A DNA stretch of 64,000 nucleotides, from the NCBI RefSeq assembly GCF_003573545.1, contig NZ_QWET01000016.1, positions 1-64,000 on the forward strand, in the 5' to 3' direction. Both the position numbers and the translations under genes were made by a program. Every line of letters starts with the position of its first letter. The first letter of the stretch is position 1. Shown here piece by piece: positions 1 to 64,000 of this stretch. Below the pieces are notes generated by a model. It saw nothing but the letters and a program-made list of their open reading frames with translations, did not search any database and was not told the DNA's origin. The DNA is from Mariniphaga sediminis (lineage in GTDB: Bacteria > Bacteroidota > Bacteroidia > Bacteroidales > Prolixibacteraceae).

Positions 1-20
1 AATTTTAGAGTCCATATCAG

Positions 21-87
21 AGCAAGGTTTTGTTTGTTAAATATTTAAATATAAGACACTTAAATATAAACAAAACTTTGCTTTTTT
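21..87 (+). terminator. Probable intrinsic terminator of an upstream plus-strand gene
   Basis: A 15-nt arm at 21-35 pairs with 68-82 (one G-U pair), closing an A/T-rich loop, and is followed by a T run at 83-87. The geometry suits termination of a gene that ends left of the window. The long loop makes it less certain than a classic short hairpin. Confidence 0.5.
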
Positions 88-155
88 GCTAGCAATTTCT
101 TAGGTTTCTTACATCGAACTGACGTTACCTAAGCTTTTTATTATCAATGGATAAT

Positions 156-188
156 AAAAAATCCGGAGTAGCAACCCCGGATTTTTTT
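156..188 (-). terminator. Intrinsic terminator, bidirectional, downstream of the M14 peptidase
   Basis: An 11-bp stem (156-166 with 177-187) with a GC core CCGG and flanking A and T runs forms a hairpin that can act in both directions. On the minus strand it lies just after the stop codon of the carboxypeptidase gene ending at 234. Confidence 0.75.
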
Positions 189-233
189 GCTTATAAAATT
201 TTCGCTATAAAAGATGCTTTTGCAACAGTGCTG

Positions 234-1454
234 TTAATACGATATTTCCCATTGAGAAAGGCCTCCGGTATCTGCCAAAAATCGAATGGCTTCCCGGTAG
301 CTAATCATTTGGACATCGAGCAACATTTCAGGAGTAAAGACGATTGGATTACCCTCATTATCCTTACCGTTAGAAAACCCGTGACTTGGAGTCTCAATCA
401 CCACACTCAATGCACCGCAATGAAAATTCAAAGCAGCATCGATACTAAACAGCATCGGACGGGGCCTTTTCGCTTGTGCATCTGCTTCCACCTCTACATT
501 ATTTGTTCGCTGAAAACCATTTTCGGTAAATCCTTTATGCACATACCGGAACAATGAATCAAAAACAGCATTCATGGATGAATTTAACAAGGGACGCAGC
601 ATTAACGGATAAACTGCACCTGTATGCATATTCAATATTAAATCCGGTTTTTCTTTCTTTACCAAATCGAATAATAGTTTTGTTTCGGGCTGTTGATTGC
701 CCAAAAAATCATCATGAACAATATTGACGCCCGCATCATTTGGATACCCACCCGGGAAAACCGGGGTAGAAAAGTCAAATGGAATTTGTTTTTTCACCTC
801 TGGCCAGCCGGTAATGGTGCCGTCAGGATTTCCTCCAGTATTTAAATATTCTATAATCGTTTCATCTTCACCCCGGTATGGAGCCATACGAATTGGAACC
901 CGGTTTCGCCCGTCAGGATTAAGAAGTGGGATTAAAATGATACGATCAAGTTGCTTGATCATATCCGTGATTTCCGGACGCAATTTTCCACTTAAGTCTT
1001 TCCCACTTTCCATAACAGAAAGCAAATTAACAACGCCCATAATGGTTTCTGTTTCAAAACCGTGCATGCCACCCATTCCTAAAAATACTTTCTTGTCATG
1101 GTCTGGCCCTCTGAAAGCTTGTACATCCCGGAATCCAAGTGATCCTGAATAGGTAGAAGTTCCTTTCCCTTTCCTGGGGTTGCCGTAAAAAACGCCAAAA
1201 ATGGGACGTCCGCCCGCAGAAAGGCCAAGTTGTTTTACCTCTCCTTTCTTTATCCGTGTTTGCAAAAAATTTAAAATCTCGTCATTGGTAGTAATCCAAA
1301 AATCAGGTATGGTTTCACGTTCCCGAAGGTACTCCTTTGGCACCTGAAAAGTATGAATCCCTGGTTTTATGGTTACAGTCTCCTGTCCATCAAGTGAACC
1401 AAAAGAAAACAATCCGATAAAAAAACTGCTAAAAAAAATCAAAATATTTTTCAT
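234..1454 (-). CDS. Secreted M14-family zinc carboxypeptidase
   Basis: Predicted exported metallopeptidase of 406 residues. An N-terminal hydrophobic stretch (about residues 3-23) looks like a signal peptide. The M14 zinc site is visible as H131-G-F-E134 followed much later by H277 in LNMHTG; NPDGR at 179-183 matches the substrate carboxylate-binding Asn/Arg, and E354 in VIETPS is the likely catalytic glutamate. Such enzymes remove C-terminal residues from peptides, or act on peptidoglycan peptides or modified amino acids; the substrate cannot be told here. It lies 52 nt downstream of the GH88 gene on the same strand with its own possible -7 box at 1474-1481, so it may be co-transcribed with that gene or transcribed on its own. 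Confidence 0.85.
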   Translation of the reverse strand: MKNILIFFSSFFIGLFSFGSLDGQETVTIKPGIHTFQVPKEYLRERETIPDFWITTNDEILNFLQTRIKKGEVKQLGLSAGGRPIFGVFYGNPRKGKGTSTYSGSLGFRDVQAFRGPDHDKKVFLGMGGMHGFETETIMGVVNLLSVMESGKDLSGKLRPEITDMIKQLDRIILIPLLNPDGRNRVPIRMAPYRGEDETIIEYLNTGGNPDGTITGWPEVKKQIPFDFSTPVFPGGYPNDAGVNIVHDDFLGNQQPETKLLFDLVKKEKPDLILNMHTGAVYPLMLRPLLNSSMNAVFDSLFRYVHKGFTENGFQRTNNVEVEADAQAKRPRPMLFSIDAALNFHCGALSVVIETPSHGFSNGKDNEGNPIVFTPEMLLDVQMISYREAIRFLADTGGLSQWEISY

Positions 1455-1473
1455 ATATCAAAACATTTAAAAT

Positions 1474-1481
1474 CAAATCTA
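1474..1481 (-). promoter_or_regulatory. Candidate Bacteroidota -7 box (TAGATTTG) for the M14 peptidase
   Basis: On the minus strand the 8-mer fits TAnnTTTG, 20 nt upstream of the ATG at 1454. No TTTG -33 element is seen at a good distance, so support is modest. Confidence 0.35.
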
Positions 1482-1506
1482 TACAAATAAAGACATGATT
1501 AATAAT

Positions 1507-2742
1507 CTATAAGTTCATTTTTCGATATAAGGCTTCAAGGAAATAATAATCAGCATATACCAGCGGAACATCGATTTCGACGCCATGAGGAATACTTCCT
1601 ACGCTGTGATTAAGAATAAAATAATTATTATTTCCGCTCGTATTCATGTATGCAGGTGACGACAATGATTCAAAAATGGTTGAAGCCGCTTCGAAATACC
1701 GGTCGGCATTGGCTGCCGAAAATGTTCCTAATTCAAACAAGGCAGAACAAATAATAGCAGCAGCAGAGGCATCCCTTGGAATTTCGGTAAACTTTGAGGC
1801 ATCGTATCCCCATTTTGGATTCATTCCCGGCTCGCCAACATTAAAATCCCAGTAGGGGACCATATCTTCCGGAAGGTTGGGATGTTCCAGAATAAAATCC
1901 GCAATATTTTCTGCAAACTTCAGGAATACTTCATCTTTCGTGTACCTGTAACAGGTAGTGAATCCGTAAAGTCCCCATGCCTGGCCGCGAGCCCACGCGG
2001 ACTCATCGGCAAATCCCTGATTGTTTCCCTGGTCGGCCGCGGTACCTGTAATTGTATCATAGTTTACCACATGAAAACACGAAAAATCATCGCGGTAATG
2101 ATTTTCCATTGTAGTCAGTGCATGTTGTACCGCAATATTTTTAAAGGAATTGTCACCACTTAACCTGGTTGCCTCAAACAACAGCTCCAGATTCATCATA
2201 TTATCAATAATAACAGGATAAAACCATTCGGTATGCCCATCCCAGGACCTTTTGTAATTCCATGATTTAATAATCTTCGCAACCGGATTATACCTTGTAC
2301 TTAAAGATTGGGCTGCATTTATAATTACCTCCTCATACTCCGTTTTATCTGCAAACCTTAATCCATTCCCATAACTACAATTAATCATAAATCCGACATC
2401 ATGGTCTGCTGTATAAAATTGAACCGGAGCCAATGCTTCAGTCCATTTTACAGCCTCTGTTTGCCATTTAGAATCTCCCGTAATTTCGTATAAATACCAA
2501 AGACTCCCGGGGAAAAACCCACTCGTCCAACCAAAAACACCCGTTGTTCTCAATTTCCCTTCTTCCATAATCGTCCTGGGAAATTTGGTGGAATCATCAA
2601 CTTCTGACAGTACATTTTCGAACTGACCAACGACAAACTGCATCTTTTCATCGGCAGGTACAGCCTTCTTTTCTATACTATTACATGCCGAAAAATGAAC
2701 TGCAAAACCGAATGTCAGTAAAAATAAAATGTAGTTTCTCAT
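1507..2742 (-). CDS. GH88-family unsaturated glucuronyl hydrolase, lipoprotein
   Basis: Family GH88 enzymes hydrolyse the 4,5-unsaturated uronic acid left at the non-reducing end of oligosaccharides after polysaccharide lyases act on chondroitin-, gellan-, xanthan- or ulvan-like glycans. The 411-residue protein has a lipobox ending in C20 (FSAC), so it is probably anchored in the envelope. The two aspartates used in GH88 chemistry are apparent as D115 in HDVGF and D180 in IIDNMMN, and the conserved DESAWARGQAWGLYG block lies at about 246-260. It lies downstream of the SusD/SusC pair on the same strand, but a terminator at 2963-2995 separates them, so it probably has its own transcript. The neighbouring SusCD suggests a uronate-containing substrate. 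Confidence 0.88.
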   Translation of the reverse strand: MRNYILFLLTFGFAVHFSACNSIEKKAVPADEKMQFVVGQFENVLSEVDDSTKFPRTIMEEGKLRTTGVFGWTSGFFPGSLWYLYEITGDSKWQTEAVKWTEALAPVQFYTADHDVGFMINCSYGNGLRFADKTEYEEVIINAAQSLSTRYNPVAKIIKSWNYKRSWDGHTEWFYPVIIDNMMNLELLFEATRLSGDNSFKNIAVQHALTTMENHYRDDFSCFHVVNYDTITGTAADQGNNQGFADESAWARGQAWGLYGFTTCYRYTKDEVFLKFAENIADFILEHPNLPEDMVPYWDFNVGEPGMNPKWGYDASKFTEIPRDASAAAIICSALFELGTFSAANADRYFEAASTIFESLSSPAYMNTSGNNNYFILNHSVGSIPHGVEIDVPLVYADYYFLEALYRKMNL

Positions 2743-2962
2743 AACTGTTTATATATTTCTAAAAATTAGTAATCCCCAACTCTAAAACATTCCGTATCCT
2801 ATCCGGAATAATTTCTTCATGCAAAATCAAGAACCAAGGCTAAAATAAATGATTTCAGACAACGAATAACCTGCTTTTAAAAAATCTGGGATACAAACAA
2901 AATGCATCCTACTTTCTGCGATATCCGTTGTGCTGCAAATCACTCCATCCATTGATGTCAAA

Positions 2963-2998
2963 AAAGCCCCCCCTAATATATCAGGAAGGGGCTTTAAT
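2963..2998 (-). terminator. Intrinsic terminator after the SusC-SusD operon
   Basis: The arms AAAGCCCC and GGGGCTTT (2963-2970 with 2988-2995) form a GC-rich hairpin; read on the minus strand it ends in a T run. It lies 28 nt past the SusD stop codon. Confidence 0.8.
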
Positions 2999-3025
2999 CC
3001 TTAAAATGATCTAAATTTTATTATC

Positions 3026-4549
3026 CTAAAGCTCTCCCAGGTGTTCATAAGGAACATCCGGATTGGTATCCCACCACATTTTAGATAATAATTTATCGCC
3101 ACCAATTCGATTTGACACTTCCTGATAATTCTGACTGTTAAAGTTAGCTTCCGCAAAAGGATACCTCAGCCTTCTCGGAATCTGACCATCTGTATCACCC
3201 TTCATGGAACCAATCAAAATTTTAGGATATCCTGTTCTTCTCCATTCGGCCCAGGCCTCAAAAGAATTAGGGAACAGGGCAATGTGTTTCTGGTTTATAA
3301 TTTGCTCCAATTTTTCTTCGTTGGTACCAGCTAAAGATATGGCAGGATTATCCAGGAATGCAGTAATACTTTCCTCCTCAATTCCATCGTTTTCCATATC
3401 AGCCCTTATTCCGTTTTCATACCACACATCGGCACTTGTTTCTCCCAATCCTAAAAATAACTTTGCCTCTGCAAGAGCAAAACATACCTCGCTGTAATAC
3501 ATTACAGGTGCCTGAACAACAGCCGGCCTGTAAAGTGGGCCTATTTCTGATAATTCATTCCCCGGATAAAGTTCAATCTCGTCCTGCTCAAGACCAAGAG
3601 CTCTTCCTCTATATTCCAGAAGACTTAAATCGCCTGTAGTGTCGGCATCCAACTTTGAATTCACCGTTGGATTAACAAGAAGAGTCAAACGCGGGTCGTC
3701 GTTGTCTTTTAGATTATCCACAATCGGTCTTCCCATGTAGCCACCATAATACCTGTTGGCAAACAGTGCATTATATATTGGATTTTGATTCGCTTCAAAA
3801 TCGGTTGAAGTCATAACAAATGCACTGTGGGAATTATTTTCCATCAAGTCTGCACTTAAAACTTCCCCTATATGTTGTTGTGCCAGAGCCTCATCAACAT
3901 AACGAGCTCTAAGTGCCAATCTCAGGCGAAGTGAATTGGCAAACCTCCTCCATTTATCTGTATCCCCTTTATAAATTAAATCAGCCTCTCCATAACCAAC
4001 CGTATTGTCATCCTCCAATTGAGCAGCGGCTTCTTTCAATTCCTTTAGCAAATCTTTGTAAATACTTTCCTGCGTATCGTATTTGGGCTGAGTAATTACA
4101 TTTTCTCCACTTTTTACTGCCTCAGTGTAAGGAACATCTCCATAAATATCAGTCACATACTGAAAAATGTAAGCCCTCATAATCCGGGCAATAGCTGTTT
4201 TATTTACCTGTGCAGGCTCATCCTGGGTCAGACGAATAATTTCAGCCAGGTTAAGCAGGTTTTTATAAGCCCTGTTAAAATAGGTGGGTTCATCGCCACC
4301 CATAAATGGATAACTCCCGGAAGTGGCCGTATATCCTGAATATTGACCGGGAAGTCCACCCTCGGCGATACTATTTCCAATGGTCATTTCTTTCTGTACG
4401 CGTGTCAGCAATAAACCAACATCAACCTGATCTGCAGTCATTATAGCAGGATCAGTATTGAGTTCCTGAAAATCATCGGTACAAGCATTACTTATAAAAA
4501 ATGCAATACCAATCAATAATAGTTGCTTAAATATTTTGTTCGTTTTCAT
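3026..4549 (-). CDS. SusD/RagB-family glycan-binding outer-membrane lipoprotein
   Basis: A 507-residue surface lipoprotein of the SusD/RagB group, probably the SusD-like_2 branch. The lipobox SNAC ends at C23 and is followed by an acidic DD that fits surface export, and then by FQELNTDP, a sequence typical of the mature N-terminus of this branch. SusD proteins cap the SusC channel and capture oligosaccharides or peptides before import. The gene follows its SusC partner by 35 nt, the standard susC-susD order, and ends before a strong terminator. The substrate is not readable from sequence; the downstream GH88 gene suggests glycans carrying uronic acid, which is an inference. Confidence 0.93.
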   Translation of the reverse strand: MKTNKIFKQLLLIGIAFFISNACTDDFQELNTDPAIMTADQVDVGLLLTRVQKEMTIGNSIAEGGLPGQYSGYTATSGSYPFMGGDEPTYFNRAYKNLLNLAEIIRLTQDEPAQVNKTAIARIMRAYIFQYVTDIYGDVPYTEAVKSGENVITQPKYDTQESIYKDLLKELKEAAAQLEDDNTVGYGEADLIYKGDTDKWRRFANSLRLRLALRARYVDEALAQQHIGEVLSADLMENNSHSAFVMTSTDFEANQNPIYNALFANRYYGGYMGRPIVDNLKDNDDPRLTLLVNPTVNSKLDADTTGDLSLLEYRGRALGLEQDEIELYPGNELSEIGPLYRPAVVQAPVMYYSEVCFALAEAKLFLGLGETSADVWYENGIRADMENDGIEEESITAFLDNPAISLAGTNEEKLEQIINQKHIALFPNSFEAWAEWRRTGYPKILIGSMKGDTDGQIPRRLRYPFAEANFNSQNYQEVSNRIGGDKLLSKMWWDTNPDVPYEHLGEL

Positions 4550-4584
4550 ATCTGTATCTTATTAAAATTAGTTGATAACAATCT

Positions 4585-7500
4585 TTAAAACTCTACAGTT
4601 AAGTTGAACCCAAAGCTCCTTGTTGATGGCAAGGTATATGATTCGGAACCTTGCGCACCTGAAGCAGAACTGAAGGCACCTTCCGGACTAATTCCTAGTC
4701 CTTCCATATTTTCATGGATGTATAATAAGTTCCTTCCAACAACAGACATTTTTATATTAGATACAGGAGTATTCCTCAAAAGGGAAGCCGGGAAAGAATA
4801 GCCTAAGCTCACCTCTCTCAAGGAAACATAGCTGGCATCCAGCACAAATTCTTCAATAATATCAGCACGAGTGTACCACCCATGCAGGAACAAACGTTCT
4901 AATTCAATATCACTTTTTTCTCCTGCCTGAAGATGCAACACCATATTCCCATTTTCATCTTCAACATAATAATCATTTTCCATTACACCGTCAGCAACGC
5001 CAACCCAATGGCCTTCCGCGTTTTCATAAACACCTTCTTCCGTAAATTTTGCCGTACCTCTTGCCGTTTGAATATATTTAGTACCAGACAACAGGTTACC
5101 CCCCATTTTAATATCGATAAGTGCCTTTAATGAGAAACCTTTATACGAAAAACGGTTAGTAATACCACCAATCCAATCTGGCTGGATATTTCCTAAAACC
5201 TTCACTTCATCCGGATCACGCTGGTACATTCCATTATCATTCAGAAGCTTTTCTCCTTTTTCGTTTCGTTTAAACGCGTACCCAACAATATTCCCAAAAT
5301 CGTATCCGGGCCTGGCTTCAATTGTACCCCAGCGGTCGCGTGACATTTCGTGGGTTTCAATTCCATCAGCAAGTGAAACCACTTTCGATTTGTTTTTGGC
5401 GTAATTAAAGGTTACATCCCAACGAAAACTATTACTTAACTGAACAGGTGTTACGTCCAATAAAAGTTCCACACCTTCGTTTGTAATCTCACCAGCATTG
5501 ATAACCATTTGCTCAAAACCAGTAGCAGAAGAGATATTTACCGGTAAAATCTGGTTTTTAGTTGATGAATTATAATACGTAAAATCAACCCTTACCCTGT
5601 TATCCAATAACCGGAGATCAGTACCGAATTCGTACGATTGAGTCAATTCATTTTTCAGGTCCGGATTAGGAATCCTTCGTTGAATTTCAGCTTGTCCCTG
5701 ACCTTGTACTGTTTCAGAAAGACTTTGATAGCCAAAAGATGTCAAATACGGGCTTGAGTCATTACCAACCTCTGCATAACCAGCCCTGATTTTACCAAAA
5801 TTGAGCACATTCGAATCCATCTGTAATGCATCGGTCAAAACAAAACTGGCTGTTGCCGATGGGTAAAAGAAAGAATAATTGTTCATTCCCAGAACAGATG
5901 ACCAGTCATTTCTGGCAGTAAGGTCCAGGAACAAATAATTTTTGTATCCTAATTGCCCTGCAGCAAATACCGAATTCATTTCTCTTTGCACTTTACGATG
6001 ACGCGGAGTTATCTGAGCGGCATTATCAATGTGATAAAGCCCCGGAGTACGAAGAGCAATTCCTTTCATTCCGGTCACCTCATTCTTTGAATACAGGTGA
6101 CTGGCTCCTAAAGTTAACGAACCTGAAAAATTACTGGATAAATCTTTCTCTGCCATCAATAAAATATCACTGTTGTTTTCCATTACATGGAAGGTATAAT
6201 TAGACACCAGACCTGTCCTTGCACTGGTAGTTCCTACAGCCCTCCGTTCAAATCGTTGGTCGGTATAGAAATCAGTCCCTGTTCTTGCCTGCAATGACAG
6301 CCAGTCTGTAAATTCATATTTTAATGATACAAAACCGATAACCCGGTCACGTGCATCCTCGTTTTGAATTTCGTTAATGGTCCAGTATGGATTCTCATAT
6401 CTTGTTGTCCAGTTCACCGGGTTACCATTTTCATCTTTATAGTTTTTCAATCTATCCATGTCAATATGATTCGGCCATTGGATAAGCTGTGCCATTATGT
6501 TGGATGAATTAGCCGACAGTCCGGGTCGGTTATTCCCTTCATGGTGCACATAATTCACTTTGGCATCAATTGAAAACTTATCTGTAATATTGGTTGTACC
6601 CCTGAAGTTTATTGATTGCCTGTTATATTTACTTCCGGGAATTATTCCTTCATTTCTTAAATCTGACAAAGAAAGATAAAACGTAGATTGTTCATTTCCC
6701 CCCGTAAAAGATATGGTATTCGTTGCTGTGTACCCTGTTTGAAAGAAATTCCTGACATTTCCTTCCGGCTGTGGATTCATGGCCATAACTTTTGTAGGAT
6801 CCTGCCAGTCTGCAACCAACTGACCTTCCAGCCTGGGACCAAAATAAGCAAACATCCTTGGATCAAGAACCTCATATTCTTTCCCGTCAATTATTGTGGT
6901 TCCTATGGGTTCAAAACCATCAGCAGAAAAATACCCCGGTCCAAATTTGTTCTGATAAGTGGGCAGGGTGGCAACATCTTCGAAAGTATAATTCGAATTC
7001 ACCGAAATCCCCAGTCCTTTTCTTGCTTTTCCGGATTTAGTAGTAATTACAATAACCCCGTTTGCTGCACGTGCACCATAAAGTGCGGCAGCGTTAGGAC
7101 CTTTCAAAACACTCATTGATTTAATATCGTCCGGGTTAAGATTTACAATACCATCACCATAATCCACACCACCACTGGCATAATGAGGCGAATCAAGGTT
7201 TTGGTTGTCAATAGGAATTCCATCTACAACATAGAGTGGTGCATCATTCCCGGAAATGGAACTATTACCCCGGATAACTACCCGCGATGAACCACCGGCC
7301 CCCGTTGCTATATTTGTTACCTGAACCCCTGCAACCTTACCTGCCAGGGAATTAGCTATGTTAGTTTCCCTTGCCTCAGTAAGTTCCTTACCTTCAACTT
7401 CCTGCACGGAATACCCCAGTGATTTGGTTTGCCTGCTTATACCAAGTGCAGTAACAACAACCTCATCCAAAGCTTCGGTTGACATCACCAGTTCCACATC

Positions 7501-7779
7501 CAATACTCCTGAACTGCCAATTTCTGCAACTTTTCGTTCCATTCCGATAAATGAAAATACAAGCACCTTAGCTTCTGAGGGCACACTAAGTGAGTATTTC
7601 CCATCTACATCAGTAACAGTTCCGAGACTCGAAACCCCCTGCACTACCACAGTAACTCCAGGCAGCGGAAGCCCATCAGAGGCAGAAGTCACTGTACCTT
7701 TTATAGAACGTTGCTGTGCATATACACCACTGATTAAAGTGAGTAATAATGTAAACGTTACAATAAGATGTTTTTTCAT
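4585..7779 (-). CDS. SusC/RagA-family TonB-linked outer-membrane transporter
   Basis: A 1064-residue TonB-dependent importer of the outer membrane. Domains in order: signal peptide to about residue 21 (ends VYAQ), a carboxypeptidase-regulatory-like beta-sandwich at about 24-108 (starts IKGTVTSASDG), a TonB-box-like EVVVTALG segment, the plug (about 115-245, with the SusC-typical VVDGIPID), then a long beta-barrel ending in phenylalanine. It energises uptake of the ligand held by the adjacent SusD. It is the first gene of a two-gene operon preceded by an unusually long gap (7780-8801) that must hold its promoter. The standard family length is near 1000 residues, so it is complete. Confidence 0.95.
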   Translation of the reverse strand: MKKHLIVTFTLLLTLISGVYAQQRSIKGTVTSASDGLPLPGVTVVVQGVSSLGTVTDVDGKYSLSVPSEAKVLVFSFIGMERKVAEIGSSGVLDVELVMSTEALDEVVVTALGISRQTKSLGYSVQEVEGKELTEARETNIANSLAGKVAGVQVTNIATGAGGSSRVVIRGNSSISGNDAPLYVVDGIPIDNQNLDSPHYASGGVDYGDGIVNLNPDDIKSMSVLKGPNAAALYGARAANGVIVITTKSGKARKGLGISVNSNYTFEDVATLPTYQNKFGPGYFSADGFEPIGTTIIDGKEYEVLDPRMFAYFGPRLEGQLVADWQDPTKVMAMNPQPEGNVRNFFQTGYTATNTISFTGGNEQSTFYLSLSDLRNEGIIPGSKYNRQSINFRGTTNITDKFSIDAKVNYVHHEGNNRPGLSANSSNIMAQLIQWPNHIDMDRLKNYKDENGNPVNWTTRYENPYWTINEIQNEDARDRVIGFVSLKYEFTDWLSLQARTGTDFYTDQRFERRAVGTTSARTGLVSNYTFHVMENNSDILLMAEKDLSSNFSGSLTLGASHLYSKNEVTGMKGIALRTPGLYHIDNAAQITPRHRKVQREMNSVFAAGQLGYKNYLFLDLTARNDWSSVLGMNNYSFFYPSATASFVLTDALQMDSNVLNFGKIRAGYAEVGNDSSPYLTSFGYQSLSETVQGQGQAEIQRRIPNPDLKNELTQSYEFGTDLRLLDNRVRVDFTYYNSSTKNQILPVNISSATGFEQMVINAGEITNEGVELLLDVTPVQLSNSFRWDVTFNYAKNKSKVVSLADGIETHEMSRDRWGTIEARPGYDFGNIVGYAFKRNEKGEKLLNDNGMYQRDPDEVKVLGNIQPDWIGGITNRFSYKGFSLKALIDIKMGGNLLSGTKYIQTARGTAKFTEEGVYENAEGHWVGVADGVMENDYYVEDENGNMVLHLQAGEKSDIELERLFLHGWYTRADIIEEFVLDASYVSLREVSLGYSFPASLLRNTPVSNIKMSVVGRNLLYIHENMEGLGISPEGAFSSASGAQGSESYTLPSTRSFGFNLTVEF

Positions 7780-8101
7780 AAGATTTAAAAATTTATAATT
7801 TAAAATTCTCTATTCCAGTAGCTGACCAAATGATTCAAAACGAAATACCTCAATCACACTACAAACACGCCGCTAATTTATTATATAATTTTAAACAATT
7901 CTTATTTTTTGTTATTTTTTTTTAATAAATCTTTCATAACATCACAAAAAGAAACTTATATAAAGTATTTTTACTTTACTAAAAAAAGCAGAATACGAAC
8001 CTAATGCACCATAAAGCAAAAGCACTATTCGATACATAAAAAACTAATAGACAACATACTAAATAATATAAACATAATAAAATACTACTAGCCTACGCAC
8101 T

Positions 8102-8175
8102 ATGGTTCAAATGATCCATCGCAGTTGAACCTTAAAAGATGAAAAACGAAATGAAAATATTACAAAATGGTTCAA
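8102..8175. promoter_or_regulatory. Repeated ATGGTTCAA motif upstream of susC
   Basis: ATGGTTCAA occurs at 8102-8110 and again at 8167-8175, and the reverse complement TTGAACC lies at 8125-8131, making an inverted pair with 14 nt between arms plus a third copy. The spacing could suit a dimeric regulator of the SusCD operon, but the start codon is more than 300 nt away and no bound protein is known. Confidence 0.3.
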
Positions 8176-8354
8176 CAAAGCCTAACAGTATCTTTTTCAA
8201 GATTACCTCCTACCTTTGTTATTTACTGAATCTCCTGTATACCCTTAAGAAAGGGCTATTCAACATAAATAAGACCTGAACAATTTCAATATCTATCCTT
8301 TTACCATGCTACTCAAAAAAGGAATTGATTTGCATTATTTTGACACAAATATCT

Positions 8355-8383
8355 TTTGAAACCTTACTTTTGTCATATTTTTG
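8355..8383 (+). promoter_or_regulatory. Promoter-like TTTG-N17-TATTTTTG on the plus strand
   Basis: TTTG at 8355-8358 and TATTTTTG at 8376-8383 with a 17-nt spacer match the Bacteroidota -33/-7 pattern, the same arrangement seen before the terpenoid operon. No plus-strand gene follows, so any transcript would be a small RNA antisense to the 3' end of the sugar-kinase gene, or the match is chance in A/T-rich DNA. Confidence 0.25.
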
Positions 8384-8801
8384 TCGCTTTTTTTTATTAG
8401 CCCTCATTAAAGTCACTTAACAACATTACCGCATGACTCATTCCGGAATAACTCCCACTCCTGCTTTATAAATTGCATAGCGCCCCTGAATCAATATTTC
8501 CTCCATAGAATTCTTGCGGACAAGAAAACCATTAAAAGTTTTGTTTGTAGATTTCACTTCTTTTAATCAGCCTACCGCAAGCCTTGCTGGCTATTTTAAG
8601 TGCAATTAACCCTGTGTGATTTGAAATTCACTTATGAATGGAAATATTTGGCAGAGACCAAATTCCATAAGAGAAGAAGGCCCTGGATATTATCTTCTAC
8701 CCTTCCTCGAAATACATGTACGATATAATAAGAATCCTGTCTATTAATTATTGGTGCGCATTTATTTCAACAGGCAAGGCCCTAAGTGCGACTGTGACTA
8801 T

Positions 8802-9746
8802 TCAATCCACACCAAACTGTTTTTTTGCCGTTTGCTTAAATCGTTCGTAATCTTCAAATGCTGTTGTTCCACCGGCTGCTGTTGTCGACACCGCACCGGT
8901 CAGGTTCCCAAACTTTTGGCATTCAGCAATCTCTTTCCCTTGTATAAATTTATAGATAAACCCTGCATTAAAACTATCCCCGGCGCCGATCGCGTCCACC
9001 ACATTTTTATTTAAGAATGCCGGCATTTCAACAAGTTGCCCCTCACAAAAAACCACAGACCCCTTGTTCCCTCTTTTAATTACTAAAATATTGGCATACT
9101 CCTTAACTGCCTCAATTGCCTCATCCATAGTGTTCTTCCCTGTCAACAACTTTAACTCTGTTTCATTTGGAAGAAAAACATCCACGTGAGGAAGAACGTC
9201 AGCAACATCCAACTTCCAGGTCTCCTTTGGATCCCATTGCATATCAAACGATGTTGTTAAGCCATTAGCCTTGGCCTTTCTGAATAAATCACCCAGACTA
9301 CCCCACATCCCCGGTTGAAGGAAGTACGAAGAAAAATGGAGATGTCGGGCTTTTTTCAGCTCGTCGTCACCAATATCGTCAATTGTCAGATAATCCATTG
9401 CTCCGGGATATGTTGTATTTGCCCTGTCTTCGTCCACATTCAAAATTACAGTAGCGCCTGTCCCTAAACTATCATCCACCTTAATCATTGATATATCGAC
9501 TTTATTTTTCTGAAGGCTTTCGAGTACAACCTCTCCGAATTTATCTTTTCCTATTTTCCCAATAAATGCAACCCGGGCTCCCAAACTGGAAATATTACTG
9601 GCAAAAATGGCAGATGAACTTCCCAACGTTAATGTCATTCGCTGAGCCAGTACTTCTTTCCCCACCTCGGGAAATTTTTCAATTTCATCAAGGATAAGGT
9701 CAACATTTAATTCCCCAACAACCAATACATCGTACATTTTTTCCAT
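8802..9746 (-). CDS. PfkB/ribokinase-family carbohydrate kinase
   Basis: An ATP-dependent kinase of about 314 residues that phosphorylates a sugar or sugar-like alcohol in the cytoplasm. The N-terminal strand VLVVGELNVD and the C-terminal GAGDSFNAGF block, which carries the catalytic aspartate and anion hole, define the PfkB fold; length is normal. Substrate is not readable; 2-keto-3-deoxygluconate kinases share this fold and would suit the uronate theme set by GH88, but this is inference. I chose the ATG at 9746; an in-frame GTG at 9755 and an ATG at 9737 are alternatives. No same-strand gene lies within 500 nt upstream, so it probably has its own promoter. Confidence 0.88.
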   Translation of the reverse strand: MEKMYDVLVVGELNVDLILDEIEKFPEVGKEVLAQRMTLTLGSSSAIFASNISSLGARVAFIGKIGKDKFGEVVLESLQKNKVDISMIKVDDSLGTGATVILNVDEDRANTTYPGAMDYLTIDDIGDDELKKARHLHFSSYFLQPGMWGSLGDLFRKAKANGLTTSFDMQWDPKETWKLDVADVLPHVDVFLPNETELKLLTGKNTMDEAIEAVKEYANILVIKRGNKGSVVFCEGQLVEMPAFLNKNVVDAIGAGDSFNAGFIYKFIQGKEIAECQKFGNLTGAVSTTAAGGTTAFEDYERFKQTAKKQFGVD

Positions 9747-10356
9747 TTTAAACACCTAATTATTTATTATTGTAATATCTCCAAACTGACACATTCAAAA
9801 TCCTGTGAGGTCTTTAGCAGTTACATCAGGCTCCCAAAACCAATAAAGTCTGGAAACAAACTAGACCAAAGCAATAAAAATATCTTTCTATACTGACAAA
9901 ACACATCCCGAATTCATTCAATTTATACTATTTTTTGCTTCTCCCGGAATTTTATGACTCTACTTATTTCAATAGTCAAACTTATAAAAAATAATAATTT
10001 GATAAGGTTTGCTAAGAAAATAAAACTTTTTATTTTTACAAAACCATTTTAATGAAATAAAATGACAACAATTATTATTTGTGCTTTTCATCATACAATA
10101 GAATAAACTGCAAAAAAGAGATCCCGATAAATGGTGTAATATTTCATTCGTAAAATGAAGCAGGAATAGAGTACAATACATGAGTTCATTGATAAACTTT
10201 CGATTTTAGCAAAGTATACATTTACACTGAACAGGATTGCAAACAGCTCTCCACATAGTGATTGACGATCAAACACTTAGTTTGATGTTGCAATTATTAT
10301 CTTGCTAATCTTCAAGAAGTGTCAACATAAAGAAAAAAATACAAAAATTGAACAAG
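9747..10356. other. 600-nt divergent intergenic region
   Basis: A/T-rich spacer between the kinase (minus) and the beta-propeller lipoprotein (plus). Short overlapping ORFs here (9969-10181, 10091-10276 minus) are low-complexity and F/I/Y-rich, and look non-coding. The one notable feature is the inverted repeat at 10268-10286. Confidence 0.6.
10268..10286. promoter_or_regulatory. Inverted repeat ATCAAAC-N5-GTTTGAT, candidate operator
   Basis: Perfect 7-nt arms separated by 5 nt lie about 70 nt upstream of the propeller lipoprotein ATG (10357). A dimeric regulator such as the nearby DeoR-family protein could bind it, but no second copy was found in the neighbouring promoters, so the link is a guess. 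Confidence 0.35.
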
Positions 10357-11274
10357 ATGAAAAAAACAATTCAAATCGGGCTCGCCTTGTTACTTTTTAC
10401 GGTAGCTGGCTGCCAAAAACAAAATGAGGAAGAATTTCCTGCAGAACTGGTCCATTTTAAACCCTACGAAAATAATCCTGTTTTCAGTGGTAGCGGAACA
10501 GGGACATGGGACAATCAAATAAGAGAACGTGGCTACATTCTGTTTGAAAACGGGGTTTACAAAATGTGGTATTCAGGATATAACGGCGGCGACAGCACCG
10601 AAAAACATTTGGGCTATGCCACTTCAACAGACGGTATTAACTGGAAACGTGATGCCGGCAATCCCATTTTTGATAAAAAATGGACGGAAGATATGTTTGT
10701 CTTTAAAAACAACGATATATATTATATGTATGCGGAGGGAAACAATGATGTCGCCCATTTGCTGACTTCTACAGACGGGATACAGTGGAAGGAAGAAGGC
10801 GATCTGACTATCCTCAAAACCAATGGTGACACTATTCCTTCACCTTACGGAACGCCAACAGTTTGGATAGAAGATGGTAAATGGTATCTTTTTTATGAAC
10901 GTAATGATTTGGGAATCTGGCTGGCCACATCCGATGACAAAATCACATGGACGAACGTACAGGATGAACCGGTGATTAAAATGGGGCCGGAAGAATATGA
11001 TGCCGCGGCAGTAGCTGCCAACCAGGTAATAAAACACAAAGGCCGGTATTACATTTATTACCACGGCTCTACCAATCCTAACTGGGCGGATCCAAATGAG
11101 AATGCACTATGGACCTCCAGTGTGGCCATGTCAACAGACCTCATCCATTGGAAAAAATATCCGGGGAATCCGATTGTTGAAGGCGACCATTCCAGCCCCA
11201 TTCTTGTGTTTGATGGAGAAAAATATAATCTGTTCACCATGCATGATATTGTTTGGCTTTATTTCCCTGACTAA
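10357..11274 (+). CDS. Five-bladed-propeller glycosidase-like lipoprotein (GH43/GH32/GH130 type)
   Basis: A 305-residue lipoprotein: a hydrophobic leader ends in VAGC, giving a lipid-anchored cysteine near residue 19. The mature part repeats blade-like units with sequences such as GYATSTDGINWKR, LTSTDGIQWKE and MSTDLIHWKKYPGNPI, the S-x-D-x-x-x-W pattern of GH43/GH32/GH130-type five-bladed propellers. ENGVYKMWYSGYNG and EDGKWYLFYER are typical blade strands. The enzyme activity and catalytic acids cannot be assigned by eye; some members act as phosphorylases or are non-catalytic. I chose the ATG at 10357 over an upstream TTG at 10348. It stands alone between two long gaps, with an inverted repeat upstream. 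Confidence 0.75.
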   Translation: MKKTIQIGLALLLFTVAGCQKQNEEEFPAELVHFKPYENNPVFSGSGTGTWDNQIRERGYILFENGVYKMWYSGYNGGDSTEKHLGYATSTDGINWKRDAGNPIFDKKWTEDMFVFKNNDIYYMYAEGNNDVAHLLTSTDGIQWKEEGDLTILKTNGDTIPSPYGTPTVWIEDGKWYLFYERNDLGIWLATSDDKITWTNVQDEPVIKMGPEEYDAAAVAANQVIKHKGRYYIYYHGSTNPNWADPNENALWTSSVAMSTDLIHWKKYPGNPIVEGDHSSPILVFDGEKYNLFTMHDIVWLYFPD

Positions 11275-11576
11275 CTATTGAAAGGCGCTTATTCGATAAA
11301 ATTATATCGATTTCGCCACAATGGAGTCCCGTATAAGAACGACATAAAATACTGACAATAAAACAAGGAGGAGACGCCTGGTATTTGATTCAGCGAAATA
11401 CACACTCCACCGGTTGCCCGTTTTAAAACCAAGGACAAACAGAAATATTGAAAGTTCGTAACTTAATGAAATAAATCAAAAACAGAAATGGCATAAAAAC
11501 ATAATAGTTCTGTCCTCTTTTTCAAGGAAATATTCGTTATTAGCTATTAAATAGTTTTTTTTGAAACGCATTGTAC

Positions 11577-11584
11577 TATCTTTG
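11577..11584 (+). promoter_or_regulatory. -7 promoter box (TATCTTTG) of the DeoR-type regulator
   Basis: Fits TAnnTTTG, 32 nt upstream of the ATG at 11616. It lies inside the longest possible reading frame (from 11571), which argues for the later start. A TTG at 11561-11563 is too close (13 nt) to be a good -33 element. Confidence 0.55.
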
Positions 11585-11615
11585 TAATATTAATCAGTCA
11601 AAGCAACATTATACT

Positions 11616-12401
11616 ATGAGTCGATCATCTAATAAGTCAACCGTATCAAGAAGGGCAAAAATACTTGAAGAGCTTGCAAACAAAGGTGAGGTGTCTGTAA
11701 AAGAACTAAGCAAGATGTTCAGTATAAGCGAAGTAACCATTCGAAATGATTTGGGGCATTTAGAAAAACAAAACATGTTAATCCGTGCACGCGGCGGAGC
11801 AATTAAAATCAAATTTTATCGAATTGGCAAGGATCCTTCAATTGCCGAAAAACAAAAAGAATTTCTGAAAGAAAAACAACGGATTGCCAAGGCTGCCATT
11901 AAATTACTTAATGATGGTGATACTATTGTATTAGACTCAGGATCAACCACCACAGAAATTGCAAAAAATCTGGAGCAACTTAACAATCTTACCATCATTA
12001 CGAATGCCTTAAATATTGCCAGCATCCTTGCTGAATATGAAGGTATAAACATCTTTATGCCGGGCGGCTCCCTTCGTAAAAAGTCATTATCTCTTGTTGG
12101 CGTGCTCGCTGATGAAAACTTTGAAAAATTTTACTGTGATAAACTTTTTCTGGGCGCCGACGGATTCGACACAACCCATGGATTATCCACCCATGATTCT
12201 GAGGAAGCCCATCTTAATCAAATAATGATCAAAATTGCCCGGAAAGTGATTGTTGTTGCCGACTCAAGTAAATTTGAAAGAAGACGTTTTGCATTTATTG
12301 GCCCAATCTCCGACGTTGACATAGTTATCACTGACTCAGGAATTAGTAGTGAACATAAAGAGAGACTGGAAAAAAATGGCGTAGAAGTCATCATTGCTTA
12401 G
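11616..12401 (+). CDS. DeoR/GlpR-family transcriptional regulator
   Basis: A sugar-responsive DNA-binding regulator of 261 residues. The N-terminal winged helix-turn-helix (about 15-70) contains the family signature region SVKELSKMFSISEVTIRNDL, and the C-terminal sugar-phosphate sensing domain (DeoRC) has LDSGSTTTEIA and FLGADGFD, family hallmarks for binding a phosphorylated sugar. Such proteins usually repress nearby sugar genes until the phospho-sugar inducer appears, so the PfkB kinase at 8802, the propeller lipoprotein and the downstream PLP enzyme are candidate targets. The start at 11616 is favoured because a TAnnTTTG box overlaps the upstream extension. Monocistronic or followed by the PLP enzyme 150 nt later. 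Confidence 0.9.
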   Translation: MSRSSNKSTVSRRAKILEELANKGEVSVKELSKMFSISEVTIRNDLGHLEKQNMLIRARGGAIKIKFYRIGKDPSIAEKQKEFLKEKQRIAKAAIKLLNDGDTIVLDSGSTTTEIAKNLEQLNNLTIITNALNIASILAEYEGINIFMPGGSLRKKSLSLVGVLADENFEKFYCDKLFLGADGFDTTHGLSTHDSEEAHLNQIMIKIARKVIVVADSSKFERRRFAFIGPISDVDIVITDSGISSEHKERLEKNGVEVIIA

Positions 12402-12470
12402 AAGTGTTTTAACCAAGCACATAACCCGCTTCACATGCTATTTTTGTAAAAACAGAGTAAAACGGGAAAT

Positions 12471-12478
12471 TACTTTTG
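12471..12478 (+). promoter_or_regulatory. -7 promoter box (TACTTTTG) of the DSD1-type enzyme
   Basis: Fits TAnnTTTG, 74 nt upstream of the ATG at 12552; a TTTG lies 24 nt further upstream (12443-12446), slightly beyond usual -33 spacing. A second -7-like word, TATTTTTG, overlaps that position (12439-12446). Confidence 0.4.
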
Positions 12479-12551
12479 CATTACCATTTTTACTTTTTGG
12501 CAATTCGGTCATTTTTTTTTATTTTCCATTTTAATAATTATACAGAAGAAA

Positions 12552-13649
12552 ATGACAGAAATAATTCGTCCCACCTTAGTTATTGACAAAGAGGTTTGCT
12601 TGCGCAATATTGAAAAAATGGCGCAAAAAGCAAAAGATTTTAACCTGCGTTTCCGGCCACACTTCAAAACACACCAGTCAGCTGTTATTGGAGATTGGTT
12701 TCGAATGTATGGTGTGGAGGCTATTACGGTTTCTTCCATTCAAATGGCAGAATATTTTACCCAAAACGGATGGGATGACATAACGGTTGCATTTTCTGTA
12801 AATATACTTGAAATCAACAACATAAAAAGACTGGCTGCCAATATAAACCTGAATGTACTGGTGGAAAATAAGGAGGCTGCTACAGTATTATCCAATCAAA
12901 TCAGTCAGCCACTGGGAGTTTACATCAAAATTGACACCGGCACCAACCGTACCGGAATTGACGCCTCCAAAATACGATTAATCGATACTATTCTGGATAT
13001 TCTTTCTACAAACAAAAAAATTACATTCAAGGGTTTTCTTTCGCATAACGGAGAAACGTATTCAGCTCGTTCCACAAATGAAATTTTCAGCCGGCATTTT
13101 GACGCGTTACTTAAGTTGAAATCATTAAAGCAACGGTATAAAACCCAGTTCCCAAATGTTGAAGTAAGCATTGGGGATACTCCGTCGTGTTCTATTTGCA
13201 ATAATTTCGACGGAGTAGATGAAATCAGGCCGGGCAATTTTGTTTTTTACGATTTGATGCAGCAAAATTTGGACGTATGCGGATTTGATGATATTGCGGC
13301 GCGAATGACCTGCCCCGTTGTCGCCAAACACCCTTCGCGAAACGAAGTAGTCATATACGGCGGAGCCATCCATCTTTCGAAAGACTCTCTTCCCAATATC
13401 GACGGCAAACACTTTTTTGGCCGCATTGCAATCAATATAAACGGGGAGAAAAAACTACTGAACAAAAGAAATTACGTAACCCGGCTTTCACAGGAACATG
13501 GCGTTTTAAAAGTTTCGCAAAAGAATTTTGGACTGTTCAATATTGGGGACTTGGTTGAAATCATACCCATTCATTCATGTCTCACAGCCAATCTTGCCAG
13601 AAAATACCTGACAACCGATGGAGAAGAAATAGCCATGATAAATTCCTGA
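12552..13649 (+). CDS. D-threonine aldolase / D-serine dehydratase-family PLP enzyme
   Basis: A fold-type III PLP enzyme of 365 residues with the alanine-racemase N-terminal barrel. K39 in RPHFKTH is the probable PLP lysine, YIKIDTGTNRTG contributes to the barrel, and H341-x-C343 near the C-terminus (IPIHSC) matches the zinc ligands of D-serine dehydratase and the metal site of D-threonine aldolase. Family members split beta-hydroxy D-amino acids or deaminate D-serine in the cytoplasm. Next to a DeoR regulator and a sugar kinase, it could instead act on a hydroxy-amino acid released from a glycan or cell wall; this is inference. Length and both domains are complete. Confidence 0.88.
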   Translation: MTEIIRPTLVIDKEVCLRNIEKMAQKAKDFNLRFRPHFKTHQSAVIGDWFRMYGVEAITVSSIQMAEYFTQNGWDDITVAFSVNILEINNIKRLAANINLNVLVENKEAATVLSNQISQPLGVYIKIDTGTNRTGIDASKIRLIDTILDILSTNKKITFKGFLSHNGETYSARSTNEIFSRHFDALLKLKSLKQRYKTQFPNVEVSIGDTPSCSICNNFDGVDEIRPGNFVFYDLMQQNLDVCGFDDIAARMTCPVVAKHPSRNEVVIYGGAIHLSKDSLPNIDGKHFFGRIAININGEKKLLNKRNYVTRLSQEHGVLKVSQKNFGLFNIGDLVEIIPIHSCLTANLARKYLTTDGEEIAMINS

Positions 13650-13837
13650 ACTCTTTTCCTGAACATATTTCCCGTTATTTTGACATACAACTTCTCCCGT
13701 TAAGAATTCAGGCTTACAATTCCTTCTGCCGGAATAAAACGGCTCCGGATTACACAATAACCCCGACGTTAAAAAAGGCTGGTAAACGAAAGTCGCCAAC
13801 CTATCCGTTACATCCGGACAAAGGGAATATCATTTCG

Positions 13838-15658
13838 TTAAGATAGTTGATGTCCCCGGGAATCCAACACCTCCAGGCTCCTGCACAGGGCTTCCATATA
13901 AGCGGTTACCGGATACATCTTTTCATCGTACCACAATGAGGCAAAATATAGCCCGATAGGAGCTGATTTTAATCCGTTTTCGAGGTAAAACAAGTTGAGC
14001 CATTTCAACCCCGCCTCACGTATTTTACGGTTTTCTTTCGCCATAAGTGCCGAAACTGCCAACGCTGTTTCTTCCATTGTCCCGGTGATATTCTTTGCAC
14101 CGCCCCAACTTCCGTCAGAATTTTGTACCGATATTAGAAACCGGCCTCCCTTTTCAATAAGCAGGTTTATACGTTGCTTCAATTCATCCGGTATCCATTC
14201 AAAACTCACGGCATCTTTTAAATAAGTAAGCACCTTCGCCGTTCCGTAAACCGGATTGACATGCCCGGGCACCTGTTGATTCCCGAACCAAAGCGGCAAC
14301 CAACTCCCATCTTCCTTCTGATGATATTCAAGATAAAACAACGCTTTTCCCACAGCTTTTTTCAATTTTCTCTTTTTCCACCGGGAAAGTTCACTCTGAT
14401 AGTTTTCCAATGCTGCTGAAATAGCCAGCAAGCTGTGCCCAGTCAGGTCGGAACAACTCTGATCAAAAGGCAATTTACCCCACCCCCTGGAAAATGTAGG
14501 GAAACCACCATCCTTATTTTGAAGGAAAACCAACCAATTGCAGGCAGCAAGTATTTCCTTCTTAACCATCATTTTAGGCTGAAGCTGCATCAATGCCAGA
14601 ATTGCTCCGGGGGTATCGTCGCCATCAGGAACCGCCCCCGGATGATTTGTCCACCCCCATCCTCCGGGGCGGGTACCGTTAAACGGATGCACCTTGTCAT
14701 TCTGATTCAATTTGAAGTGATCTGCAATTTTATCCTGCAAATCACTGTTCAAAAAACCGGGAAGACAGGAACGAAAAGACTTCACTGCAAGGGAAGTTAC
14801 CCAGATTGATAAATCAACATCAATAGGCCACCCCCCATCTTCACGTTGTGTGGCTTTCAAAAACCGAATGCCTTTTTTTACAACTTCCAACTCAGCATAA
14901 CCTGCATTTATCAGACTCAATGCGACAAAAGCTGTTAACGGTACAGCTTCGAGGAATCCACCACTTTTCGGGACCATACGATGCAGAACTTTAAGCGCCT
15001 TTGGAATGGAAAACCGGCGAACAAAGCGCCAAAACAAACCAGAACTTTTTTTTCTGAAAATGACAATCCCCACTGCCACCAGTGCCGGAATAGCGTAACT
15101 CACCACACTTAGGTTCAGCATCCTGTAAAAACGCCGCGGCAACAACGACAACTCAAATGGCAACTGCGGGATGTGTTTGAAGGCTTCCTCCCCTGGAACA
15201 CCGCAAAGCCCGCACATGGCTAAAATAGGTACCGAAAAAGTATAATCTTTCTTATAATAATTCAAAATTGCTTCTGCCAACTGAGGTGAATGCACATCAA
15301 TTTTTTGGCTGGCAAGGTACCCGGCAATTCTTTCCTGGAAAGAATGTACCCACTCCTCTTTATCCCTGAACAAATTGACTGTAGCATAAACCAGCAGGCT
15401 GGTACTCACGTTCCCCGGACTTTCGGGAGTATCGCCAAAACTACCATCCAGGTTAATGTTCGAACTTAACCAATTCAATCCTCTCTCAATCTCCCGGGCA
15501 TGTACCATCCGGTCATCAAAACAAAGCGCAGCCACAGCTACTGCCACCGCCAGTGCACTGGAAGAAAGCCGGCCTTCCCAATAGCCTTCCGGTTTCAGGT
15601 CTGAAACCAGGCCCCTTCCCAGTTCGTTTATCCGTTGTTCCAACTCTTCTTTATACAT
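13838..15658 (-). CDS. Squalene-hopene-cyclase-like class II terpene cyclase
   Basis: A 606-residue double alpha-toroid cyclase, the last gene of the 13.8-20.0 kb operon. The protonating motif is present as D345-G-D347-D348-T349, preceded by PGGWGWTNHP, matching the GGW...PDxDDT context of squalene-hopene cyclase. QW-type repeats occur at QREDGGW, QNKDGGF, QKEDGSW and QNSDGSW. The segment LPFELSLLPRRF followed by a hydrophobic stretch (about 166-200) matches the membrane-contact region of these cyclases. It is shorter than classical enzymes (about 630-720), and the usual GRWGxNYIYGT block is altered to LWFGNQ...NPVYGTA. The cyclisation of an isoprenoid is well supported; the substrate is open, because no squalene synthase gene is nearby. 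Starts 2 nt after the preceding gene. Confidence 0.85.
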   Translation of the reverse strand: MYKEELEQRINELGRGLVSDLKPEGYWEGRLSSSALAVAVAVAALCFDDRMVHAREIERGLNWLSSNINLDGSFGDTPESPGNVSTSLLVYATVNLFRDKEEWVHSFQERIAGYLASQKIDVHSPQLAEAILNYYKKDYTFSVPILAMCGLCGVPGEEAFKHIPQLPFELSLLPRRFYRMLNLSVVSYAIPALVAVGIVIFRKKSSGLFWRFVRRFSIPKALKVLHRMVPKSGGFLEAVPLTAFVALSLINAGYAELEVVKKGIRFLKATQREDGGWPIDVDLSIWVTSLAVKSFRSCLPGFLNSDLQDKIADHFKLNQNDKVHPFNGTRPGGWGWTNHPGAVPDGDDTPGAILALMQLQPKMMVKKEILAACNWLVFLQNKDGGFPTFSRGWGKLPFDQSCSDLTGHSLLAISAALENYQSELSRWKKRKLKKAVGKALFYLEYHQKEDGSWLPLWFGNQQVPGHVNPVYGTAKVLTYLKDAVSFEWIPDELKQRINLLIEKGGRFLISVQNSDGSWGGAKNITGTMEETALAVSALMAKENRKIREAGLKWLNLFYLENGLKSAPIGLYFASLWYDEKMYPVTAYMEALCRSLEVLDSRGHQLS

Positions 15659-15660
15659 TG

Positions 15661-16491
15661 CTATATTAATGTTCCCAAAGCCAGCAGGCCGTAAAATGTA
15701 TACTCCAAATCCCGTACTTCATCGCCGTTCCCTGCAAGAAAAGCTCCTGAATCATAACTTCCCTGGATAAATTCAAGACAGTCAGGAGCCACCATCCGCA
15801 AATCTGTGTCTGTTGCTTTTAAAGCAAACAAAACTACGGCGGTTGACAACAAATCCGCTTCTTCCACATTTCTGAATGCCTTAAACCCTTTTCCTTTTTC
15901 AAAATGGAACAACAATGCTTTTTTCTCCCGGTTTACTGATAATCCCACCTTATATCGAATCAGAGTCAATGCGGCATAAATACTGCCGGGCGACTCCACA
16001 GGAAGAGGATAAAAAAACAAAATTATACGGGCAAAAAAATGAATCATCTTCCCCTGATAAAAGGCATCAAAAACCAGAAAAAAAAGAAAAAGCCGGTAAA
16101 AAATACTTTGATTACTTTCTCTAAATGCCATTTTCAAAAGTTTCAAAAAAGACGGCTTTTGAAAATCTTCTTCAAAAAGGGAAATGCGAATAAGCAAAGA
16201 AGCAAGGGCATCTACCGTTCCGGATCTTTCATGCTGCTTTTCTCCAACAAAACTTTTATGATTTTCGAGCGTCTCCGGCATATCAAGAGCTGCAGAAAGC
16301 CAAACGCCAAAAAGGGAGTAATAAAAATCAGAACGGCCGCCACGGTCAGTAAAACCTCCGTTAGGATGCTGACACGATCTTATAAACTCTTTTACCTCGC
16401 GTTGATTTTCATTTTCGAGCGTAGAAAAACCTTTCTTTACCAATCCGATGAGCTGGCTGTATAATGGCTTTCCTGAATTCCTGTTGTTCAC
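15661..16491 (-). CDS. Small terpenoid-cyclase/prenyltransferase-toroid-like protein
   Basis: A 276-residue protein with a GTG start, 4 nt after the polyprenyl synthetase gene and 2 nt before the cyclase gene. I see partial QW-like repeats: QHPNGGFTDRGGRSDFYYSLFG near residue 40 and a C-terminal block (GAFLAGNG, then DLEYTFYGLLALG) that resembles the alpha/alpha-toroid of protein prenyltransferase beta subunits and terpene cyclases. There is no DxDD motif, so it is unlikely to start cyclisation itself. A middle hydrophobic stretch (about 128-175) may contact membrane. It may be a partner or substrate-handling subunit of the adjacent cyclase. Function is not known; placement in the operon is firm. 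Confidence 0.65.
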   Translation of the reverse strand: MNNRNSGKPLYSQLIGLVKKGFSTLENENQREVKEFIRSCQHPNGGFTDRGGRSDFYYSLFGVWLSAALDMPETLENHKSFVGEKQHERSGTVDALASLLIRISLFEEDFQKPSFLKLLKMAFRESNQSIFYRLFLFFLVFDAFYQGKMIHFFARIILFFYPLPVESPGSIYAALTLIRYKVGLSVNREKKALLFHFEKGKGFKAFRNVEEADLLSTAVVLFALKATDTDLRMVAPDCLEFIQGSYDSGAFLAGNGDEVRDLEYTFYGLLALGTLI

Positions 16492-16495
16492 TCGC

Positions 16496-18067
16496 TTATT
16501 CTTTAAAAATCTTTCCCATCACACCGTAAAGGCCCAAACGCAATTTCTGGTTCCGAAGATTATCCAGCTCCACATAACATTCTCCCGTGTACTTTTGGAG
16601 ATACATCTTCGCTTTTTCTTCCAGATTAAACTTTTCAATATTTCGTCTAAAAAGGGGGATATTATTTTCATTTAGAATTCGAGAAAACTCATGGTCAGAT
16701 CTTTTCATCTTTTCCTGCAACAAAACCAGCAAAAAAGGATAATCAAAAAGATTACCGGATGGGTTTCCTTCCTGAAATTCATTCAAATCGTCGCGAATCT
16801 GATACGCTATTCCAAAAGATTCTGAAAACCGGGTCAGGGATTCTTGTTCAGGCAGCGAAGCCTCACCGGCAATGGCACCAATGAGCAGAGCTACCTTCAC
16901 AGCCTCCCCTGTTTTCAGTCTGAAAATCCGGATTACATCATCCACTGATTTTTCAACTATCTGTGAATTCAATAATATATCGGCTCCCTGACCTTTTACC
17001 AGCTTTAAATGAGAATCGGCTACTAAACCCAAACAATCGGCTAAAACTGTTGATTTCAGGGGTATTTGCGAAAGAAACCAGTATCCTTTCCCAATAAGGT
17101 AATCACCAACATTAATTGCCATAGGAACACCTTCACTTTGATGTAAAACCGGTTGTCCGTATCGCACCTCTTCGTCATCTTCAATATCGTCGTGAACCAG
17201 CGAAGCCTTATGAAAACATTCGATAACCCAGGCAAGGCTTTTTTGAACACTTTCAGAAGGACTTTCAGAATAAGCCTGGTAAGCCAGTGCAGCCAGAAGT
17301 GGCCGAATACGTTGCCCTCCCATGCCAACAATTTTAAGGGCCAGTTTCTCTGTTTCATCCCCGGCAGAAAAAACAGCGTTCAACACAGGGGGTTGAAAAT
17401 ACTCACTCACCCGGTTTTTTAGCAGGGAAACGGAAAGTGGTGTGTGTTGACTTTCCCCGCTAAACGACTCCATCACTTCAAACAGCCACTGGTAATCAAA
17501 GCTGGTATTTGAGCAACCATCTTCCAACAAGGGAATGCCAATGCCCGGAACGGCTGAGCGCATTACCGGCTCAAACGAACGTTGCAGCACCGGCATACAA
17601 CTCACCCCGATAACCGCATCAATGGCCCCCTCTTCCACCAGGCCAATGGCCACTGTTGTTCCTTCAGCTACCAGTGTGGTGTAGCCTAACTTTTCCGCCT
17701 TTTGTAAAATGGAATCAATGCGACAATTCTGACAGCCGGCACAAACCAATCCCAACTCATCAAAAACCCCCTGGCATTGGGTGTCGTTATGAAGACACTG
17801 CGGCAACAGTAGCAACCTCCGGTGAAAAGGAGTGGCCAGTACGGTTTCACACCAAATTTCGTTTCCAAGTAATACCATGATAAAATCCGGAAAATCTCCG
17901 TTCACCCCTGGCTGACTCAAGATTTCTTTTGCAGCATCTGCCAATGTTTCAAAGTTAACGGGCGGAAGAATCCGGTTTTCTGAAATAAACATACGGATCC
18001 TGTGTCGTAAATCATTTCTGATTTCCGGCTGTTGGGGAACTTTCAATATGCGGTTTATTTCAAACAT
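16496..18067 (-). CDS. DUF116 - polyprenyl synthetase fusion
   Basis: A 523-residue two-domain protein. Residues about 60-195 look like DUF116, with cysteines C91, C98, C109, C112 and C115 (the last three as CAGCQNC), a plausible Fe-S or metal site. Residues about 225-520 are a trans-isoprenyl diphosphate synthase: first Asp-rich motif D293-D-I-E-D-D298, second motif D426-D-L-N-E430. Two departures from the family norm are visible: the usual GGKRxRP reads GGQRIRP (250-256), and the second motif ends in Glu. Small residues A288 and S289 upstream of the first motif suggest a product longer than C15. The domain elongates allylic diphosphates with IPP; what DUF116 adds is unknown. It lies between the radical SAM and cyclase genes. 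Confidence 0.85.
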   Translation of the reverse strand: MFEINRILKVPQQPEIRNDLRHRIRMFISENRILPPVNFETLADAAKEILSQPGVNGDFPDFIMVLLGNEIWCETVLATPFHRRLLLLPQCLHNDTQCQGVFDELGLVCAGCQNCRIDSILQKAEKLGYTTLVAEGTTVAIGLVEEGAIDAVIGVSCMPVLQRSFEPVMRSAVPGIGIPLLEDGCSNTSFDYQWLFEVMESFSGESQHTPLSVSLLKNRVSEYFQPPVLNAVFSAGDETEKLALKIVGMGGQRIRPLLAALAYQAYSESPSESVQKSLAWVIECFHKASLVHDDIEDDEEVRYGQPVLHQSEGVPMAINVGDYLIGKGYWFLSQIPLKSTVLADCLGLVADSHLKLVKGQGADILLNSQIVEKSVDDVIRIFRLKTGEAVKVALLIGAIAGEASLPEQESLTRFSESFGIAYQIRDDLNEFQEGNPSGNLFDYPFLLVLLQEKMKRSDHEFSRILNENNIPLFRRNIEKFNLEEKAKMYLQKYTGECYVELDNLRNQKLRLGLYGVMGKIFKE

Positions 18068-18070
18068 ATT

Positions 18071-19246
18071 TTATCCGTATGCTCCCAGTCCCCAAAATGC
18101 TTTCTTTTTTGCAAACCGGTACATCCAACTTTTTTCCCGCACAGGAGCGGCTGAACCATGACTGGGAACAGGTGCCATCTTTCGCAACCGCTCAGTTTCA
18201 TTGCCCCTCCCCGAAGTATCAATGGCAGCATGTTTTTCTGCTATTTCAACAACCCAATCCGGGTTTTCCATAAGAATACAACCGGAGGTTTTCTGCGGAA
18301 TTTCCTGCCTCAACGATTTCAGAAAAGTGGAAGAGCGGTACAACTCATCCAATGGTTTTTCCCCGACCCGATCAGCCGAAAACTGAATAACCGGGCAAGG
18401 TTCAACATACCCCGCCGCATTGATGTGATGACTAAGCCCCGAAGCTGCCGGGCACAATCCGTTGCCATTTTCATCCCAATAAGCATCAACAATCACAATA
18501 TCGAACTTCAAACGGGCGTCTACCATAAACTGCCTTAGTTTGTGAATTTCTTCTTTGCTGAGCGCCAGCTCCATGGATGGATTTTCTCCCACCGGACGGT
18601 AAATATAATACCACAGGTACGCCACATTCTTCCGGATTAATCCGTTTATAAATTCCGGTGAAAGGGCCAGTTCCAGGTTCGATTTACACACACTCATGGC
18701 TACTCCGGTAAAAAGTCCGGCACCGGTAGCAACTTCGATTGCATCATTGGTACGGCGGTAAATATCTTTTCCCCCGCGGCGAATGTCTGCCACCTGCTCA
18801 TCTCCTTCAAAACTAATTAGCGGCGTAACATTGGAACACCGGCGTAACTCTTCGGCCACCGAAGGCGTAAGCAATGTTCCGTTGGTAAACAGTTGAAAAT
18901 AACAATCAGAATGTTTTCTGAAAATATCTAGCAAAGGCTTATACAATAGTGGTTCGCCACCCAGAATACCAAAAAAATAGGATCCCATTGCTTTGGTTTC
19001 AGAAATAATCTGATTCAGCATTTCGGGTTCCATTCGATTGTTTTTCTCTTTCCCGGTTACCCAGCATCCCTGACAATGTAAATTGCAATCGTCGGTGACC
19101 GAAATAAAATGAAACGCCGGAAAAAACTCTCCCTTTTTCAGCCGCCGCTGAAAACGGTTAAAACCAAACGCTCCCTTAACCCCCAGGTTGTAAATCATTT
19201 TCCAAAGGCAACGCTTATCGGTATGCCATACTATTCTTCTTAACAT
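18071..19246 (-). CDS. Radical SAM enzyme with C-terminal cysteine-rich extension
   Basis: A 391-residue radical SAM protein. The [4Fe-4S] site is C54-x3-C58-x2-C61 (CNLHCQGC) and the SAM-binding GGEP motif is at 96-99. Beyond the barrel, C265, C284 and C323 form a SPASM/Twitch-like set that may bind an auxiliary cluster. Such enzymes cut SAM to a 5'-deoxyadenosyl radical and abstract hydrogen from an unactivated carbon. In this operon the natural hypothesis is radical modification of a polyprenyl or cyclised isoprenoid, comparable in logic to HpnH in hopanoid side-chain formation, but the sequence around the CxxxCxxC does not look like HpnH. It sits 1 nt after the Fe-S protein gene, its likely electron donor. 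Confidence 0.85.
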   Translation of the reverse strand: MLRRIVWHTDKRCLWKMIYNLGVKGAFGFNRFQRRLKKGEFFPAFHFISVTDDCNLHCQGCWVTGKEKNNRMEPEMLNQIISETKAMGSYFFGILGGEPLLYKPLLDIFRKHSDCYFQLFTNGTLLTPSVAEELRRCSNVTPLISFEGDEQVADIRRGGKDIYRRTNDAIEVATGAGLFTGVAMSVCKSNLELALSPEFINGLIRKNVAYLWYYIYRPVGENPSMELALSKEEIHKLRQFMVDARLKFDIVIVDAYWDENGNGLCPAASGLSHHINAAGYVEPCPVIQFSADRVGEKPLDELYRSSTFLKSLRQEIPQKTSGCILMENPDWVVEIAEKHAAIDTSGRGNETERLRKMAPVPSHGSAAPVREKSWMYRFAKKKAFWGLGAYG

Positions 19247-19247
19247 T

Positions 19248-20012
19248 TCATTCTTTTCTCCGTACTGAAATTTTCAACTCTTCCAATGCTTTTCGCCGTT
19301 CTTCTTTAGCCCGTTCCATCACTTCCTGCCGAAGAATATTTCGGCGGTTGCTATTTCGTTCGTTCAGGGTCATCAGCAGGTTTCCCCTGTCTACAGATAT
19401 CTGGGTACTGCCAGGCTCGTCTCCTGCAAGCACAGAATTCTCTGCCAACCTCGGAAAAATAATTGCTGACGCCGGACATGTCCTTCCACAGGCCGGGCAC
19501 CTATTTTTGCAGGCCAGCGGATTCACCACGTTCAGGTTTTTCTTATCGAAAGTATAAACCCCAAACAGGCAAAACCGGGCACATCTTCCGCAAAGAGTGC
19601 AGCGTTCTTTATCAATTACCGGGAACCAGGCAGGCACATCAAGTTTGGTGGCCCGTGTTTGAAAACGGGCTTCTCCCTGAGCCACACCAAACTCTGTTTC
19701 CAGTTTGGACAAAATCTGATTTGCTGTTAATTCTTTAAAATTAAGCACTTCAAAATTGCCAAAATCGATTCCGTTTTGAAGCAACATATTTCTTACCGCG
19801 CGCGGATAACAAGCCACTAATATTTTCTGCTGAAATTCTTTGCCAATAGCGTTCAAAACGTCCTTTTCATTAACCGAAAAAGCACACAAATCGTGAAGTT
19901 CATACACATGAACATCCTGCTTCTTCAATCCCTCCAGAATATCATTCTGTTTGGTATCAGAAATAACATTGGCACTGCAACGGCAGAAAATTACACACGA
20001 TTTTTGGCTCAT
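19248..20012 (-). CDS. HdrA-like / 2x[4Fe-4S] ferredoxin-domain protein
   Basis: First gene of the operon, 254 residues. The N-terminus (SCVIFCRCSANVIS) resembles the start of heterodisulfide-reductase HdrA-type proteins, with C6, C10, C12, C43 and C68. A bacterial ferredoxin module follows: C138-x2-C141-x2-C144-x3-C148 and C168-x3-C172-x2-C175-x3-C179-P, enough for two [4Fe-4S] clusters. The tail is charged. It probably supplies electrons to the radical SAM enzyme encoded 1 nt downstream. The reading frame extends upstream to about 20090 with a hydrophobic leader-like peptide, but a promoter at 20043-20071 lies inside that extension, so I place the start at 20012. Confidence 0.8.
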   Translation of the reverse strand: MSQKSCVIFCRCSANVISDTKQNDILEGLKKQDVHVYELHDLCAFSVNEKDVLNAIGKEFQQKILVACYPRAVRNMLLQNGIDFGNFEVLNFKELTANQILSKLETEFGVAQGEARFQTRATKLDVPAWFPVIDKERCTLCGRCARFCLFGVYTFDKKNLNVVNPLACKNRCPACGRTCPASAIIFPRLAENSVLAGDEPGSTQISVDRGNLLMTLNERNSNRRNILRQEVMERAKEERRKALEELKISVRRKE

Positions 20013-20042
20013 AAGAAATCCAAATGTGAAAGTTAAAGAAAA

Positions 20043-20071
20043 CAAAAATAAACCAAAAGCGGAAACGCAAA
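20043..20071 (-). promoter_or_regulatory. Promoter of the terpenoid/radical SAM operon (TTTG-N17-TATTTTTG)
   Basis: On the minus strand, TTTG at 20071-20068 and TATTTTTG at 20050-20043 are separated by 17 nt, matching the Bacteroidota -33/-7 consensus. Transcription would start near 20036, leaving a short leader before the ATG at 20012. It fixes the first gene of the five-gene operon. Confidence 0.65.
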
Positions 20072-20089
20072 CAACCCGTTTAAACATCA

Positions 20090-20356
20090 TTAACAATAAC
20101 AAGCATCAAAATATTTAACAGGTTCTTCCTGCAACAATGAGTTGATTTTCCTGTCGGGATACCTGCTCCGGACCAGAGCATAAGGAAAGTGGTCTGCCAA
20201 ACCTTTGCGGTTGCAGCAAAAAGCGATGTTGAAGCCTGGCAGAACCGGACAAAACATTCCCGGACAGATACAATATCCGCTATACAGATCTCTGGCCATA
20301 ATCCGTGAAAAATTGCCCGGTGCCTTTTCGGGAGCCCAGCAAGCATGGAAGCCCAT
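20090..20356 (-). CDS. Possible small cysteine-rich protein
   Basis: An 88-codon frame from ATG 20356 with eight cysteines, including CxC-type pairs and a CYC C-terminus. Composition looks protein-like rather than random (few low-complexity runs, mixed charged residues such as RYPDRK and LQEEP). It fills the gap between the pepD terminator and the terpenoid promoter. Its stop overlaps an ATG of the upstream extension of the Fe-S gene as TAATG. It starts only 11 nt beyond the T run of that terminator and has no visible promoter, so it may be non-coding or a remnant. Function unknown; a metal- or cluster-binding role would fit the cysteines. Confidence 0.35.
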   Translation of the reverse strand: MGFHACWAPEKAPGNFSRIMARDLYSGYCICPGMFCPVLPGFNIAFCCNRKGLADHFPYALVRSRYPDRKINSLLQEEPVKYFDACYC

Positions 20357-20366
20357 AGGATTGAAT

Positions 20367-20399
20367 AAAAAAACTCCCACCTAAAAGAAAGATGAGAGT
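20367..20399 (-). terminator. Intrinsic terminator after pepD
   Basis: Minus-strand arms ACTCTCATCT and AGGTGGGAGT pair over 10 positions with two G-U pairs and a short loop, followed by seven Ts (20373-20367). It ends the MFS-pepD transcript and separates it from the terpenoid operon. Confidence 0.75.
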
Positions 20400-20485
20400 C
20401 CTTTTTTCCCGATGCCCTTGCCCATCAGGAAGCATCTTATGGTAAACCGTTAATTTGAAGTGCAATTTTCAAATCACACCGTCTG

Positions 20486-21949
20486 TTATTTTTCAGGAAT
20501 ATTTTCCAGTGTAGCTTTCATAAAATCCCAGAACTTCTGCACGGTTTCTACGTTCACTTTCTCGTCCGGAGAGTGTGGAAAACGAATGGTAGGGCCAAAA
20601 GAAATCATGTCCCAACCAGGGTATTTTCCTCCCAAAATCCCACACTCCAACCCGGCATGAATCGCTTTTATTTCCGGTATTTTGCCAAACTTCTCATGAT
20701 ACACCTCCTGCATGGTTTTCAGGATGGCTGAATCCATATTGGGTTTCCAGCCGGGATAAGAACCGGAGAAGGTTACTTTGGCCCCGGCCAGTTCAAATAC
20801 CGCTTTAATCCGCGAAGCCAGATCTTCCTTAGCCGAGTCAACCGAGCTGCGCATCAATGCGGCACACAGGATGGTTTTCTTTTCCGTATCCGATTTTATA
20901 ATGGCCAGGTTAGTGGAAGTCTCCACCAAACCTTTCATGCTGTCACTCATCCGGATAACCCCGTTCGGACATGCCACAACCGCCATGGTAAGACTCTCCT
21001 GTGTTTTTTTGTCGATTAAAGCTGCCGGAAATTCCGTCTGTTCTATTGTCACCTTTAAATCAGGTTCGGTAGCCGACAGTTCGTGTTTGATGGTTTCAGT
21101 CAGCTCATCCACCAGTGCCGCAAAATCAGATACCGATGCCTCACTAACAGCCAAAACACCAAATGCTTCGCGTGGGATAGCATTACGCAAACCTCCGCCA
21201 TCAATACTTGCCAAACGAACCCCAAGCTTCTCGCCCGCAGCATTCAGAATCCGGAAAAACACTTTATTTGCATTCCCACGACCCAAAGCAATATCCATCC
21301 CCGAATGCCCGCCTTTCATGCCGGTTACACTCATTTTTATCCCGGTAAACCCGGCTGGAATTTCTTCCTCCGTATAGGAAAACAGAGCTGTTGCATCTTC
21401 ACCTCCGGCACAGCCCACATACAGTTCTCCTTCATCTTCCGAATCGGTATTGATTAAAATCTCCCCTTTCAAAACCCCTGCCTTCAGTCCGTTGGCGCCA
21501 TCCATCCCGGTTTCTTCTGTGGCAGTAAGCAGTACCTCCAATGGCCCGTGCTTCAGATTTTTTGATGACAATACCGCCAATGCCGCAGAAACACCGATTC
21601 CATTATCAGCACCGAGAGTAGTTCCATTGGCAGTCACCCATTCACCATCAATAAACGCGTCAATGGGATCGGAAATAAAATCATGTTCTTTGTCACTGTT
21701 TTTTTGCGGTACCATATCCAGGTGGCCTTGCAAAATCACTCCTTTCCGGGTTTCCATTCCCGGGGTAGCCGGTTTACGGATAACCACGTTTCCCGCTTCA
21801 TCTTTCAGGGTTTCCAACCCCAGATTATTCCCAAAACGGACTGCCCAATCCTGTATTTTTTCTTCATGATTGGAAGGTCGTGGAATTTGTAAAATCTGGT
21901 CGAAAATGCCCCACACTTCAGCAGGTTGGATATCTTTAATTTTATTCAT
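20486..21949 (-). CDS. pepD: Aminoacyl-histidine dipeptidase (peptidase D, M20 family)
   Basis: Cytosolic di-zinc peptidase that hydrolyses Xaa-His and other dipeptides; 487 residues from the ATG at 21949. Zinc and catalytic motifs are visible: GHLDMVP, LGADNGIGV, and ATEETGMDGA with the catalytic Glu-Glu pair; NTDSEDEGELYVGCAGG is typical of PepD. A late AIHAGLECG carries a further conserved His. A longer frame to 22015 exists, but the ATG beginning MNKIKDIQP matches the family start. The upstream MFS transporter gene ends 67 nt before the start on the same strand, so the two probably form an importer-peptidase operon ended by the hairpin at 20367-20399. Confidence 0.93.
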   Translation of the reverse strand: MNKIKDIQPAEVWGIFDQILQIPRPSNHEEKIQDWAVRFGNNLGLETLKDEAGNVVIRKPATPGMETRKGVILQGHLDMVPQKNSDKEHDFISDPIDAFIDGEWVTANGTTLGADNGIGVSAALAVLSSKNLKHGPLEVLLTATEETGMDGANGLKAGVLKGEILINTDSEDEGELYVGCAGGEDATALFSYTEEEIPAGFTGIKMSVTGMKGGHSGMDIALGRGNANKVFFRILNAAGEKLGVRLASIDGGGLRNAIPREAFGVLAVSEASVSDFAALVDELTETIKHELSATEPDLKVTIEQTEFPAALIDKKTQESLTMAVVACPNGVIRMSDSMKGLVETSTNLAIIKSDTEKKTILCAALMRSSVDSAKEDLASRIKAVFELAGAKVTFSGSYPGWKPNMDSAILKTMQEVYHEKFGKIPEIKAIHAGLECGILGGKYPGWDMISFGPTIRFPHSPDEKVNVETVQKFWDFMKATLENIPEK

Positions 21950-22016
21950 CTCTTTTTCAAATTTAGAATTTACCGAATATTTTAACGTACAATATTTTAA
22001 GTGCCCTACACTCATT

Positions 22017-23597
22017 TTATTCCGGCTTTTGCCCTGAAGGCAGTTCCAGCCCGTATTTTTGCCTCCTGTCTGCTTTTTTCAGCAAAAAGGAAAGGAAAAT
22101 GGAAACGACACCGCAAACCACCAGCATAAGTACCGGAATTGTATAATCATACATCATTTCACCGGCACGGATAGCTTCCAGGTTTTGTTTGTTGGCCAAG
22201 TCGAGTACGGCACCAATCCCCCAGAAAAAGAGACCCAGCCCCCAGTTCTGCAAGGTAAACATAGTGGCATAAGCAGTGCCCAGACGTTTTTCGGCAACAA
22301 TTTTTGCCACCGATGGCCACATGGCAGCGGGCACCAGAGAAAAGGCTACTCCCAGAGAAACCAGGCCGAGATACCCCAGTATAACATTGTTGAAAACGGA
22401 AAGCGATATGTGCGCAAAAATAAGAAGGAAAGACCCCAGAATCATCAGCGAAGCTGCTTTCCCTTTTTTATCAACATAATTCCCAAAAATGGGAGTAAAA
22501 AGAATGGTCCCCAAAGGAATAAGACTTGCTGTTTTTGGGCCGTTTTGCAACCAGAGCGACAACGTGTCGCGCATACTGTAAATAGCCGCATAAAATACAG
22601 CAAAAATGACTAAATAAGCAAGCATTTTTCCCGCTGCTGTTTTCCTTTTGGAAGGGATCATAGAAAATGCCAGCCCAAAAATAAATAAGCCTACATAAAC
22701 CATCGTATTTCCAAAATTGGTACTACCAAAAAGAATAAAATTTCCCTGTCCTTCAGGAAGATTATAGGAGAATCCGAATTTATTGACCAACAAATCGGGC
22801 GCATACTGGATAAAAGGAAAAACCCCTGCATAAAAAGTGACACAGAGTAAGGCAATGTATAAAAACGACGAGTTGGTAATTAATTTTATCAAATCTGAAA
22901 AACGAAAATCTTCCTCCTCCTCTTCTTCCAAATTATTTCCGGCATTTTGTCCTTTTACCTGGCGATCCAGCTTAATATCAAAAACAATATAAATAAGAAA
23001 CATAATGAGTGTCAACCCAATCAGGGTTGCTGCAAAAGAAATGGCAGGAGTAACAAACCCTTTCCCGATATCGACCGACAAAGCCATTCCCAAAGCGGTA
23101 CCCAAACGGCCAAAACCAACATTAATGGCCATGGCCAATGCCAGTTCATATCCTTTAAACCATTTTACAACAGCCCGTGTACACACCACACACACCACTT
23201 CGAGCCCGGATCCAAACATGATACGTCCCAATATCATCGTATTGAGCATCACTGATTTATCTTCTCCGAAAAAACCAGCCGACCCCAGGGCCACAATAAC
23301 TGCCCCCACTGCCGCAAGTCCGCCAAACAGCAGGCCGGCCAGACGCAGGCCCCATTTGTCCAGAATGATTCCTCCCACGATGATCATCCCAAACATATTG
23401 GCTATTGTGGTGAAACCGATTAAACGCCCAAACTCCTCACTGGTAAATCCCAGTTCACTTTCCATTAATCCTTTCAGCCCGGAGAAAAAATCCTGAAACC
23501 AGTAGGTACTGAACATCAACCCGGAAACAAGAATTAATACGACCCAGCGCAGGGCGACTGAGTCTTTCCAGGTCTTTCCCGACGTATCTTTCTTCAT
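22017..23597 (-). CDS. Major facilitator superfamily transporter
   Basis: A 526-residue multi-helix inner-membrane transporter. About 12 hydrophobic segments can be counted, with an acidic cytoplasmic loop in the middle (EEEEEED near 210). The helix 2-3 loop includes GGIILDKWGLRLAG, the MFS motif A region. Family members of this form in Bacteroidota often sit next to PepD or other peptidases, and dipeptide or amino-acid transport is the best guess from context; sugar or organic anion transport is not excluded. First gene of the pair with pepD; a 115-nt gap containing a terminator separates it from the gene upstream. Confidence 0.85.
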   Translation of the reverse strand: MKKDTSGKTWKDSVALRWVVLILVSGLMFSTYWFQDFFSGLKGLMESELGFTSEEFGRLIGFTTIANMFGMIIVGGIILDKWGLRLAGLLFGGLAAVGAVIVALGSAGFFGEDKSVMLNTMILGRIMFGSGLEVVCVVCTRAVVKWFKGYELALAMAINVGFGRLGTALGMALSVDIGKGFVTPAISFAATLIGLTLIMFLIYIVFDIKLDRQVKGQNAGNNLEEEEEEDFRFSDLIKLITNSSFLYIALLCVTFYAGVFPFIQYAPDLLVNKFGFSYNLPEGQGNFILFGSTNFGNTMVYVGLFIFGLAFSMIPSKRKTAAGKMLAYLVIFAVFYAAIYSMRDTLSLWLQNGPKTASLIPLGTILFTPIFGNYVDKKGKAASLMILGSFLLIFAHISLSVFNNVILGYLGLVSLGVAFSLVPAAMWPSVAKIVAEKRLGTAYATMFTLQNWGLGLFFWGIGAVLDLANKQNLEAIRAGEMMYDYTIPVLMLVVCGVVSIFLSFLLKKADRRQKYGLELPSGQKPE

Positions 23598-23672
23598 ATC
23601 AATTAGTTTATTTTGTTTTTTTTAAGTCGGGTAAAAATAAAAAAAATTAAATCCGATAAAAATGACAGGATC

Positions 23673-23706
23673 AAAAAAGGGTGGCTTGAAAATCAACCAC
23701 CCTTTT
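23673..23706 (-). terminator. Intrinsic terminator after the DUF4831 gene
   Basis: An inverted repeat with arms AAAAGGGTGG and CCACCCTTTT around a 12-nt loop, flanked by A/T runs on both sides, 7 nt beyond the stop codon of the minus-strand DUF4831 gene. Confidence 0.8.
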
Positions 23707-23712
23707 AAGGTA

Positions 23713-24819
23713 TTATTTTTTGGTAACCGATTTTACGGCTCCTGTTTCCGGATGTATCGTTATAGAATAGCCGCCAAAGAGAAGCTCCTCCGGAATGGGG
23801 GCAACCTGTCCGAACTGCGGAAGTACAGTACGTGCCGTAACGATCGTTTTCAATTCAAAAATCACGCTCACATCTGCAACAGCCGGCATCCGGTAATAAA
23901 TGCCGCTTTCCCCGGCATTTGGATTCTCAGAAGCTGCCAACCCTGAATACCCGGATATAAGATCTTTCTCTGGTTCAGTTCGCACCATTACAGGTTTCCC
24001 TGAAAGATCAGAAGCCGGCAACACCCCTTTGTCTTCCGAAAAGCGGAAAACCACATCGCCTTTGGCAGAAGAAGAGGCTGGCACAAAATCGAAACTAAAC
24101 TTTTCTTCCTCATATGTCGTGCGTCCCACGAATAAACTCAGGTAGTCTTTTTCAATCTGTTCCAACTCTTTCAAACTCACCTGGTATGCTACACCGTCAG
24201 GGTGAAATTCGTCCATCAGTCCGGCTGCCATATGAAACCGCGCAAGCCGGCATTCCAGGATACGTTTTGCCGCTTCAGCCGCTTTCACATCAGTACTTAC
24301 CCGCACCGGACGAAAGTTATTGGTTGAATCACCCGGAGTATAAATGGGTGTATCGTTAAAGTTGGAAAACGAAAAGCCGTCCTCTTTCTGATTGGACTCA
24401 ACAAAGGAATTGGCTTGTACCGGCATACCTGTCACCTGAAGATTGCCCGCATTAATTCCTGCCAGGCATCCGTCGGGAGTCAGGCTCACCAGAAAAGCAG
24501 CATCCCCCAGGGCTTTATGTACCTGTTCGGGATCCGGTTCAGAAAAAGTTTCAAGCTTCACCTCATCTATCATCCATCTCACTGAAGACCGGTTACGTGC
24601 ATCAGAAACCCCCAGCAACTGCTCCGCATAAGGGGCATAAGGACCGGGTTCAAACGTTTCTTTTATGGCTTTAACTTTTAGTCGCAGTCCCGTGCGCGGA
24701 AGGGCATAAGCTATTCCTTCCACAAAAACGGGAGCCACATCATCACCCGATTTTTTACTGCGCTGTCCGAGTGCCGGCAATGCCAGCATCACAGCCAAAA
24801 CAAAAATGAATATCCGCAT
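23713..24819 (-). CDS. Secreted DUF4831-family protein
   Basis: A 368-residue exported protein with a signal peptide (about 1-18, cleaved after ALG). The body has the pattern typical of Bacteroidota DUF4831 proteins: an early AYALPRTGLRLKVKA strand, EPGPYAPYAEQLLG, and a mixed beta structure thereafter, ending with EELLFGGYSITIHPETGAVKSV. No catalytic motif is recognised and the role of the family is unknown; periplasmic or outer-membrane location is likely. It is flanked by a terminator downstream and a 95-nt gap upstream, so it is probably transcribed alone. Confidence 0.75.
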   Translation of the reverse strand: MRIFIFVLAVMLALPALGQRSKKSGDDVAPVFVEGIAYALPRTGLRLKVKAIKETFEPGPYAPYAEQLLGVSDARNRSSVRWMIDEVKLETFSEPDPEQVHKALGDAAFLVSLTPDGCLAGINAGNLQVTGMPVQANSFVESNQKEDGFSFSNFNDTPIYTPGDSTNNFRPVRVSTDVKAAEAAKRILECRLARFHMAAGLMDEFHPDGVAYQVSLKELEQIEKDYLSLFVGRTTYEEEKFSFDFVPASSSAKGDVVFRFSEDKGVLPASDLSGKPVMVRTEPEKDLISGYSGLAASENPNAGESGIYYRMPAVADVSVIFELKTIVTARTVLPQFGQVAPIPEELLFGGYSITIHPETGAVKSVTKK

Positions 24820-24914
24820 CTTTCAAACTTTATTTTAAAGACCTAAAAATAGAACTTTTATTGCTCAATACAAGGGAAAAGTTTGAAGGCCCCTTGCAAC
24901 TAATCTTACCGGAA

Positions 24915-25532
24915 TTAATCGAGATGATCCTCCATTGCATCGAAAAACTCCGACAAAATCATGGCTGTGGCCCCCCAAATTATTTCACCTTCAAAACGGA
25001 AACATGGTACCCTTAATACACCGGAAACGGTTTCCAGTTCCGTTTCTTCCAATGCATCTCTGTATTTTAACAGGGGAAAAAGGATTATCTTTTCCACTTC
25101 GGCCTCGTTAATACTGAACCGGGGTTTTTCTTTTAACCAGCCTACAAAAGGCCGAATAAGAAAACCGCTTACATCCACAAACAATTCAGACAATGCTCCC
25201 AATATCTCAATTCTTTCAGGCTTTATCCCGATCTCTTCATGGGTTTCCCGCAGGGCCGTTTCCATTGCCGTTTCTCCCGGCTCAATTCGTCCGCCGGGGA
25301 AAGCCACCTGCCCGGCATGATATTTCATGGTGACAGGCCTTTTTATAAGGCAAATTATTAATTCTTCATTTTCTGAAAATAGTAAAAGAAGGACACTACT
25401 GGGTTTCAAACGTTTTTCATCGTCGCGGGCAGCCCGCAGTTTCCGGTTGGGAGGCATCATTCTTTGATGCGATGCTAATCCTCTCAGGTTTCCGGCCAGC
25501 GCACGTTTTATTCCTTCAGAAGTGTATTGCAT
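24915..25532 (-). CDS. Nudix hydrolase, CoA pyrophosphatase-like
   Basis: A 205-residue cytosolic Nudix enzyme. The Nudix box GGRIEPGETAMETALRETHE and the following EIGI give the full Gx5Ex7REUxEExGU signature with the metal-binding glutamates. The preceding KRPVTMKYHAGQVAFPGG strand and overall length match the NudL/Nudt7-type CoA diphosphatases, which split CoA into 3',5'-ADP and 4'-phosphopantetheine. Stop 17 nt beyond the stop... start spacing to the permease gene downstream-of-stream (25550) is short, so the two may share a transcript. Confidence 0.85.
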   Translation of the reverse strand: MQYTSEGIKRALAGNLRGLASHQRMMPPNRKLRAARDDEKRLKPSSVLLLLFSENEELIICLIKRPVTMKYHAGQVAFPGGRIEPGETAMETALRETHEEIGIKPERIEILGALSELFVDVSGFLIRPFVGWLKEKPRFSINEAEVEKIILFPLLKYRDALEETELETVSGVLRVPCFRFEGEIIWGATAMILSEFFDAMEDHLD

Positions 25533-25549
25533 GTATCAGCTCCAAAAAA

Positions 25550-26803
25550 TCAATCAAACCGGATAGTTCTCTCCGGCGAAATTTTACTTACAAAATAACT
25601 GGGAATGACCAGCATCAATACAGTGACAACTATCGTCCCGATATTAAGTAACAGCAAGTGAAAAAGCGAAAAGTTCACCGGAACCACATCTACATAATAG
25701 GTGGCAGGGTTAAGTTTGAGTACTCTCCCGAAGTGCTGAATAACGATAAAAGCAATCCCCACAGCATTTCCCCACAACATGCCGCGCGAAGTGAGGAAGG
25801 CAGAAAGATAAAGAAATACTTTCCGGATACTCCAGTTGGGACTTCCAAGGGCCTTTAGCACACCAATCATTTTACTGCGCTCGAGGATAAGTACCAGTAG
25901 ACCCGAAATCATATTAAACCCGGCCACCAAAGCCATCAGGAAGAGAATAACCCAAACATTCATATCAAGAATGGAAAGCCAGTCGAAAATCTGAGGGTAC
26001 TCCCGGGTAATGTTGGTGGTCCGCAGGATGGCGTCATTCTCAATACTGTAATCAAGCACAGCGTTGCGTACCTCCTGTTCAATGGCATCGATGCGGTTAA
26101 AATCGGCAATGGTTACTTCAAATCCGCTAATCTGGTCGCTTCGCCAATTGTTAAGGCGCTGCACCTGCTGTAAATCACCCAGAACAAACAGGTTGTCAAA
26201 CTCCTCAAGGCTTGTGTTGTAAAGGCCGCAAACAGAGAGTTGCAGCATGCGCGGATTGTTTTCATCTTCATTGATAAAATAGAGCACTACTCTATCGCCG
26301 ACCGAAACATCCAGTAGTTTTGCCACCTGACCGGAAAGCAGAATTTCGTCCGACCGCACAGAATCGTTTATAGCCGGAAGTTCCCCTTCCACCAGGTTAT
26401 TCCTGAAAAACGTCCAGTCGTAACCGGCATCTGCTCCCTTAAACACAATCCCCTGAATGTATTCATCGGTTTTTATCATACCCGGTTTGGTAGCAAAGGT
26501 CTGTACGTTTTTTACACCGTATATGGTTTTCAGTTCTTCGAGAAATGATTGTTTTTTCGATACCGGCAATGTTTCATACGAATTATTCGAATCGAAATTT
26601 ACCACCTGGATATGAGAGCCGAATCCGATTACCTTGTTACGGATTTCCCTCTTAAATCCGGTTACCACAGCCACCGAAACAATCATCACAGCAAGCCCGA
26701 GAGCAATGCCGACCAGTGCAATACGGATTATTTTCTGCGACAAAAATTTCTTGTCGCCTTTTTCAAAAAATAACCTACGTGAAATGAAAAGTTCCGTGTT
26801 CAT
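25550..26803 (-). CDS. FtsX/LolC-E-type ABC permease
   Basis: A 417-residue inner-membrane permease. Topology is one N-terminal helix (about 20-45 after a basic segment), a large periplasmic domain (about 50-270), then three C-terminal helices, as in LolC/LolE and MacB-type permeases. The N-terminal ELFISRRL...KKFLSQKIIRIALVGIALGLAVM is typical of the LolE group. Partner ATPases of these proteins extract lipoproteins from the inner membrane; none is adjacent here, so the ATPase would have to be encoded elsewhere. I took the ATG at 26803 rather than a TTG at 26833 that overlaps the upstream gene. Confidence 0.85.
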   Translation of the reverse strand: MNTELFISRRLFFEKGDKKFLSQKIIRIALVGIALGLAVMIVSVAVVTGFKREIRNKVIGFGSHIQVVNFDSNNSYETLPVSKKQSFLEELKTIYGVKNVQTFATKPGMIKTDEYIQGIVFKGADAGYDWTFFRNNLVEGELPAINDSVRSDEILLSGQVAKLLDVSVGDRVVLYFINEDENNPRMLQLSVCGLYNTSLEEFDNLFVLGDLQQVQRLNNWRSDQISGFEVTIADFNRIDAIEQEVRNAVLDYSIENDAILRTTNITREYPQIFDWLSILDMNVWVILFLMALVAGFNMISGLLVLILERSKMIGVLKALGSPNWSIRKVFLYLSAFLTSRGMLWGNAVGIAFIVIQHFGRVLKLNPATYYVDVVPVNFSLFHLLLLNIGTIVVTVLMLVIPSYFVSKISPERTIRFD

Positions 26804-26825
26804 GTCCCGGAAAGATATAACAGAT

Positions 26826-27845
26826 TTATTCAATTTCTTTTGCTACCATCGCTTCGGAGGTAGTTTTCCTTCCGTTGATAAACGGTAATACAAGCAGTGA
26901 TATTATTCCGATAAGGATAATCATACCCGTCATGGAAGTGTGCGCCACAAAAGCAAAAATAATTCCGTTTTCATTGGCAATTCCATAAAGGGAGAGTGCT
27001 TCTTTGGCCATAAAATGCCATGCCCCGATTCCACCCTGCACCGGTGCAACCATTCCAAAACTGGCCAGTACAAAAGTAGTTAACCCGGCCAGTGGCCCCA
27101 GGTTGCTCGTAAAGTCGAAAGCAAAAAACACCACGTAAAGCATCAGGTAGTAAAGGGCCCAAATAGCTACTGAATGAAAAAAGAACCATCCCTTTTTGTC
27201 AATAGACCGAATGGAAATAAATCCCTCTTTCAGGTTCATCAGGATAGCATAAACCTTCTTGTAGAACAAGGTATGTTTCAGGGTTTTCCAAAAAACAATG
27301 GCCAGAACTAACATTCCCACCAGGGCAATTATTAGGATTGGAGATGTCACAACAGCCAAAAGTTTTGCTTCAATTTCAGGGTTGTCGCCTAAAAACTGTA
27401 ACATGTGCCCAAATTGCGAAAAAATTACAATAACCAGCAACAGCAGCAACGACACCATATCTACTGCCCGTTCGGCCACCACCGTGCCAAGGAGCTTGGT
27501 AAACGATATTTTTTCGTACCGGGCCAGCACGCCACAACGCGATATTTCACCCATCCGAGGGAAAGCCATATTCATAAGGTAACCGACCATTACACCCAAA
27601 AAAGTATTGATAAAACGCGGCTTGTGACTTATGGGTTCTATCATCAGCCCCCACCGCATGGTACGGCTAATGTGACTAAGCAGGCCAATAAACAAAGAAA
27701 CAACAATCCAAAAATATTTGACATCGTTTTTTAATACCGTTTTAATACGATCAATGTCCTGATCTTTATAAATAAGCCAAAAAATGAATGCCCCAATGGC
27801 AAAAAAAATCAAAAACTTTATGATTTTTAAGGCTATATTCTTCAA
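26826..27845 (-). CDS. Flippase-like membrane protein (UPF0104/LPG synthase TM family)
   Basis: A roughly 339-residue polytopic protein with about eight membrane helices, matching the YbhN/MprF-like lysylphosphatidylglycerol synthase transmembrane family. Conserved-looking features include a motif SHISRTMRWG early and APVQGGIGAWHF late (PxxGGIG), a family hallmark. Members act in lipid or polyprenyl-linked sugar movement, but none is well defined here. The start is a TTG at 27845 because the peptide from there aligns with the usual short N-terminus; a TTG at 27869 is possible. It is divergent from ksgA, with back-to-back -7 boxes in the gap, and precedes the FtsX-type gene by 22 nt. Confidence 0.75.
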   Translation of the reverse strand: MKNIALKIIKFLIFFAIGAFIFWLIYKDQDIDRIKTVLKNDVKYFWIVVSLFIGLLSHISRTMRWGLMIEPISHKPRFINTFLGVMVGYLMNMAFPRMGEISRCGVLARYEKISFTKLLGTVVAERAVDMVSLLLLLVIVIFSQFGHMLQFLGDNPEIEAKLLAVVTSPILIIALVGMLVLAIVFWKTLKHTLFYKKVYAILMNLKEGFISIRSIDKKGWFFFHSVAIWALYYLMLYVVFFAFDFTSNLGPLAGLTTFVLASFGMVAPVQGGIGAWHFMAKEALSLYGIANENGIIFAFVAHTSMTGMIILIGIISLLVLPFINGRKTTSEAMVAKEIE

Positions 27846-27952
27846 AATAAAAAATTTAAGGTGAAACAATTTCCCGGTTTTTAATTCCCTTAATTTTATT
27901 AATTTCGGGAGGCAAAAAAATAAAAAAATTGTTTCGGCTGTTCAGTAGCAGA

Positions 27953-27968
27953 CAAAAATATAAATTTG
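27953..27968. promoter_or_regulatory. Back-to-back divergent -7 boxes for the flippase gene and ksgA
   Basis: TATTTTTG on the minus strand (27960-27953) directly abuts TAAATTTG on the plus strand (27961-27968). Both fit TAnnTTTG and face the flippase gene and ksgA respectively, with no space between them, so polymerase binding to one should exclude the other. No clear -33 TTTG is seen for either. Confidence 0.5.
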
Positions 27969-28031
27969 TTTTATTTTTCCCGGCGAAAAGAAAATTTAAG
28001 TAGGAACCGAAAATGAGCGAGACGGAGAGTA

Positions 28032-28811
28032 ATGAATATTGTCAGGCCCAAAAAAAAGTTAGGTCAGCATTTTCTAAGGGATCAAAATATTGCCCGAAAA
28101 ATTGTTGACAACCTGCGGGGCCCCATTCCCGATGTGTTGGAAGTGGGACCCGGTATGGGTGTATTGACCCGTTTTCTGCTGCAACGCCCCGAACTGAATG
28201 TGCATGTAGTTGAGATTGACACGGAATCAGTGGAATACCTCAAAACTCATTTCCCCGAACTTCATAATAAAATCTATTCCCATGATTTTCTGAAATGGGA
28301 AGCCCGGCAGCTACCCGAGTTATTCAGCATCATCGGAAATTTCCCTTACAATATCTCTTCGCAAATTTTTTTCCGGATACTGGCCTGGCGTCATCGCGTT
28401 CCTGAAGTGGTTTGCATGGTGCAAAAGGAGGTGGCCGAGCGTATCAGCGCTCCCCCCGGCAGTAAAACGTATGGAATTTTAAGCGTCTTACTTGGCGCAT
28501 TTTATAATATTGAATATTTATTTGCCGTTTCTGAGCAGGTTTTTGTCCCTCCCCCGAAAGTAAAATCGGCGGTTATCAGGCTCACTCGCAATCCTGTTGA
28601 AGAACTCTCCTGTAACGAGGCCTTGTTCTTTCAAACAGTGAAGGCAGCCTTTAACAAACGACGAAAGATGCTCCGGAATTCCCTGGGAGAAAAAGGGTTG
28701 GAATTACCGGAGCCATTCGCCGAAAAACGGCCCGAGCAACTTTCTGTTGCCGATTTTATCGAGTTGACAAAATTGATTCAAAACCTGAAAAAAACAGAAA
28801 ATGGAATTTGA
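28032..28811 (+). CDS. rsmA: 16S rRNA (adenine-1518/1519-N6) dimethyltransferase
   Basis: RsmA/KsgA dimethylates two adjacent adenines in the helix 45 loop of 16S rRNA during late small-subunit assembly. The 259-residue protein opens with the family sequence KKKLGQHFLRDQNI, has the SAM-binding LEVGPGMGVLT, the catalytic NFPYNISS motif, and FVPPPKVKSAVIRL in the C-terminal part. Length is normal. It begins the plus-strand cluster and overlaps mgtE by 11 nt, a coupling often seen in Bacteroidota. Confidence 0.97.
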   Translation: MNIVRPKKKLGQHFLRDQNIARKIVDNLRGPIPDVLEVGPGMGVLTRFLLQRPELNVHVVEIDTESVEYLKTHFPELHNKIYSHDFLKWEARQLPELFSIIGNFPYNISSQIFFRILAWRHRVPEVVCMVQKEVAERISAPPGSKTYGILSVLLGAFYNIEYLFAVSEQVFVPPPKVKSAVIRLTRNPVEELSCNEALFFQTVKAAFNKRRKMLRNSLGEKGLELPEPFAEKRPEQLSVADFIELTKLIQNLKKTENGI

Positions 28812-30159
28812 AATTACCAGGGAATATATTGAGAGGCTCAAAGAGCTTATTGAAGAAAACAATACTCAAGAGCTGAAAGCGACCATGGAACCGCTTCACC
28901 CGGCCGACATTGCGGAAGTGATGGACGACCTGACCATAGACGAAGCCAAATCTGTTTACCTTTTACTGGATGGGGAGAAGGCCTCTGATGTATTGATTGA
29001 AATTCCCGAAAACGACCGCAGACGTTTTCTGAATGTATTGCCTCCGGAGCTCATTGCCAGTAAATTTATCGAGTACATGGACTCCGACGATGCCGCAGAC
29101 ATTGTGGCCGACCTCGACGAAGACCTTAAACAGGAAGTACTGAGGGAAATTGAGGATACCGAACAGGCTGGTGACATTGTAGATTTGCTGGAATACGAAG
29201 AAGATACAGCGGGGGGGATTATGGCTAAAGAGCTGGTGTCAGTCAATGAAAACTGGACAGTGGCTACCTGCCTGAAAGAGATAAGCAAACAGGCCGAAGA
29301 AGTGGATGAAATCTACTACATTTATGTGACGGATGACCAGCAACGTTTGAAAGGAGTCCTTTCCTTGAAAAAACTGATTTTGAACTCTACCAACACAAAA
29401 ATATCCAATCTGTATGAGCCTGATGTAAAAATGGTACGCACCAATACCCGCCAGGAAGAAGTGGCTGAAATAATGGACAAATACGACCTGGTGGCGATCC
29501 CGGTAATAGATGATATTGGACGGCTGAAAGGACGAATCACATTCGATGATGTGATTGATTTTGTTCGTGAAGAAGCGGAACGGGATTACCAGATGATCTC
29601 GGGTATTACCGGCGATGTGGAACCGGATGACAAACCCTGGGAACTTATCCGTGCACGATTTCCCTGGCTGCTTGTGGGCTTGCTGGGCGGAATAATGGGA
29701 GCCCTGGTATTGGGCAGTTACGAATCGGAAATAAGTCATGTAACCGAACTGGCATTTTTTATTCCACTCATTGCGGCTATGGCTGGAAATGTGGGCGTAC
29801 AATCATCCTCTATTGTGGTACAAAGTATTGCCAGCGGGGTAAAAGATGTGGAAACCACCGGGAAACGCCTGCTAAAAGAGTTAATGGTTTCGTTTGCCAC
29901 AGCCGCAATATTTGCCATCCTGATTTTTATTTACAACTATTTTGTGCAGGGGAACATCAACCTCACCCTTTCGGTTTCCATTTCCCTGTTTATCGTCATG
30001 TTGTATGCTTCCTTTTTCGGAACCCTGATTCCCCTGCTGCTAAACCGCCTCAAAATAGACCCGGCTCTTGCAACCGGCCCGTTTATTACTACAATGAACG
30101 ACATCCTGGGTTTGTTTATTTATTTTGGAGTGGGAAAAATGTTTTTTGATTTTCTGTAA
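28801..30159 (+). CDS. mgtE: MgtE-type magnesium transporter
   Basis: A 452-residue channel-like Mg2+ importer of the inner membrane. Cytosolic N domain (about 1-125, superhelical repeats such as LHPADIAEVMDDL), two CBS domains (about 130-255) that sense Mg2+ and gate the pore, and five C-terminal membrane helices (about 280-452) including the AAMAGNVGVQSS region. All parts are intact. The start overlaps the end of rsmA in another frame, and the next gene follows 14 nt after the stop. Confidence 0.95.
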   Translation: MEFEITREYIERLKELIEENNTQELKATMEPLHPADIAEVMDDLTIDEAKSVYLLLDGEKASDVLIEIPENDRRRFLNVLPPELIASKFIEYMDSDDAADIVADLDEDLKQEVLREIEDTEQAGDIVDLLEYEEDTAGGIMAKELVSVNENWTVATCLKEISKQAEEVDEIYYIYVTDDQQRLKGVLSLKKLILNSTNTKISNLYEPDVKMVRTNTRQEEVAEIMDKYDLVAIPVIDDIGRLKGRITFDDVIDFVREEAERDYQMISGITGDVEPDDKPWELIRARFPWLLVGLLGGIMGALVLGSYESEISHVTELAFFIPLIAAMAGNVGVQSSSIVVQSIASGVKDVETTGKRLLKELMVSFATAAIFAILIFIYNYFVQGNINLTLSVSISLFIVMLYASFFGTLIPLLLNRLKIDPALATGPFITTMNDILGLFIYFGVGKMFFDFL

Positions 30160-30173
30160 AACCATCTTTTACA

Positions 30174-30629
30174 ATGGAGAAAATTATTATTGGCAGAAAG
30201 GATAAAGCTGATTTTAAACAGCTCGAACTGGAAGGAATCGATGTAAAAATTGACTCCGGAGCCTATACTTCCAGTTTCCATTGCCACCATATCGAACGGT
30301 TTGAGAAAAGTGGAACAGCATGGGTAAAATGTCACTTCCTCGATCCGGAACACCCTCTCTATCACGAAAAAGAGTTTATTTTTAAGGCATTTAAAATACG
30401 CAGGGTAAAAAGCTCCAACGGCGCAGTAGAAGAACGGATATCTATTCAGACTGAAATTTTTCTGTTTGGCAAACACTATCCTATTGAACTGACGCTTACT
30501 GAGCGGGCAGAAATGAAATACCCGGTATTATTGGGACGAAAATTTATTTCAAAAAAATTTTTAATCGATACCTCCCGAAAAAACCTTTCTTTTAAAGGCC
30601 AAACCGTGAAGGTAAAAGAAGTTTCATAA
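30174..30629 (+). CDS. RimB-like retropepsin-fold protease (ATP-dependent zinc protease family)
   Basis: A 151-residue protein of the group once called ATP-dependent zinc proteases and now linked to RimB, a retropepsin-like aspartic protease that trims poly-glutamate tails added by RimK. The probable catalytic loop is IDSGAYTSSFH (D-S/T-G-A) and the second conserved loop is PVLLGRKF. It lies 12 nt upstream of rimK, the arrangement expected for a tail-adding enzyme and its trimming partner. Cytosolic; no signal peptide. Confidence 0.85.
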   Translation: MEKIIIGRKDKADFKQLELEGIDVKIDSGAYTSSFHCHHIERFEKSGTAWVKCHFLDPEHPLYHEKEFIFKAFKIRRVKSSNGAVEERISIQTEIFLFGKHYPIELTLTERAEMKYPVLLGRKFISKKFLIDTSRKNLSFKGQTVKVKEVS

Positions 30630-30641
30630 TCTAAAAGAAAA

Positions 30642-31514
30642 ATGAAGATTGCCATATTGTCACGCAACCCGAACTTATACTCTACAAGAAGGTTGTACGA
30701 GGCCGGAATCCAACGAAAACACGAAATACTTGTAGTGGATCACACCAAATGCGACCTCATTATTGAAAAACGAAACCCGGTAATTATCTATAGAGGAAAA
30801 AAGCTGGAGCACATAGATGCGGTAATCCCACGTATTGGCGCGTCGGTAACTTTTTACGGTACGGCAGTGGTACGCCAGTTTGAAATGATGAAAGTATTTA
30901 CCGCCATCGAATCGCAGGCACTGCTGCGTTCACGCGATAAACTGCGCAGTCTGCAGATATTATCAAGGGCCGGACTGGGCCTCCCGAAAACAGTTTTCAC
31001 CAACTATTCGCGTAATGTAAAAGACATTGTAAAAGGAGCGGGAGGCGCCCCTGTGGTGGTAAAACTACTGGAAGGAACCCAGGGGCTGGGGGTGGTACTG
31101 GCAGAAACAGACAATGCTGCCGAATCAGTTATTGACGCATTTAACGGACTAAAGGTCAGAGTGATTGTGCAGGAATTCATTAAGGAAGCCCAGGGCGCCG
31201 ACATCCGTGCGTTTGTAGTGGATGGCGTGGTTGTGGGCGCCATGAAACGACAGGCCCGAAAGGGTGAATTCCGCTCGAACCTCCACCGCGGTGGCACCGC
31301 CCAGGTAATTGATCTTACGGAAGAAGAAGAAAACGCTGCGCTTAAAGCGGCAAGGGTCATGGGCCTCGGCATTTGCGGGGTGGACATGCTGCAATCCAGC
31401 CACGGACCACTCATTCTTGAAGTCAATTCCTCACCGGGCCTTGAAGGCATAGAAAAAGCCACAGGTAAAAATATTGCCAAAAGTATTATCCGCTATGTAG
31501 AACGCCATGTTTAG
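30642..31514 (+). CDS. rimK: RimK-family alpha-L-glutamate ligase
   Basis: An ATP-grasp ligase of 290 residues. In enterobacteria RimK adds glutamates to the C-terminus of ribosomal protein S6. Visible motifs: the N-terminal [17 protein letters not shown] strand, the ATP-grasp lysine segment [13 protein letters not shown], the RAFVVDG strand, and [13 protein letters not shown], which carries metal-binding Glu and Asn. Starts 12 nt after the RimB-like gene and ends 8 nt before the succinylglutamate desuccinylase-like gene, so the three form a unit. Substrates other than S6 are possible. Confidence 0.93.
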
Positions 31515-31522
31515 CTGAAGGT

Positions 31523-32488
31523 ATGAAACAAATCAGAAAATCCATTACCATTTTGGGAGAAGAAATACTTCCCGGGCGCAAAAAAATTCTGAACCTCGAC
31601 ACCGCGCGCCTGCATACCTACACCAAACTGGAAGTTCCGGTGGTGGTGGAACGCGCCAAAGCTGATGGCCCCGGACTGCTGCTGCTTGCCGGCATTCATG
31701 GGAATGAACTGAACGGAGTGGAAATTGTAAGGGAATTACTCGCAAAAAAATACACCAAACCCGATGCCGGAATGGTTATCTCGATTCCTACGGTCAATAT
31801 ATTCGGATTTATTAACCAAACCCGCGAGTTCCCTGACGGGAAAGATTTGAACCGGGCCTTCCCCGGCTCCAGAAAGGGGTCGCTGGCAAGTATTTTTGCC
31901 CATCATCTGATGAATGAAATTTTGCCCCATGTGGATTACTGCATCGACTTTCACACGGGCGGCGCCCGCCGGTTCAACTCGTCTCAGATCCGCATCTCGC
32001 GGGATAACGAAGAACTCCTTGGACTGGCCAAAATTTTTAATCCGCGGTTTATCGTGTATGCCGCCCAGCGCGAAAAGTCGTTTCGGGAGGCTGCCACAAA
32101 AACCGGTAAAAAAGTGTTGCTTTTCGAGGGGGGTAAATCACACGATTTTAACCAACGGATTACCATGCGCGGCGTAACCGGTACACTCCGGTTAATGCAA
32201 CATTTAGGCGTGCGCGGTTTCCCGGAAGAATTGGACAAAAACATCTTTCCGCCGCCGGTAATGGTTAAAAATTCAACATGGATCAGGGCACGCCAGGGAG
32301 GGCTCTTCCGCTTTTTTGTAAAAGACGGTTCCAAAGTGGAAAAAGGCCAGGTAGTAGGCACTGTTTCCGATCCTTACGGGAAATACGAGTTTAAAGTAAA
32401 AATGCCGCAATGCGGTTATATTATTGGACTAAACCATGCACCGGTAGTTTACAAAGGCGATGCATTGTTGCATTTAGGGGTGATTTGA
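31523..32488 (+). CDS. Succinylglutamate desuccinylase/aspartoacylase-family zinc enzyme
   Basis: A 321-residue M14-like zinc hydrolase of the AstE/AspA family. The zinc site is GIHGNELNG (His, Glu) with a later His in CIDFHTGG; the DLNRAFPG segment supplies the substrate Asn-Arg pair. Family members release N-acyl amino acids such as N-acetylaspartate or succinylglutamate. Its tight linkage to rimK and the RimB-like gene is a known arrangement and suggests action on a modified glutamate peptide or on the RimK product; this is inference. The transcript ends at the 21-bp hairpin downstream. Confidence 0.88.
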   Translation: MKQIRKSITILGEEILPGRKKILNLDTARLHTYTKLEVPVVVERAKADGPGLLLLAGIHGNELNGVEIVRELLAKKYTKPDAGMVISIPTVNIFGFINQTREFPDGKDLNRAFPGSRKGSLASIFAHHLMNEILPHVDYCIDFHTGGARRFNSSQIRISRDNEELLGLAKIFNPRFIVYAAQREKSFREAATKTGKKVLLFEGGKSHDFNQRITMRGVTGTLRLMQHLGVRGFPEELDKNIFPPPVMVKNSTWIRARQGGLFRFFVKDGSKVEKGQVVGTVSDPYGKYEFKVKMPQCGYIIGLNHAPVVYKGDALLHLGVI

Positions 32489-32662
32489 CAAAATTCCCGG
32501 TGATAGCTAACTCGTAGATTTAGCCCGGAATACAATAAATCTTTAGCTGAAAATAGAAAATTCATTCGGGTTCTACAATATGCTGTACAATACAATTTGG
32601 GCATAAAAAAAGAGATGAAAAGCCCCTCACTCAGTACGATTCCTGCCTCTATATTCCGGAAC

Positions 32663-32712
32663 AAAAAAGAGTATCCTCCCAAAAAAATCTCTTTGGGAGG
32701 ATACTCTTTTTT
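32663..32712. terminator. Perfect 21-bp bidirectional terminator
   Basis: A 21-nt arm (32663-32683) pairs perfectly with 32692-32712 around an 8-nt loop; the outer ends are A6 and T6, so it terminates in both directions. It serves the plus-strand AstE-like gene and the minus-strand dapA that converge on it. Confidence 0.92.
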
Positions 32713-32762
32713 TATCGTTTCGCAGTAACTTGAACCGATAAGTAAGACCCAAATAAAATGGG

Positions 32763-33644
32763 CTATTTCTCTAGCTTCAAATAAGCTTCTTTAATCTCAT
32801 TGTACGTTTCATCGCTAATGCGGAACAAGGGTGAACGCAGTTCATTTTTTATCAATCCCCGGATATTGAGCAGGGCTTTTATCCCACCGGGATTTCCTTC
32901 CTTAAATAACAGCTTAAAAAGATCAATCATATCAAAATGCAGGGCAAGAGCCTCATCATACTTTCCATCCAGTGCACTATGAGTCAGTTTGCTCAGTTTC
33001 CCGGGAAGGGCATTGCCAATAACAGAAATTACCCCGGCCCCGCCAATGGAAAAAATAGGCAACGCAAGCACATCATCTCCTGAAATAACCGCAAAATGTT
33101 CAGGTGTGTATTTATTAATCCGGGTAATTTGCGAAAGGATACCGGAAGCCTCTTTCACGGCAACAATATTTTCCGAAGCTTCTGCCAGGCGCACAACGGT
33201 TTCTGCTTCCAGATTTACACCGGTGCGGGTAGGTACATTGTACAAAATAATGGGCACCGGACTGGCTTTGGCTATGGTCAGATAATGCCGAAACATCCCT
33301 TCCTGCGAGGGTTTATTGTAATAAGGAGTCACTATCAGCAATCCGCTCACTCCGCTAAAATCAAATTCGTCGATTTGCTTAATAATTTTCCGGGTATCAT
33401 TGCCGCCCATACCAACCACAACCGGTAAACCCGAGGAATGGTCCTTTATATATTTTACCACCTCCGTTTTTTCATGCGAAGTTAGTGTAGGGGTTTCTGC
33501 GGTAGTTCCCAATGCCACGAGATAATCAGATCCTTCCCTGGCCTGCTCATCGAGAATTTTCCCCAACGCGTCAAAATCAACCGTATCGTTTTCAGTGAAC
33601 GGCGTAATGAGCGCCACACCCGCGCCCCTAAATTGATGATTCAT
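32763..33644 (-). CDS. dapA: 4-hydroxy-tetrahydrodipicolinate synthase
   Basis: DapA condenses pyruvate with aspartate semialdehyde in the diaminopimelate/lysine pathway. From ATG 33644 the protein has 293 residues, the normal length. It shows the TTAETPTL loop, TPYYNKPSQEG with the active-site tyrosine, and AVKEASG with the Schiff-base lysine. A longer frame to 33707 exists, but the peptide starting MNHQFRGAGVALITPF fits the family start. This start overlaps the end of the upstream DUF6913 gene by 17 nt, implying translational coupling. Confidence 0.95.
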   Translation of the reverse strand: MNHQFRGAGVALITPFTENDTVDFDALGKILDEQAREGSDYLVALGTTAETPTLTSHEKTEVVKYIKDHSSGLPVVVGMGGNDTRKIIKQIDEFDFSGVSGLLIVTPYYNKPSQEGMFRHYLTIAKASPVPIILYNVPTRTGVNLEAETVVRLAEASENIVAVKEASGILSQITRINKYTPEHFAVISGDDVLALPIFSIGGAGVISVIGNALPGKLSKLTHSALDGKYDEALALHFDMIDLFKLLFKEGNPGGIKALLNIRGLIKNELRSPLFRISDETYNEIKEAYLKLEK

Positions 33645-34158
33645 CATAAAGCTTTTTATTAAGTTGCCCAAGATAAAAAATTTGCTGCTTGGCAAGATAC
33701 AATGCATCCTGTTTCATGCCAATATTAATATTCAGATCGAAAAAGTTAGCATCATCCGGCGACCATCCTACTTTAAACCGGGCTCTGCTGAGAGCCGTAA
33801 GATAGTTAAGTACAAGGGTTTGCTCCAAAGCAATGTTCAATAACAAATCGTATTCTATTTTTATAAAATCGTCGGCAGGCCCGTTTTTTGGCAGGCCCAT
33901 CCAGTTAAGGTCCTTTTGCGTAATAATATTGGTTCCGGCATCTGCAACGGCATTCGACGGGTAAACACAAAGATTTCTAAAAATAACCTGCTCACGCAAA
34001 AAATGATCATGAAGGTATTGAAATGCCTCTTTTTGTGATGGTTGCCACAAAACACAAACCTTCCTGACCGAATCAGGATTTGGCAACTCCACCCGGCGGT
34101 TAACCGCCGCGGCTTTTTTCCGGAGTTTCCGGCAGGCATATTTTTCAATCAGTTTCAT
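33628..34158 (-). CDS. DUF6913-like protein of unknown function
   Basis: A 176-residue cytosolic protein with a basic N-terminus (KYACRKLRKKAAAVNRR) and no membrane segment. The layout (VCVLWQPSQ..., ADDFIKIEYDLLLNIA, FKVGWSPDDANFFDLNINI) resembles a small Bacteroidota-restricted family now called DUF6913, which is usually next to dapA. The function is unknown. It lies between ligA (36 nt upstream) and dapA (17-nt overlap) and appears to be part of a ligA-DUF6913-dapA transcript. Confidence 0.75.
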   Translation of the reverse strand: MKLIEKYACRKLRKKAAAVNRRVELPNPDSVRKVCVLWQPSQKEAFQYLHDHFLREQVIFRNLCVYPSNAVADAGTNIITQKDLNWMGLPKNGPADDFIKIEYDLLLNIALEQTLVLNYLTALSRARFKVGWSPDDANFFDLNINIGMKQDALYLAKQQIFYLGQLNKKLYDESSI

Positions 34159-34194
34159 GGTGGCGCAAAGTTAATGAATTGCAAAGAAGAAATA

Positions 34195-36453
<2,259 letters not shown>

Positions 36454-37170
36454 ATGAAGCAACGAATTTTTTCCCCCGGTTACCTTTTTTTATTCCTCCT
36501 CCCGTTGTTTTCATGCGGGCAAAACAGCGATCCTTTTTTTATGCTGCGAAACCGGATGGTAAAAACACAGATAGAAGCCCGTGGAATTGCCGATAAAAAA
36601 CTACTGGAAGCCTTTCGCAACGTGGAGCGCCATAAATTTGTCCTGCCGGAATACATTCCTTATGCTTACAATGATTCGCCCCTGCCTATTGAGGAAGAGC
36701 AAACCATTTCACAACCCTACATTGTGGCATTTATGACCGATGCACTGAATCTGGGAAAAACCGATAAAGTGCTTGAAATTGGTACAGGCTCAGGCTACCA
36801 GGCAGCTATTCTGGCTGAGTTGAGCGATTCGGTTTACACCATTGAAATTTTTGAAAACCTGGGAAACAAGGCCCGTAAATTATTCTCCGAACTCGGATAC
36901 AAAAATATTTGGTGCAAAGTGGGCGACGGATTTCAGGGGTGGCCTGAACATGCCCCTTTCGATGCCATTATTGTGACCTGCGCCCCCACTAAAATTCCGG
37001 AACCACTTCAGGAACAACTGGCAGAAGGCGGACGAATGATCATCCCGGTGGGAAGTAGCCCGGTTCAGCATTTGGTCCTCCTGAAAAAAAGAAAAGGAAA
37101 AATCAGGGAAGAACGTGTTTTACCTGTACGTTTTGTTCCCATGATTGATACTTCCGGGAAAAAATATTGA
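36454..37170 (+). CDS. pcm: Protein-L-isoaspartate O-methyltransferase with lipoprotein leader
   Basis: Pcm methylates the alpha-carboxyl of L-isoaspartyl residues so that damaged proteins can be repaired. The SAM-binding motif VLEIGTGSGYQAAIL and the EEQTISQPYIVAFM segment are diagnostic; the core has normal length. Unusually, the N-terminus is a basic residue pair, a hydrophobic run and a lipobox (LFSC, C21), so the protein is probably lipid-anchored and exported. Since SAM is cytosolic, either the leader is not used or the protein works in an unexpected way. The ATG at 36454 is preferred over TTG 36445. Confidence 0.9.
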   Translation: MKQRIFSPGYLFLFLLPLFSCGQNSDPFFMLRNRMVKTQIEARGIADKKLLEAFRNVERHKFVLPEYIPYAYNDSPLPIEEEQTISQPYIVAFMTDALNLGKTDKVLEIGTGSGYQAAILAELSDSVYTIEIFENLGNKARKLFSELGYKNIWCKVGDGFQGWPEHAPFDAIIVTCAPTKIPEPLQEQLAEGGRMIIPVGSSPVQHLVLLKKRKGKIREERVLPVRFVPMIDTSGKKY

Positions 37171-37379
37171 CATTTTACTGGTGGGCTACCCCAAAATCCT
37201 TTATCTTTTCCGGAAGAAAAACAGAACCTGAATGGAACTCAAAAGAGACATAAAGATTTGATTAACGCGGAGAGAGCTGACAACATATCTAATATTTTCC
37301 ATACTCAAATCTGGAATAAAAATTTATAGCAACGAAAGCCGCTGCACTAAAATGGCAGGGGCTCAACCATAAATAGAAA

Positions 37380-40300
37380 ATGAAGTTTGTAGCCGATTTA
37401 CATATCCATTCCCATTATTCACGGGCCACCAGTAAAACACTTACGCCGGAACACCTTGACTACTATGCCGGAATGAAAGGGATTAAGGTAGTGGGCACAG
37501 GCGATTTTACCCATCCGGGCTGGCTCGCGGAGTTGAAAGAAAAAACTGACCCTGACGGCAACGGGTTGTTCAAACTAAAAAAGGAGTACCGCCTCGATTC
37601 ACCGTTTGCCGAAAATGACACACGTTTTTTGCTCACCACCGAAATCAGCAATATCTACAAACGGGGAGGCAAAGTACGAAAGGTGCATAATGTAGTTATG
37701 GTTTCCGATTTTGAAGAAGCGGAAAAAATTAACCGGAGGTTGGTGAATCTGGGGGGAAACCTCACCTCTGACGGGCGACCTATTTTGGGGCTGGACTCCC
37801 GCGATCTACTCGAAATTGTACTGGATTGCAACGAAAATAATTACTTCATTCCGGCTCATATCTGGACTCCCTGGTTTTCTATGCTGGGTTCCAAATCGGG
37901 GTTCGATTCGCTGGAAGAATGTTTTGCAGACCTTTCGCCGCACATTCATACCATTGAAACCGGCCTTTCAACCGACCCTCCTATGAACTGGCTCTGCTCA
38001 TTTCTCGATGGCGTTACCCTGGTTTCCAACTCCGATGCCCATTCACCCGAACGGCTGGGCAGAAATGCCAATATTTTCAGCACCGATCTTAGTTACCATG
38101 CCATTACCGAAGCGCTTCGCGACGGTGATCCGGAAAAATACCTCGGTACCATCGACATGTTCCCGCAGGAAGGAAAATACCACTACGACGGCCACCGTAA
38201 ATGTAATGTTTGCTGGGACCCTGCCGAAACGTTGCGTAACAATTACCTTTGTCCGGCCTGTAAAAGGCCGGTTACTGTTGGGGTGATGAACCGTGTTATT
38301 CACTTGTCGGATCGCGAAGATATTTCGGAGCGTCCCAACAGACTCCCTTTTCGCTCGATCATCCCGCTAAAAGAGATGTTGGCTGAAATAGCCGGCGTTG
38401 GAGTAAAATCGAAAAAAGTGGAAGCCGATTATTTTCAAACAGTCCGGAAACTGGGCAAAGAACTGGACATTTTACTGGAAATCCCTGAGGAAGAAATTGA
38501 AGCAAAAACATCCAAAACACTGGCGGAAGCAATACGACGGATGCGCAACCGCGAAATTTACATTCAGGAAGGATACGACGGCGAATATGGGGTTATAAGC
38601 GTTTTCAGGCCGGGAGAAACGAAAAACTTTGAAGCAACGGGGACACTTTTCCAGGTACAAAAACCCGCCTCTCCCGAAAAAAGGGCGTTGATTAATTTCG
38701 ATTTGAAAGGTATTCAGAAGTTACTGCTCCAAAAGGAACAAATAGAAAATCTGGTGGCAGAAAAATCCGAAAACTATTCCGTTAAAAATGCAGATGAAAA
38801 AACTTTTGCCGGGTTAAACCCCGAACAATTTGCAGCAGTAGAACAAACGGAAGGGCCTTCCTTGATTATTGCCGGACCGGGTACCGGAAAAACCAAGACC
38901 CTTACCGGCAAAATTGCCTGGCTGGTGGGCAACCACATGGCCCGTCCTGAAGAGATTCTGGCTATTACATTTACAAACAAGGCGGCAGATGAACTCCGGG
39001 AACGGCTGGAATCCCTGATTAAAAACAAAACAAAAGCGAATGAAATTACAGTAGCCACATTCCATGCTTTTGGACTTTCGGTACTAAAAGAATTTTACCA
39101 TAGATTTCAACGAAGCGAAAATTTTATCCTGATTGACGAAGCGTTAAGACCGGATATTATACGATCGCTTTTCAATATAAAAAGCGGGGAGGCAAAAAAG
39201 CTTGCTTCCGAAATATCTGAGATAAAAAACGGCACGAAGCCCGAAACCCCGTCATTTGAAAAATATGAAGAAGAGCTGCAAAAACTCGATGCCTTCGATT
39301 TAGATGATTTAATTGCCAAACCCCTTCAACTTTTCACGGAGAATGAAGACGCAAGAGCCTTATACCACCAGCGATTCAGCTATATTTTTGTAGATGAATA
39401 CCAGGACACCAACCATGCCCAATACCAGTTGTTGCGCCAACTGGCCCCGTATGCAACTTCCAACTTGTGTGTAGTAGGCGATGCCAACCAGTCGGTCTAT
39501 GGGTTTCGTGGCGCCAATGCAACTTACATACAGCGCTTTGCGGAAGACTATCCCGGAGCCGGTGTTTTCCGGCTGACCCGCTCTTATCGCTGTTCACAAA
39601 CCATACTTTCGGCGTCAGCCAATGTACTGAATCATGATTCCGGCTTTTTGGAAGGCCTCACTGAAGGGGTTCAGGTTTCTATCTCGGAGCAACCCACCGG
39701 CGCTGCCGAAGCTGAATTTATAGCCCGTCAGGTGGTGGAACTGGTTGGCGGAGTGAGTTTCTTTTCAATTGACAGCGAGGTTACAAAGGGCGACAAAAAC
39801 GACACCATCGGCAGCTTGTCCGATTTGGCCATTTTATGCCGTACACGCAACCAGTTTGAGGCCATTACCAAAGCGCTGCGCGATCACCATGTTCCTTACC
39901 AGGAAGTGGGTACAATCCCCTTCTTCCGGGAAGAACCATTCCGTTCTTTTACCGGTCTGCTCGAAGCTTTTTCCATGAAATCTTATAAACAGGCGCTTCC
40001 GCTTTTTAGCCTGAAAAAGCAAACGGTTACTGACTCTCAGTTTGAGTGGGCCCAACAGAAAATGTTGGAGCTAAAACCTGTTCTCTTTATTGAATGGGTA
40101 AAAAAACAGTTTTTCAGTAAGGAAACATTTAAAGAAGCCGAATGGGAACGTTTTTGCATTTTAGCCGGTGAAATGGACAGCCTGCGCGCCTTTTTGGACT
40201 TCCTTGCTTTGGGCGCCGGCGCCGACATGCACAACCACCGGATGGAGGCTGTTTCACTGATGACGCTGCACGCATCGAAAGGACTGGAGTTTGAATGTGT

Positions 40301-40580
40301 TTTTATCCCCGGCTGTGAGAAAGGGCTGCTTCCTTACAACCTGTACAAAACCGAAGTGGATGTGGACGAAGAAAAGCGGCTACTGTATGTGGGAATGACC
40401 CGCGCCAAAAAGTTACTCTACCTTACCAGTGCCAGAAGCCGTACCCTGCGCGGACGTAGATTTCAATTGCCCAAAAGCCCGTTTTTACAATCCATTCAGC
40501 AGGAACTCATTCAGCAAATAAAAAATAAACCGCACAAAAAGCCTGTGGAAAAGGATAATCAGCTAAGTTTGTTTGATTAA
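37380..40580 (+). CDS. EndoQ-like PHP nuclease fused to UvrD-type helicase
   Basis: A 1066-residue fusion. Residues about 1-400 match endonuclease Q, a PHP-domain enzyme that nicks DNA 5' of deaminated bases: metal-binding DLHIHSHYS, GDFTHPGW, PAHIWTPWF and NSDAHSPERLG, plus a four-cysteine zinc finger (KCNVCWDP and LCPACKRP). Residues about 475-1050 form a UvrD/Rep SF1 helicase: Walker A GPGTGKTKT near 500, VDEYQDTNHAQY near 672, GDANQSVYGFRGA, TRSYRCSQT, HASKGLEFE and YVGMTRAKK. All helicase motifs are intact. The parts suggest one polypeptide that nicks at a lesion and unwinds the damaged strand. The gene stands alone, 21 nt before coaX. Confidence 0.9.
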   Translation: MKFVADLHIHSHYSRATSKTLTPEHLDYYAGMKGIKVVGTGDFTHPGWLAELKEKTDPDGNGLFKLKKEYRLDSPFAENDTRFLLTTEISNIYKRGGKVRKVHNVVMVSDFEEAEKINRRLVNLGGNLTSDGRPILGLDSRDLLEIVLDCNENNYFIPAHIWTPWFSMLGSKSGFDSLEECFADLSPHIHTIETGLSTDPPMNWLCSFLDGVTLVSNSDAHSPERLGRNANIFSTDLSYHAITEALRDGDPEKYLGTIDMFPQEGKYHYDGHRKCNVCWDPAETLRNNYLCPACKRPVTVGVMNRVIHLSDREDISERPNRLPFRSIIPLKEMLAEIAGVGVKSKKVEADYFQTVRKLGKELDILLEIPEEEIEAKTSKTLAEAIRRMRNREIYIQEGYDGEYGVISVFRPGETKNFEATGTLFQVQKPASPEKRALINFDLKGIQKLLLQKEQIENLVAEKSENYSVKNADEKTFAGLNPEQFAAVEQTEGPSLIIAGPGTGKTKTLTGKIAWLVGNHMARPEEILAITFTNKAADELRERLESLIKNKTKANEITVATFHAFGLSVLKEFYHRFQRSENFILIDEALRPDIIRSLFNIKSGEAKKLASEISEIKNGTKPETPSFEKYEEELQKLDAFDLDDLIAKPLQLFTENEDARALYHQRFSYIFVDEYQDTNHAQYQLLRQLAPYATSNLCVVGDANQSVYGFRGANATYIQRFAEDYPGAGVFRLTRSYRCSQTILSASANVLNHDSGFLEGLTEGVQVSISEQPTGAAEAEFIARQVVELVGGVSFFSIDSEVTKGDKNDTIGSLSDLAILCRTRNQFEAITKALRDHHVPYQEVGTIPFFREEPFRSFTGLLEAFSMKSYKQALPLFSLKKQTVTDSQFEWAQQKMLELKPVLFIEWVKKQFFSKETFKEAEWERFCILAGEMDSLRAFLDFLALGAGADMHNHRMEAVSLMTLHASKGLEFECVFIPGCEKGLLPYNLYKTEVDVDEEKRLLYVGMTRAKKLLYLTSARSRTLRGRRFQLPKSPFLQSIQQELIQQIKNKPHKKPVEKDNQLSLFD

Positions 40581-40601
40581 CAAAATGGAATACAAAAAAT
40601 T

Positions 40602-41390
40602 ATGAGTGGGATGCTACTGGCCATCGATATTGGAAATTCAAACATTGTCTTTGGAATAAACCACCAAAACAAGTGGCTGAACTACTGGCGGATTCAAACC
40701 GACCACCTGAAAACAGCCGATGAATATGAAGTTATTTTCCGGTCGCTGCTTGATGCCGGAAAAATCGACAGAAAAAAAGTGAACGATATAATTCTGAGCA
40801 GTGTGGTTCCGTCGTTGGTCAGGCCCTTCGATGAAATGCTTCCGGGATTGTTTAACGAAGCAAAAATAACAGTAGTAACTCCCGAAGTTTATCCTCTCCT
40901 CCCGGTTCAGATTTTGAATCCTTATGAAATTGGATCGGATCTGGTAGCCAATGCGGTGGCAGCTTTTCAGAAATTCGGCAAACTCACAACGGTGGTAGAT
41001 TTTGGAACAGCCCTCACCTTTACAACCATTGGAAAAGATGCCGAAATCAAAGGGGTGGCAATTGCACCCGGTTTACAGACAGCAGTGGATTCCCTGGCTG
41101 CAGGAACAGCGCAATTACCACAAGTACACCTCGCTGCGCCTCCATCGGTTTTAGGCGAAAATACTGTTCATGCCATTCAGTCGGGAATTGTATACGGGTT
41201 CACCGGCCTGGTCGATTCGATAATTGAACGTACAGAGAAAGAGTTAGGAGAAAAACTTTCGGTGGTGGGGACAGGCGGATTAAGTACAGTAATTGCACCG
41301 CTTACCAAACACATTAAAAACGTGGAGCCCATGCTAACACTGAACGGACTGGTACAGATTTGCGTCTTTATATATCAGGGAGAAAAATAA
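40602..41390 (+). CDS. coaX: Type III pantothenate kinase
   Basis: CoaX catalyses the first step of CoA synthesis. The 262-residue protein has the N-terminal phosphate loop LLAIDIGNSNIVFG, the VDFGTALTFT motif, the PGLQTAVDSLAAGTAQLP region with the substrate-contact segment, and GGLSTV near the C-terminus. It starts 21 nt after the EndoQ-UvrD gene, probably in the same transcript, and ends 10 nt before the convergent hicB. An ATG at 40611 is a possible alternative start. Confidence 0.95.
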   Translation: MSGMLLAIDIGNSNIVFGINHQNKWLNYWRIQTDHLKTADEYEVIFRSLLDAGKIDRKKVNDIILSSVVPSLVRPFDEMLPGLFNEAKITVVTPEVYPLLPVQILNPYEIGSDLVANAVAAFQKFGKLTTVVDFGTALTFTTIGKDAEIKGVAIAPGLQTAVDSLAAGTAQLPQVHLAAPPSVLGENTVHAIQSGIVYGFTGLVDSIIERTEKELGEKLSVVGTGGLSTVIAPLTKHIKNVEPMLTLNGLVQICVFIYQGEK

Positions 41391-41400
41391 ATCAGTCGCT

Positions 41401-41751
41401 TCAAACAGAAGTTCCGGTTTCTCTTTCGATTTTGTCCCGAATTGATTCGGCAACAAAATTATTTAATGACATTTTTTCCTCTTTAGCCAACAATGCTGCT
41501 TTATAATGAAGTTTAGGTGATATCCTGACATTAAAACTGCCTTTGAAAGGTTTTTCAGGGTTAGTACCTTGTTTCTTACAAGTCTCGAGATATTCATTAA
41601 CTGCTTCTTTAAAATCGTGTTCAAGCTCTTTCCCCGTCTTTCCTTCATAAGAAATAAGACTTTGTATCCCAATAACTTTTCCGTAAAAAAGATTGTCTTC
41701 CCTGCTGTATTCGATACTCCCGCTATATCCTTTGTATTCCAGATACTTCAT
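41401..41751 (-). CDS. hicB: HicB-family antitoxin
   Basis: A 116-residue antitoxin. The N-terminal part (GKVIGIQSLISYEGKTGKELEHDF) is the degenerate RNase-H-like HicB fold that masks HicA; the C-terminal part (FNVRISPKLHYKAALLAKEEKMSLNNFVAESIRD) is a ribbon-helix-helix DNA-binding domain that would repress the operon. The start overlaps the HicA stop by 4 nt, so synthesis of both proteins is coupled. A palindrome upstream of hicA is a likely binding site. Confidence 0.9.
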   Translation of the reverse strand: MKYLEYKGYSGSIEYSREDNLFYGKVIGIQSLISYEGKTGKELEHDFKEAVNEYLETCKKQGTNPEKPFKGSFNVRISPKLHYKAALLAKEEKMSLNNFVAESIRDKIERETGTSV

Positions 41752-41990
41752 AACTCCAAAACTTCTTTAATTTGTTTCATTTGATATCTCTTCATAATAC
41801 CGGAAGGATGCGGTTTATGCAACATTATCATCACTCCTTCTTCGTTTATAAATTTCACACGCGACCCGGATGTCTTCCCCGTTTTTACTTCATGGAAACT
41901 AAAATATCGCAGCAACTTTACCATCTCATCATAATGAAAATCAGATGGCATACCCAAAAAGCGGGAAATTAATTTATCCTTTTTTGTCAC
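41748..41990 (-). CDS. hicA: HicA-family toxin (mRNA interferase)
   Basis: An 80-residue toxin with the double-stranded RNA-binding-like HicA fold. The usual GKTSGSRVKF strand and the C-terminal HKPHPSGIMKRYQMKQI segment carry the family motif with the catalytic histidine. HicA cleaves mRNA until bound by HicB. The GTG start at 41990 matches the family N-terminus (xxKKDKLISRFL) and lies just past a -7 box, leaving almost no leader. The toxin-first order is normal for this system. Confidence 0.88.
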   Translation of the reverse strand: MTKKDKLISRFLGMPSDFHYDEMVKLLRYFSFHEVKTGKTSGSRVKFINEEGVMIMLHKPHPSGIMKRYQMKQIKEVLEL

Positions 41991-41994
41991 GATA

Positions 41995-42014
41995 CAAATG
42001 TAACTATATATAGT
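41995..42014 (-). promoter_or_regulatory. hicAB promoter box and 12-nt palindrome
   Basis: The minus-strand TACATTTG (42002-41995) fits TAnnTTTG and ends about 5 nt before the HicA GTG, implying a nearly leaderless mRNA. Directly upstream is the perfect palindrome ACTATATATAGT (42003-42014), a fitting operator for the HicB ribbon-helix-helix domain. Confidence 0.55.
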
Positions 42015-42079
42015 CGCAAAAGCAAGAGATTACTAAAATGGTTATTCATTCCACGGCAACCGGGAATCCTTCATTTCCC

Positions 42080-43042
42080 TTAGTTAGCCTCCAAAATTTC
42101 CAGCAGCTCATCCAGTTTAGGTGTCAGGATAATTTCCGTCCGGCGATTCATCTGACGTCCTTCGGCTGTTTCATTTACGGTAAGCGGGACATACTCGCTC
42201 CTCCCTGCCGCAATGATACGTTCCGGGTCGAGTTGCACGTTCTGGGTAAGTATTTTGGTAACGGCAGTGGCCCGCATAACGCTAAGGTCCCAGTTGTCTT
42301 TCACTTCTCCCGAACCGCGCATTGGCACATTGTCGGTATGACCTTCCACCATAATATTGATATCTGTGTTTTCAGCCAGTAACTGACTCAAATCACGCAA
42401 TGCACGCTGCCCGTTAGGATCTACACTCCACTGCCCGGTTTTAAACAGCAGCTTTTCGTCCATAGAAACATACACTTTCCCATTTTTTTCGTGAACAGTC
42501 AGCCCCTTGTTGGTAAAACCGGTTAAAGCATTCATCACCTTCTCTTTGAGTTCCTTTACGGCCTGATCTTTTTGTGCCAGCACATTTTGCAGTTCGATGA
42601 GACGGGCATTCCGGTCTTCCAGTTCCTTTTCCGCTTCAAGCAGCCGGTCTCCCCGGGCATTTAAATCACGGCGCGCCGTCTGCAGCTCTTCCAGGAGTTG
42701 TTCTATTTCCGAACTACTTCCGGTCTTTAATATATCAAGCTGGCGGTTCAGGTTTTGTATGTCCACTTTCAACCCGGCATTTTTCTGTTTTTGCACGTTC
42801 GACTCGTACAAAGCCTCCTCCAGTCGGGAGTTCAAATCCTCATTCTTTTCCTTCAGCTGCCGGTTTTCACTTTTCAACTCGGTGTTGGTGGTTTCGAGCC
42901 GCATGTTGGTCTGCTTCAGTCGTTCATTTTCTGATGTTGCTTCCTTCAGTTTATCCTGAACATCAGCAAATTGCTTCACAGACACACAAGAAGACAAAAA
43001 CAGAATCCCGGTAAATAATATTAAGATATGTACAGTTCTCAT
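42080..43042 (-). CDS. OmpA-family peptidoglycan-binding lipoprotein
   Basis: A 320-residue envelope lipoprotein: lipobox SSC at about residue 19, a long heptad-rich coiled coil (about 25-165, with repeats such as LKSENRQLKEKNEDLNSRLEEAL), then a C-terminal OmpA domain. The latter has the peptidoglycan-binding pattern IMVEGHTDN and NWDLSVMRATAVTKIL and ends RQMNRRTEIILTP. It anchors the outer membrane to peptidoglycan, with the coiled coil as a spacer. It is divergent from dxs and probably transcribed alone. Confidence 0.88.
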   Translation of the reverse strand: MRTVHILILFTGILFLSSCVSVKQFADVQDKLKEATSENERLKQTNMRLETTNTELKSENRQLKEKNEDLNSRLEEALYESNVQKQKNAGLKVDIQNLNRQLDILKTGSSSEIEQLLEELQTARRDLNARGDRLLEAEKELEDRNARLIELQNVLAQKDQAVKELKEKVMNALTGFTNKGLTVHEKNGKVYVSMDEKLLFKTGQWSVDPNGQRALRDLSQLLAENTDINIMVEGHTDNVPMRGSGEVKDNWDLSVMRATAVTKILTQNVQLDPERIIAAGRSEYVPLTVNETAEGRQMNRRTEIILTPKLDELLEILEAN

Positions 43043-43146
43043 TTTTTAAATCTTTAATTCCGGCTAAATTTACTTTTTTTGCAGTTTCGGAGCAAATTTG
43101 ATGCCCGTTGCTTTTTTGTGAACAAAACGGAATATCCGATTTGTTG

Positions 43147-43154
43147 TATCTTTG
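43147..43154 (+). promoter_or_regulatory. -7 promoter box (TATCTTTG) of dxs
   Basis: Fits TAnnTTTG, 19 nt upstream of the ATG at 43173. A TTG -33 element is not found at the usual distance. The box overlaps a possible TTG start at 43152, which favours 43173. Confidence 0.6.
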
Positions 43155-43172
43155 AAAATATTTTGGTGGGAA

Positions 43173-45083
43173 ATGGTTAAAGTAAAAGAAAAATTACTCG
43201 AAAACATATATAGTCCAGCTGATTTAAAAAAATTACAACCGGCTGATCTGCCTGATGTTTGTGACGAACTCAGGGAGTTTATCATTGATGTGGTTTCAAC
43301 CAACCCCGGACACTTTGGAGCAAGCCTTGGAGTGGTGGAACTCACCGTTGCCCTGCATTATGTGTACAATACTCCCCGTGATTTGCTCGTGTGGGATGTG
43401 GGTCATCAGGCTTACGGGCATAAAATATTAACCGGACGTCGTGAAAATTTTCACACCAACAGAAAACTGAAAGGCATCAGTGGTTTTCCCCGCCGTGAAG
43501 AAAGTGAATACGATACGTTTGGCGTAGGACATTCTTCTACTTCCATTTCGGCAGCATTGGGAATGGCAGTGGCCTCGAACCTGAAAAAGGAAGATGACCG
43601 GAAAATTGTAGCCGTTATAGGCGATGGCGCGATGACAGGCGGGATGGCTTTCGAGGCACTTAACAATGCGGGGGCCTGCAAAGCAAACCTCTTGGTAATA
43701 CTGAATGACAACAACATGGCCATTGACCCTAATTCAGGGGTTATCGGACAGTACCTTCTGAATATTTCCAAATCGCACGCATACAACAAAGTAAAAAAGG
43801 AAGTTTGGGAAGGGTTGGGAAAACTCGATGGCTTTGGGAAAACAACCCGGAAGTTTATTCAAAAGAACCAACACGCGCTGAAAAATATGCTCCTGAGGGA
43901 AAACAATTTGTTTGAAGCGTTCGATTTCCGGTATTTTGGCCCCATCGACGGGCATGATGTAGAATACCTTACCGAGGTTCTGAATGATCTGAAAGATATT
44001 CCCGGTCCCAAATTACTGCACGTTATCACAAAAAAGGGGAAAGGATTCAGGCAGGCAGAAATGGACCAGATAAAATTTCACTCTCCCGGTTTGTTCAATA
44101 AAGAGACAGGCGAGATCTATTCTAGTGATTGCCCATCAAAGAAAAAGCATAAATTTCAGAATGTGTTTGGCGAAACACTCCTCGAACTGGCCGAACAGAA
44201 TGAAAAAATAGTGGGAATTACACCGGCTATGCCAACGGGCTGTTCCATGAACCTGATGATTGAAAAGATGCCCCACCGGGCTTTTGACGTAGGAATTGCC
44301 GAACAGCATGCGGTTACCTTTGCGGCAGGACTGGCCACGCAGGGCATGGTGCCGTTTTGTAATATTTATTCCACCTTTATGCAACGGGCTTACGACCAGA
44401 TCATTCACGATGTGGCCATTCAAAACCTGCCGGTGATATTCTGCCTCGACAGGGGTGGTTTGGTTGGAGAAGATGGTCCCACGCATCATGGGGCGTTCGA
44501 CATTGCCTACATGCGCACGGTCCCCAACATCATAGTTGCCGCACCGATGGATGAAGTTGATTTGCGCAACCTGATGTACACGGCACAACTTGGCGAACTG
44601 AAACAACCGATATCTATTCGCTATCCGCGCGGTTCGGGTAATATTTCAGACTGGAAAAAGCCTTTTGAAAAAATCGGAATTGGAAAAGGAAGGCAATTGT
44701 CAGACGGTCAGGATCTGGCCATTCTGACTATTGGGAAATCAGGCATTTTCGCCCAACAGGCAGTGAAGGTTCTGGCAGAGAAAGAAGCCATTTCTGCCGC
44801 TCACTTCGATATGCGTTTTGTAAAACCACTGGATGAAGAATTGTTGTTGAAAATATTAAAAAAATACCGGCTGATTTTAACGGTGGAAGACGGTGCCATT
44901 AAAGGGGGCTTTGGAAGCGCTGTGCTGGAATTTATGGCAGAAAAAGGTCTATCAGCACACGTAAGAATGTTAGGTATCCCCGACAGGTTTATTGAACATG
45001 GTCCTTCCGAAGACTTATACAGAATCTGTGGCATTGATGAAGAGGGAATTGTACAGGCAGCCTGTGAAATGTCTGGAAAATGA
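43173..45083 (+). CDS. dxs: 1-deoxy-D-xylulose-5-phosphate synthase
   Basis: Dxs makes DXP from pyruvate and glyceraldehyde-3-phosphate with thiamine diphosphate, the first step of the MEP isoprenoid pathway; it also feeds thiamine and pyridoxal synthesis. The 636-residue protein has VWDVGHQAYGHKILTGR, the ThDP-binding GDGAMTGGMAFEALN with NDNNMAI, and LDRGGLVGEDGPTHHGAFD in the pyrimidine domain. All domains are complete. As the isoprenoid entry gene it may supply the terpenoid operon at 13.8-20.0 kb. A promoter box at 43147-43154 fixes the start. Confidence 0.96.
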   Translation: MVKVKEKLLENIYSPADLKKLQPADLPDVCDELREFIIDVVSTNPGHFGASLGVVELTVALHYVYNTPRDLLVWDVGHQAYGHKILTGRRENFHTNRKLKGISGFPRREESEYDTFGVGHSSTSISAALGMAVASNLKKEDDRKIVAVIGDGAMTGGMAFEALNNAGACKANLLVILNDNNMAIDPNSGVIGQYLLNISKSHAYNKVKKEVWEGLGKLDGFGKTTRKFIQKNQHALKNMLLRENNLFEAFDFRYFGPIDGHDVEYLTEVLNDLKDIPGPKLLHVITKKGKGFRQAEMDQIKFHSPGLFNKETGEIYSSDCPSKKKHKFQNVFGETLLELAEQNEKIVGITPAMPTGCSMNLMIEKMPHRAFDVGIAEQHAVTFAAGLATQGMVPFCNIYSTFMQRAYDQIIHDVAIQNLPVIFCLDRGGLVGEDGPTHHGAFDIAYMRTVPNIIVAAPMDEVDLRNLMYTAQLGELKQPISIRYPRGSGNISDWKKPFEKIGIGKGRQLSDGQDLAILTIGKSGIFAQQAVKVLAEKEAISAAHFDMRFVKPLDEELLLKILKKYRLILTVEDGAIKGGFGSAVLEFMAEKGLSAHVRMLGIPDRFIEHGPSEDLYRICGIDEEGIVQAACEMSGK

Positions 45084-45138
45084 AATAATATTTATATATT
45101 TCTCTCGTTTTCAACAAAAATAATTTAACAGACTTGCC

Positions 45139-46323
45139 TTGGATATTTACCTGAAAAGAAAGCGCGGTAAAATTCTGCTCCTGCTGGTAGCAGTGCTTAT
45201 TGGAGTGGCTTCCCTGCTTTACACGAACTGGCTTACTGAAAAAATGGCCAACGAAGAGCGCAAAAAAGTGGAGCTTTGGGCCGAAGCCACAAGGCGACTG
45301 GCAAGTTCCGGTATTCAGAACAGCAGTGAAGCCAATGTTGAAGACCTGAATACAGCTTATCTTACCCTTATTCAATTGATACTGGAGCAAAATACAACTA
45401 TCCCGGTATTGATTGTGGAACCGGGTGGAGATTTTAACTACAAGGCCAATATCAATTTCAATGAAGGCAGGGAAGAACAGGTACTCAGCAAGGAGCTGGA
45501 GAAAATGAAAGATCACTCACCTCCCATCCGTATTGACCTCTCTGAAGAAGACTATCTTTTGTTGTACTACCGTGAATCGAATCTGCTCCAAAACCTGCGT
45601 TATTATCCGTTTGTTCAACTTTTTGTAATCATGGTTTTTATTGCAGCAGCCTTTTCAGCTTTTGGAGCAACCCAGCGGGCGGAACAAAATCAGGTTTGGG
45701 TGGGCATGTCGAAAGAAACGGCGCACCAGTTGGGAACTCCCATCTCCTCTCTTATGGCCTGGATTGAGTTACTAAAATCAGAGGATGTAAATCCCAAACT
45801 CATCAGCGAATTTGAAAAAGATACTCAGCGACTGGAAAAAATCACAGAACGCTTTTCCAAAATTGGGTCGAAACCGGAACTGATCCCAACCGACATTACA
45901 GAAGTACTAAATTCAACTATAAACTATTTAAAAACCCGTTCGTCCGGAAGGGTCAAATTTAAAACCACTTTCACAGAAGAAGCCCCGCTGTTTGTCCCGC
46001 TAAATGCCGCCCTGTTTTCATGGGTCATTGAGAACCTCTGTAAAAATTCCATTGACGCTATGGACAATCATGGCACCATTACCCTCGCTATGAGCAAGAA
46101 AGAGAATACCATCATACTTGATGTGACAGACACCGGAAAAGGAGTACCAAAATCACAGTTCAAAACCATCTTTCAACCCGGTTACTCTACTAAAAAACGA
46201 GGTTGGGGACTGGGTCTTTCGCTGGCCAAACGTATTATCGAAAACTACCATAAAGGGAAAATATTTATCAGATGGTCGGAAACCGGAAAAGGAACAACCT
46301 TCAGGATTATACTGAATAAGTAA
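45139..46323 (+). CDS. Orphan membrane sensor histidine kinase
   Basis: A 394-residue membrane kinase starting with TTG at 45139. Two membrane segments (about 12-30 and 157-177) frame a periplasmic sensor region; the cytosolic part has the H box MSKETAHQLGTPISS with the phospho-accepting histidine near 196, the N box ENLCKNSIDAM, and G boxes DTGKGVPKSQF and RGWGLGLSLAKRII. No response regulator lies next to it, so its partner must be elsewhere. The HATPase and dimerisation segments are complete. It follows dxs by 55 nt, so co-transcription is possible. Confidence 0.87.
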   Translation: MDIYLKRKRGKILLLLVAVLIGVASLLYTNWLTEKMANEERKKVELWAEATRRLASSGIQNSSEANVEDLNTAYLTLIQLILEQNTTIPVLIVEPGGDFNYKANINFNEGREEQVLSKELEKMKDHSPPIRIDLSEEDYLLLYYRESNLLQNLRYYPFVQLFVIMVFIAAAFSAFGATQRAEQNQVWVGMSKETAHQLGTPISSLMAWIELLKSEDVNPKLISEFEKDTQRLEKITERFSKIGSKPELIPTDITEVLNSTINYLKTRSSGRVKFKTTFTEEAPLFVPLNAALFSWVIENLCKNSIDAMDNHGTITLAMSKKENTIILDVTDTGKGVPKSQFKTIFQPGYSTKKRGWGLGLSLAKRIIENYHKGKIFIRWSETGKGTTFRIILNK

Positions 46324-46365
46324 AGTGCAAAAGTTGCCGGTCTATTAACCCTTGCAAATAATTTC

Positions 46366-46373
46366 TAACTTTG
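46366..46373 (+). promoter_or_regulatory. -7 promoter box (TAACTTTG) of the GH3-like gene
   Basis: Fits TAnnTTTG and lies 23 nt upstream of the ATG at 46397; this also argues against the longer frame from 46352. A TTG at 46352-46354 is too near to be a -33 element. Confidence 0.55.
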
Positions 46374-46396
46374 AAACAAACTATCATAAAATAAAA

Positions 46397-47911
46397 ATGC
46401 CACTGCTTAACTCAGTAATAAATTGGATAAATTTTAAACGGAATTACCAGATACAACTGTACCGTGAACACCCGCACGACATTCAAAAAGAGACCTTGCT
46501 GAATTTACTGCGCCGGGCCCGTGAGACCCATTGGGGAGAAAAATACCGGTATGATGAAATTCAATCGGTGAAGGCCTTCCAGGAGACCGTACCGATACAA
46601 ACCTATAATGACATACGCCCTTATGTTGACAGGCTGCGTGACGGGGAAACCGATGTACTCTGGCCGGGTGAAGTGAAATGGTTTGCCAAGTCATCGGGCA
46701 CAACCAGCGACAAAAGTAAATTTATCCCTGTTACCAAAGAGGCGCTGGAGGATTGCCACCTGCGCGGTCCGAAAGATGTGTTTGCCATTTACATAAAAAA
46801 CCATCCCGAAACCAAAGTACTTCGGGGGAAAACCCTCATACTTGGTGGCAGTCACCGTGTCAACAATTTCAGCAACAATTCGTATTACGGCGATCTTTCT
46901 GCCATACTGATTGAAAATGTTCCGTTCTGGACCGATCTTATTCGCATTCCTCCCGCTGAAATTGCACTAATTGAGGAGTTTGAAGAAAAAATTGAGCAGA
47001 TTATTGAAACCTCTCTCGATCAAAATGTAACTTCTCTGGCCGGAGTACCTTCCTGGTATTTGGTCCTGTTAAAACGTATCCTCGAAAAAACAGGAAAAAA
47101 CAATATCCTTGAAATTTGGCCCAACCTGGAAGTTTTTACCCACGGCGGCGTAAACTTTGAACCCTACCGGGAACAATTTAAAAAGATCATTCCCTCCGAC
47201 GACATGCACTATATGGAAACGTACAATGCATCAGAGGGTTTTTTTGCGATTCAGGACGATCCTTCCCGCAACGACATGTTACTGATGCTTGATTACGGTG
47301 TTTTTTATGAATTTATTCCCATGGATGAATTCGGAAATGAAAACCCGCAGGTTTTAACACTGGAAGAGGTGGAACTGGATAAAAACTATGCCATGGTTAT
47401 TTCGACCAATGCCGGTTTGTGGCGCTACATCATTGGCGACACTATCCGGTTTACGGGAAGAAACCCCTATCGTCTGAAAATTACCGGACGAACCAAACAC
47501 TTTATCAATGCTTTTGGAGAAGAAGTAATCATCGACAACGCCGAGAATGCATTACAGGCTGCCTGTCGACAAACAGGAGCCATTGTGAATGAATATACAG
47601 CAGGTCCTGTTTTTATGGGCGACAATCAAAAAGGCGCTCATCATTGGATTATCGAGTTTGAAAAAGAGCCTTCGGACATAAACCAGTTTACCACGCTACT
47701 GGACGAAGCTCTCCAGGCGGTCAACTCCGATTACGAAGCCAAACGTCATAAAGACCTTACGCTGGAAAAACTCCACCTGACCGTGGCACCTTATGGCACC
47801 TTTTACAAATGGATGAAAAAACGGGGAAAGGTAGGAGGTCAGAATAAAATTCCACGTCTTTCCAATGATCGAAAATACCTCGATGAACTTTTAACGCTTT
47901 TAAGGAAATAA
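46397..47911 (+). CDS. GH3-family acyl-adenylating/amidosynthetase-like protein
   Basis: A 504-residue member of the GH3 fold, named for plant auxin-response proteins, which adenylate a carboxylic acid and often conjugate it to an amino acid. ATP-binding motifs visible are SSGTTSDKSKFIPVT and the later YNASEGFFAIQDD; WRYIIGDTIRF and KITGRTKHFINAFGEE are the usual carboxylate-region motifs. Bacteroidota commonly carry such a gene, substrate unknown. Cytosolic. It has its own promoter box and precedes the deoxynucleoside kinase by 36 nt. Confidence 0.85.
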   Translation: MPLLNSVINWINFKRNYQIQLYREHPHDIQKETLLNLLRRARETHWGEKYRYDEIQSVKAFQETVPIQTYNDIRPYVDRLRDGETDVLWPGEVKWFAKSSGTTSDKSKFIPVTKEALEDCHLRGPKDVFAIYIKNHPETKVLRGKTLILGGSHRVNNFSNNSYYGDLSAILIENVPFWTDLIRIPPAEIALIEEFEEKIEQIIETSLDQNVTSLAGVPSWYLVLLKRILEKTGKNNILEIWPNLEVFTHGGVNFEPYREQFKKIIPSDDMHYMETYNASEGFFAIQDDPSRNDMLLMLDYGVFYEFIPMDEFGNENPQVLTLEEVELDKNYAMVISTNAGLWRYIIGDTIRFTGRNPYRLKITGRTKHFINAFGEEVIIDNAENALQAACRQTGAIVNEYTAGPVFMGDNQKGAHHWIIEFEKEPSDINQFTTLLDEALQAVNSDYEAKRHKDLTLEKLHLTVAPYGTFYKWMKKRGKVGGQNKIPRLSNDRKYLDELLTLLRK

Positions 47912-47947
47912 CCTTATTTTTACTTTCAGAATTAAACAGCAAAGAAT

Positions 47948-48562
47948 ATGCATATTGCAGTAGCAGGAAATATCGGAGCCGGAAAAACCACCCTCACCCA
48001 ATTACTGGCGAAACATTACAAATGGACACCCCATTACGAGGATGTGGATGAAAACCCATACCTGAACGACTTTTACAATGATATGCAGCGCTGGTCGTTT
48101 AATCTGCAAGTTTTCTTTCTCAATTCACGTTTCAAAAAAATTATCGATATCCGGAAATCGGGAAAAACAGTTATTCAGGATCGCACGATTTACGAAGACG
48201 CAGAAATATTTGCCCCAAACCTGCATAGCATGGGACTGATGAGTACGCGAGATTTCAAAAATTACAAATCGCTTTTTGATTTGATGGTGAGCTTTATTCA
48301 GCCTCCTGATCTGCTCATTTACCTGCGGGCATCCGTTCCCACGCTGGTAAACCAAATTCAAAAGCGAGGCCGTGAATATGAAAATTCAATCCGCCTCGAT
48401 TACCTGAAACAGCTCAACGAGCGTTATGAAAAATGGGTTGCAGGCTATAAACTTGGAAAATTACTTACTGTCAACGTGGATAATCTTGATTTCACCAGCA
48501 GCCCGGAAGACCTTAGTTCTATCATCGATAAAATTGATGCCCGGATTCACGGACTATTTTAA
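47948..48562 (+). CDS. Deoxynucleoside kinase
   Basis: A 204-residue nucleoside salvage kinase with the P-loop GNIGAGKTTL (residues 7-16), the DENPYL/DFYNDMQRWSFNLQVFFL substrate segment, and QDRTIYEDAEIFA with the catalytic Glu-Asp-Arg region. It phosphorylates deoxyadenosine or deoxyguanosine-type nucleosides; specificity cannot be read. The stop codon overlaps that of the convergent adenosine-kinase-like gene by 4 nt. Confidence 0.9.
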   Translation: MHIAVAGNIGAGKTTLTQLLAKHYKWTPHYEDVDENPYLNDFYNDMQRWSFNLQVFFLNSRFKKIIDIRKSGKTVIQDRTIYEDAEIFAPNLHSMGLMSTRDFKNYKSLFDLMVSFIQPPDLLIYLRASVPTLVNQIQKRGREYENSIRLDYLKQLNERYEKWVAGYKLGKLLTVNVDNLDFTSSPEDLSSIIDKIDARIHGLF

Positions 48563-49557
48563 TCTTCCATTGCTTCCACGGTTTGCAAAATCCCTAGCCA
48601 ACTGGACTCAGGTATTTTGGCTCCCATTACTTCTACTACTTTACCCGACACCAAAGCGGCAATCTTTCCGCATTTTTCAAGGCTGTAACCCTGGGTGACC
48701 CCAAACAGAAAGCCGGCAGCGTAATTATCACCGGCACCAGTAGTATCAACAGCAGTTGCAGGAATAATACCTACCTTTACTTTTTCATCGCCCCGCTGAA
48801 TAAATGAACCTTGCTTTCCCACCTTCACTACCGCCAGTTCACACATAGAAGCGATGTCTCCGAGTGCTTCCTCCGGCGATTTCCCGGTAAAGGCCAAAGC
48901 TTCCTCCTCATTGGCAAAAACAATATCTACCTTTTCTGAAATAAGTTTTTTTAAAAACTCAAGGTTTGCCTCCACAACATTGAAACTGGAAAGGTCGATG
49001 GCAATCTTCAGTCCTTCTTCCCTTGCCAAATCCACAGCAGTTTCAATCAGCCGGTGATCCTGCACAAGGTACCCTTCAATATACAGAATAGCATATTCAC
49101 TGAATATCCCACGATCCAGTTCTTCGGGCTTCAAATCGGCAGCAGCCCCCAGAAAGGTGGCCATAGTACGTTCCGAATCGGGGCTTACCAGCGCCATTAC
49201 CCTGCCGGTATCTTTTTGGCTCAGCAACAGGTGAGTCTTTATGTTTTTTTGTTCAAATTCTTTGCGGAATGCAGTTCCGAGGGCGTCATTTCCAATTTTT
49301 CCAAGATACCCGCAGTGGCCTCCCAACGCAGCCAATGTATGAACTGTATTTGCGGCTGAACCTCCGGTAGTAATTTCCTGTTTGTTATACCGGGTGGCTT
49401 CAAAAATTTTCCTTGAAAGCTCGGCATCTACCAGTGTCATACTTCCGCGCGGCAGCCCAAATTGGGTCAATACTGTATCGTCTTCCAATACACTTATAAT
49501 ATCGGCAAGTGCATTGCCTATACCTAAAACGGCAGGTATCCTTTCGGAGTTTTTCAT
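48559..49557 (-). CDS. PfkB-family adenosine kinase-like enzyme
   Basis: A 332-residue ribokinase-fold enzyme. The N-terminal GIGNALADI and TGGSAANTVHTLAALGG contact the ribose, and DTTGAGDNYAAGFLFG near residue 273 holds the catalytic aspartate and anion hole. The combination with FANEEEALAFTG and the length are typical of Bacteroidota adenosine kinases, which make AMP from adenosine, although sugar kinases remain possible. It is convergent with the deoxynucleoside kinase, sharing the last four bases. Confidence 0.85.
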   Translation of the reverse strand: MKNSERIPAVLGIGNALADIISVLEDDTVLTQFGLPRGSMTLVDAELSRKIFEATRYNKQEITTGGSAANTVHTLAALGGHCGYLGKIGNDALGTAFRKEFEQKNIKTHLLLSQKDTGRVMALVSPDSERTMATFLGAAADLKPEELDRGIFSEYAILYIEGYLVQDHRLIETAVDLAREEGLKIAIDLSSFNVVEANLEFLKKLISEKVDIVFANEEEALAFTGKSPEEALGDIASMCELAVVKVGKQGSFIQRGDEKVKVGIIPATAVDTTGAGDNYAAGFLFGVTQGYSLEKCGKIAALVSGKVVEVMGAKIPESSWLGILQTVEAMED

Positions 49558-49680
49558 ACTTTTTTAATTGTTATTTCAAAGGTAAAACATGGAATTACCA
49601 TGCATTGTTGATTCACAGGCGGGGTTAAAAATAAATATCACGTCAATTGAATAAAATTGATTTATCAAAAAACAATTGTG

Positions 49681-49929
49681 CTAATATTCGGAACAATCCA
49701 GAATTAATGACCCCTCTTTGATCATTTTGAGTAAAATTTCCCTGTCTTTTCTATTGTATCCCGAAAGAAAATCCAAAAAATTATTTACAATCTTTTCAGG
49801 CAAATTCTGGATAAGTGTGTCCTTGTCAATCAAATATATTTTTAAATCACTATCTTTTACAATGGTTTCTTTTAATGTTTCCATACATTCAGAATGGGGC
49901 TCCCGGTGGATTAGTTTTATTCGCTTCAT
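49681..49929 (-). CDS. Small hypothetical protein
   Basis: An 82-residue frame with a balanced, protein-like composition (LIDKDTLIQNLPEKIV, KDREILLKMIKEG). No domain or signal is recognised. It lies alone between the adenosine kinase and another unknown gene. I rate it as a likely but unproven gene. Confidence 0.5.
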   Translation of the reverse strand: MKRIKLIHREPHSECMETLKETIVKDSDLKIYLIDKDTLIQNLPEKIVNNFLDFLSGYNRKDREILLKMIKEGSLILDCSEY

Positions 49930-50061
49930 TCTGGTTTTATTTTAAACCGGTTGTAAAATAAAAAACTTTCCTGAAATATTATACACTTCCTATGAATTCA
50001 TTATCAACAGGTAATTGGTGATAACTTACGCCAATGTGTCTGAGTTTAGGAAAGTGAGGGG

Positions 50062-50469
50062 TTAATTTTTCATTTTTAACTCCTTCAACAAATCTCCCAG
50101 CATGAAGTAGCTCGACTCAAAACGTTTAGTCCTGAACAAACCGGTTGACATTTTATGTAGTTCGCCGTGAATATCCTCGAGAGACTCTGTGATGGAACTT
50201 CGAAAAAAATTGACACACCTGCTACAGGAATCTTCCTTCAATTCTGTAGTGGTGGAATAAGCATTTTTTAATGCATCGATTGAATTCCGGTATTCCTTAT
50301 TTTTTCTATACTGCTCTGACTCAGAATAACTTTGATTAATCTCCGGAAGTTGTCTTTTACAGTATTTTCCTTTTAAAGGACAATTTACCAATTCAAACTT
50401 TTCCTCCTTATTAAAGTACTCTATGTCTCTTAATGAAAATAAAGAAAACCCTCTTCTGCTTAATTTCAT
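50062..50469 (-). CDS. Hypothetical protein with CxxC-type cysteines
   Basis: A 135-residue protein from ATG 50469; a longer frame to 50598 exists, but the A/T-rich upstream part with a TAACTTTA (near-consensus -7 box) between argues for the shorter start. Features: KFELVNCPLKGKYCKRQLPE, a charged helical middle, DSCSRCVNFF (C-x2-C), and a helical C-terminus ending LKELKMKN. The four cysteines could bind zinc. Function unknown; it looks coding because composition is well mixed and the frame is long for this A/T content. Confidence 0.55.
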   Translation of the reverse strand: MKLSRRGFSLFSLRDIEYFNKEEKFELVNCPLKGKYCKRQLPEINQSYSESEQYRKNKEYRNSIDALKNAYSTTTELKEDSCSRCVNFFRSSITESLEDIHGELHKMSTGLFRTKRFESSYFMLGDLLKELKMKN

Positions 50470-50800
50470 GTTCCCATTTTTTAACTTGCATAAAGTTAAG
50501 CGATTGAGAATTGGGCGATGCAAGAAAAAACACTGAAATCCACAGGAATAATTACGTATTTCAATATCAGACTTTTTGCTCTTCTTTTCGGTATTCATGA
50601 AGGCAATCCCTATTCACGCAAGAATCATACAGCTGAGATACAACCTCTTACAAACACACGAAACAAACACTCAAACGGTACAAAACCATTTACAATAGCA
50701 TCTTAATCCCTTCCAAGCATTAATTATCATCGCCCTTACGAAACAGCAAAATGGAATATTAAATTTCCACGCCTTACAATAACGAACAGCACCGGATAAT

Positions 50801-51784
50801 TTAATTCTCCTGATTTACCGTTATAACAACATGGCCTTTTTTATGTCCTGTATCAACATAAGCATGCGCCTCTGCCATTTGTTCCAGTGTAAATGTTTTG
50901 TCAATGGCCGTCTTCATTTTTCCTTCTTCAATGAGGTTCTTCAGAAAAATCAGGTTTTCAGTTGTATAAGAAGCAACACCCCCGATTACCTTTTTACTGC
51001 TTTTTACTGAAATTCGAATTCCTTCAAAAATTCGCGATAGTTCAAGATGAACCGCAGAAAGGTACATGCCCTTTTCTTTTAACAATTCCACACTATCTGA
51101 GATGGAGGCTTTACCGATTGTGTCAAAAATAACATCAAAAGGTTCATCAACCTGCGTAATTTTTCCTTTCGTGTAATCAATCACCTTATCGGCGCCAAGC
51201 AATTTTACCAATTCTACATTTGCCGTACTGCAGACCCCTGTAACCTCCGCACCAAATGCTTTGGCAATCTGTACTGCAAAGGTTCCGATACCTCCTGAAG
51301 CCCCATAAATCATCACTTTCTGACCTTCACCTACTTTGCCCTTTCTCAGGTAGTAGTAAGCCGCAAGGGCACAATGTGGAACCGCAGCCGCCTCTTCAAA
51401 AGTCATGTTTGATGGTTTAATGGTCATCACACTTTTCTCCGGCAGGCAAACATATTCGGCATACCCTCTAAAACCTGAACCGGTTGAAGCAAATACCTGA
51501 TCGCCAACATGATATTTTGTGACGTTTTTGCCAATCGATTCAACAACACCAGCCACCTCCAACCCCAGTATCTTTTTCCTTGGGCCTTTAAATCCCATAG
51601 CCAGCTTTACCGGGAGATTAAATATGGAAGGAAAAACAGCTCCCCGAATCCGGGCATCGGCGGCATTTGCTGTAGTAGCAAATACTTTAACCAGCACCTC
51701 ATTATCTTTTACTATTGGTTTTGGCACTTCCCTGATTTTGAGCACTTCCGGAGGGCCATACTTTTCGCAAACTACTGCTTTCAT
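50801..51784 (-). CDS. MDR-family NAD(P)-dependent oxidoreductase
   Basis: A 327-residue zinc-independent medium-chain dehydrogenase/reductase of the quinone-reductase type. The N-terminal half has the GroES-like fold (VLVKVFATTANAADARIRG, LGLEVAGVVESIG), and VMIYGASGGIGTFAVQIAKAFGA is the nucleotide-binding Rossmann motif, typical of NADPH use. The structural and catalytic zinc ligands of alcohol dehydrogenase are absent. Substrate unknown, perhaps quinones or enals. Stands alone. Confidence 0.85.
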   Translation of the reverse strand: MKAVVCEKYGPPEVLKIREVPKPIVKDNEVLVKVFATTANAADARIRGAVFPSIFNLPVKLAMGFKGPRKKILGLEVAGVVESIGKNVTKYHVGDQVFASTGSGFRGYAEYVCLPEKSVMTIKPSNMTFEEAAAVPHCALAAYYYLRKGKVGEGQKVMIYGASGGIGTFAVQIAKAFGAEVTGVCSTANVELVKLLGADKVIDYTKGKITQVDEPFDVIFDTIGKASISDSVELLKEKGMYLSAVHLELSRIFEGIRISVKSSKKVIGGVASYTTENLIFLKNLIEEGKMKTAIDKTFTLEQMAEAHAYVDTGHKKGHVVITVNQEN

Positions 51785-52195
51785 AAGTTATGTTTTTTTA
51801 AAATAAGATTACAGATGAAGTCGTACCACGGATAAATTTAACATACCTCCGTTCCACAGTTTTATCGTTTTACAGGAAAAAATCAAAAGAAAAGAGTATT
51901 CGGAGTTTTGGATATCATTTTGCCAAACTGTTTCGGTTGCCATAGCCATACATCATTTTTTGTTACGAATGAAACAATCACCCTTTGGCTTTTCCTGCAC
52001 AATTTAATCATTTTTTGGCTTATAGAATTGCAAAAAGATTGCATTCCTCGCCACTAACAGACAGTAGCTTTTATCGAAAAATGCCAATTATTATTTGAGT
52101 GGATCCTTACAATAGCCACCAGCAAAATCCACCCAGTACATAAAACCTTTACGGATTCATTACGAACACAAAACACCTGAAACTCTCTGGCTTTG
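51785..52195. other. 411-nt intergenic region
   Basis: No supported gene. It lies upstream of the oxidoreductase gene (minus) and downstream of the TonB-receptor gene stop (minus). I see no perfect TAnnTTTG box for the oxidoreductase and no clear terminator for the operon on its right. Confidence 0.5.
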
Positions 52196-54418
52196 CTAAT
52201 AAACCAATTTTATTCCTGCCAGAAGTAACCTTCCCTGATCCGGATAGCCGGCAACCGTTTCATATTTTTGATCCAACATATTTTTTCCTTCTGCAAAAAT
52301 CCGTGTCTTTATTTTACCCTGGAATGTGTAACCGCAAGTAAAATCAACCGTTGTATAATCGCCCAGCCGATAATCCCCATTTTCTGCTACCCACCTGGGG
52401 TTTACAAACCGATTATTGGAATACGGCCCGGTATAATGAATAAAAAGACTGGCATCCACTCCTGAATGTTCGTATAAAAATCCGCCATTTACAATTACAT
52501 TCGGCAATTTGTCCTCTTCAATCATTTTGCCGTCAGACTCCTGCTCATTTTTCATAAACGTAGTATTGGCAAACACGGAACTATGAAGCAAAGCAACATT
52601 CATATTTGCCGCTAATTCAACTCCATAACTTCTCTTATCCCGGTTTTCGTACAACTCCACCAAAAGATCGTTTTCCGCAACAACCGTTTCCCCGCTTAAA
52701 TCAAGTGCATTCTTCCTTTGAGCGAAAAAGGCAGTTATTTTCATTTCATTTTTACGTTGGGTCCTCATCCTGAAACCCAAATCATGCTGCAGCCGGGTTT
52801 CATTCTGAGGTGCTACTCCAAGTCCGGTTATACTGCCTTTGCGCGGAGCAATGGTTCCTCCCGAAAAATTATAATGTATTGAGGAAATGGGGGATAGCAA
52901 ATAACTGCCACCCAATGCAGATTGCCATTCAACCGGAGCAGCCTGATCCGTTATGGGAGCCACCTCCCCAAAGCCCGCTCCACTGCCTTCAATCCCAAAT
53001 CCACCCCATTCACTGATATAACCTCCAATTAACCGGAACCCGGCATCCAGTAAAAACCGGCCAAATTGCTGTTCATCGGCGATAACTCCCGACCAGGTGT
53101 GCACATCGCAACGACGACCGGCATAATACCGTTTGCCGTCGGGAGCTACCCAGTGATTATAAAGGGCACCAACACGCAACGTGTTTGAATGACTGAGTGA
53201 CCGGCTGTGCAAAAGATTAAATCCATATTCCCGGTCTTTATCGTGATGCGAAGTAGTTGTCTCCTGCTGGATATTATAATTCTGATAATTTGCATCGCGG
53301 AATGTATAATTTGCCTGAAGTTCGGTTTGTGAACCATCCTTCCCCCGGTAGTTAAGTTTTGCATACGAAATCCATGTATGTAGCGGATCAAACTTTTCTT
53401 TCTGGTTTAATATTTTAGGGGAGCCCGGCTCAACAATACCAACAAATTCGCGCAACCCGGAAATATAAGTCGCACCGGCATGTAATGTTATACTGTTACT
53501 GATTTCCCAATCCATATTCCCATGAAAGTTGGCTATTCGTTCTTTCCCTCCGCGCCCCGGAATACCGTTGGTGCCAAAAAATGCCGCCGCTGTAGTAAAT
53601 GTAATATCGTTGATTTTATTCCCATACTGTAAACCCGCCACATAATTATTCTGTTCCCCGTACTTTGTCAAAAGAGATGCGGTTTCGCGCTCCGGCTTTT
53701 TTGTTTTCACTTCAATAACTCCGGTGAGGCCCGACAATCCTTTTACCAGGGCATTGCTCGACCGCACAATTTCTACCGATTCAATATCAAGCACTGAAAG
53801 GGTGTAAGCAGTTTCTTCAAACTCTTTTTGCCAAACTCCGTCGATGGAATAGTCAGGGTAAGGATACTTTTGCCCTCTTACAGAAAAAAATTGCTTTGAT
53901 TTTCGCCCCCGGGTTTCTGTCCATCCTCCCGGTACATATTTTAAAGCGTCGGTAAGCGTCACGGCTCCCTGCTTTTCCATTTCAACAGCACTTATTTTTG
54001 TAACTGCAGGCAACACCGACATCGGGACCACATTAATTACAGTGTCTCTTCCGGGTACTGTAAAATGTCCAAAAACATCCACGCCGCCAATCTCCTGTTT
54101 TTTGGGTTGAAGGCCAACTTTTAAACGTTCACCACTTTCCCGGGGAATACGAATTTGTATCTCTTTGTCTGAAAATCCGACCGATGTAATTCTGATTGTA
54201 TATTCGCCGGATGCCAGTCTCAATTCAAAATCCCCCTGCGCATTGGTACTCGTACCACTTCCGGTATTCACCACCACAACATTGGCATTTATTACAGGTT
54301 CATTGGTTTCGCTATTAAACAAATTTCCGCCGATGGTGTAAAACGATTGTGAATAAGCAGGAATAATTATAAAAGACGCAAGTATAGCGGTTAACACAAA
54401 TGGAAAATATTTTTTCAT
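52196..54418 (-). CDS. TonB-dependent outer-membrane receptor
   Basis: Last gene of the six-gene operon, 740 residues. Signal peptide to about residue 23 (ends AYSQ), a carboxypeptidase-regulatory-like domain (about 28-110), plug (about 135-245, with ALKYVPGGWTETRGRKSKQF and YPDYSIDGVWQKEFE), then a beta-barrel ending with a LLAGIKLVY strand. It resembles metal-chelate or cofactor receptors more than SusC in length. The ligand is unknown; its place behind an ABC ATPase/permease and a PQQ-propeller protein suggests a common substrate. The gene follows the ATPase by 11 nt. Confidence 0.9.
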   Translation of the reverse strand: MKKYFPFVLTAILASFIIIPAYSQSFYTIGGNLFNSETNEPVINANVVVVNTGSGTSTNAQGDFELRLASGEYTIRITSVGFSDKEIQIRIPRESGERLKVGLQPKKQEIGGVDVFGHFTVPGRDTVINVVPMSVLPAVTKISAVEMEKQGAVTLTDALKYVPGGWTETRGRKSKQFFSVRGQKYPYPDYSIDGVWQKEFEETAYTLSVLDIESVEIVRSSNALVKGLSGLTGVIEVKTKKPERETASLLTKYGEQNNYVAGLQYGNKINDITFTTAAAFFGTNGIPGRGGKERIANFHGNMDWEISNSITLHAGATYISGLREFVGIVEPGSPKILNQKEKFDPLHTWISYAKLNYRGKDGSQTELQANYTFRDANYQNYNIQQETTTSHHDKDREYGFNLLHSRSLSHSNTLRVGALYNHWVAPDGKRYYAGRRCDVHTWSGVIADEQQFGRFLLDAGFRLIGGYISEWGGFGIEGSGAGFGEVAPITDQAAPVEWQSALGGSYLLSPISSIHYNFSGGTIAPRKGSITGLGVAPQNETRLQHDLGFRMRTQRKNEMKITAFFAQRKNALDLSGETVVAENDLLVELYENRDKRSYGVELAANMNVALLHSSVFANTTFMKNEQESDGKMIEEDKLPNVIVNGGFLYEHSGVDASLFIHYTGPYSNNRFVNPRWVAENGDYRLGDYTTVDFTCGYTFQGKIKTRIFAEGKNMLDQKYETVAGYPDQGRLLLAGIKLVY

Positions 54419-54429
54419 TACCAGTAGGA

Positions 54430-55077
54430 TTATACTCGTTTTCCCGAGCGAAGGGTTATTATTTTGGTTGCATAATTTGTTGTTTCAGGCTCATGTGAAA
54501 CCAACAGGACTGTGCCCCCATCTTCATTAAATTCTTTGATAAGCGTCATCAAAATTTTGCTGTTTTCAGGGTCGAGGTTTCCGGTAGGTTCGTCGGCCAG
54601 CAAGATTTCCGGTTCTGATATAATGGCGCGTACAAAAGCCGTTCGCTGCTTCTCTCCCACACTTAGCTCAGACGGGTATTTATTTTTCAATGGTAAAAGA
54701 GCACATTTTTCCAAAAGTGCTTCTATTTTTCCGTTTTTCCTTTCTGATTCCGTTTCAGCTATTTTTATGTTTTCATACACTGTCAGGTAAGGTATTAAGT
54801 GGAACTGCTGAAAAACAAAACCCACATTTTTTGTTCGGTACCGGTTTGCCTCCTTACTATTCATTTTGTACACGTCGTTCCCCCGGAATAAAACCTGGCC
54901 CGAATCGGGTTGAATCAGTCCTCCAACCAAGTGTAACAGCGTTGATTTACCGGAACCGCTTGGTCCGACAACAGCCAAAAAATCAGATTTTTCTACTTCC
55001 AAAGAAACATCCTGAAGGGCTGTAAATTTGTCTTTCCCCTTCAAATATATTTTTGAAACGTTATTGATTTTCAACAT
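54430..55077 (-). CDS. ABC transporter ATP-binding protein (MacB/LolD type)
   Basis: A 215-residue ATPase with Walker A GPSGSGKST, a Q loop (FQQFHLIPYLTV), signature LSVGEKQRTAF (a variant of LSGGQ), Walker B ILLADEPTGNLD and the H-loop VSHEPET. Length and signature match LolD/MacB-class ATPases that drive FtsX-type permeases. It lies 16 nt after the permease gene. These ATPases power mechanotransmission across the inner membrane rather than transport through it. Confidence 0.93.
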   Translation of the reverse strand: MLKINNVSKIYLKGKDKFTALQDVSLEVEKSDFLAVVGPSGSGKSTLLHLVGGLIQPDSGQVLFRGNDVYKMNSKEANRYRTKNVGFVFQQFHLIPYLTVYENIKIAETESERKNGKIEALLEKCALLPLKNKYPSELSVGEKQRTAFVRAIISEPEILLADEPTGNLDPENSKILMTLIKEFNEDGGTVLLVSHEPETTNYATKIITLRSGKRV

Positions 55078-55093
55078 CCTGTTTTACATTTTA

Positions 55094-56260
55094 TTATTCC
55101 TTACTCAATGTTTTTGCGGCGTCAATCTGTGTAGCCAAAAGTGCAGGCACCCAACTCGCCAACATCCACAAAATGGGAAAGATAAATACGCTGTACCCGA
55201 GCAGTGACCATAGTGGTTTGATTGACATGGCCGTAAAACGAAAAATCTCCTTCCCAAAATATTCTGCAATAAAACTGCCCGCAAAAAAACCGGCAAGGCT
55301 GCCTAAAAGTCCAATAACAAATGCTTTAAAGAGAATCATAAAAAGGATGTAAGATTTGCTTTTACCCATGGCTTTCAAAATCCCGATTTCGTATTTCCGG
55401 CTGTTGACATTGGAATAAAAGAGCAGGCCGGAAATAAGCAGTGAAACAATTAGGACAAACGGAATGATAAATGAACCGTATTTATTCATCATCAGCCGCT
55501 GGTTTTCGCGGGCATTGGCAATGCTGCTCACCTCCGTTACTTCCAAATCAGAAAAAATATCCTGCAACTGCCCCCGTGCATTCTTAATCCTGCCATCGTG
55601 ACAAACACAACCAAGGGCTTCTATTTTATTAATTTGCCCTTTCATATCCAAAACCTGCTGCAGGTCGGTCAGGTTAAATGCCACTCCCTGGTCCAGCATC
55701 CCCTTTCCCTCTTCCAGTCTTTTGGCAACCTTAAACTCATATTGTTTGCCATCGGTTCCGGCAATAGTAAAATTTTCGCCTTCCGGAATATTTACCGATA
55801 AAAGCGCCCCTATATGAACAGTCCCTTTCTCCACATCGAATCCCATTGTTTCCTGTTTCGACAGGAATCGCTGCATGGCTTCGTCTTTGTATCCCATCAC
55901 GACAATCTGATGTTTGGAGCCATTCGGATCAACCCAGTTGGGATATTTTAGCTGAAGAATACCGGTAAGATGCCTCACCGCATCAAAAGTTTTTGATTCT
56001 GCCAGTGTATCGATATAATGTTCCGGAAATGTGGAGGTGTTGTTCACCGAGTAGAAATCAATCAGGTTTGTTCCTTTCGGAAAGATATACAGATTCAATC
56101 CCTGTTCCCGCATAATTTTCCGTGTCTCATTCTCGCTGGCTTTACTTAGTGTGTACACCGCCACCGACACCGTCCCGGCCGCAATCACGGTTACCAGGAT
56201 TATCAGCGAACTGACCTTCCGGTAAAAAAGCTCTTTGAAAACCAGTTTTAAAGGATTCAT
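55094..56260 (-). CDS. FtsX-type ABC permease with Cys pair
   Basis: A 388-residue MacB-like permease. One N-terminal helix (about 15-38), a large periplasmic domain (about 40-265) and three C-terminal helices. Segment ALGCVCHDGRIKNARGQ in the periplasmic domain carries a CxC pair not seen in the other FtsX-type permease of this window, which could bind metal. YEIGILKAMGKSKSYI is the coupling helix for the ATPase. Downstream of the small membrane protein by 1 nt, forming a unit with its ATPase. Confidence 0.88.
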   Translation of the reverse strand: MNPLKLVFKELFYRKVSSLIILVTVIAAGTVSVAVYTLSKASENETRKIMREQGLNLYIFPKGTNLIDFYSVNNTSTFPEHYIDTLAESKTFDAVRHLTGILQLKYPNWVDPNGSKHQIVVMGYKDEAMQRFLSKQETMGFDVEKGTVHIGALLSVNIPEGENFTIAGTDGKQYEFKVAKRLEEGKGMLDQGVAFNLTDLQQVLDMKGQINKIEALGCVCHDGRIKNARGQLQDIFSDLEVTEVSSIANARENQRLMMNKYGSFIIPFVLIVSLLISGLLFYSNVNSRKYEIGILKAMGKSKSYILFMILFKAFVIGLLGSLAGFFAGSFIAEYFGKEIFRFTAMSIKPLWSLLGYSVFIFPILWMLASWVPALLATQIDAAKTLSKE

Positions 56261-56261
56261 A

Positions 56262-56483
56262 TTAGTTTCTCTTTTTATTTTTTCTCAGAAAATAGATGGT
56301 TAAAAAAACAACCGTTAACAGGATTACCACCCCGGTAGAAATAAGCGAAACCTGTAATGTCCTGTCTTCCTTCATCTCAAACTTTTCGGGCTGATAGGTA
56401 TTCAGCCCATCCCGCTGGTCGGTAAGCCATTTGGGCAAAGGCCGCGCGCTCAATGAATCGTATGCAATGGTATCCTGCTTCAT
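56262..56483 (-). CDS. Small single-helix membrane protein
   Basis: A 73-residue protein with an acidic/polar N-terminal half (DQRDGLNTYQPEKF), a hydrophobic helix (about 44-66) and a basic KKNKKRN tail. It lies 1 nt upstream of the permease gene and overlaps the lipoprotein gene by one base. Topology suggests the tail is cytosolic. Function unknown; could be a small accessory subunit of the permease. Confidence 0.65.
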   Translation of the reverse strand: MKQDTIAYDSLSARPLPKWLTDQRDGLNTYQPEKFEMKEDRTLQVSLISTGVVILLTVVFLTIYFLRKNKKRN

Positions 56484-57271
56484 TACCGGTGCATTAATTC
56501 CGGGGTTGCGTCCAGTATGGCATTAACCCGTGCAGGTTGGGGATCATCCCAGTTGCCCTTGCACAAAATACTTTGTCCCGGCAATTGGTCTTTAATCAGG
56601 CAACTGCAGTCGGCTGTAAAAAAATCGATCATCAGGTTAATGTTTTCTGCTGAAATCCCTTTTGCCAATAATGGTTCAAGCGCCCTAAAACGCCCAAATA
56701 CTCCAAACAACATGGGCTCCTGAATTTCTTTTAAATCACTTTCCACATTCAATAACATCGATACGAAAAGACTTTCCTCCACACTGTTTCGATCCAGTTC
56801 AACAAGCGAAATTATTTTTCCAAAAGGAGATGCTTCAAGCGTTTGGTTTAGCGTACTCCATCCTTTCGCATCTTTTTCATTGTTGCCGCATTTCAGGTAA
56901 ACCATTACACACAGTTTCCCGGCCATCAATTCGTTTCTCGTTTTTTCACGCAAAGGCGAAGTGACGATATTTTTCATTTCCGCAGAACCCGCATATTCCG
57001 AAATGAGTTGATTGTTAAAATAAAGCGCATAGTATGGTTTTTCAATGTCTTCCCTTTTTATTGTTTTAAAAAACAGGTTTGCCGGGGTGAAATGATTTTC
57101 AAGCTCTTTATTTTGTTGAATTTCTGATTCGGTTAGTTCATTCTGATGGAAATAAACAAGCAGGTATTTTTCTGAATCGGAGTTCAGCAGCACCCATTCC
57201 GATACTTTTGTGGTACATGCCAAGCTCAGCAGCGCTCCAATAACCAATATTTTCAGATAGGTTCGTTTCAT
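56483..57271 (-). CDS. Lipoprotein with CSC motif, unknown function
   Basis: A 262-residue lipoprotein: lipobox SLAC ends at C19. The mature part has two similar halves that look like thioredoxin-like folds (LLVYFHQNE... and VMVYLKCGNN...), and ends with a CSCLIKDQLPGQSILC region near 225-240, which may bind a metal or form a disulfide. FGVFGRFRALEPLLAKGIS is another likely conserved segment. I recall similar lipoproteins near ABC modules in other phyla, but no function. It overlaps the propeller gene by 4 nt and is 1-nt overlapped with the next gene. Confidence 0.7.
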   Translation of the reverse strand: MKRTYLKILVIGALLSLACTTKVSEWVLLNSDSEKYLLVYFHQNELTESEIQQNKELENHFTPANLFFKTIKREDIEKPYYALYFNNQLISEYAGSAEMKNIVTSPLREKTRNELMAGKLCVMVYLKCGNNEKDAKGWSTLNQTLEASPFGKIISLVELDRNSVEESLFVSMLLNVESDLKEIQEPMLFGVFGRFRALEPLLAKGISAENINLMIDFFTADCSCLIKDQLPGQSILCKGNWDDPQPARVNAILDATPELMHR

Positions 57272-60200
57272 TTCCCGACCAGTTTTTCCTGCGTTAATTC
57301 AATCCCTGAAATCAGGGTATTTCCATTTACCGGAATCAAATCTATTTTTAATATTTTACCGGCTTTTATTCCTTCAAACACTTTTACCACCTCGGCATCA
57401 GGGGCACCTGCCTCTTTTACAATATCAAACTCATTCGCCACTTTTTCTCCCTGAACGACAATGTCAAATATCCGTTCTCCGGGATTTTTATTTTCGAGTT
57501 CAGCAAAATAGAGTTTTACCGTGTAAAATGTTTCAGGAATAAATTCCTCCTGGCTTAATGTTATTTCAACTGATTTTATGCCGCCGAGTGCGCTGGCGCT
57601 TACCCACGGAGTTTTTTCAGATGAAATACTGACCGGTTCTTTTCTGATTTGATGAAACCCAAGTGTATCCAGTTTCACCGGAATTCCGGAAGCTGCCCCG
57701 GCTACCACCGGAAATTCAATCCACAACACATCGTTATCCGCACTCCTGTCGCCCGGAGCATTCAGGTTCAGCCCAAGTTGTTGTATTTGTTTTCCGTTCC
57801 AGGAATAATTACTGTTTGTCCAGTAGGCCATCCAGGGCATATTTACCAATGCAAGCGAGGTCTGGTTCTGGTATGCACATTGGCAGGTACGGGTATAATC
57901 CGGAGAATTAAGTACCCCATCGGCAGCAATCAGGTTGGTGGAGCAACTGGCTTTCCATCCGCCCAAACTTCCTGTTCCTTCAAATGCATTGAGATTGATA
58001 AAACCTGCCGAAGCCGACCGGAAGGTAAGCAGGTGCTCGCTTGCAGCAACTATTCCGCAGCCATATTCCCGCTTGAAACTCCATTTTAAATCTTCTCCGG
58101 TAACCGGGTCTTTTTCAGTAAGCGAATCGCCGGTTAAAAGCTGAAACCCTTCGCCATTGGTATAAATTTTATCGTTATGAATAATGGGCGGATTGGCATA
58201 ACTCATTTCACGATCCCATATTTTGTTCTTGGTCTGAATGTCATAAGCAATCATGCGCGTACCCACTTCCCCGTTCAACATATCGCGGGAAGGGCGTGTC
58301 GCCTGAAGCAACAATTTATATTCACCGGAATATCCGAGCCAGGTTCCAAACACATCTTCTGTCTCTTCCCTGATGATCTCACCGGTTCGCGCATTCAGGT
58401 ATAACAACCTGGAGCCTTCGGGGAGTGGCTCGCCCCGTCTTTTCAGTTTCGTTTCCAAATATTGCGGAAGTTTATCGAGGCAAAACAGCATATCGTCGCC
58501 TGCAATCACCGAGTTATGAATAAACCCATGATTGGCATCCATACTCCATAACTTTTCACCTGTAAACCGGTTTAAAATTATCAGCTTGCTACTTGCGGTG
58601 AGGTTATAATCGGTAAAACGTTCCCTTTTAACTTCCACCTCGTCTTTCTCCATTTCAGGGAATTCTGCAAAATTACTCCCGAGAATCAGCAGGTCTTTGT
58701 AAACGCCAATATATCCGAGTTTTTGGGTATTCTCCCCGCCCGTGTTAAACACCCTGGCTGCTTTCCCAGTGTTGATGTCAATCAGCGTACACTCGCTTCC
58801 TTCAATAAGATAAACAAACTCCCTGGTCGCAATGTAATTGGTTCCCCTTGCATTGGAACCGGGCAAATGCACCTGGTTGTATTTAGGGTCGAGCGGGTTT
58901 TCCTCATCATAACTTTCATCATAATAAACAAGCCAGTTGTCTTCCAGTAATTTTTCAGTTTTGTACTTCCATATCACTCTTCCCGTATACACGTCGCGGG
59001 CGCTGATGCTATTCATTCCCTGGATTATCAGCCGCCCGTCGATTACCTGCTCTCCGGGCCCGTGGCCGTGGCGCGGAAGCACATCCATATTCGAGTTTCC
59101 GCCAAACCATAAAATACCAAGCGGGGCTTTCACCAACTGATCATCTGACTTTACGGTATTGGCAATATCGCCGTAGTTATGTGTCCAGGGTGAAGCTCCA
59201 TGCAGCGGGCCGGTTCGTATTACCTGACAAAAACCTTTTTTCTCTTCTAGCTTTGCCCCGGGAAGCTCAAGTTCTCTTATAGCTTTTAACAGAATGTCCT
59301 GCTGTTTACCATTTCCCTTTATCAGGATTTTACCGCCATAAGGCCGTGCAGAAGCGTAAACTTTCTCTAAAAAGTCTTTGCCGTTTTCTTTTAAATACGA
59401 CAGGTCATTTATGATGGTGAACGACGAAAAATACCTGGGCAGGGCAGGAAATTTATCGCCCCAATGCTGAAAGCTTAACCGCTCTGCTTTAATGCCTTCC
59501 CGATCAAAATACTCTCTGAGGGATTGTACTTTTTCCCGGCTTTTGTCGTAAACCACCATATTCAAACGGGTATCATTCACCAGATTTTTTAAAAGCTGAA
59601 TGTTATCGCCTCCCAGCACAATACCATATCCTTCTGTTATACCAGCTTCCTTCAATATTTTTGATTCCTGGTTTGATTTTACTTTCGTTTCGGTTTTCCT
59701 ATGAAGGGCTACCTTACTCACCGGATTTTGCCCAAACACCATCAATGTTCCGTCGCTAGTAACAGCTATTAACTTGCCGTTGGCGGCCACCAGTCGCTCC
59801 ACATTCTTTTCTGTTTTGAAATTCCAGATAATTTCCGTCTTATTTCCGGGCAAAAGTTTCACTGCTGAAACCCCTGAACTGTCGGCAGCAAAAAGGCAAT
59901 TCCCGGCTTTAATCAGATCGTTACAGGCTGAAATATTTTCGCACCACAAGGTATCCAGTTTATTATCGGGCATTAACTGCGCTGCCCATAATTTTTCGCC
60001 CGAAAAATAAATACGGTCGCCATCCACCACAGGATACTCCCCCACGTTAGAAATAAGTTTGTTTCCATCTTCCGAGCTATACATGTTGGTTGCCCTTTTC
60101 CGGAAATGATTAAAAAAAACTTTATCGTTGGCACAGGTAAAAGAACCGCCGGTTTTCTGGTTGGCAGCCAAATGATAATAAAGCTCCTCGCCGGTTTTTA

Positions 60201-60963
60201 AATCGAAAGCTGCAGGCACCGAGCGTCCGCCTGCCACCAGCAACTTGTCGCCGCTAATGGTAAAAGCTCCCTGAGGCGCCACATCAGCAAAAGCAGGTGA
60301 GCGGTGCGGCTGAAGAATGTAATTGCTGCCGGTACCCTCATTTTTCCAGATAATATTTCCGGTGACGGCATCAAGTGCATAAATAAACGTTCCCATCAAT
60401 GGAAAAATGCTGGCCGCCGTATATACAACATCGTCTTTCATTACTACCCCGCCTCTGGCAGGCCACATGGAAATAAGCCTTTTGTTTCCCAGTAATTTAT
60501 TTTCTGCAGGAGCTAGTAACCGCTTCCATAATAAAGCACCGTCTTCTGTATTCAGGCAATATATGTAACCATCGTCGCCGGTAAAATAAATTCGCCCTTT
60601 GTTTACTGCCAGGGGAAGCCGAACCGGACCATCGGCATAAAAATGCCAAAGTTCTTCTCCTGAATGTATATCTACCGCCACCACTTTATCCTGATCATTA
60701 AAGCCGATAAAAATTTTGTCCCCGGCCACTACCGGTTCGAAAAGCCGATCGTATTGCATCAGGTTTTGGTTGAGTGGATCATCCCAAACCGGATTTCTGG
60801 GCGAATACGTTACCTGCCATTGTAAATAAAGCTCATCGGCCAGTTGCTCCGGTGTGGAAGCTGAACGGTTAAAATCATTCCGCCACATCGGCCAATCGTG
60901 AGAAAATACAGGTTGTGAAAAAAGTTGGAGGAATACGAAAATTATTACAGAAACTCTTCTCAT
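57268..60963 (-). CDS. PQQ-type beta-propeller / methyltransferase-fold / malectin protein
   Basis: First gene of the operon, 1231 residues, with a signal peptide (about 1-21). Residues about 30-410 and 595-1080 are two PQQ-like eight-bladed propellers, with blade strands such as DIHSGEELWHFYADG, DAVTGNIIWKNEG and DVYTGRVIWKYKT. Between them (about 435-580) lies a Rossmann/methyltransferase-like domain (YGIVLGG, DKSREKVQSLREYF) without a clear intact SAM motif. Residues about 1105-1225 form a malectin-like carbohydrate-binding domain (FYTVKLYFAELENKN). Whether PQQ is bound is unknown. It is exported and likely the binding or enzymatic component of the machine. Confidence 0.85.
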   Translation of the reverse strand: MRRVSVIIFVFLQLFSQPVFSHDWPMWRNDFNRSASTPEQLADELYLQWQVTYSPRNPVWDDPLNQNLMQYDRLFEPVVAGDKIFIGFNDQDKVVAVDIHSGEELWHFYADGPVRLPLAVNKGRIYFTGDDGYIYCLNTEDGALLWKRLLAPAENKLLGNKRLISMWPARGGVVMKDDVVYTAASIFPLMGTFIYALDAVTGNIIWKNEGTGSNYILQPHRSPAFADVAPQGAFTISGDKLLVAGGRSVPAAFDLKTGEELYYHLAANQKTGGSFTCANDKVFFNHFRKRATNMYSSEDGNKLISNVGEYPVVDGDRIYFSGEKLWAAQLMPDNKLDTLWCENISACNDLIKAGNCLFAADSSGVSAVKLLPGNKTEIIWNFKTEKNVERLVAANGKLIAVTSDGTLMVFGQNPVSKVALHRKTETKVKSNQESKILKEAGITEGYGIVLGGDNIQLLKNLVNDTRLNMVVYDKSREKVQSLREYFDREGIKAERLSFQHWGDKFPALPRYFSSFTIINDLSYLKENGKDFLEKVYASARPYGGKILIKGNGKQQDILLKAIRELELPGAKLEEKKGFCQVIRTGPLHGASPWTHNYGDIANTVKSDDQLVKAPLGILWFGGNSNMDVLPRHGHGPGEQVIDGRLIIQGMNSISARDVYTGRVIWKYKTEKLLEDNWLVYYDESYDEENPLDPKYNQVHLPGSNARGTNYIATREFVYLIEGSECTLIDINTGKAARVFNTGGENTQKLGYIGVYKDLLILGSNFAEFPEMEKDEVEVKRERFTDYNLTASSKLIILNRFTGEKLWSMDANHGFIHNSVIAGDDMLFCLDKLPQYLETKLKRRGEPLPEGSRLLYLNARTGEIIREETEDVFGTWLGYSGEYKLLLQATRPSRDMLNGEVGTRMIAYDIQTKNKIWDREMSYANPPIIHNDKIYTNGEGFQLLTGDSLTEKDPVTGEDLKWSFKREYGCGIVAASEHLLTFRSASAGFINLNAFEGTGSLGGWKASCSTNLIAADGVLNSPDYTRTCQCAYQNQTSLALVNMPWMAYWTNSNYSWNGKQIQQLGLNLNAPGDRSADNDVLWIEFPVVAGAASGIPVKLDTLGFHQIRKEPVSISSEKTPWVSASALGGIKSVEITLSQEEFIPETFYTVKLYFAELENKNPGERIFDIVVQGEKVANEFDIVKEAGAPDAEVVKVFEGIKAGKILKIDLIPVNGNTLISGIELTQEKLVGK

Positions 60964-61012
60964 GCTTCCAGGCTGTTGATTAAGGTTTTTAAAATAGTCG
61001 TTTTTTCTACTA

Positions 61013-61020
61013 CAAATATA
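61013..61020 (-). promoter_or_regulatory. -7 promoter box (TATATTTG) of the propeller-ABC-TonB operon
   Basis: On the minus strand this fits TAnnTTTG, 50 nt upstream of the propeller ATG (60963). No clear -33 TTTG lies at the right spacing. Since all six downstream genes are tightly packed, this is the probable single promoter. Confidence 0.45.
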
Positions 61021-61284
61021 TTCGAATTACTGAAATGAAACTAACAGGACGACAACTCCGGTTAACCTCCTTAAAGGATGTACAAACATAGTAACTCTAA
61101 TTTTCATAAAAATAGAGGAGAAAGGAAAAGTTCCAAACCAATCCACCTGCATTTTCCAAAAAATTAATCTTAAAGAAAGAAATGACCATTTGTTCTATTC
61201 GTTTTTTTTTAATTCGAAAATTACAGCCTTTTAAAATGATGAATCATGCATATCAAAAGTTGAACACTAGCTGATTATCAGTAA

Positions 61285-61465
61285 TTCAACCCACTCCGGG
61301 GTTGTGTCTTTACCCCGCATTGCCTTCCCCGGGCTTCGCACGGGGCTATTTTTTATTTATGTCCTTCGGACATTTCTTTATCCCGAAAGGGATTAAATAA
61401 TAATAGCCACGGGTAAAACCCATGGGAATGAAGTGGGTATGAAAAGAACCCCGAAGTGGGTTCAA
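61285..61465. repeat. Intergenic hairpin-rich repeat element with inverted ends
   Basis: The ends 61285-61303 and 61447-61465 are inverted copies with two mismatches over 19 nt. Between them lie several short hairpins: CCCCG...CGGGG (61327-61345), ATGTCC-TTC-GGACAT-like (61358-61372), TCCCGAAAGGGA (61381-61392), and the pair CCACGGG/CCCATGG (61408-61425). The frame 61346-61552 is a by-product of it. This resembles the palindromic intergenic repeats found in many copies in Bacteroidota genomes; copy number could not be checked. Confidence 0.6.
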
Positions 61466-61559
61466 CTCTTGACTCGCATGAATCGGAAAGATACCCCACC
61501 AGACATTTACCCTATATTGCAGAGCGGAGTGTTCCTTCAGATTCCCCTTCAAAGCGCCA

Positions 61560-63212
61560 TTAATTGGTGTTTACCTTCACATCTTTAAACATAAACGGAT
61601 TATCACTAATTCTCAAAACCTTGCCACTGGCAGTGGTCACATTCCTGAGAATTACTTCCCGGGTCCTGACATAAGGAAACTTTTCCACGTAGGAATCGTC
61701 CGTAAAATCGGAATTAAAATTTGCAAAAATAGTTGGCCCCTTGTAGCCTTCCGGATGATTGGAATCGTCAATATGAAGGGAATCAATTGTGATCCGTTCC
61801 GGCATATAACAGGTGTACCCAAAATCATGCTGCCCGGAATAGGAGCCGCCAATCAGGCTCGCCCTGGCTGGACTGCCGCCCGAAGGCACAAAAACGCAGT
61901 TGCGAATAATAAACTCCCCCTGCCATGTGCTGCCGTAATCGGAGCGCAGGTTGATGAGAGTCCTTCCGTAAATAGTACTGTTCTCCACGGTAAAAGACCC
62001 GCTGCCGATAGCATTAATGCCCATATGTCCCAGGGTCGAATTCCGGATGGTTGCATTGGCAACCCCCATGTGGGCATCGAACCGTGACAGGGTGCATTTA
62101 TCGTAAACCAAATTCTTGCAGTAATTGGATCCCAGGATTCCCCAGTAAGTGCGATCATTGATGTCATTTGTCTGGGTGCAGTTCACAAATGACACATTCA
62201 GGGCACGGTTCACCGTGATATCGTAAGTGCCCATAGAAACCGGTTTTCCTGCAGAGCCAATGGTACGGTATGTTTTGTGTCCGGTCAGGATGGTGTTTTG
62301 TACCGTTACGTAAGAGCAATCGCGGATGTTAATAAAACCGCCATAAGGTGCTCCATGGTCCCCTTCGCCCACGACACGGTGTTCCAGTCCGTCCACAAGA
62401 ACATTTGAACGCCTGATTGCTATGTTTCGGTTATAATAGGTATACTTAGATTCAGCCTGGTTGGCAATGGTGGTGAAACGCCCCCCGGTAATGGTCAGTG
62501 TTGTTTCATCCATGGGGAGGGCTGTGATGTCCGTAATCTGATCAAAGTCCCAAATGATGGGAGCATTAGAATCTATGTTACCGTTTTTATCCACCACAAA
62601 AATATCTGTCTGCGGAGAGCCATTATTCTGGTTCAGCCCAAACCGGATGTATCGTCTGATATGGGAATTAGTCACTGTAACCAGGCAGTTTTTGGTTAAG
62701 GCAACATCTATTTTCTCCTGATTCTTTTTAAGGGAAGATACTCCCTCAAGTTTGAAAGGTTGTAATCCGGAACTGACCAAAAAAACAGAGGAATTTCGGT
62801 TTTCCACCTTAGTATCGTCAATGATAAAATTTGCCGTACCAAAATCAGTGTCGGTCTGGATAACCGCGGTACGGTCTTTTCCTCCAATATAGTAGGTTGC
62901 CCCTGCGTCAGCTTTTACAGCAAGACCTTGCTGATTGGCAAATGCATGAGCAGCAGCAATGGCATCTGCATCATCCGTTTTACCATTTCCTTTGGCACCA
63001 AAATCAAAATAAGAGACAAACCCATTCTTTTTAAATTCAGAGACATCCCTGGGAGATACGTTTACAAGCAACTTCCCGCTTTCGTTCGTATGCGCCTGGG
63101 TTTTACCCTTATTCGTTGTTATAACTACATTTTCATCCGGGCTATTAATCTGCCCGTGTACCAAACTGAATATACCCGAAAATAAGAAGAGAAGTAACAG
63201 TGAATTTTTCAT
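61560..63212 (-). CDS. Secreted right-handed beta-helix (pectate-lyase-like) protein
   Basis: A 550-residue secreted protein with signal peptide (about 1-20, ends VHGQ). The N-terminal DFGAKGNGKTDDADAIAAAH is the signature of pectate-lyase-3/polygalacturonase-like beta-helices, followed by repeats of short strands with Asn/Thr/Gly turns (INIRDCSYVTVQNTILTGH, YCKNLVYDKCTLSR, NATIRNSTLGHMG). It may bind or cleave a uronate-containing glycan; catalytic residues could not be picked. It is a monocistronic gene upstream of the repeat element. Its possible link to the GH88 gene is by function only. Confidence 0.8.
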   Translation of the reverse strand: MKNSLLLLFLFSGIFSLVHGQINSPDENVVITTNKGKTQAHTNESGKLLVNVSPRDVSEFKKNGFVSYFDFGAKGNGKTDDADAIAAAHAFANQQGLAVKADAGATYYIGGKDRTAVIQTDTDFGTANFIIDDTKVENRNSSVFLVSSGLQPFKLEGVSSLKKNQEKIDVALTKNCLVTVTNSHIRRYIRFGLNQNNGSPQTDIFVVDKNGNIDSNAPIIWDFDQITDITALPMDETTLTITGGRFTTIANQAESKYTYYNRNIAIRRSNVLVDGLEHRVVGEGDHGAPYGGFINIRDCSYVTVQNTILTGHKTYRTIGSAGKPVSMGTYDITVNRALNVSFVNCTQTNDINDRTYWGILGSNYCKNLVYDKCTLSRFDAHMGVANATIRNSTLGHMGINAIGSGSFTVENSTIYGRTLINLRSDYGSTWQGEFIIRNCVFVPSGGSPARASLIGGSYSGQHDFGYTCYMPERITIDSLHIDDSNHPEGYKGPTIFANFNSDFTDDSYVEKFPYVRTREVILRNVTTASGKVLRISDNPFMFKDVKVNTN

Positions 63213-63886
63213 GATGAAACTATTTTGTGTGGATCAATTTTCAAAATATTCATTCAAAAACTGTTTAAAAATCGTAAAAATATAATATTATATAAAATGG
63301 GGTTAAGTTTTATTGCACTAATCATGATATTGGAAATCAATTCATTTAACCCCACCCCTAAAGGGAGTAAATTCCTGCCAGACGTCAGGCTGGGATTTTC
63401 AGTACACCCTTCAGGGATTGGGGTAAAAACTGAAAATCAAAGCAATATAGTACTGTGGAATAAAATTTAAACAGTTTCTAAAATTTCAGAGGTAATTTTA
63501 CTCATAAAGTTTATCATTAGCTAATAATTTTGTGCAGAATACGCACACAAATGATTACTCCAGACATTTTTATCAAAAAAAATGGGCATTGATCTGTTTT
63601 TATTTTTGAGTTTTCTCCTTGCTGTTATCATTCTTAAAAAAGACAAAAACTGCCGGAATCATAACCTTTATTGTTCTGACTGCCTGGACAAAAGCAAGAC
63701 CGCAAAAAACGCGGCCTGCAAAATCCAAATTATTAATTCAGACAATAAGGTATGAAAAAGAGTTTAAATACCCCGGATACCACCGCAGCCAAATAAAATA
63801 TTAATTGTTTACTACAACATTTCGTAATCAAACCTTGTTAATAGAAAGTCGTTTTTGATATGCTAATACCGACTTAAAATGAAACA
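63213..63886. other. 674-nt intergenic region
   Basis: No supported gene. Plus-strand frames 63225-63470 and 63619-63804 have unusual composition and no recognisable motif, and one begins with a duplicated-looking A/T-rich tract. I see nothing else. Confidence 0.5.
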
Positions 63887-64000
63887 ATGATAAAATATTT
63901 GTTCCAGAGCTTTTCTCCCAGGCGATTATCAATACTGAACCGATACTACAAAATCACGCAATTTTATTCCTTCCTGAAAAATACAGCCTATAAAGGAGGC
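63887..64000 (+). CDS. Partial gene, N-terminus only
   Basis: An open frame from ATG 63887 to the edge (38 codons) with a basic, aromatic N-terminus (FSPRRLSILNRYYKITQFYSF). It could begin a membrane or acyltransferase-type protein, but too little is visible to name it. Open at the right edge. Confidence 0.45.
   Translation, partial: MIKYLFQSFSPRRLSILNRYYKITQFYSFLKNTAYKGG

Follow-up and report, generated by a model that had tools for sequence, protein, structure and literature searches.

A conserved five-gene set of Bacteroidota that looks like an uncharacterised, squalene-free pathway to a ringed isoprenoid

Five adjacent genes of Mariniphaga sediminis form a set that is conserved in many Bacteroidota and looks like an uncharacterised pathway, one that supplies the long isoprenoid chain itself and closes it into rings with no need of squalene. 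Our preferred reading, to which we give a probability of roughly 55%, is that this cassette encodes a squalene-independent, probably anaerobic route to a cyclised polyprenoid lipid that functions in the membrane with a propeller/NuoEF/NapGH-like system. An earlier, sequence-only reading of this DNA had proposed a dedicated operon that makes a cyclised polyprenoid modified by a radical step. The conservation of gene order and of catalytic residues argues that the operon-like set most likely makes a cyclised polyprenoid by way of a radical SAM step, which need not act on the cyclised product, and the squalene-independent character of that proposal stands as well. What the proposal lacked was the association with electron transfer, which can be seen only with other genomes, and which makes a membrane or redox lipid a more likely role than a natural product that stands alone.

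The window (the whole stretch of 64,000 nucleotides that was analysed) carries the five genes on the minus strand at 13838-20012. Gene A (20012-19248; 255 codons including the stop) encodes an HdrA-like Fe-S protein, gene B (19246-18071) a radical SAM enzyme, gene C (18067-16496) a DUF116-polyprenyl synthase fusion, gene D (16491-15661, with a GTG start) a small alpha-alpha toroid protein, and gene E (15658-13838) a full-length, squalene-hopene-cyclase-like class II cyclase. The gaps A-B, B-C, C-D, and D-E are 1, 3, 4, and 2 nt; both this layout and the domains agree with what had been read from the sequence. A single promoter had also been proposed. A candidate lies on the minus strand at 20071-20043 (TTTG-N17-TATTTTTG), where it matches the pattern that we take to be the Bacteroidetes-type consensus and ends 30 nt upstream of the first ATG, that of gene A. 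The pattern is found five times in the window, where 3.3 occurrences are expected and a quarter of the shuffled sequences (25 of 100) have five or more; since this count is not better than chance, the match is weak by itself.

The same five-gene order was searched for in other genomes, as the sequence-only reading had suggested, and was found repeatedly. Among the named loci, which are the best 80 of 300 confirmed relatives, 65 contain all five genes in one order and on one strand, and 12 of the 15 incomplete loci are cut by contig ends. Order and strand of all five are also kept in 15 of 17 regions from relatives, a set that overlaps with the 80 loci; the other two regions are cut by contig ends. 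In further genomes from other families the order was present in nine of 13 (two of these nine have an end gene truncated by the end of the contig, and four of the 13 belong to the 80 named loci as well). The gene order is thus kept in the 17 regions and the 80 loci far beyond chance. All five genes occur in 10 families of the host's order, and the fusion in 11. Of 68 loci, 45 have a gap A-B and 51 a gap B-C of no more than 20 nt. After removal of duplicates (103 loci with gene B reduce to 95 distinct ones), the divergence of the five proteins is congruent, with Spearman coefficients of 0.91-0.94 over 67 distinct sets. There are exceptions: in one genome gene E is located away from gene C, two loci are without detectable A, and one is without E. 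PF13243 was found in 18/18 cassette genomes versus 0/8 cassette-less ones.

Across the phylum, the full-length fusion was found in only one (G000) of 395 evenly drawn genomes. Three further genomes with matches at E < 1e-40 were rejected as fusion carriers, as only the synthase half was covered. At 80% coverage the fusion was absent from plasmids. Gene B had radical SAM matches in 48 plasmid records; the three whose neighbourhood was inspected, from Klebsiella, Escherichia albertii, and Methanosphaera (29-33% identity), had no prenyl or cyclase neighbour among the listed features and were discarded.

Both halves of the gene C protein scored well above the cut-offs of their families: 106.6 bits against 25 for DUF116 (PF01976) and 139 bits against 27 for polyprenyl_synt (PF00348). 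The synthase half contains the first Asp-rich motif as DDIED and the second as DDxxE/D, and D293, D294, D297, R302, K385, T386, Q423, D426, and D427 are all in the 95% list of conserved residues (84 C sequences). Its score and the two Asp-rich motifs identify it as a predicted all-E polyprenyl diphosphate synthase. The host genome has two other PF00348 genes, so gene C is an extra one. The AlphaFold model (pLDDT 89.4) has prenyl synthases as its nearest folds, and only prenyl synthases are among the 50 matches listed in the fold search. The DUF116 half has seven conserved cysteines (C91, C98, C109, C112, C115, C157, and C185); a sequence search of the PDB with this half gave nothing convincing, the one match having an E value of 1.7. 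The identical domain fusion occurs in Pirellula staleyi as Psta_0175, and DUF116 has been proposed to be a flavodoxin-like, Cys-rich domain with a role in electron transfer (Makarova et al. 2015, PMC5898192); the passage on Psta_0175 mentions neither a cyclase nor a radical SAM enzyme as its partner, and gives it no product (PMC5898192).

The protein encoded by gene A contains 4Fe-4S domains. Its best NCBIfam match, HdrA, reached 34 bits, far under the model cut-off, and a profile of gene A aligned weakly (5.9 bits) to the N-terminal Cys domain of HdrA; HdrA chains are also the best matches in the PDB. A Cys set of the HdrA N-terminal type (C10, C12, C43, and C68) and two 4Fe-4S motifs (C138/141/144/148 and C168/172/175/179) are in the 95% list for 88 sequences. 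These residues point to a predicted Fe-S electron-transfer protein. The gene B protein matched Radical_SAM with 58.9 bits. The cysteines of its CxxxCxxC motif (C54, C58, and C61) are conserved in an alignment of 93 sequences, as are C115, C187, C265, C284, and C323. The SPASM Pfam score of 13.1 bits is under the cut-off of 21.5; the additional cysteines may serve a twitch/SPASM-like auxiliary cluster.

The best PDB match of gene B, SkfB, is one of the SPASM maturases, and gene D has the beta subunit of RabGGTase as its nearest solved relative. These resemblances would fit a cassette for peptide or protein modification, in which B acts as a SPASM-like maturase and D and E are toroids that prenylate a target in the manner of protein prenyltransferases. 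We consider this quite unlikely. The flanks that were searched (478 nt before and 200 nt after the cassette) contain four ATG-started ORFs of 20-110 aa, none of them conserved; a single flank ORF matched just one of the 80 loci, with 46% identity over 26 aa, and the match falls within that locus's own E gene, on the other strand. With no conserved precursor-like ORF in these short flanks, the peptide-maturation reading was set aside. The short gaps A-B and B-C in most loci and the DxDD motif retained in E also count against it. Protein prenyltransferases carry a zinc site; no conserved Cys was found in gene D, and this zinc site is therefore absent. Gene D itself gave a weak match to the Prenyltrans toroid family (18.7 bits, cut-off 26.5), to which nine of the ten members of A7 also match at E 0.01, and a putative role in isoprenoid binding is consistent with these matches.

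Gene E matched SQHop_cyclase_C with 95.7 bits and SQHop_cyclase_N with 58.3 bits, and its AlphaFold model (pLDDT 90.5) has the full-length two-barrel fold, with a TM score of 0.72-0.75 to the Alicyclobacillus squalene-hopene cyclase (SHC; 1sqc, 2sqc, 3sqc). The DGDDT motif reported in the sequence-only reading was recovered, in E as PDGDDT; D345, D347, D348, and H408 belong to the 95% list drawn from 79 sequences and are invariant in the 40 members of A5, and the aromatics W286, W336, F389, W457, and Y471 are conserved. SHC (1sqc) shares with E the DxDD motif and the His of DVTGH/DLTGH, and in the alignment its W312 and the aromatics at its F365, Y420, W489, and Y495 positions are matched in E. 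The identity between the two enzymes is only 20-21%, a SHC insert of about 45 residues is missing from E, and E scored 82.1 bits against the SHC equivalog TIGR01507, far under the cut-off of 431.1. The low score and the missing insert also count against our preferred reading. In the phylogeny, for which a sequence from Streptomyces NBC_00012 was left out, a long branch parts the cassette E group from four SHC/SqhC-type sequences; the support for the E group is only 58/98, branches are long (above all that of Strep_clav), and there is no firm root.

E might instead be a conventional class II cyclase of diterpene or sesquiterpene diphosphates that produces a labdane- or drimane-like secondary metabolite. 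Drimenyl diphosphate synthases rank second to SHC among the matches and have the stretch GGxPTFx(R/K)G in common with E, and normalised by the target, the TM scores are higher for drimenyl synthases (0.77-0.84) than for SHC (0.72-0.73). Drimenyl diphosphate synthase and the bacterial class II diterpene cyclases (7xq4, 5bp8, and Tpn2, 7xkx) likewise have a pair of toroids and an Asp-rich acid motif. Normalised by E, however, the scores are 0.73-0.75 for SHC and 0.63-0.67 for drimenyl synthases, and the profile of E reached 87.1 bits with SHC but 42.5 with drimenyl synthase. A passage of PMC9814783 gives K383 of Tpn2 as the diphosphate-site Lys of diphosphate-using cyclases. No Lys or Arg in the 95% list was seen at positions 452-475 of E, near W457, where this residue would fall if the uncertain mapping of the site is correct; in that case direct cyclisation of a diphosphate would not be favoured, which weighs on our preferred reading as well. 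The cassette is also without a class I synthase, a P450, or another of the usual tailoring genes, and secondary metabolite genes are not usually co-inherited across so many families of an order. Taken with these observations, a labdane- or drimane-like product appears unlikely.

The similarity of E to SHC raises the question of squalene. In hopanoid clusters an SHC-fold cyclase is accompanied by the radical SAM enzyme HpnH, which acts after the cyclase, and the cassette has the same pairing. One could therefore read E as cyclising squalene and B as an HpnH-like adenosylating enzyme, the product being an ordinary bacteriohopanepolyol-like lipid; E is nearest to SHC in sequence and fold and has retained DxDD, H408, and a number of the aromatic residues of the cavity. 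The absence of a squalene synthase, noted before for the window, extends to the host genome: no protein matched the squalene/phytoene synthase family PF00494 at E 0.001 in an assembly rated 99.67% complete. Four other cassette genomes of the 18 compared also lack PF00494, whose presence in the remaining 13 counts in favour of the hopanoid-type reading and against ours. Because the family is missing from 5/18, squalene cannot be the general substrate, as had been suspected. HpnH (TIGR03470) was over the cut-off in 0/18 cassette genomes, and gene B itself scored 32.9 bits where 225.05 are needed. With these two counts we set the squalene-hopanoid reading aside, and the long branch and the sub-threshold SHC score of E make it look very unlikely too. 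The cassette is thus distinct from HpnH clusters; it brings its own prenyl synthase, and HpnC/D-type (PF00494) proteins are missing from the host genome. A comparison with sesquarterpene cyclases had also been suggested. SqhC, the tetraprenyl-beta-curcumene cyclase, has the SHC fold and acts on a non-squalene polyprene derived from a long prenyl diphosphate; we know of no radical SAM or DUF116 partner for it. The Bacillus velezensis cyclase in the tree, which we presume to be SqhC, groups with SHC and apart from E.

Genomes with the cassette consistently encode a family of exported PQQ-like propellers: 17/17 cassette genomes versus 55/376 others in an order-wide sample, and 18/18 versus 13/42 in a second comparison, all as raw counts uncorrected for ancestry and genome size. 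At most three candidates per genome were scored for gene C and four for the propeller in the order-wide search, so negatives may hide misses. Where examined, the propeller genes are part of a large electron-transfer cluster that also encodes Fe-S proteins of NuoEF/NuoG-like and NapGH-like type, and in the four genomes inspected for this the propellers lie beside the cassette and are followed by the NuoEF/NuoG/NapGH-like genes (domains were named on the proteins of one of these, G058). A propeller gene starts less than 4 kb downstream of E in 13/64 distinct loci, distributed as 4/4 in lineage 7, 7/10 in lineage 5, 2/44 in lineage 0, and 0/6 in five others; in the other 51 loci, and in the host genome, the cassette is not linked to the propeller cluster. 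The association is one-way, since 55 sampled genomes have propellers without a detected cassette; this and the missing linkage in most loci weigh against our preferred reading.

This one-way association, the adjacency, and the abundance of Fe-S clusters in A, B, and DUF116 could also mean that the product, a prenylated and partly cyclised molecule, carries electrons for the propeller/NapGH-like complex or is its cofactor, and is not a structural lipid. MstE, a cyclase solved with prenylated dihydroxybenzoates, has part of its fold in common with E. The cassette, however, is without an aromatic-ring-forming or quinone-type enzyme, and the complex apparently runs alone in the 55 genomes; we regard a redox-active isoprenoid of this kind as doubtful but worth keeping in mind.

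In the cyclised-lipid pathway that we prefer, the synthase half of C, with its conserved active-site motifs, would first provide a dedicated all-trans polyprenyl diphosphate, whose chain is probably longer than C15 because an Ala is conserved five residues before the first Asp of DDxxD. E would then protonate the far end of the chain, using the central Asp of DxDD with H408 as its activator, and the rings would close, with D binding the isoprenoid or handing it over. A and the DUF116 half of C would feed low-potential electrons, with which B may form a C-C bond on the prenyl chain or its head, adenosylate it, or reduce or dehydrogenate it; cyclisation and this step could come in either order. 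The product would serve in the membrane alongside propeller/NuoEF/NapGH-like electron transfer. Tentatively, and at clearly less than even odds, we extend this to a new class of membrane isoprenoid with a new route to rings: the Fe-S DUF116/HdrA-like pair and the radical SAM enzyme would process a polyprenyl diphosphate reductively, without squalene synthase, a divergent SHC-fold cyclase would form the rings, and the product would be a redox or structural lipid of an as yet undescribed, NADH-linked complex that moves electrons through the membrane and on to PQQ-like propellers in the periplasm.

A search of an open-licence library, which is not the whole literature, found no paper on the five-gene set, in line with the earlier statement that no characterised pathway has it, and no published description of the propeller/NuoEF/NapGH-like electron-transfer system. 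Ringed polyprenoids (hopanoids, sterols, and sesquarterpenes) are bacterial sterol surrogates and geological biomarkers, and their usual marker is squalene synthase together with SHC. If our reading is true, many Bacteroidota would carry a squalene-free cassette and with it a source of cyclic isoprenoids that has so far gone uncounted, and the DUF116-prenyl synthase fusion would gain its first function. The association of the cassette would also offer a direct handle on the propeller/NuoEF/NapGH-like electron-transfer system.

The five genes of the cassette (A to E) are closely packed on the minus strand from 20012 to 13838, with intergenic gaps of 1, 3, 4, and 2 nt, as the sequence-only reading had described. 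In Pfam and NCBIfam searches, A was recognized as an HdrA-like protein with 4Fe-4S motifs, B as a radical SAM protein, C as a fusion of DUF116 to a polyprenyl synthase, D as a prenyltransferase toroid (a weak match), and E as a protein resembling squalene-hopene cyclase (SHC). The assembly comprises 5.83 Mb, and its completeness is rated at 99.67%. What we take to be an amino-acid-racemase/aldolase-like gene (12552-13649) and a dipeptidase-like gene (20486-22015) lie beside the cassette; both keep this position in several near relatives.

The fusion C is present in 18 of the 60 genomes compared, the organism's own included; the copy in G018 runs past the contig end. A search for the same five-gene order in other genomes, which the earlier reading had proposed, recovered order and strand in 15 of 17 fetched regions, and contig ends interrupt the cassette in the remaining two (L021 and L037). 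The radical SAM alignment, used to scan named genomes, yielded 300 confirmed relatives, the best 80 of which were used for counts. Bacteroidota taxon names are carried by 79 of these best 80 loci; L043, labelled Chlorobiota, probably corresponds to G007, a genome of the organism's own family. All five genes occur in order at 65 of the best 80, and contig ends interrupt the cassette at 12; A was not detectable at L072 and L090, and E was absent at L109.

In an order-wide sample, C was present in 17 of 393 genomes. All five genes are on one contig in 9 of the 13 newly examined carriers (end gene cut in two), the cassette is divided between two contigs in G563, and contig ends interrupt it in G487 and G750. 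No E was found within 2.4 kb downstream in G812, the genome of L109. Four of these 13 genomes (G621, G592, G812, and G487) overlap with the named set. In the relative G051, the contig with C is 3.3 kb long, and E lies on a different contig, without the other four genes. Within the order, C was seen in 11 families, with all five genes in 10 of these; a phylum-wide draw of 395 genomes contained the full fusion in the organism's own genome only. The between-locus distances are congruent for every protein pair (Spearman 0.91-0.94, 67 distinct sets). Because the order is conserved across loci and the protein distances agree, the cassette is a co-inherited unit. C is broken into two frames at L107:8914-10850 and is short at the C-terminus at L159:6535-7980; these may be assembly errors or decay.

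The cyclase E has a predicted model (pLDDT 90.5) that matches SHC over the full length with TM scores of 0.72-0.75; the next fold matches are drimenyl diphosphate synthases and human lanosterol synthase. D345, D347, D348, and H408 are conserved, and in the alignment to reference cyclases H408 aligns with the SHC histidine. W286, W336, F389, W457, and Y471 align with aromatic residues that have known roles in SHC. A stretch of about 45 residues inserted in SHC is absent from E.

In prenyl synthases, the residues five and eight positions before the DDxxD motif bear on chain length. C retains its two Asp-rich motifs, along with the KT and Q residues, and its conserved Ala at -5 and Phe at -8 suggest, at the level of sequence, a product chain longer than C15. 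The genome has two further PF00348 (polyprenyl synthase) genes; C is thus an additional synthase. The DUF116 part has seven conserved Cys. Makarova et al. 2015 (PMC5898192) proposed that DUF116 is a flavodoxin-like domain for electron transfer, and they noted that it is fused to a polyprenyl synthetase in Pirellula staleyi. B contains CxxxCxxC and the conserved C115, C187, C265, C284, and C323, and its best solved relative is SkfB. A has an N-terminal Cys set of the HdrA type and two 4Fe-4S motifs. The closest solved relative of D is RabGGTase beta, and no Cys is conserved in its alignment. A Klebsiella plasmid (L131:8857-10158) and an Escherichia albertii plasmid (L132:2254-3633) encode radical SAM proteins that share 30-31% identity with B. 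Replication genes and insertion sequences lie within a few kb of them, and there are no terpenoid neighbours among the listed features.

The absence of a squalene synthase gene from the window had been taken to point away from squalene. The absence extends to the whole genome, which had no match to PF00494, a family that covers squalene, phytoene, and HpnC/D-type synthases. PF00494 was likewise without a match in four more of the 18 cassette genomes (G005, G007, G018, and G051; completeness of the five 91-99.67%) and was found in the other 13. Since it is missing in 5 of 18, squalene cannot be a general requirement of the cassette. Every cassette genome has one SHC-like frame (18/18), on a different contig from C in G018 and G051; none of eight cassette-less relatives tested has one. 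The hopanoid enzyme HpnH was not found above its cut-off in any of the 18; radical SAM matches below the cut-off occurred everywhere, 14 control genomes included. Squalene is very probably not the substrate, and E may act on the diphosphate, a reduced hydrocarbon, or a modified chain.

Flanking gene families were clustered over 103 loci with B (95 distinct), divided into 11 lineages by single linkage at 72% B identity. Among families in at least four loci, exported PQQ_2 beta-propellers were the only non-cassette family present in more than two lineages. Propellers occur in 18/18 cassette genomes versus 13/42 other relatives, and order-wide in 17/17 genomes with C versus 55/376 others (Fisher 5e-14, with a capped number of candidates scored in each genome and uncorrected for ancestry and genome size). 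Among the 64 distinct loci whose sequence extends 2.5 kb or more beyond E, 13 have a same-strand propeller that starts within 4 kb: 4/4 in lineage 7, 7/10 in lineage 5, 2/44 in lineage 0 (the window's own), and 0/6 in five others. Two loci of the window's own lineage are also linked, which suggests repeated gain or loss of the linkage. In that lineage, the propellers close behind E are at L063:13724-17173 and L064:6583-10304.

Where read, the propeller cluster encodes anchored propellers, a Tat-type ferredoxin, a NapH-like polyferredoxin, a fused NuoE-NuoF-like protein with extra 4Fe-4S motifs, a NuoG-like protein, an ABC transporter with FtsX permease, and a glycosyltransferase. It directly follows the cassette in G058, G016, and G629, and a CobW-like gene lies between the two in G681. 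In the organism's own genome it is away from the cassette, and much the same cluster occurs in the cassette-less G002, G004, G012, and G042. The own copy (G000:C67:54000-74709, approximately; L184, L176) has about 13 genes, with PQQ-like and NHL propellers, NapGH-like and NuoEF/NuoG-like proteins, an ABC/FtsX exporter, and a glycosyltransferase; relatives' counterparts are L185-L188. CobW-like GTPase genes follow E at L107:13604-14794 and L156:10991-12277, and ArsP-type permease genes are found after E at L061:31-1107, L107:14799-15818, and L115:13406-14443. The propeller cluster appears to be a transmembrane electron conduit linked to NADH and not yet described. Its fused NuoEF resembles, as a likeness only, the core of bifurcating Bfu enzymes (PMC9304861). 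We lean towards a functional tie between cassette and cluster.

The component folds are already known, DUF116 excepted. The earlier reading knew of no characterised pathway with this gene set, and we likewise found no description of the gene combination, substrate logic, or partner system in searches of an open-licence library. We put the probability that the cassette yields a cyclised polyprenoid at roughly three in four. C would make a dedicated polyprenyl diphosphate, E would cyclise the chain through protonation, and the Fe-S and radical chemistry would fall to A, DUF116, and B. The resulting lipid would work with the electron-transfer cluster; that it is itself a redox carrier seems unlikely. 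The cassette would represent a variant of the class II cyclase pathway, and it is a serious possibility that its chemistry is of a new kind.
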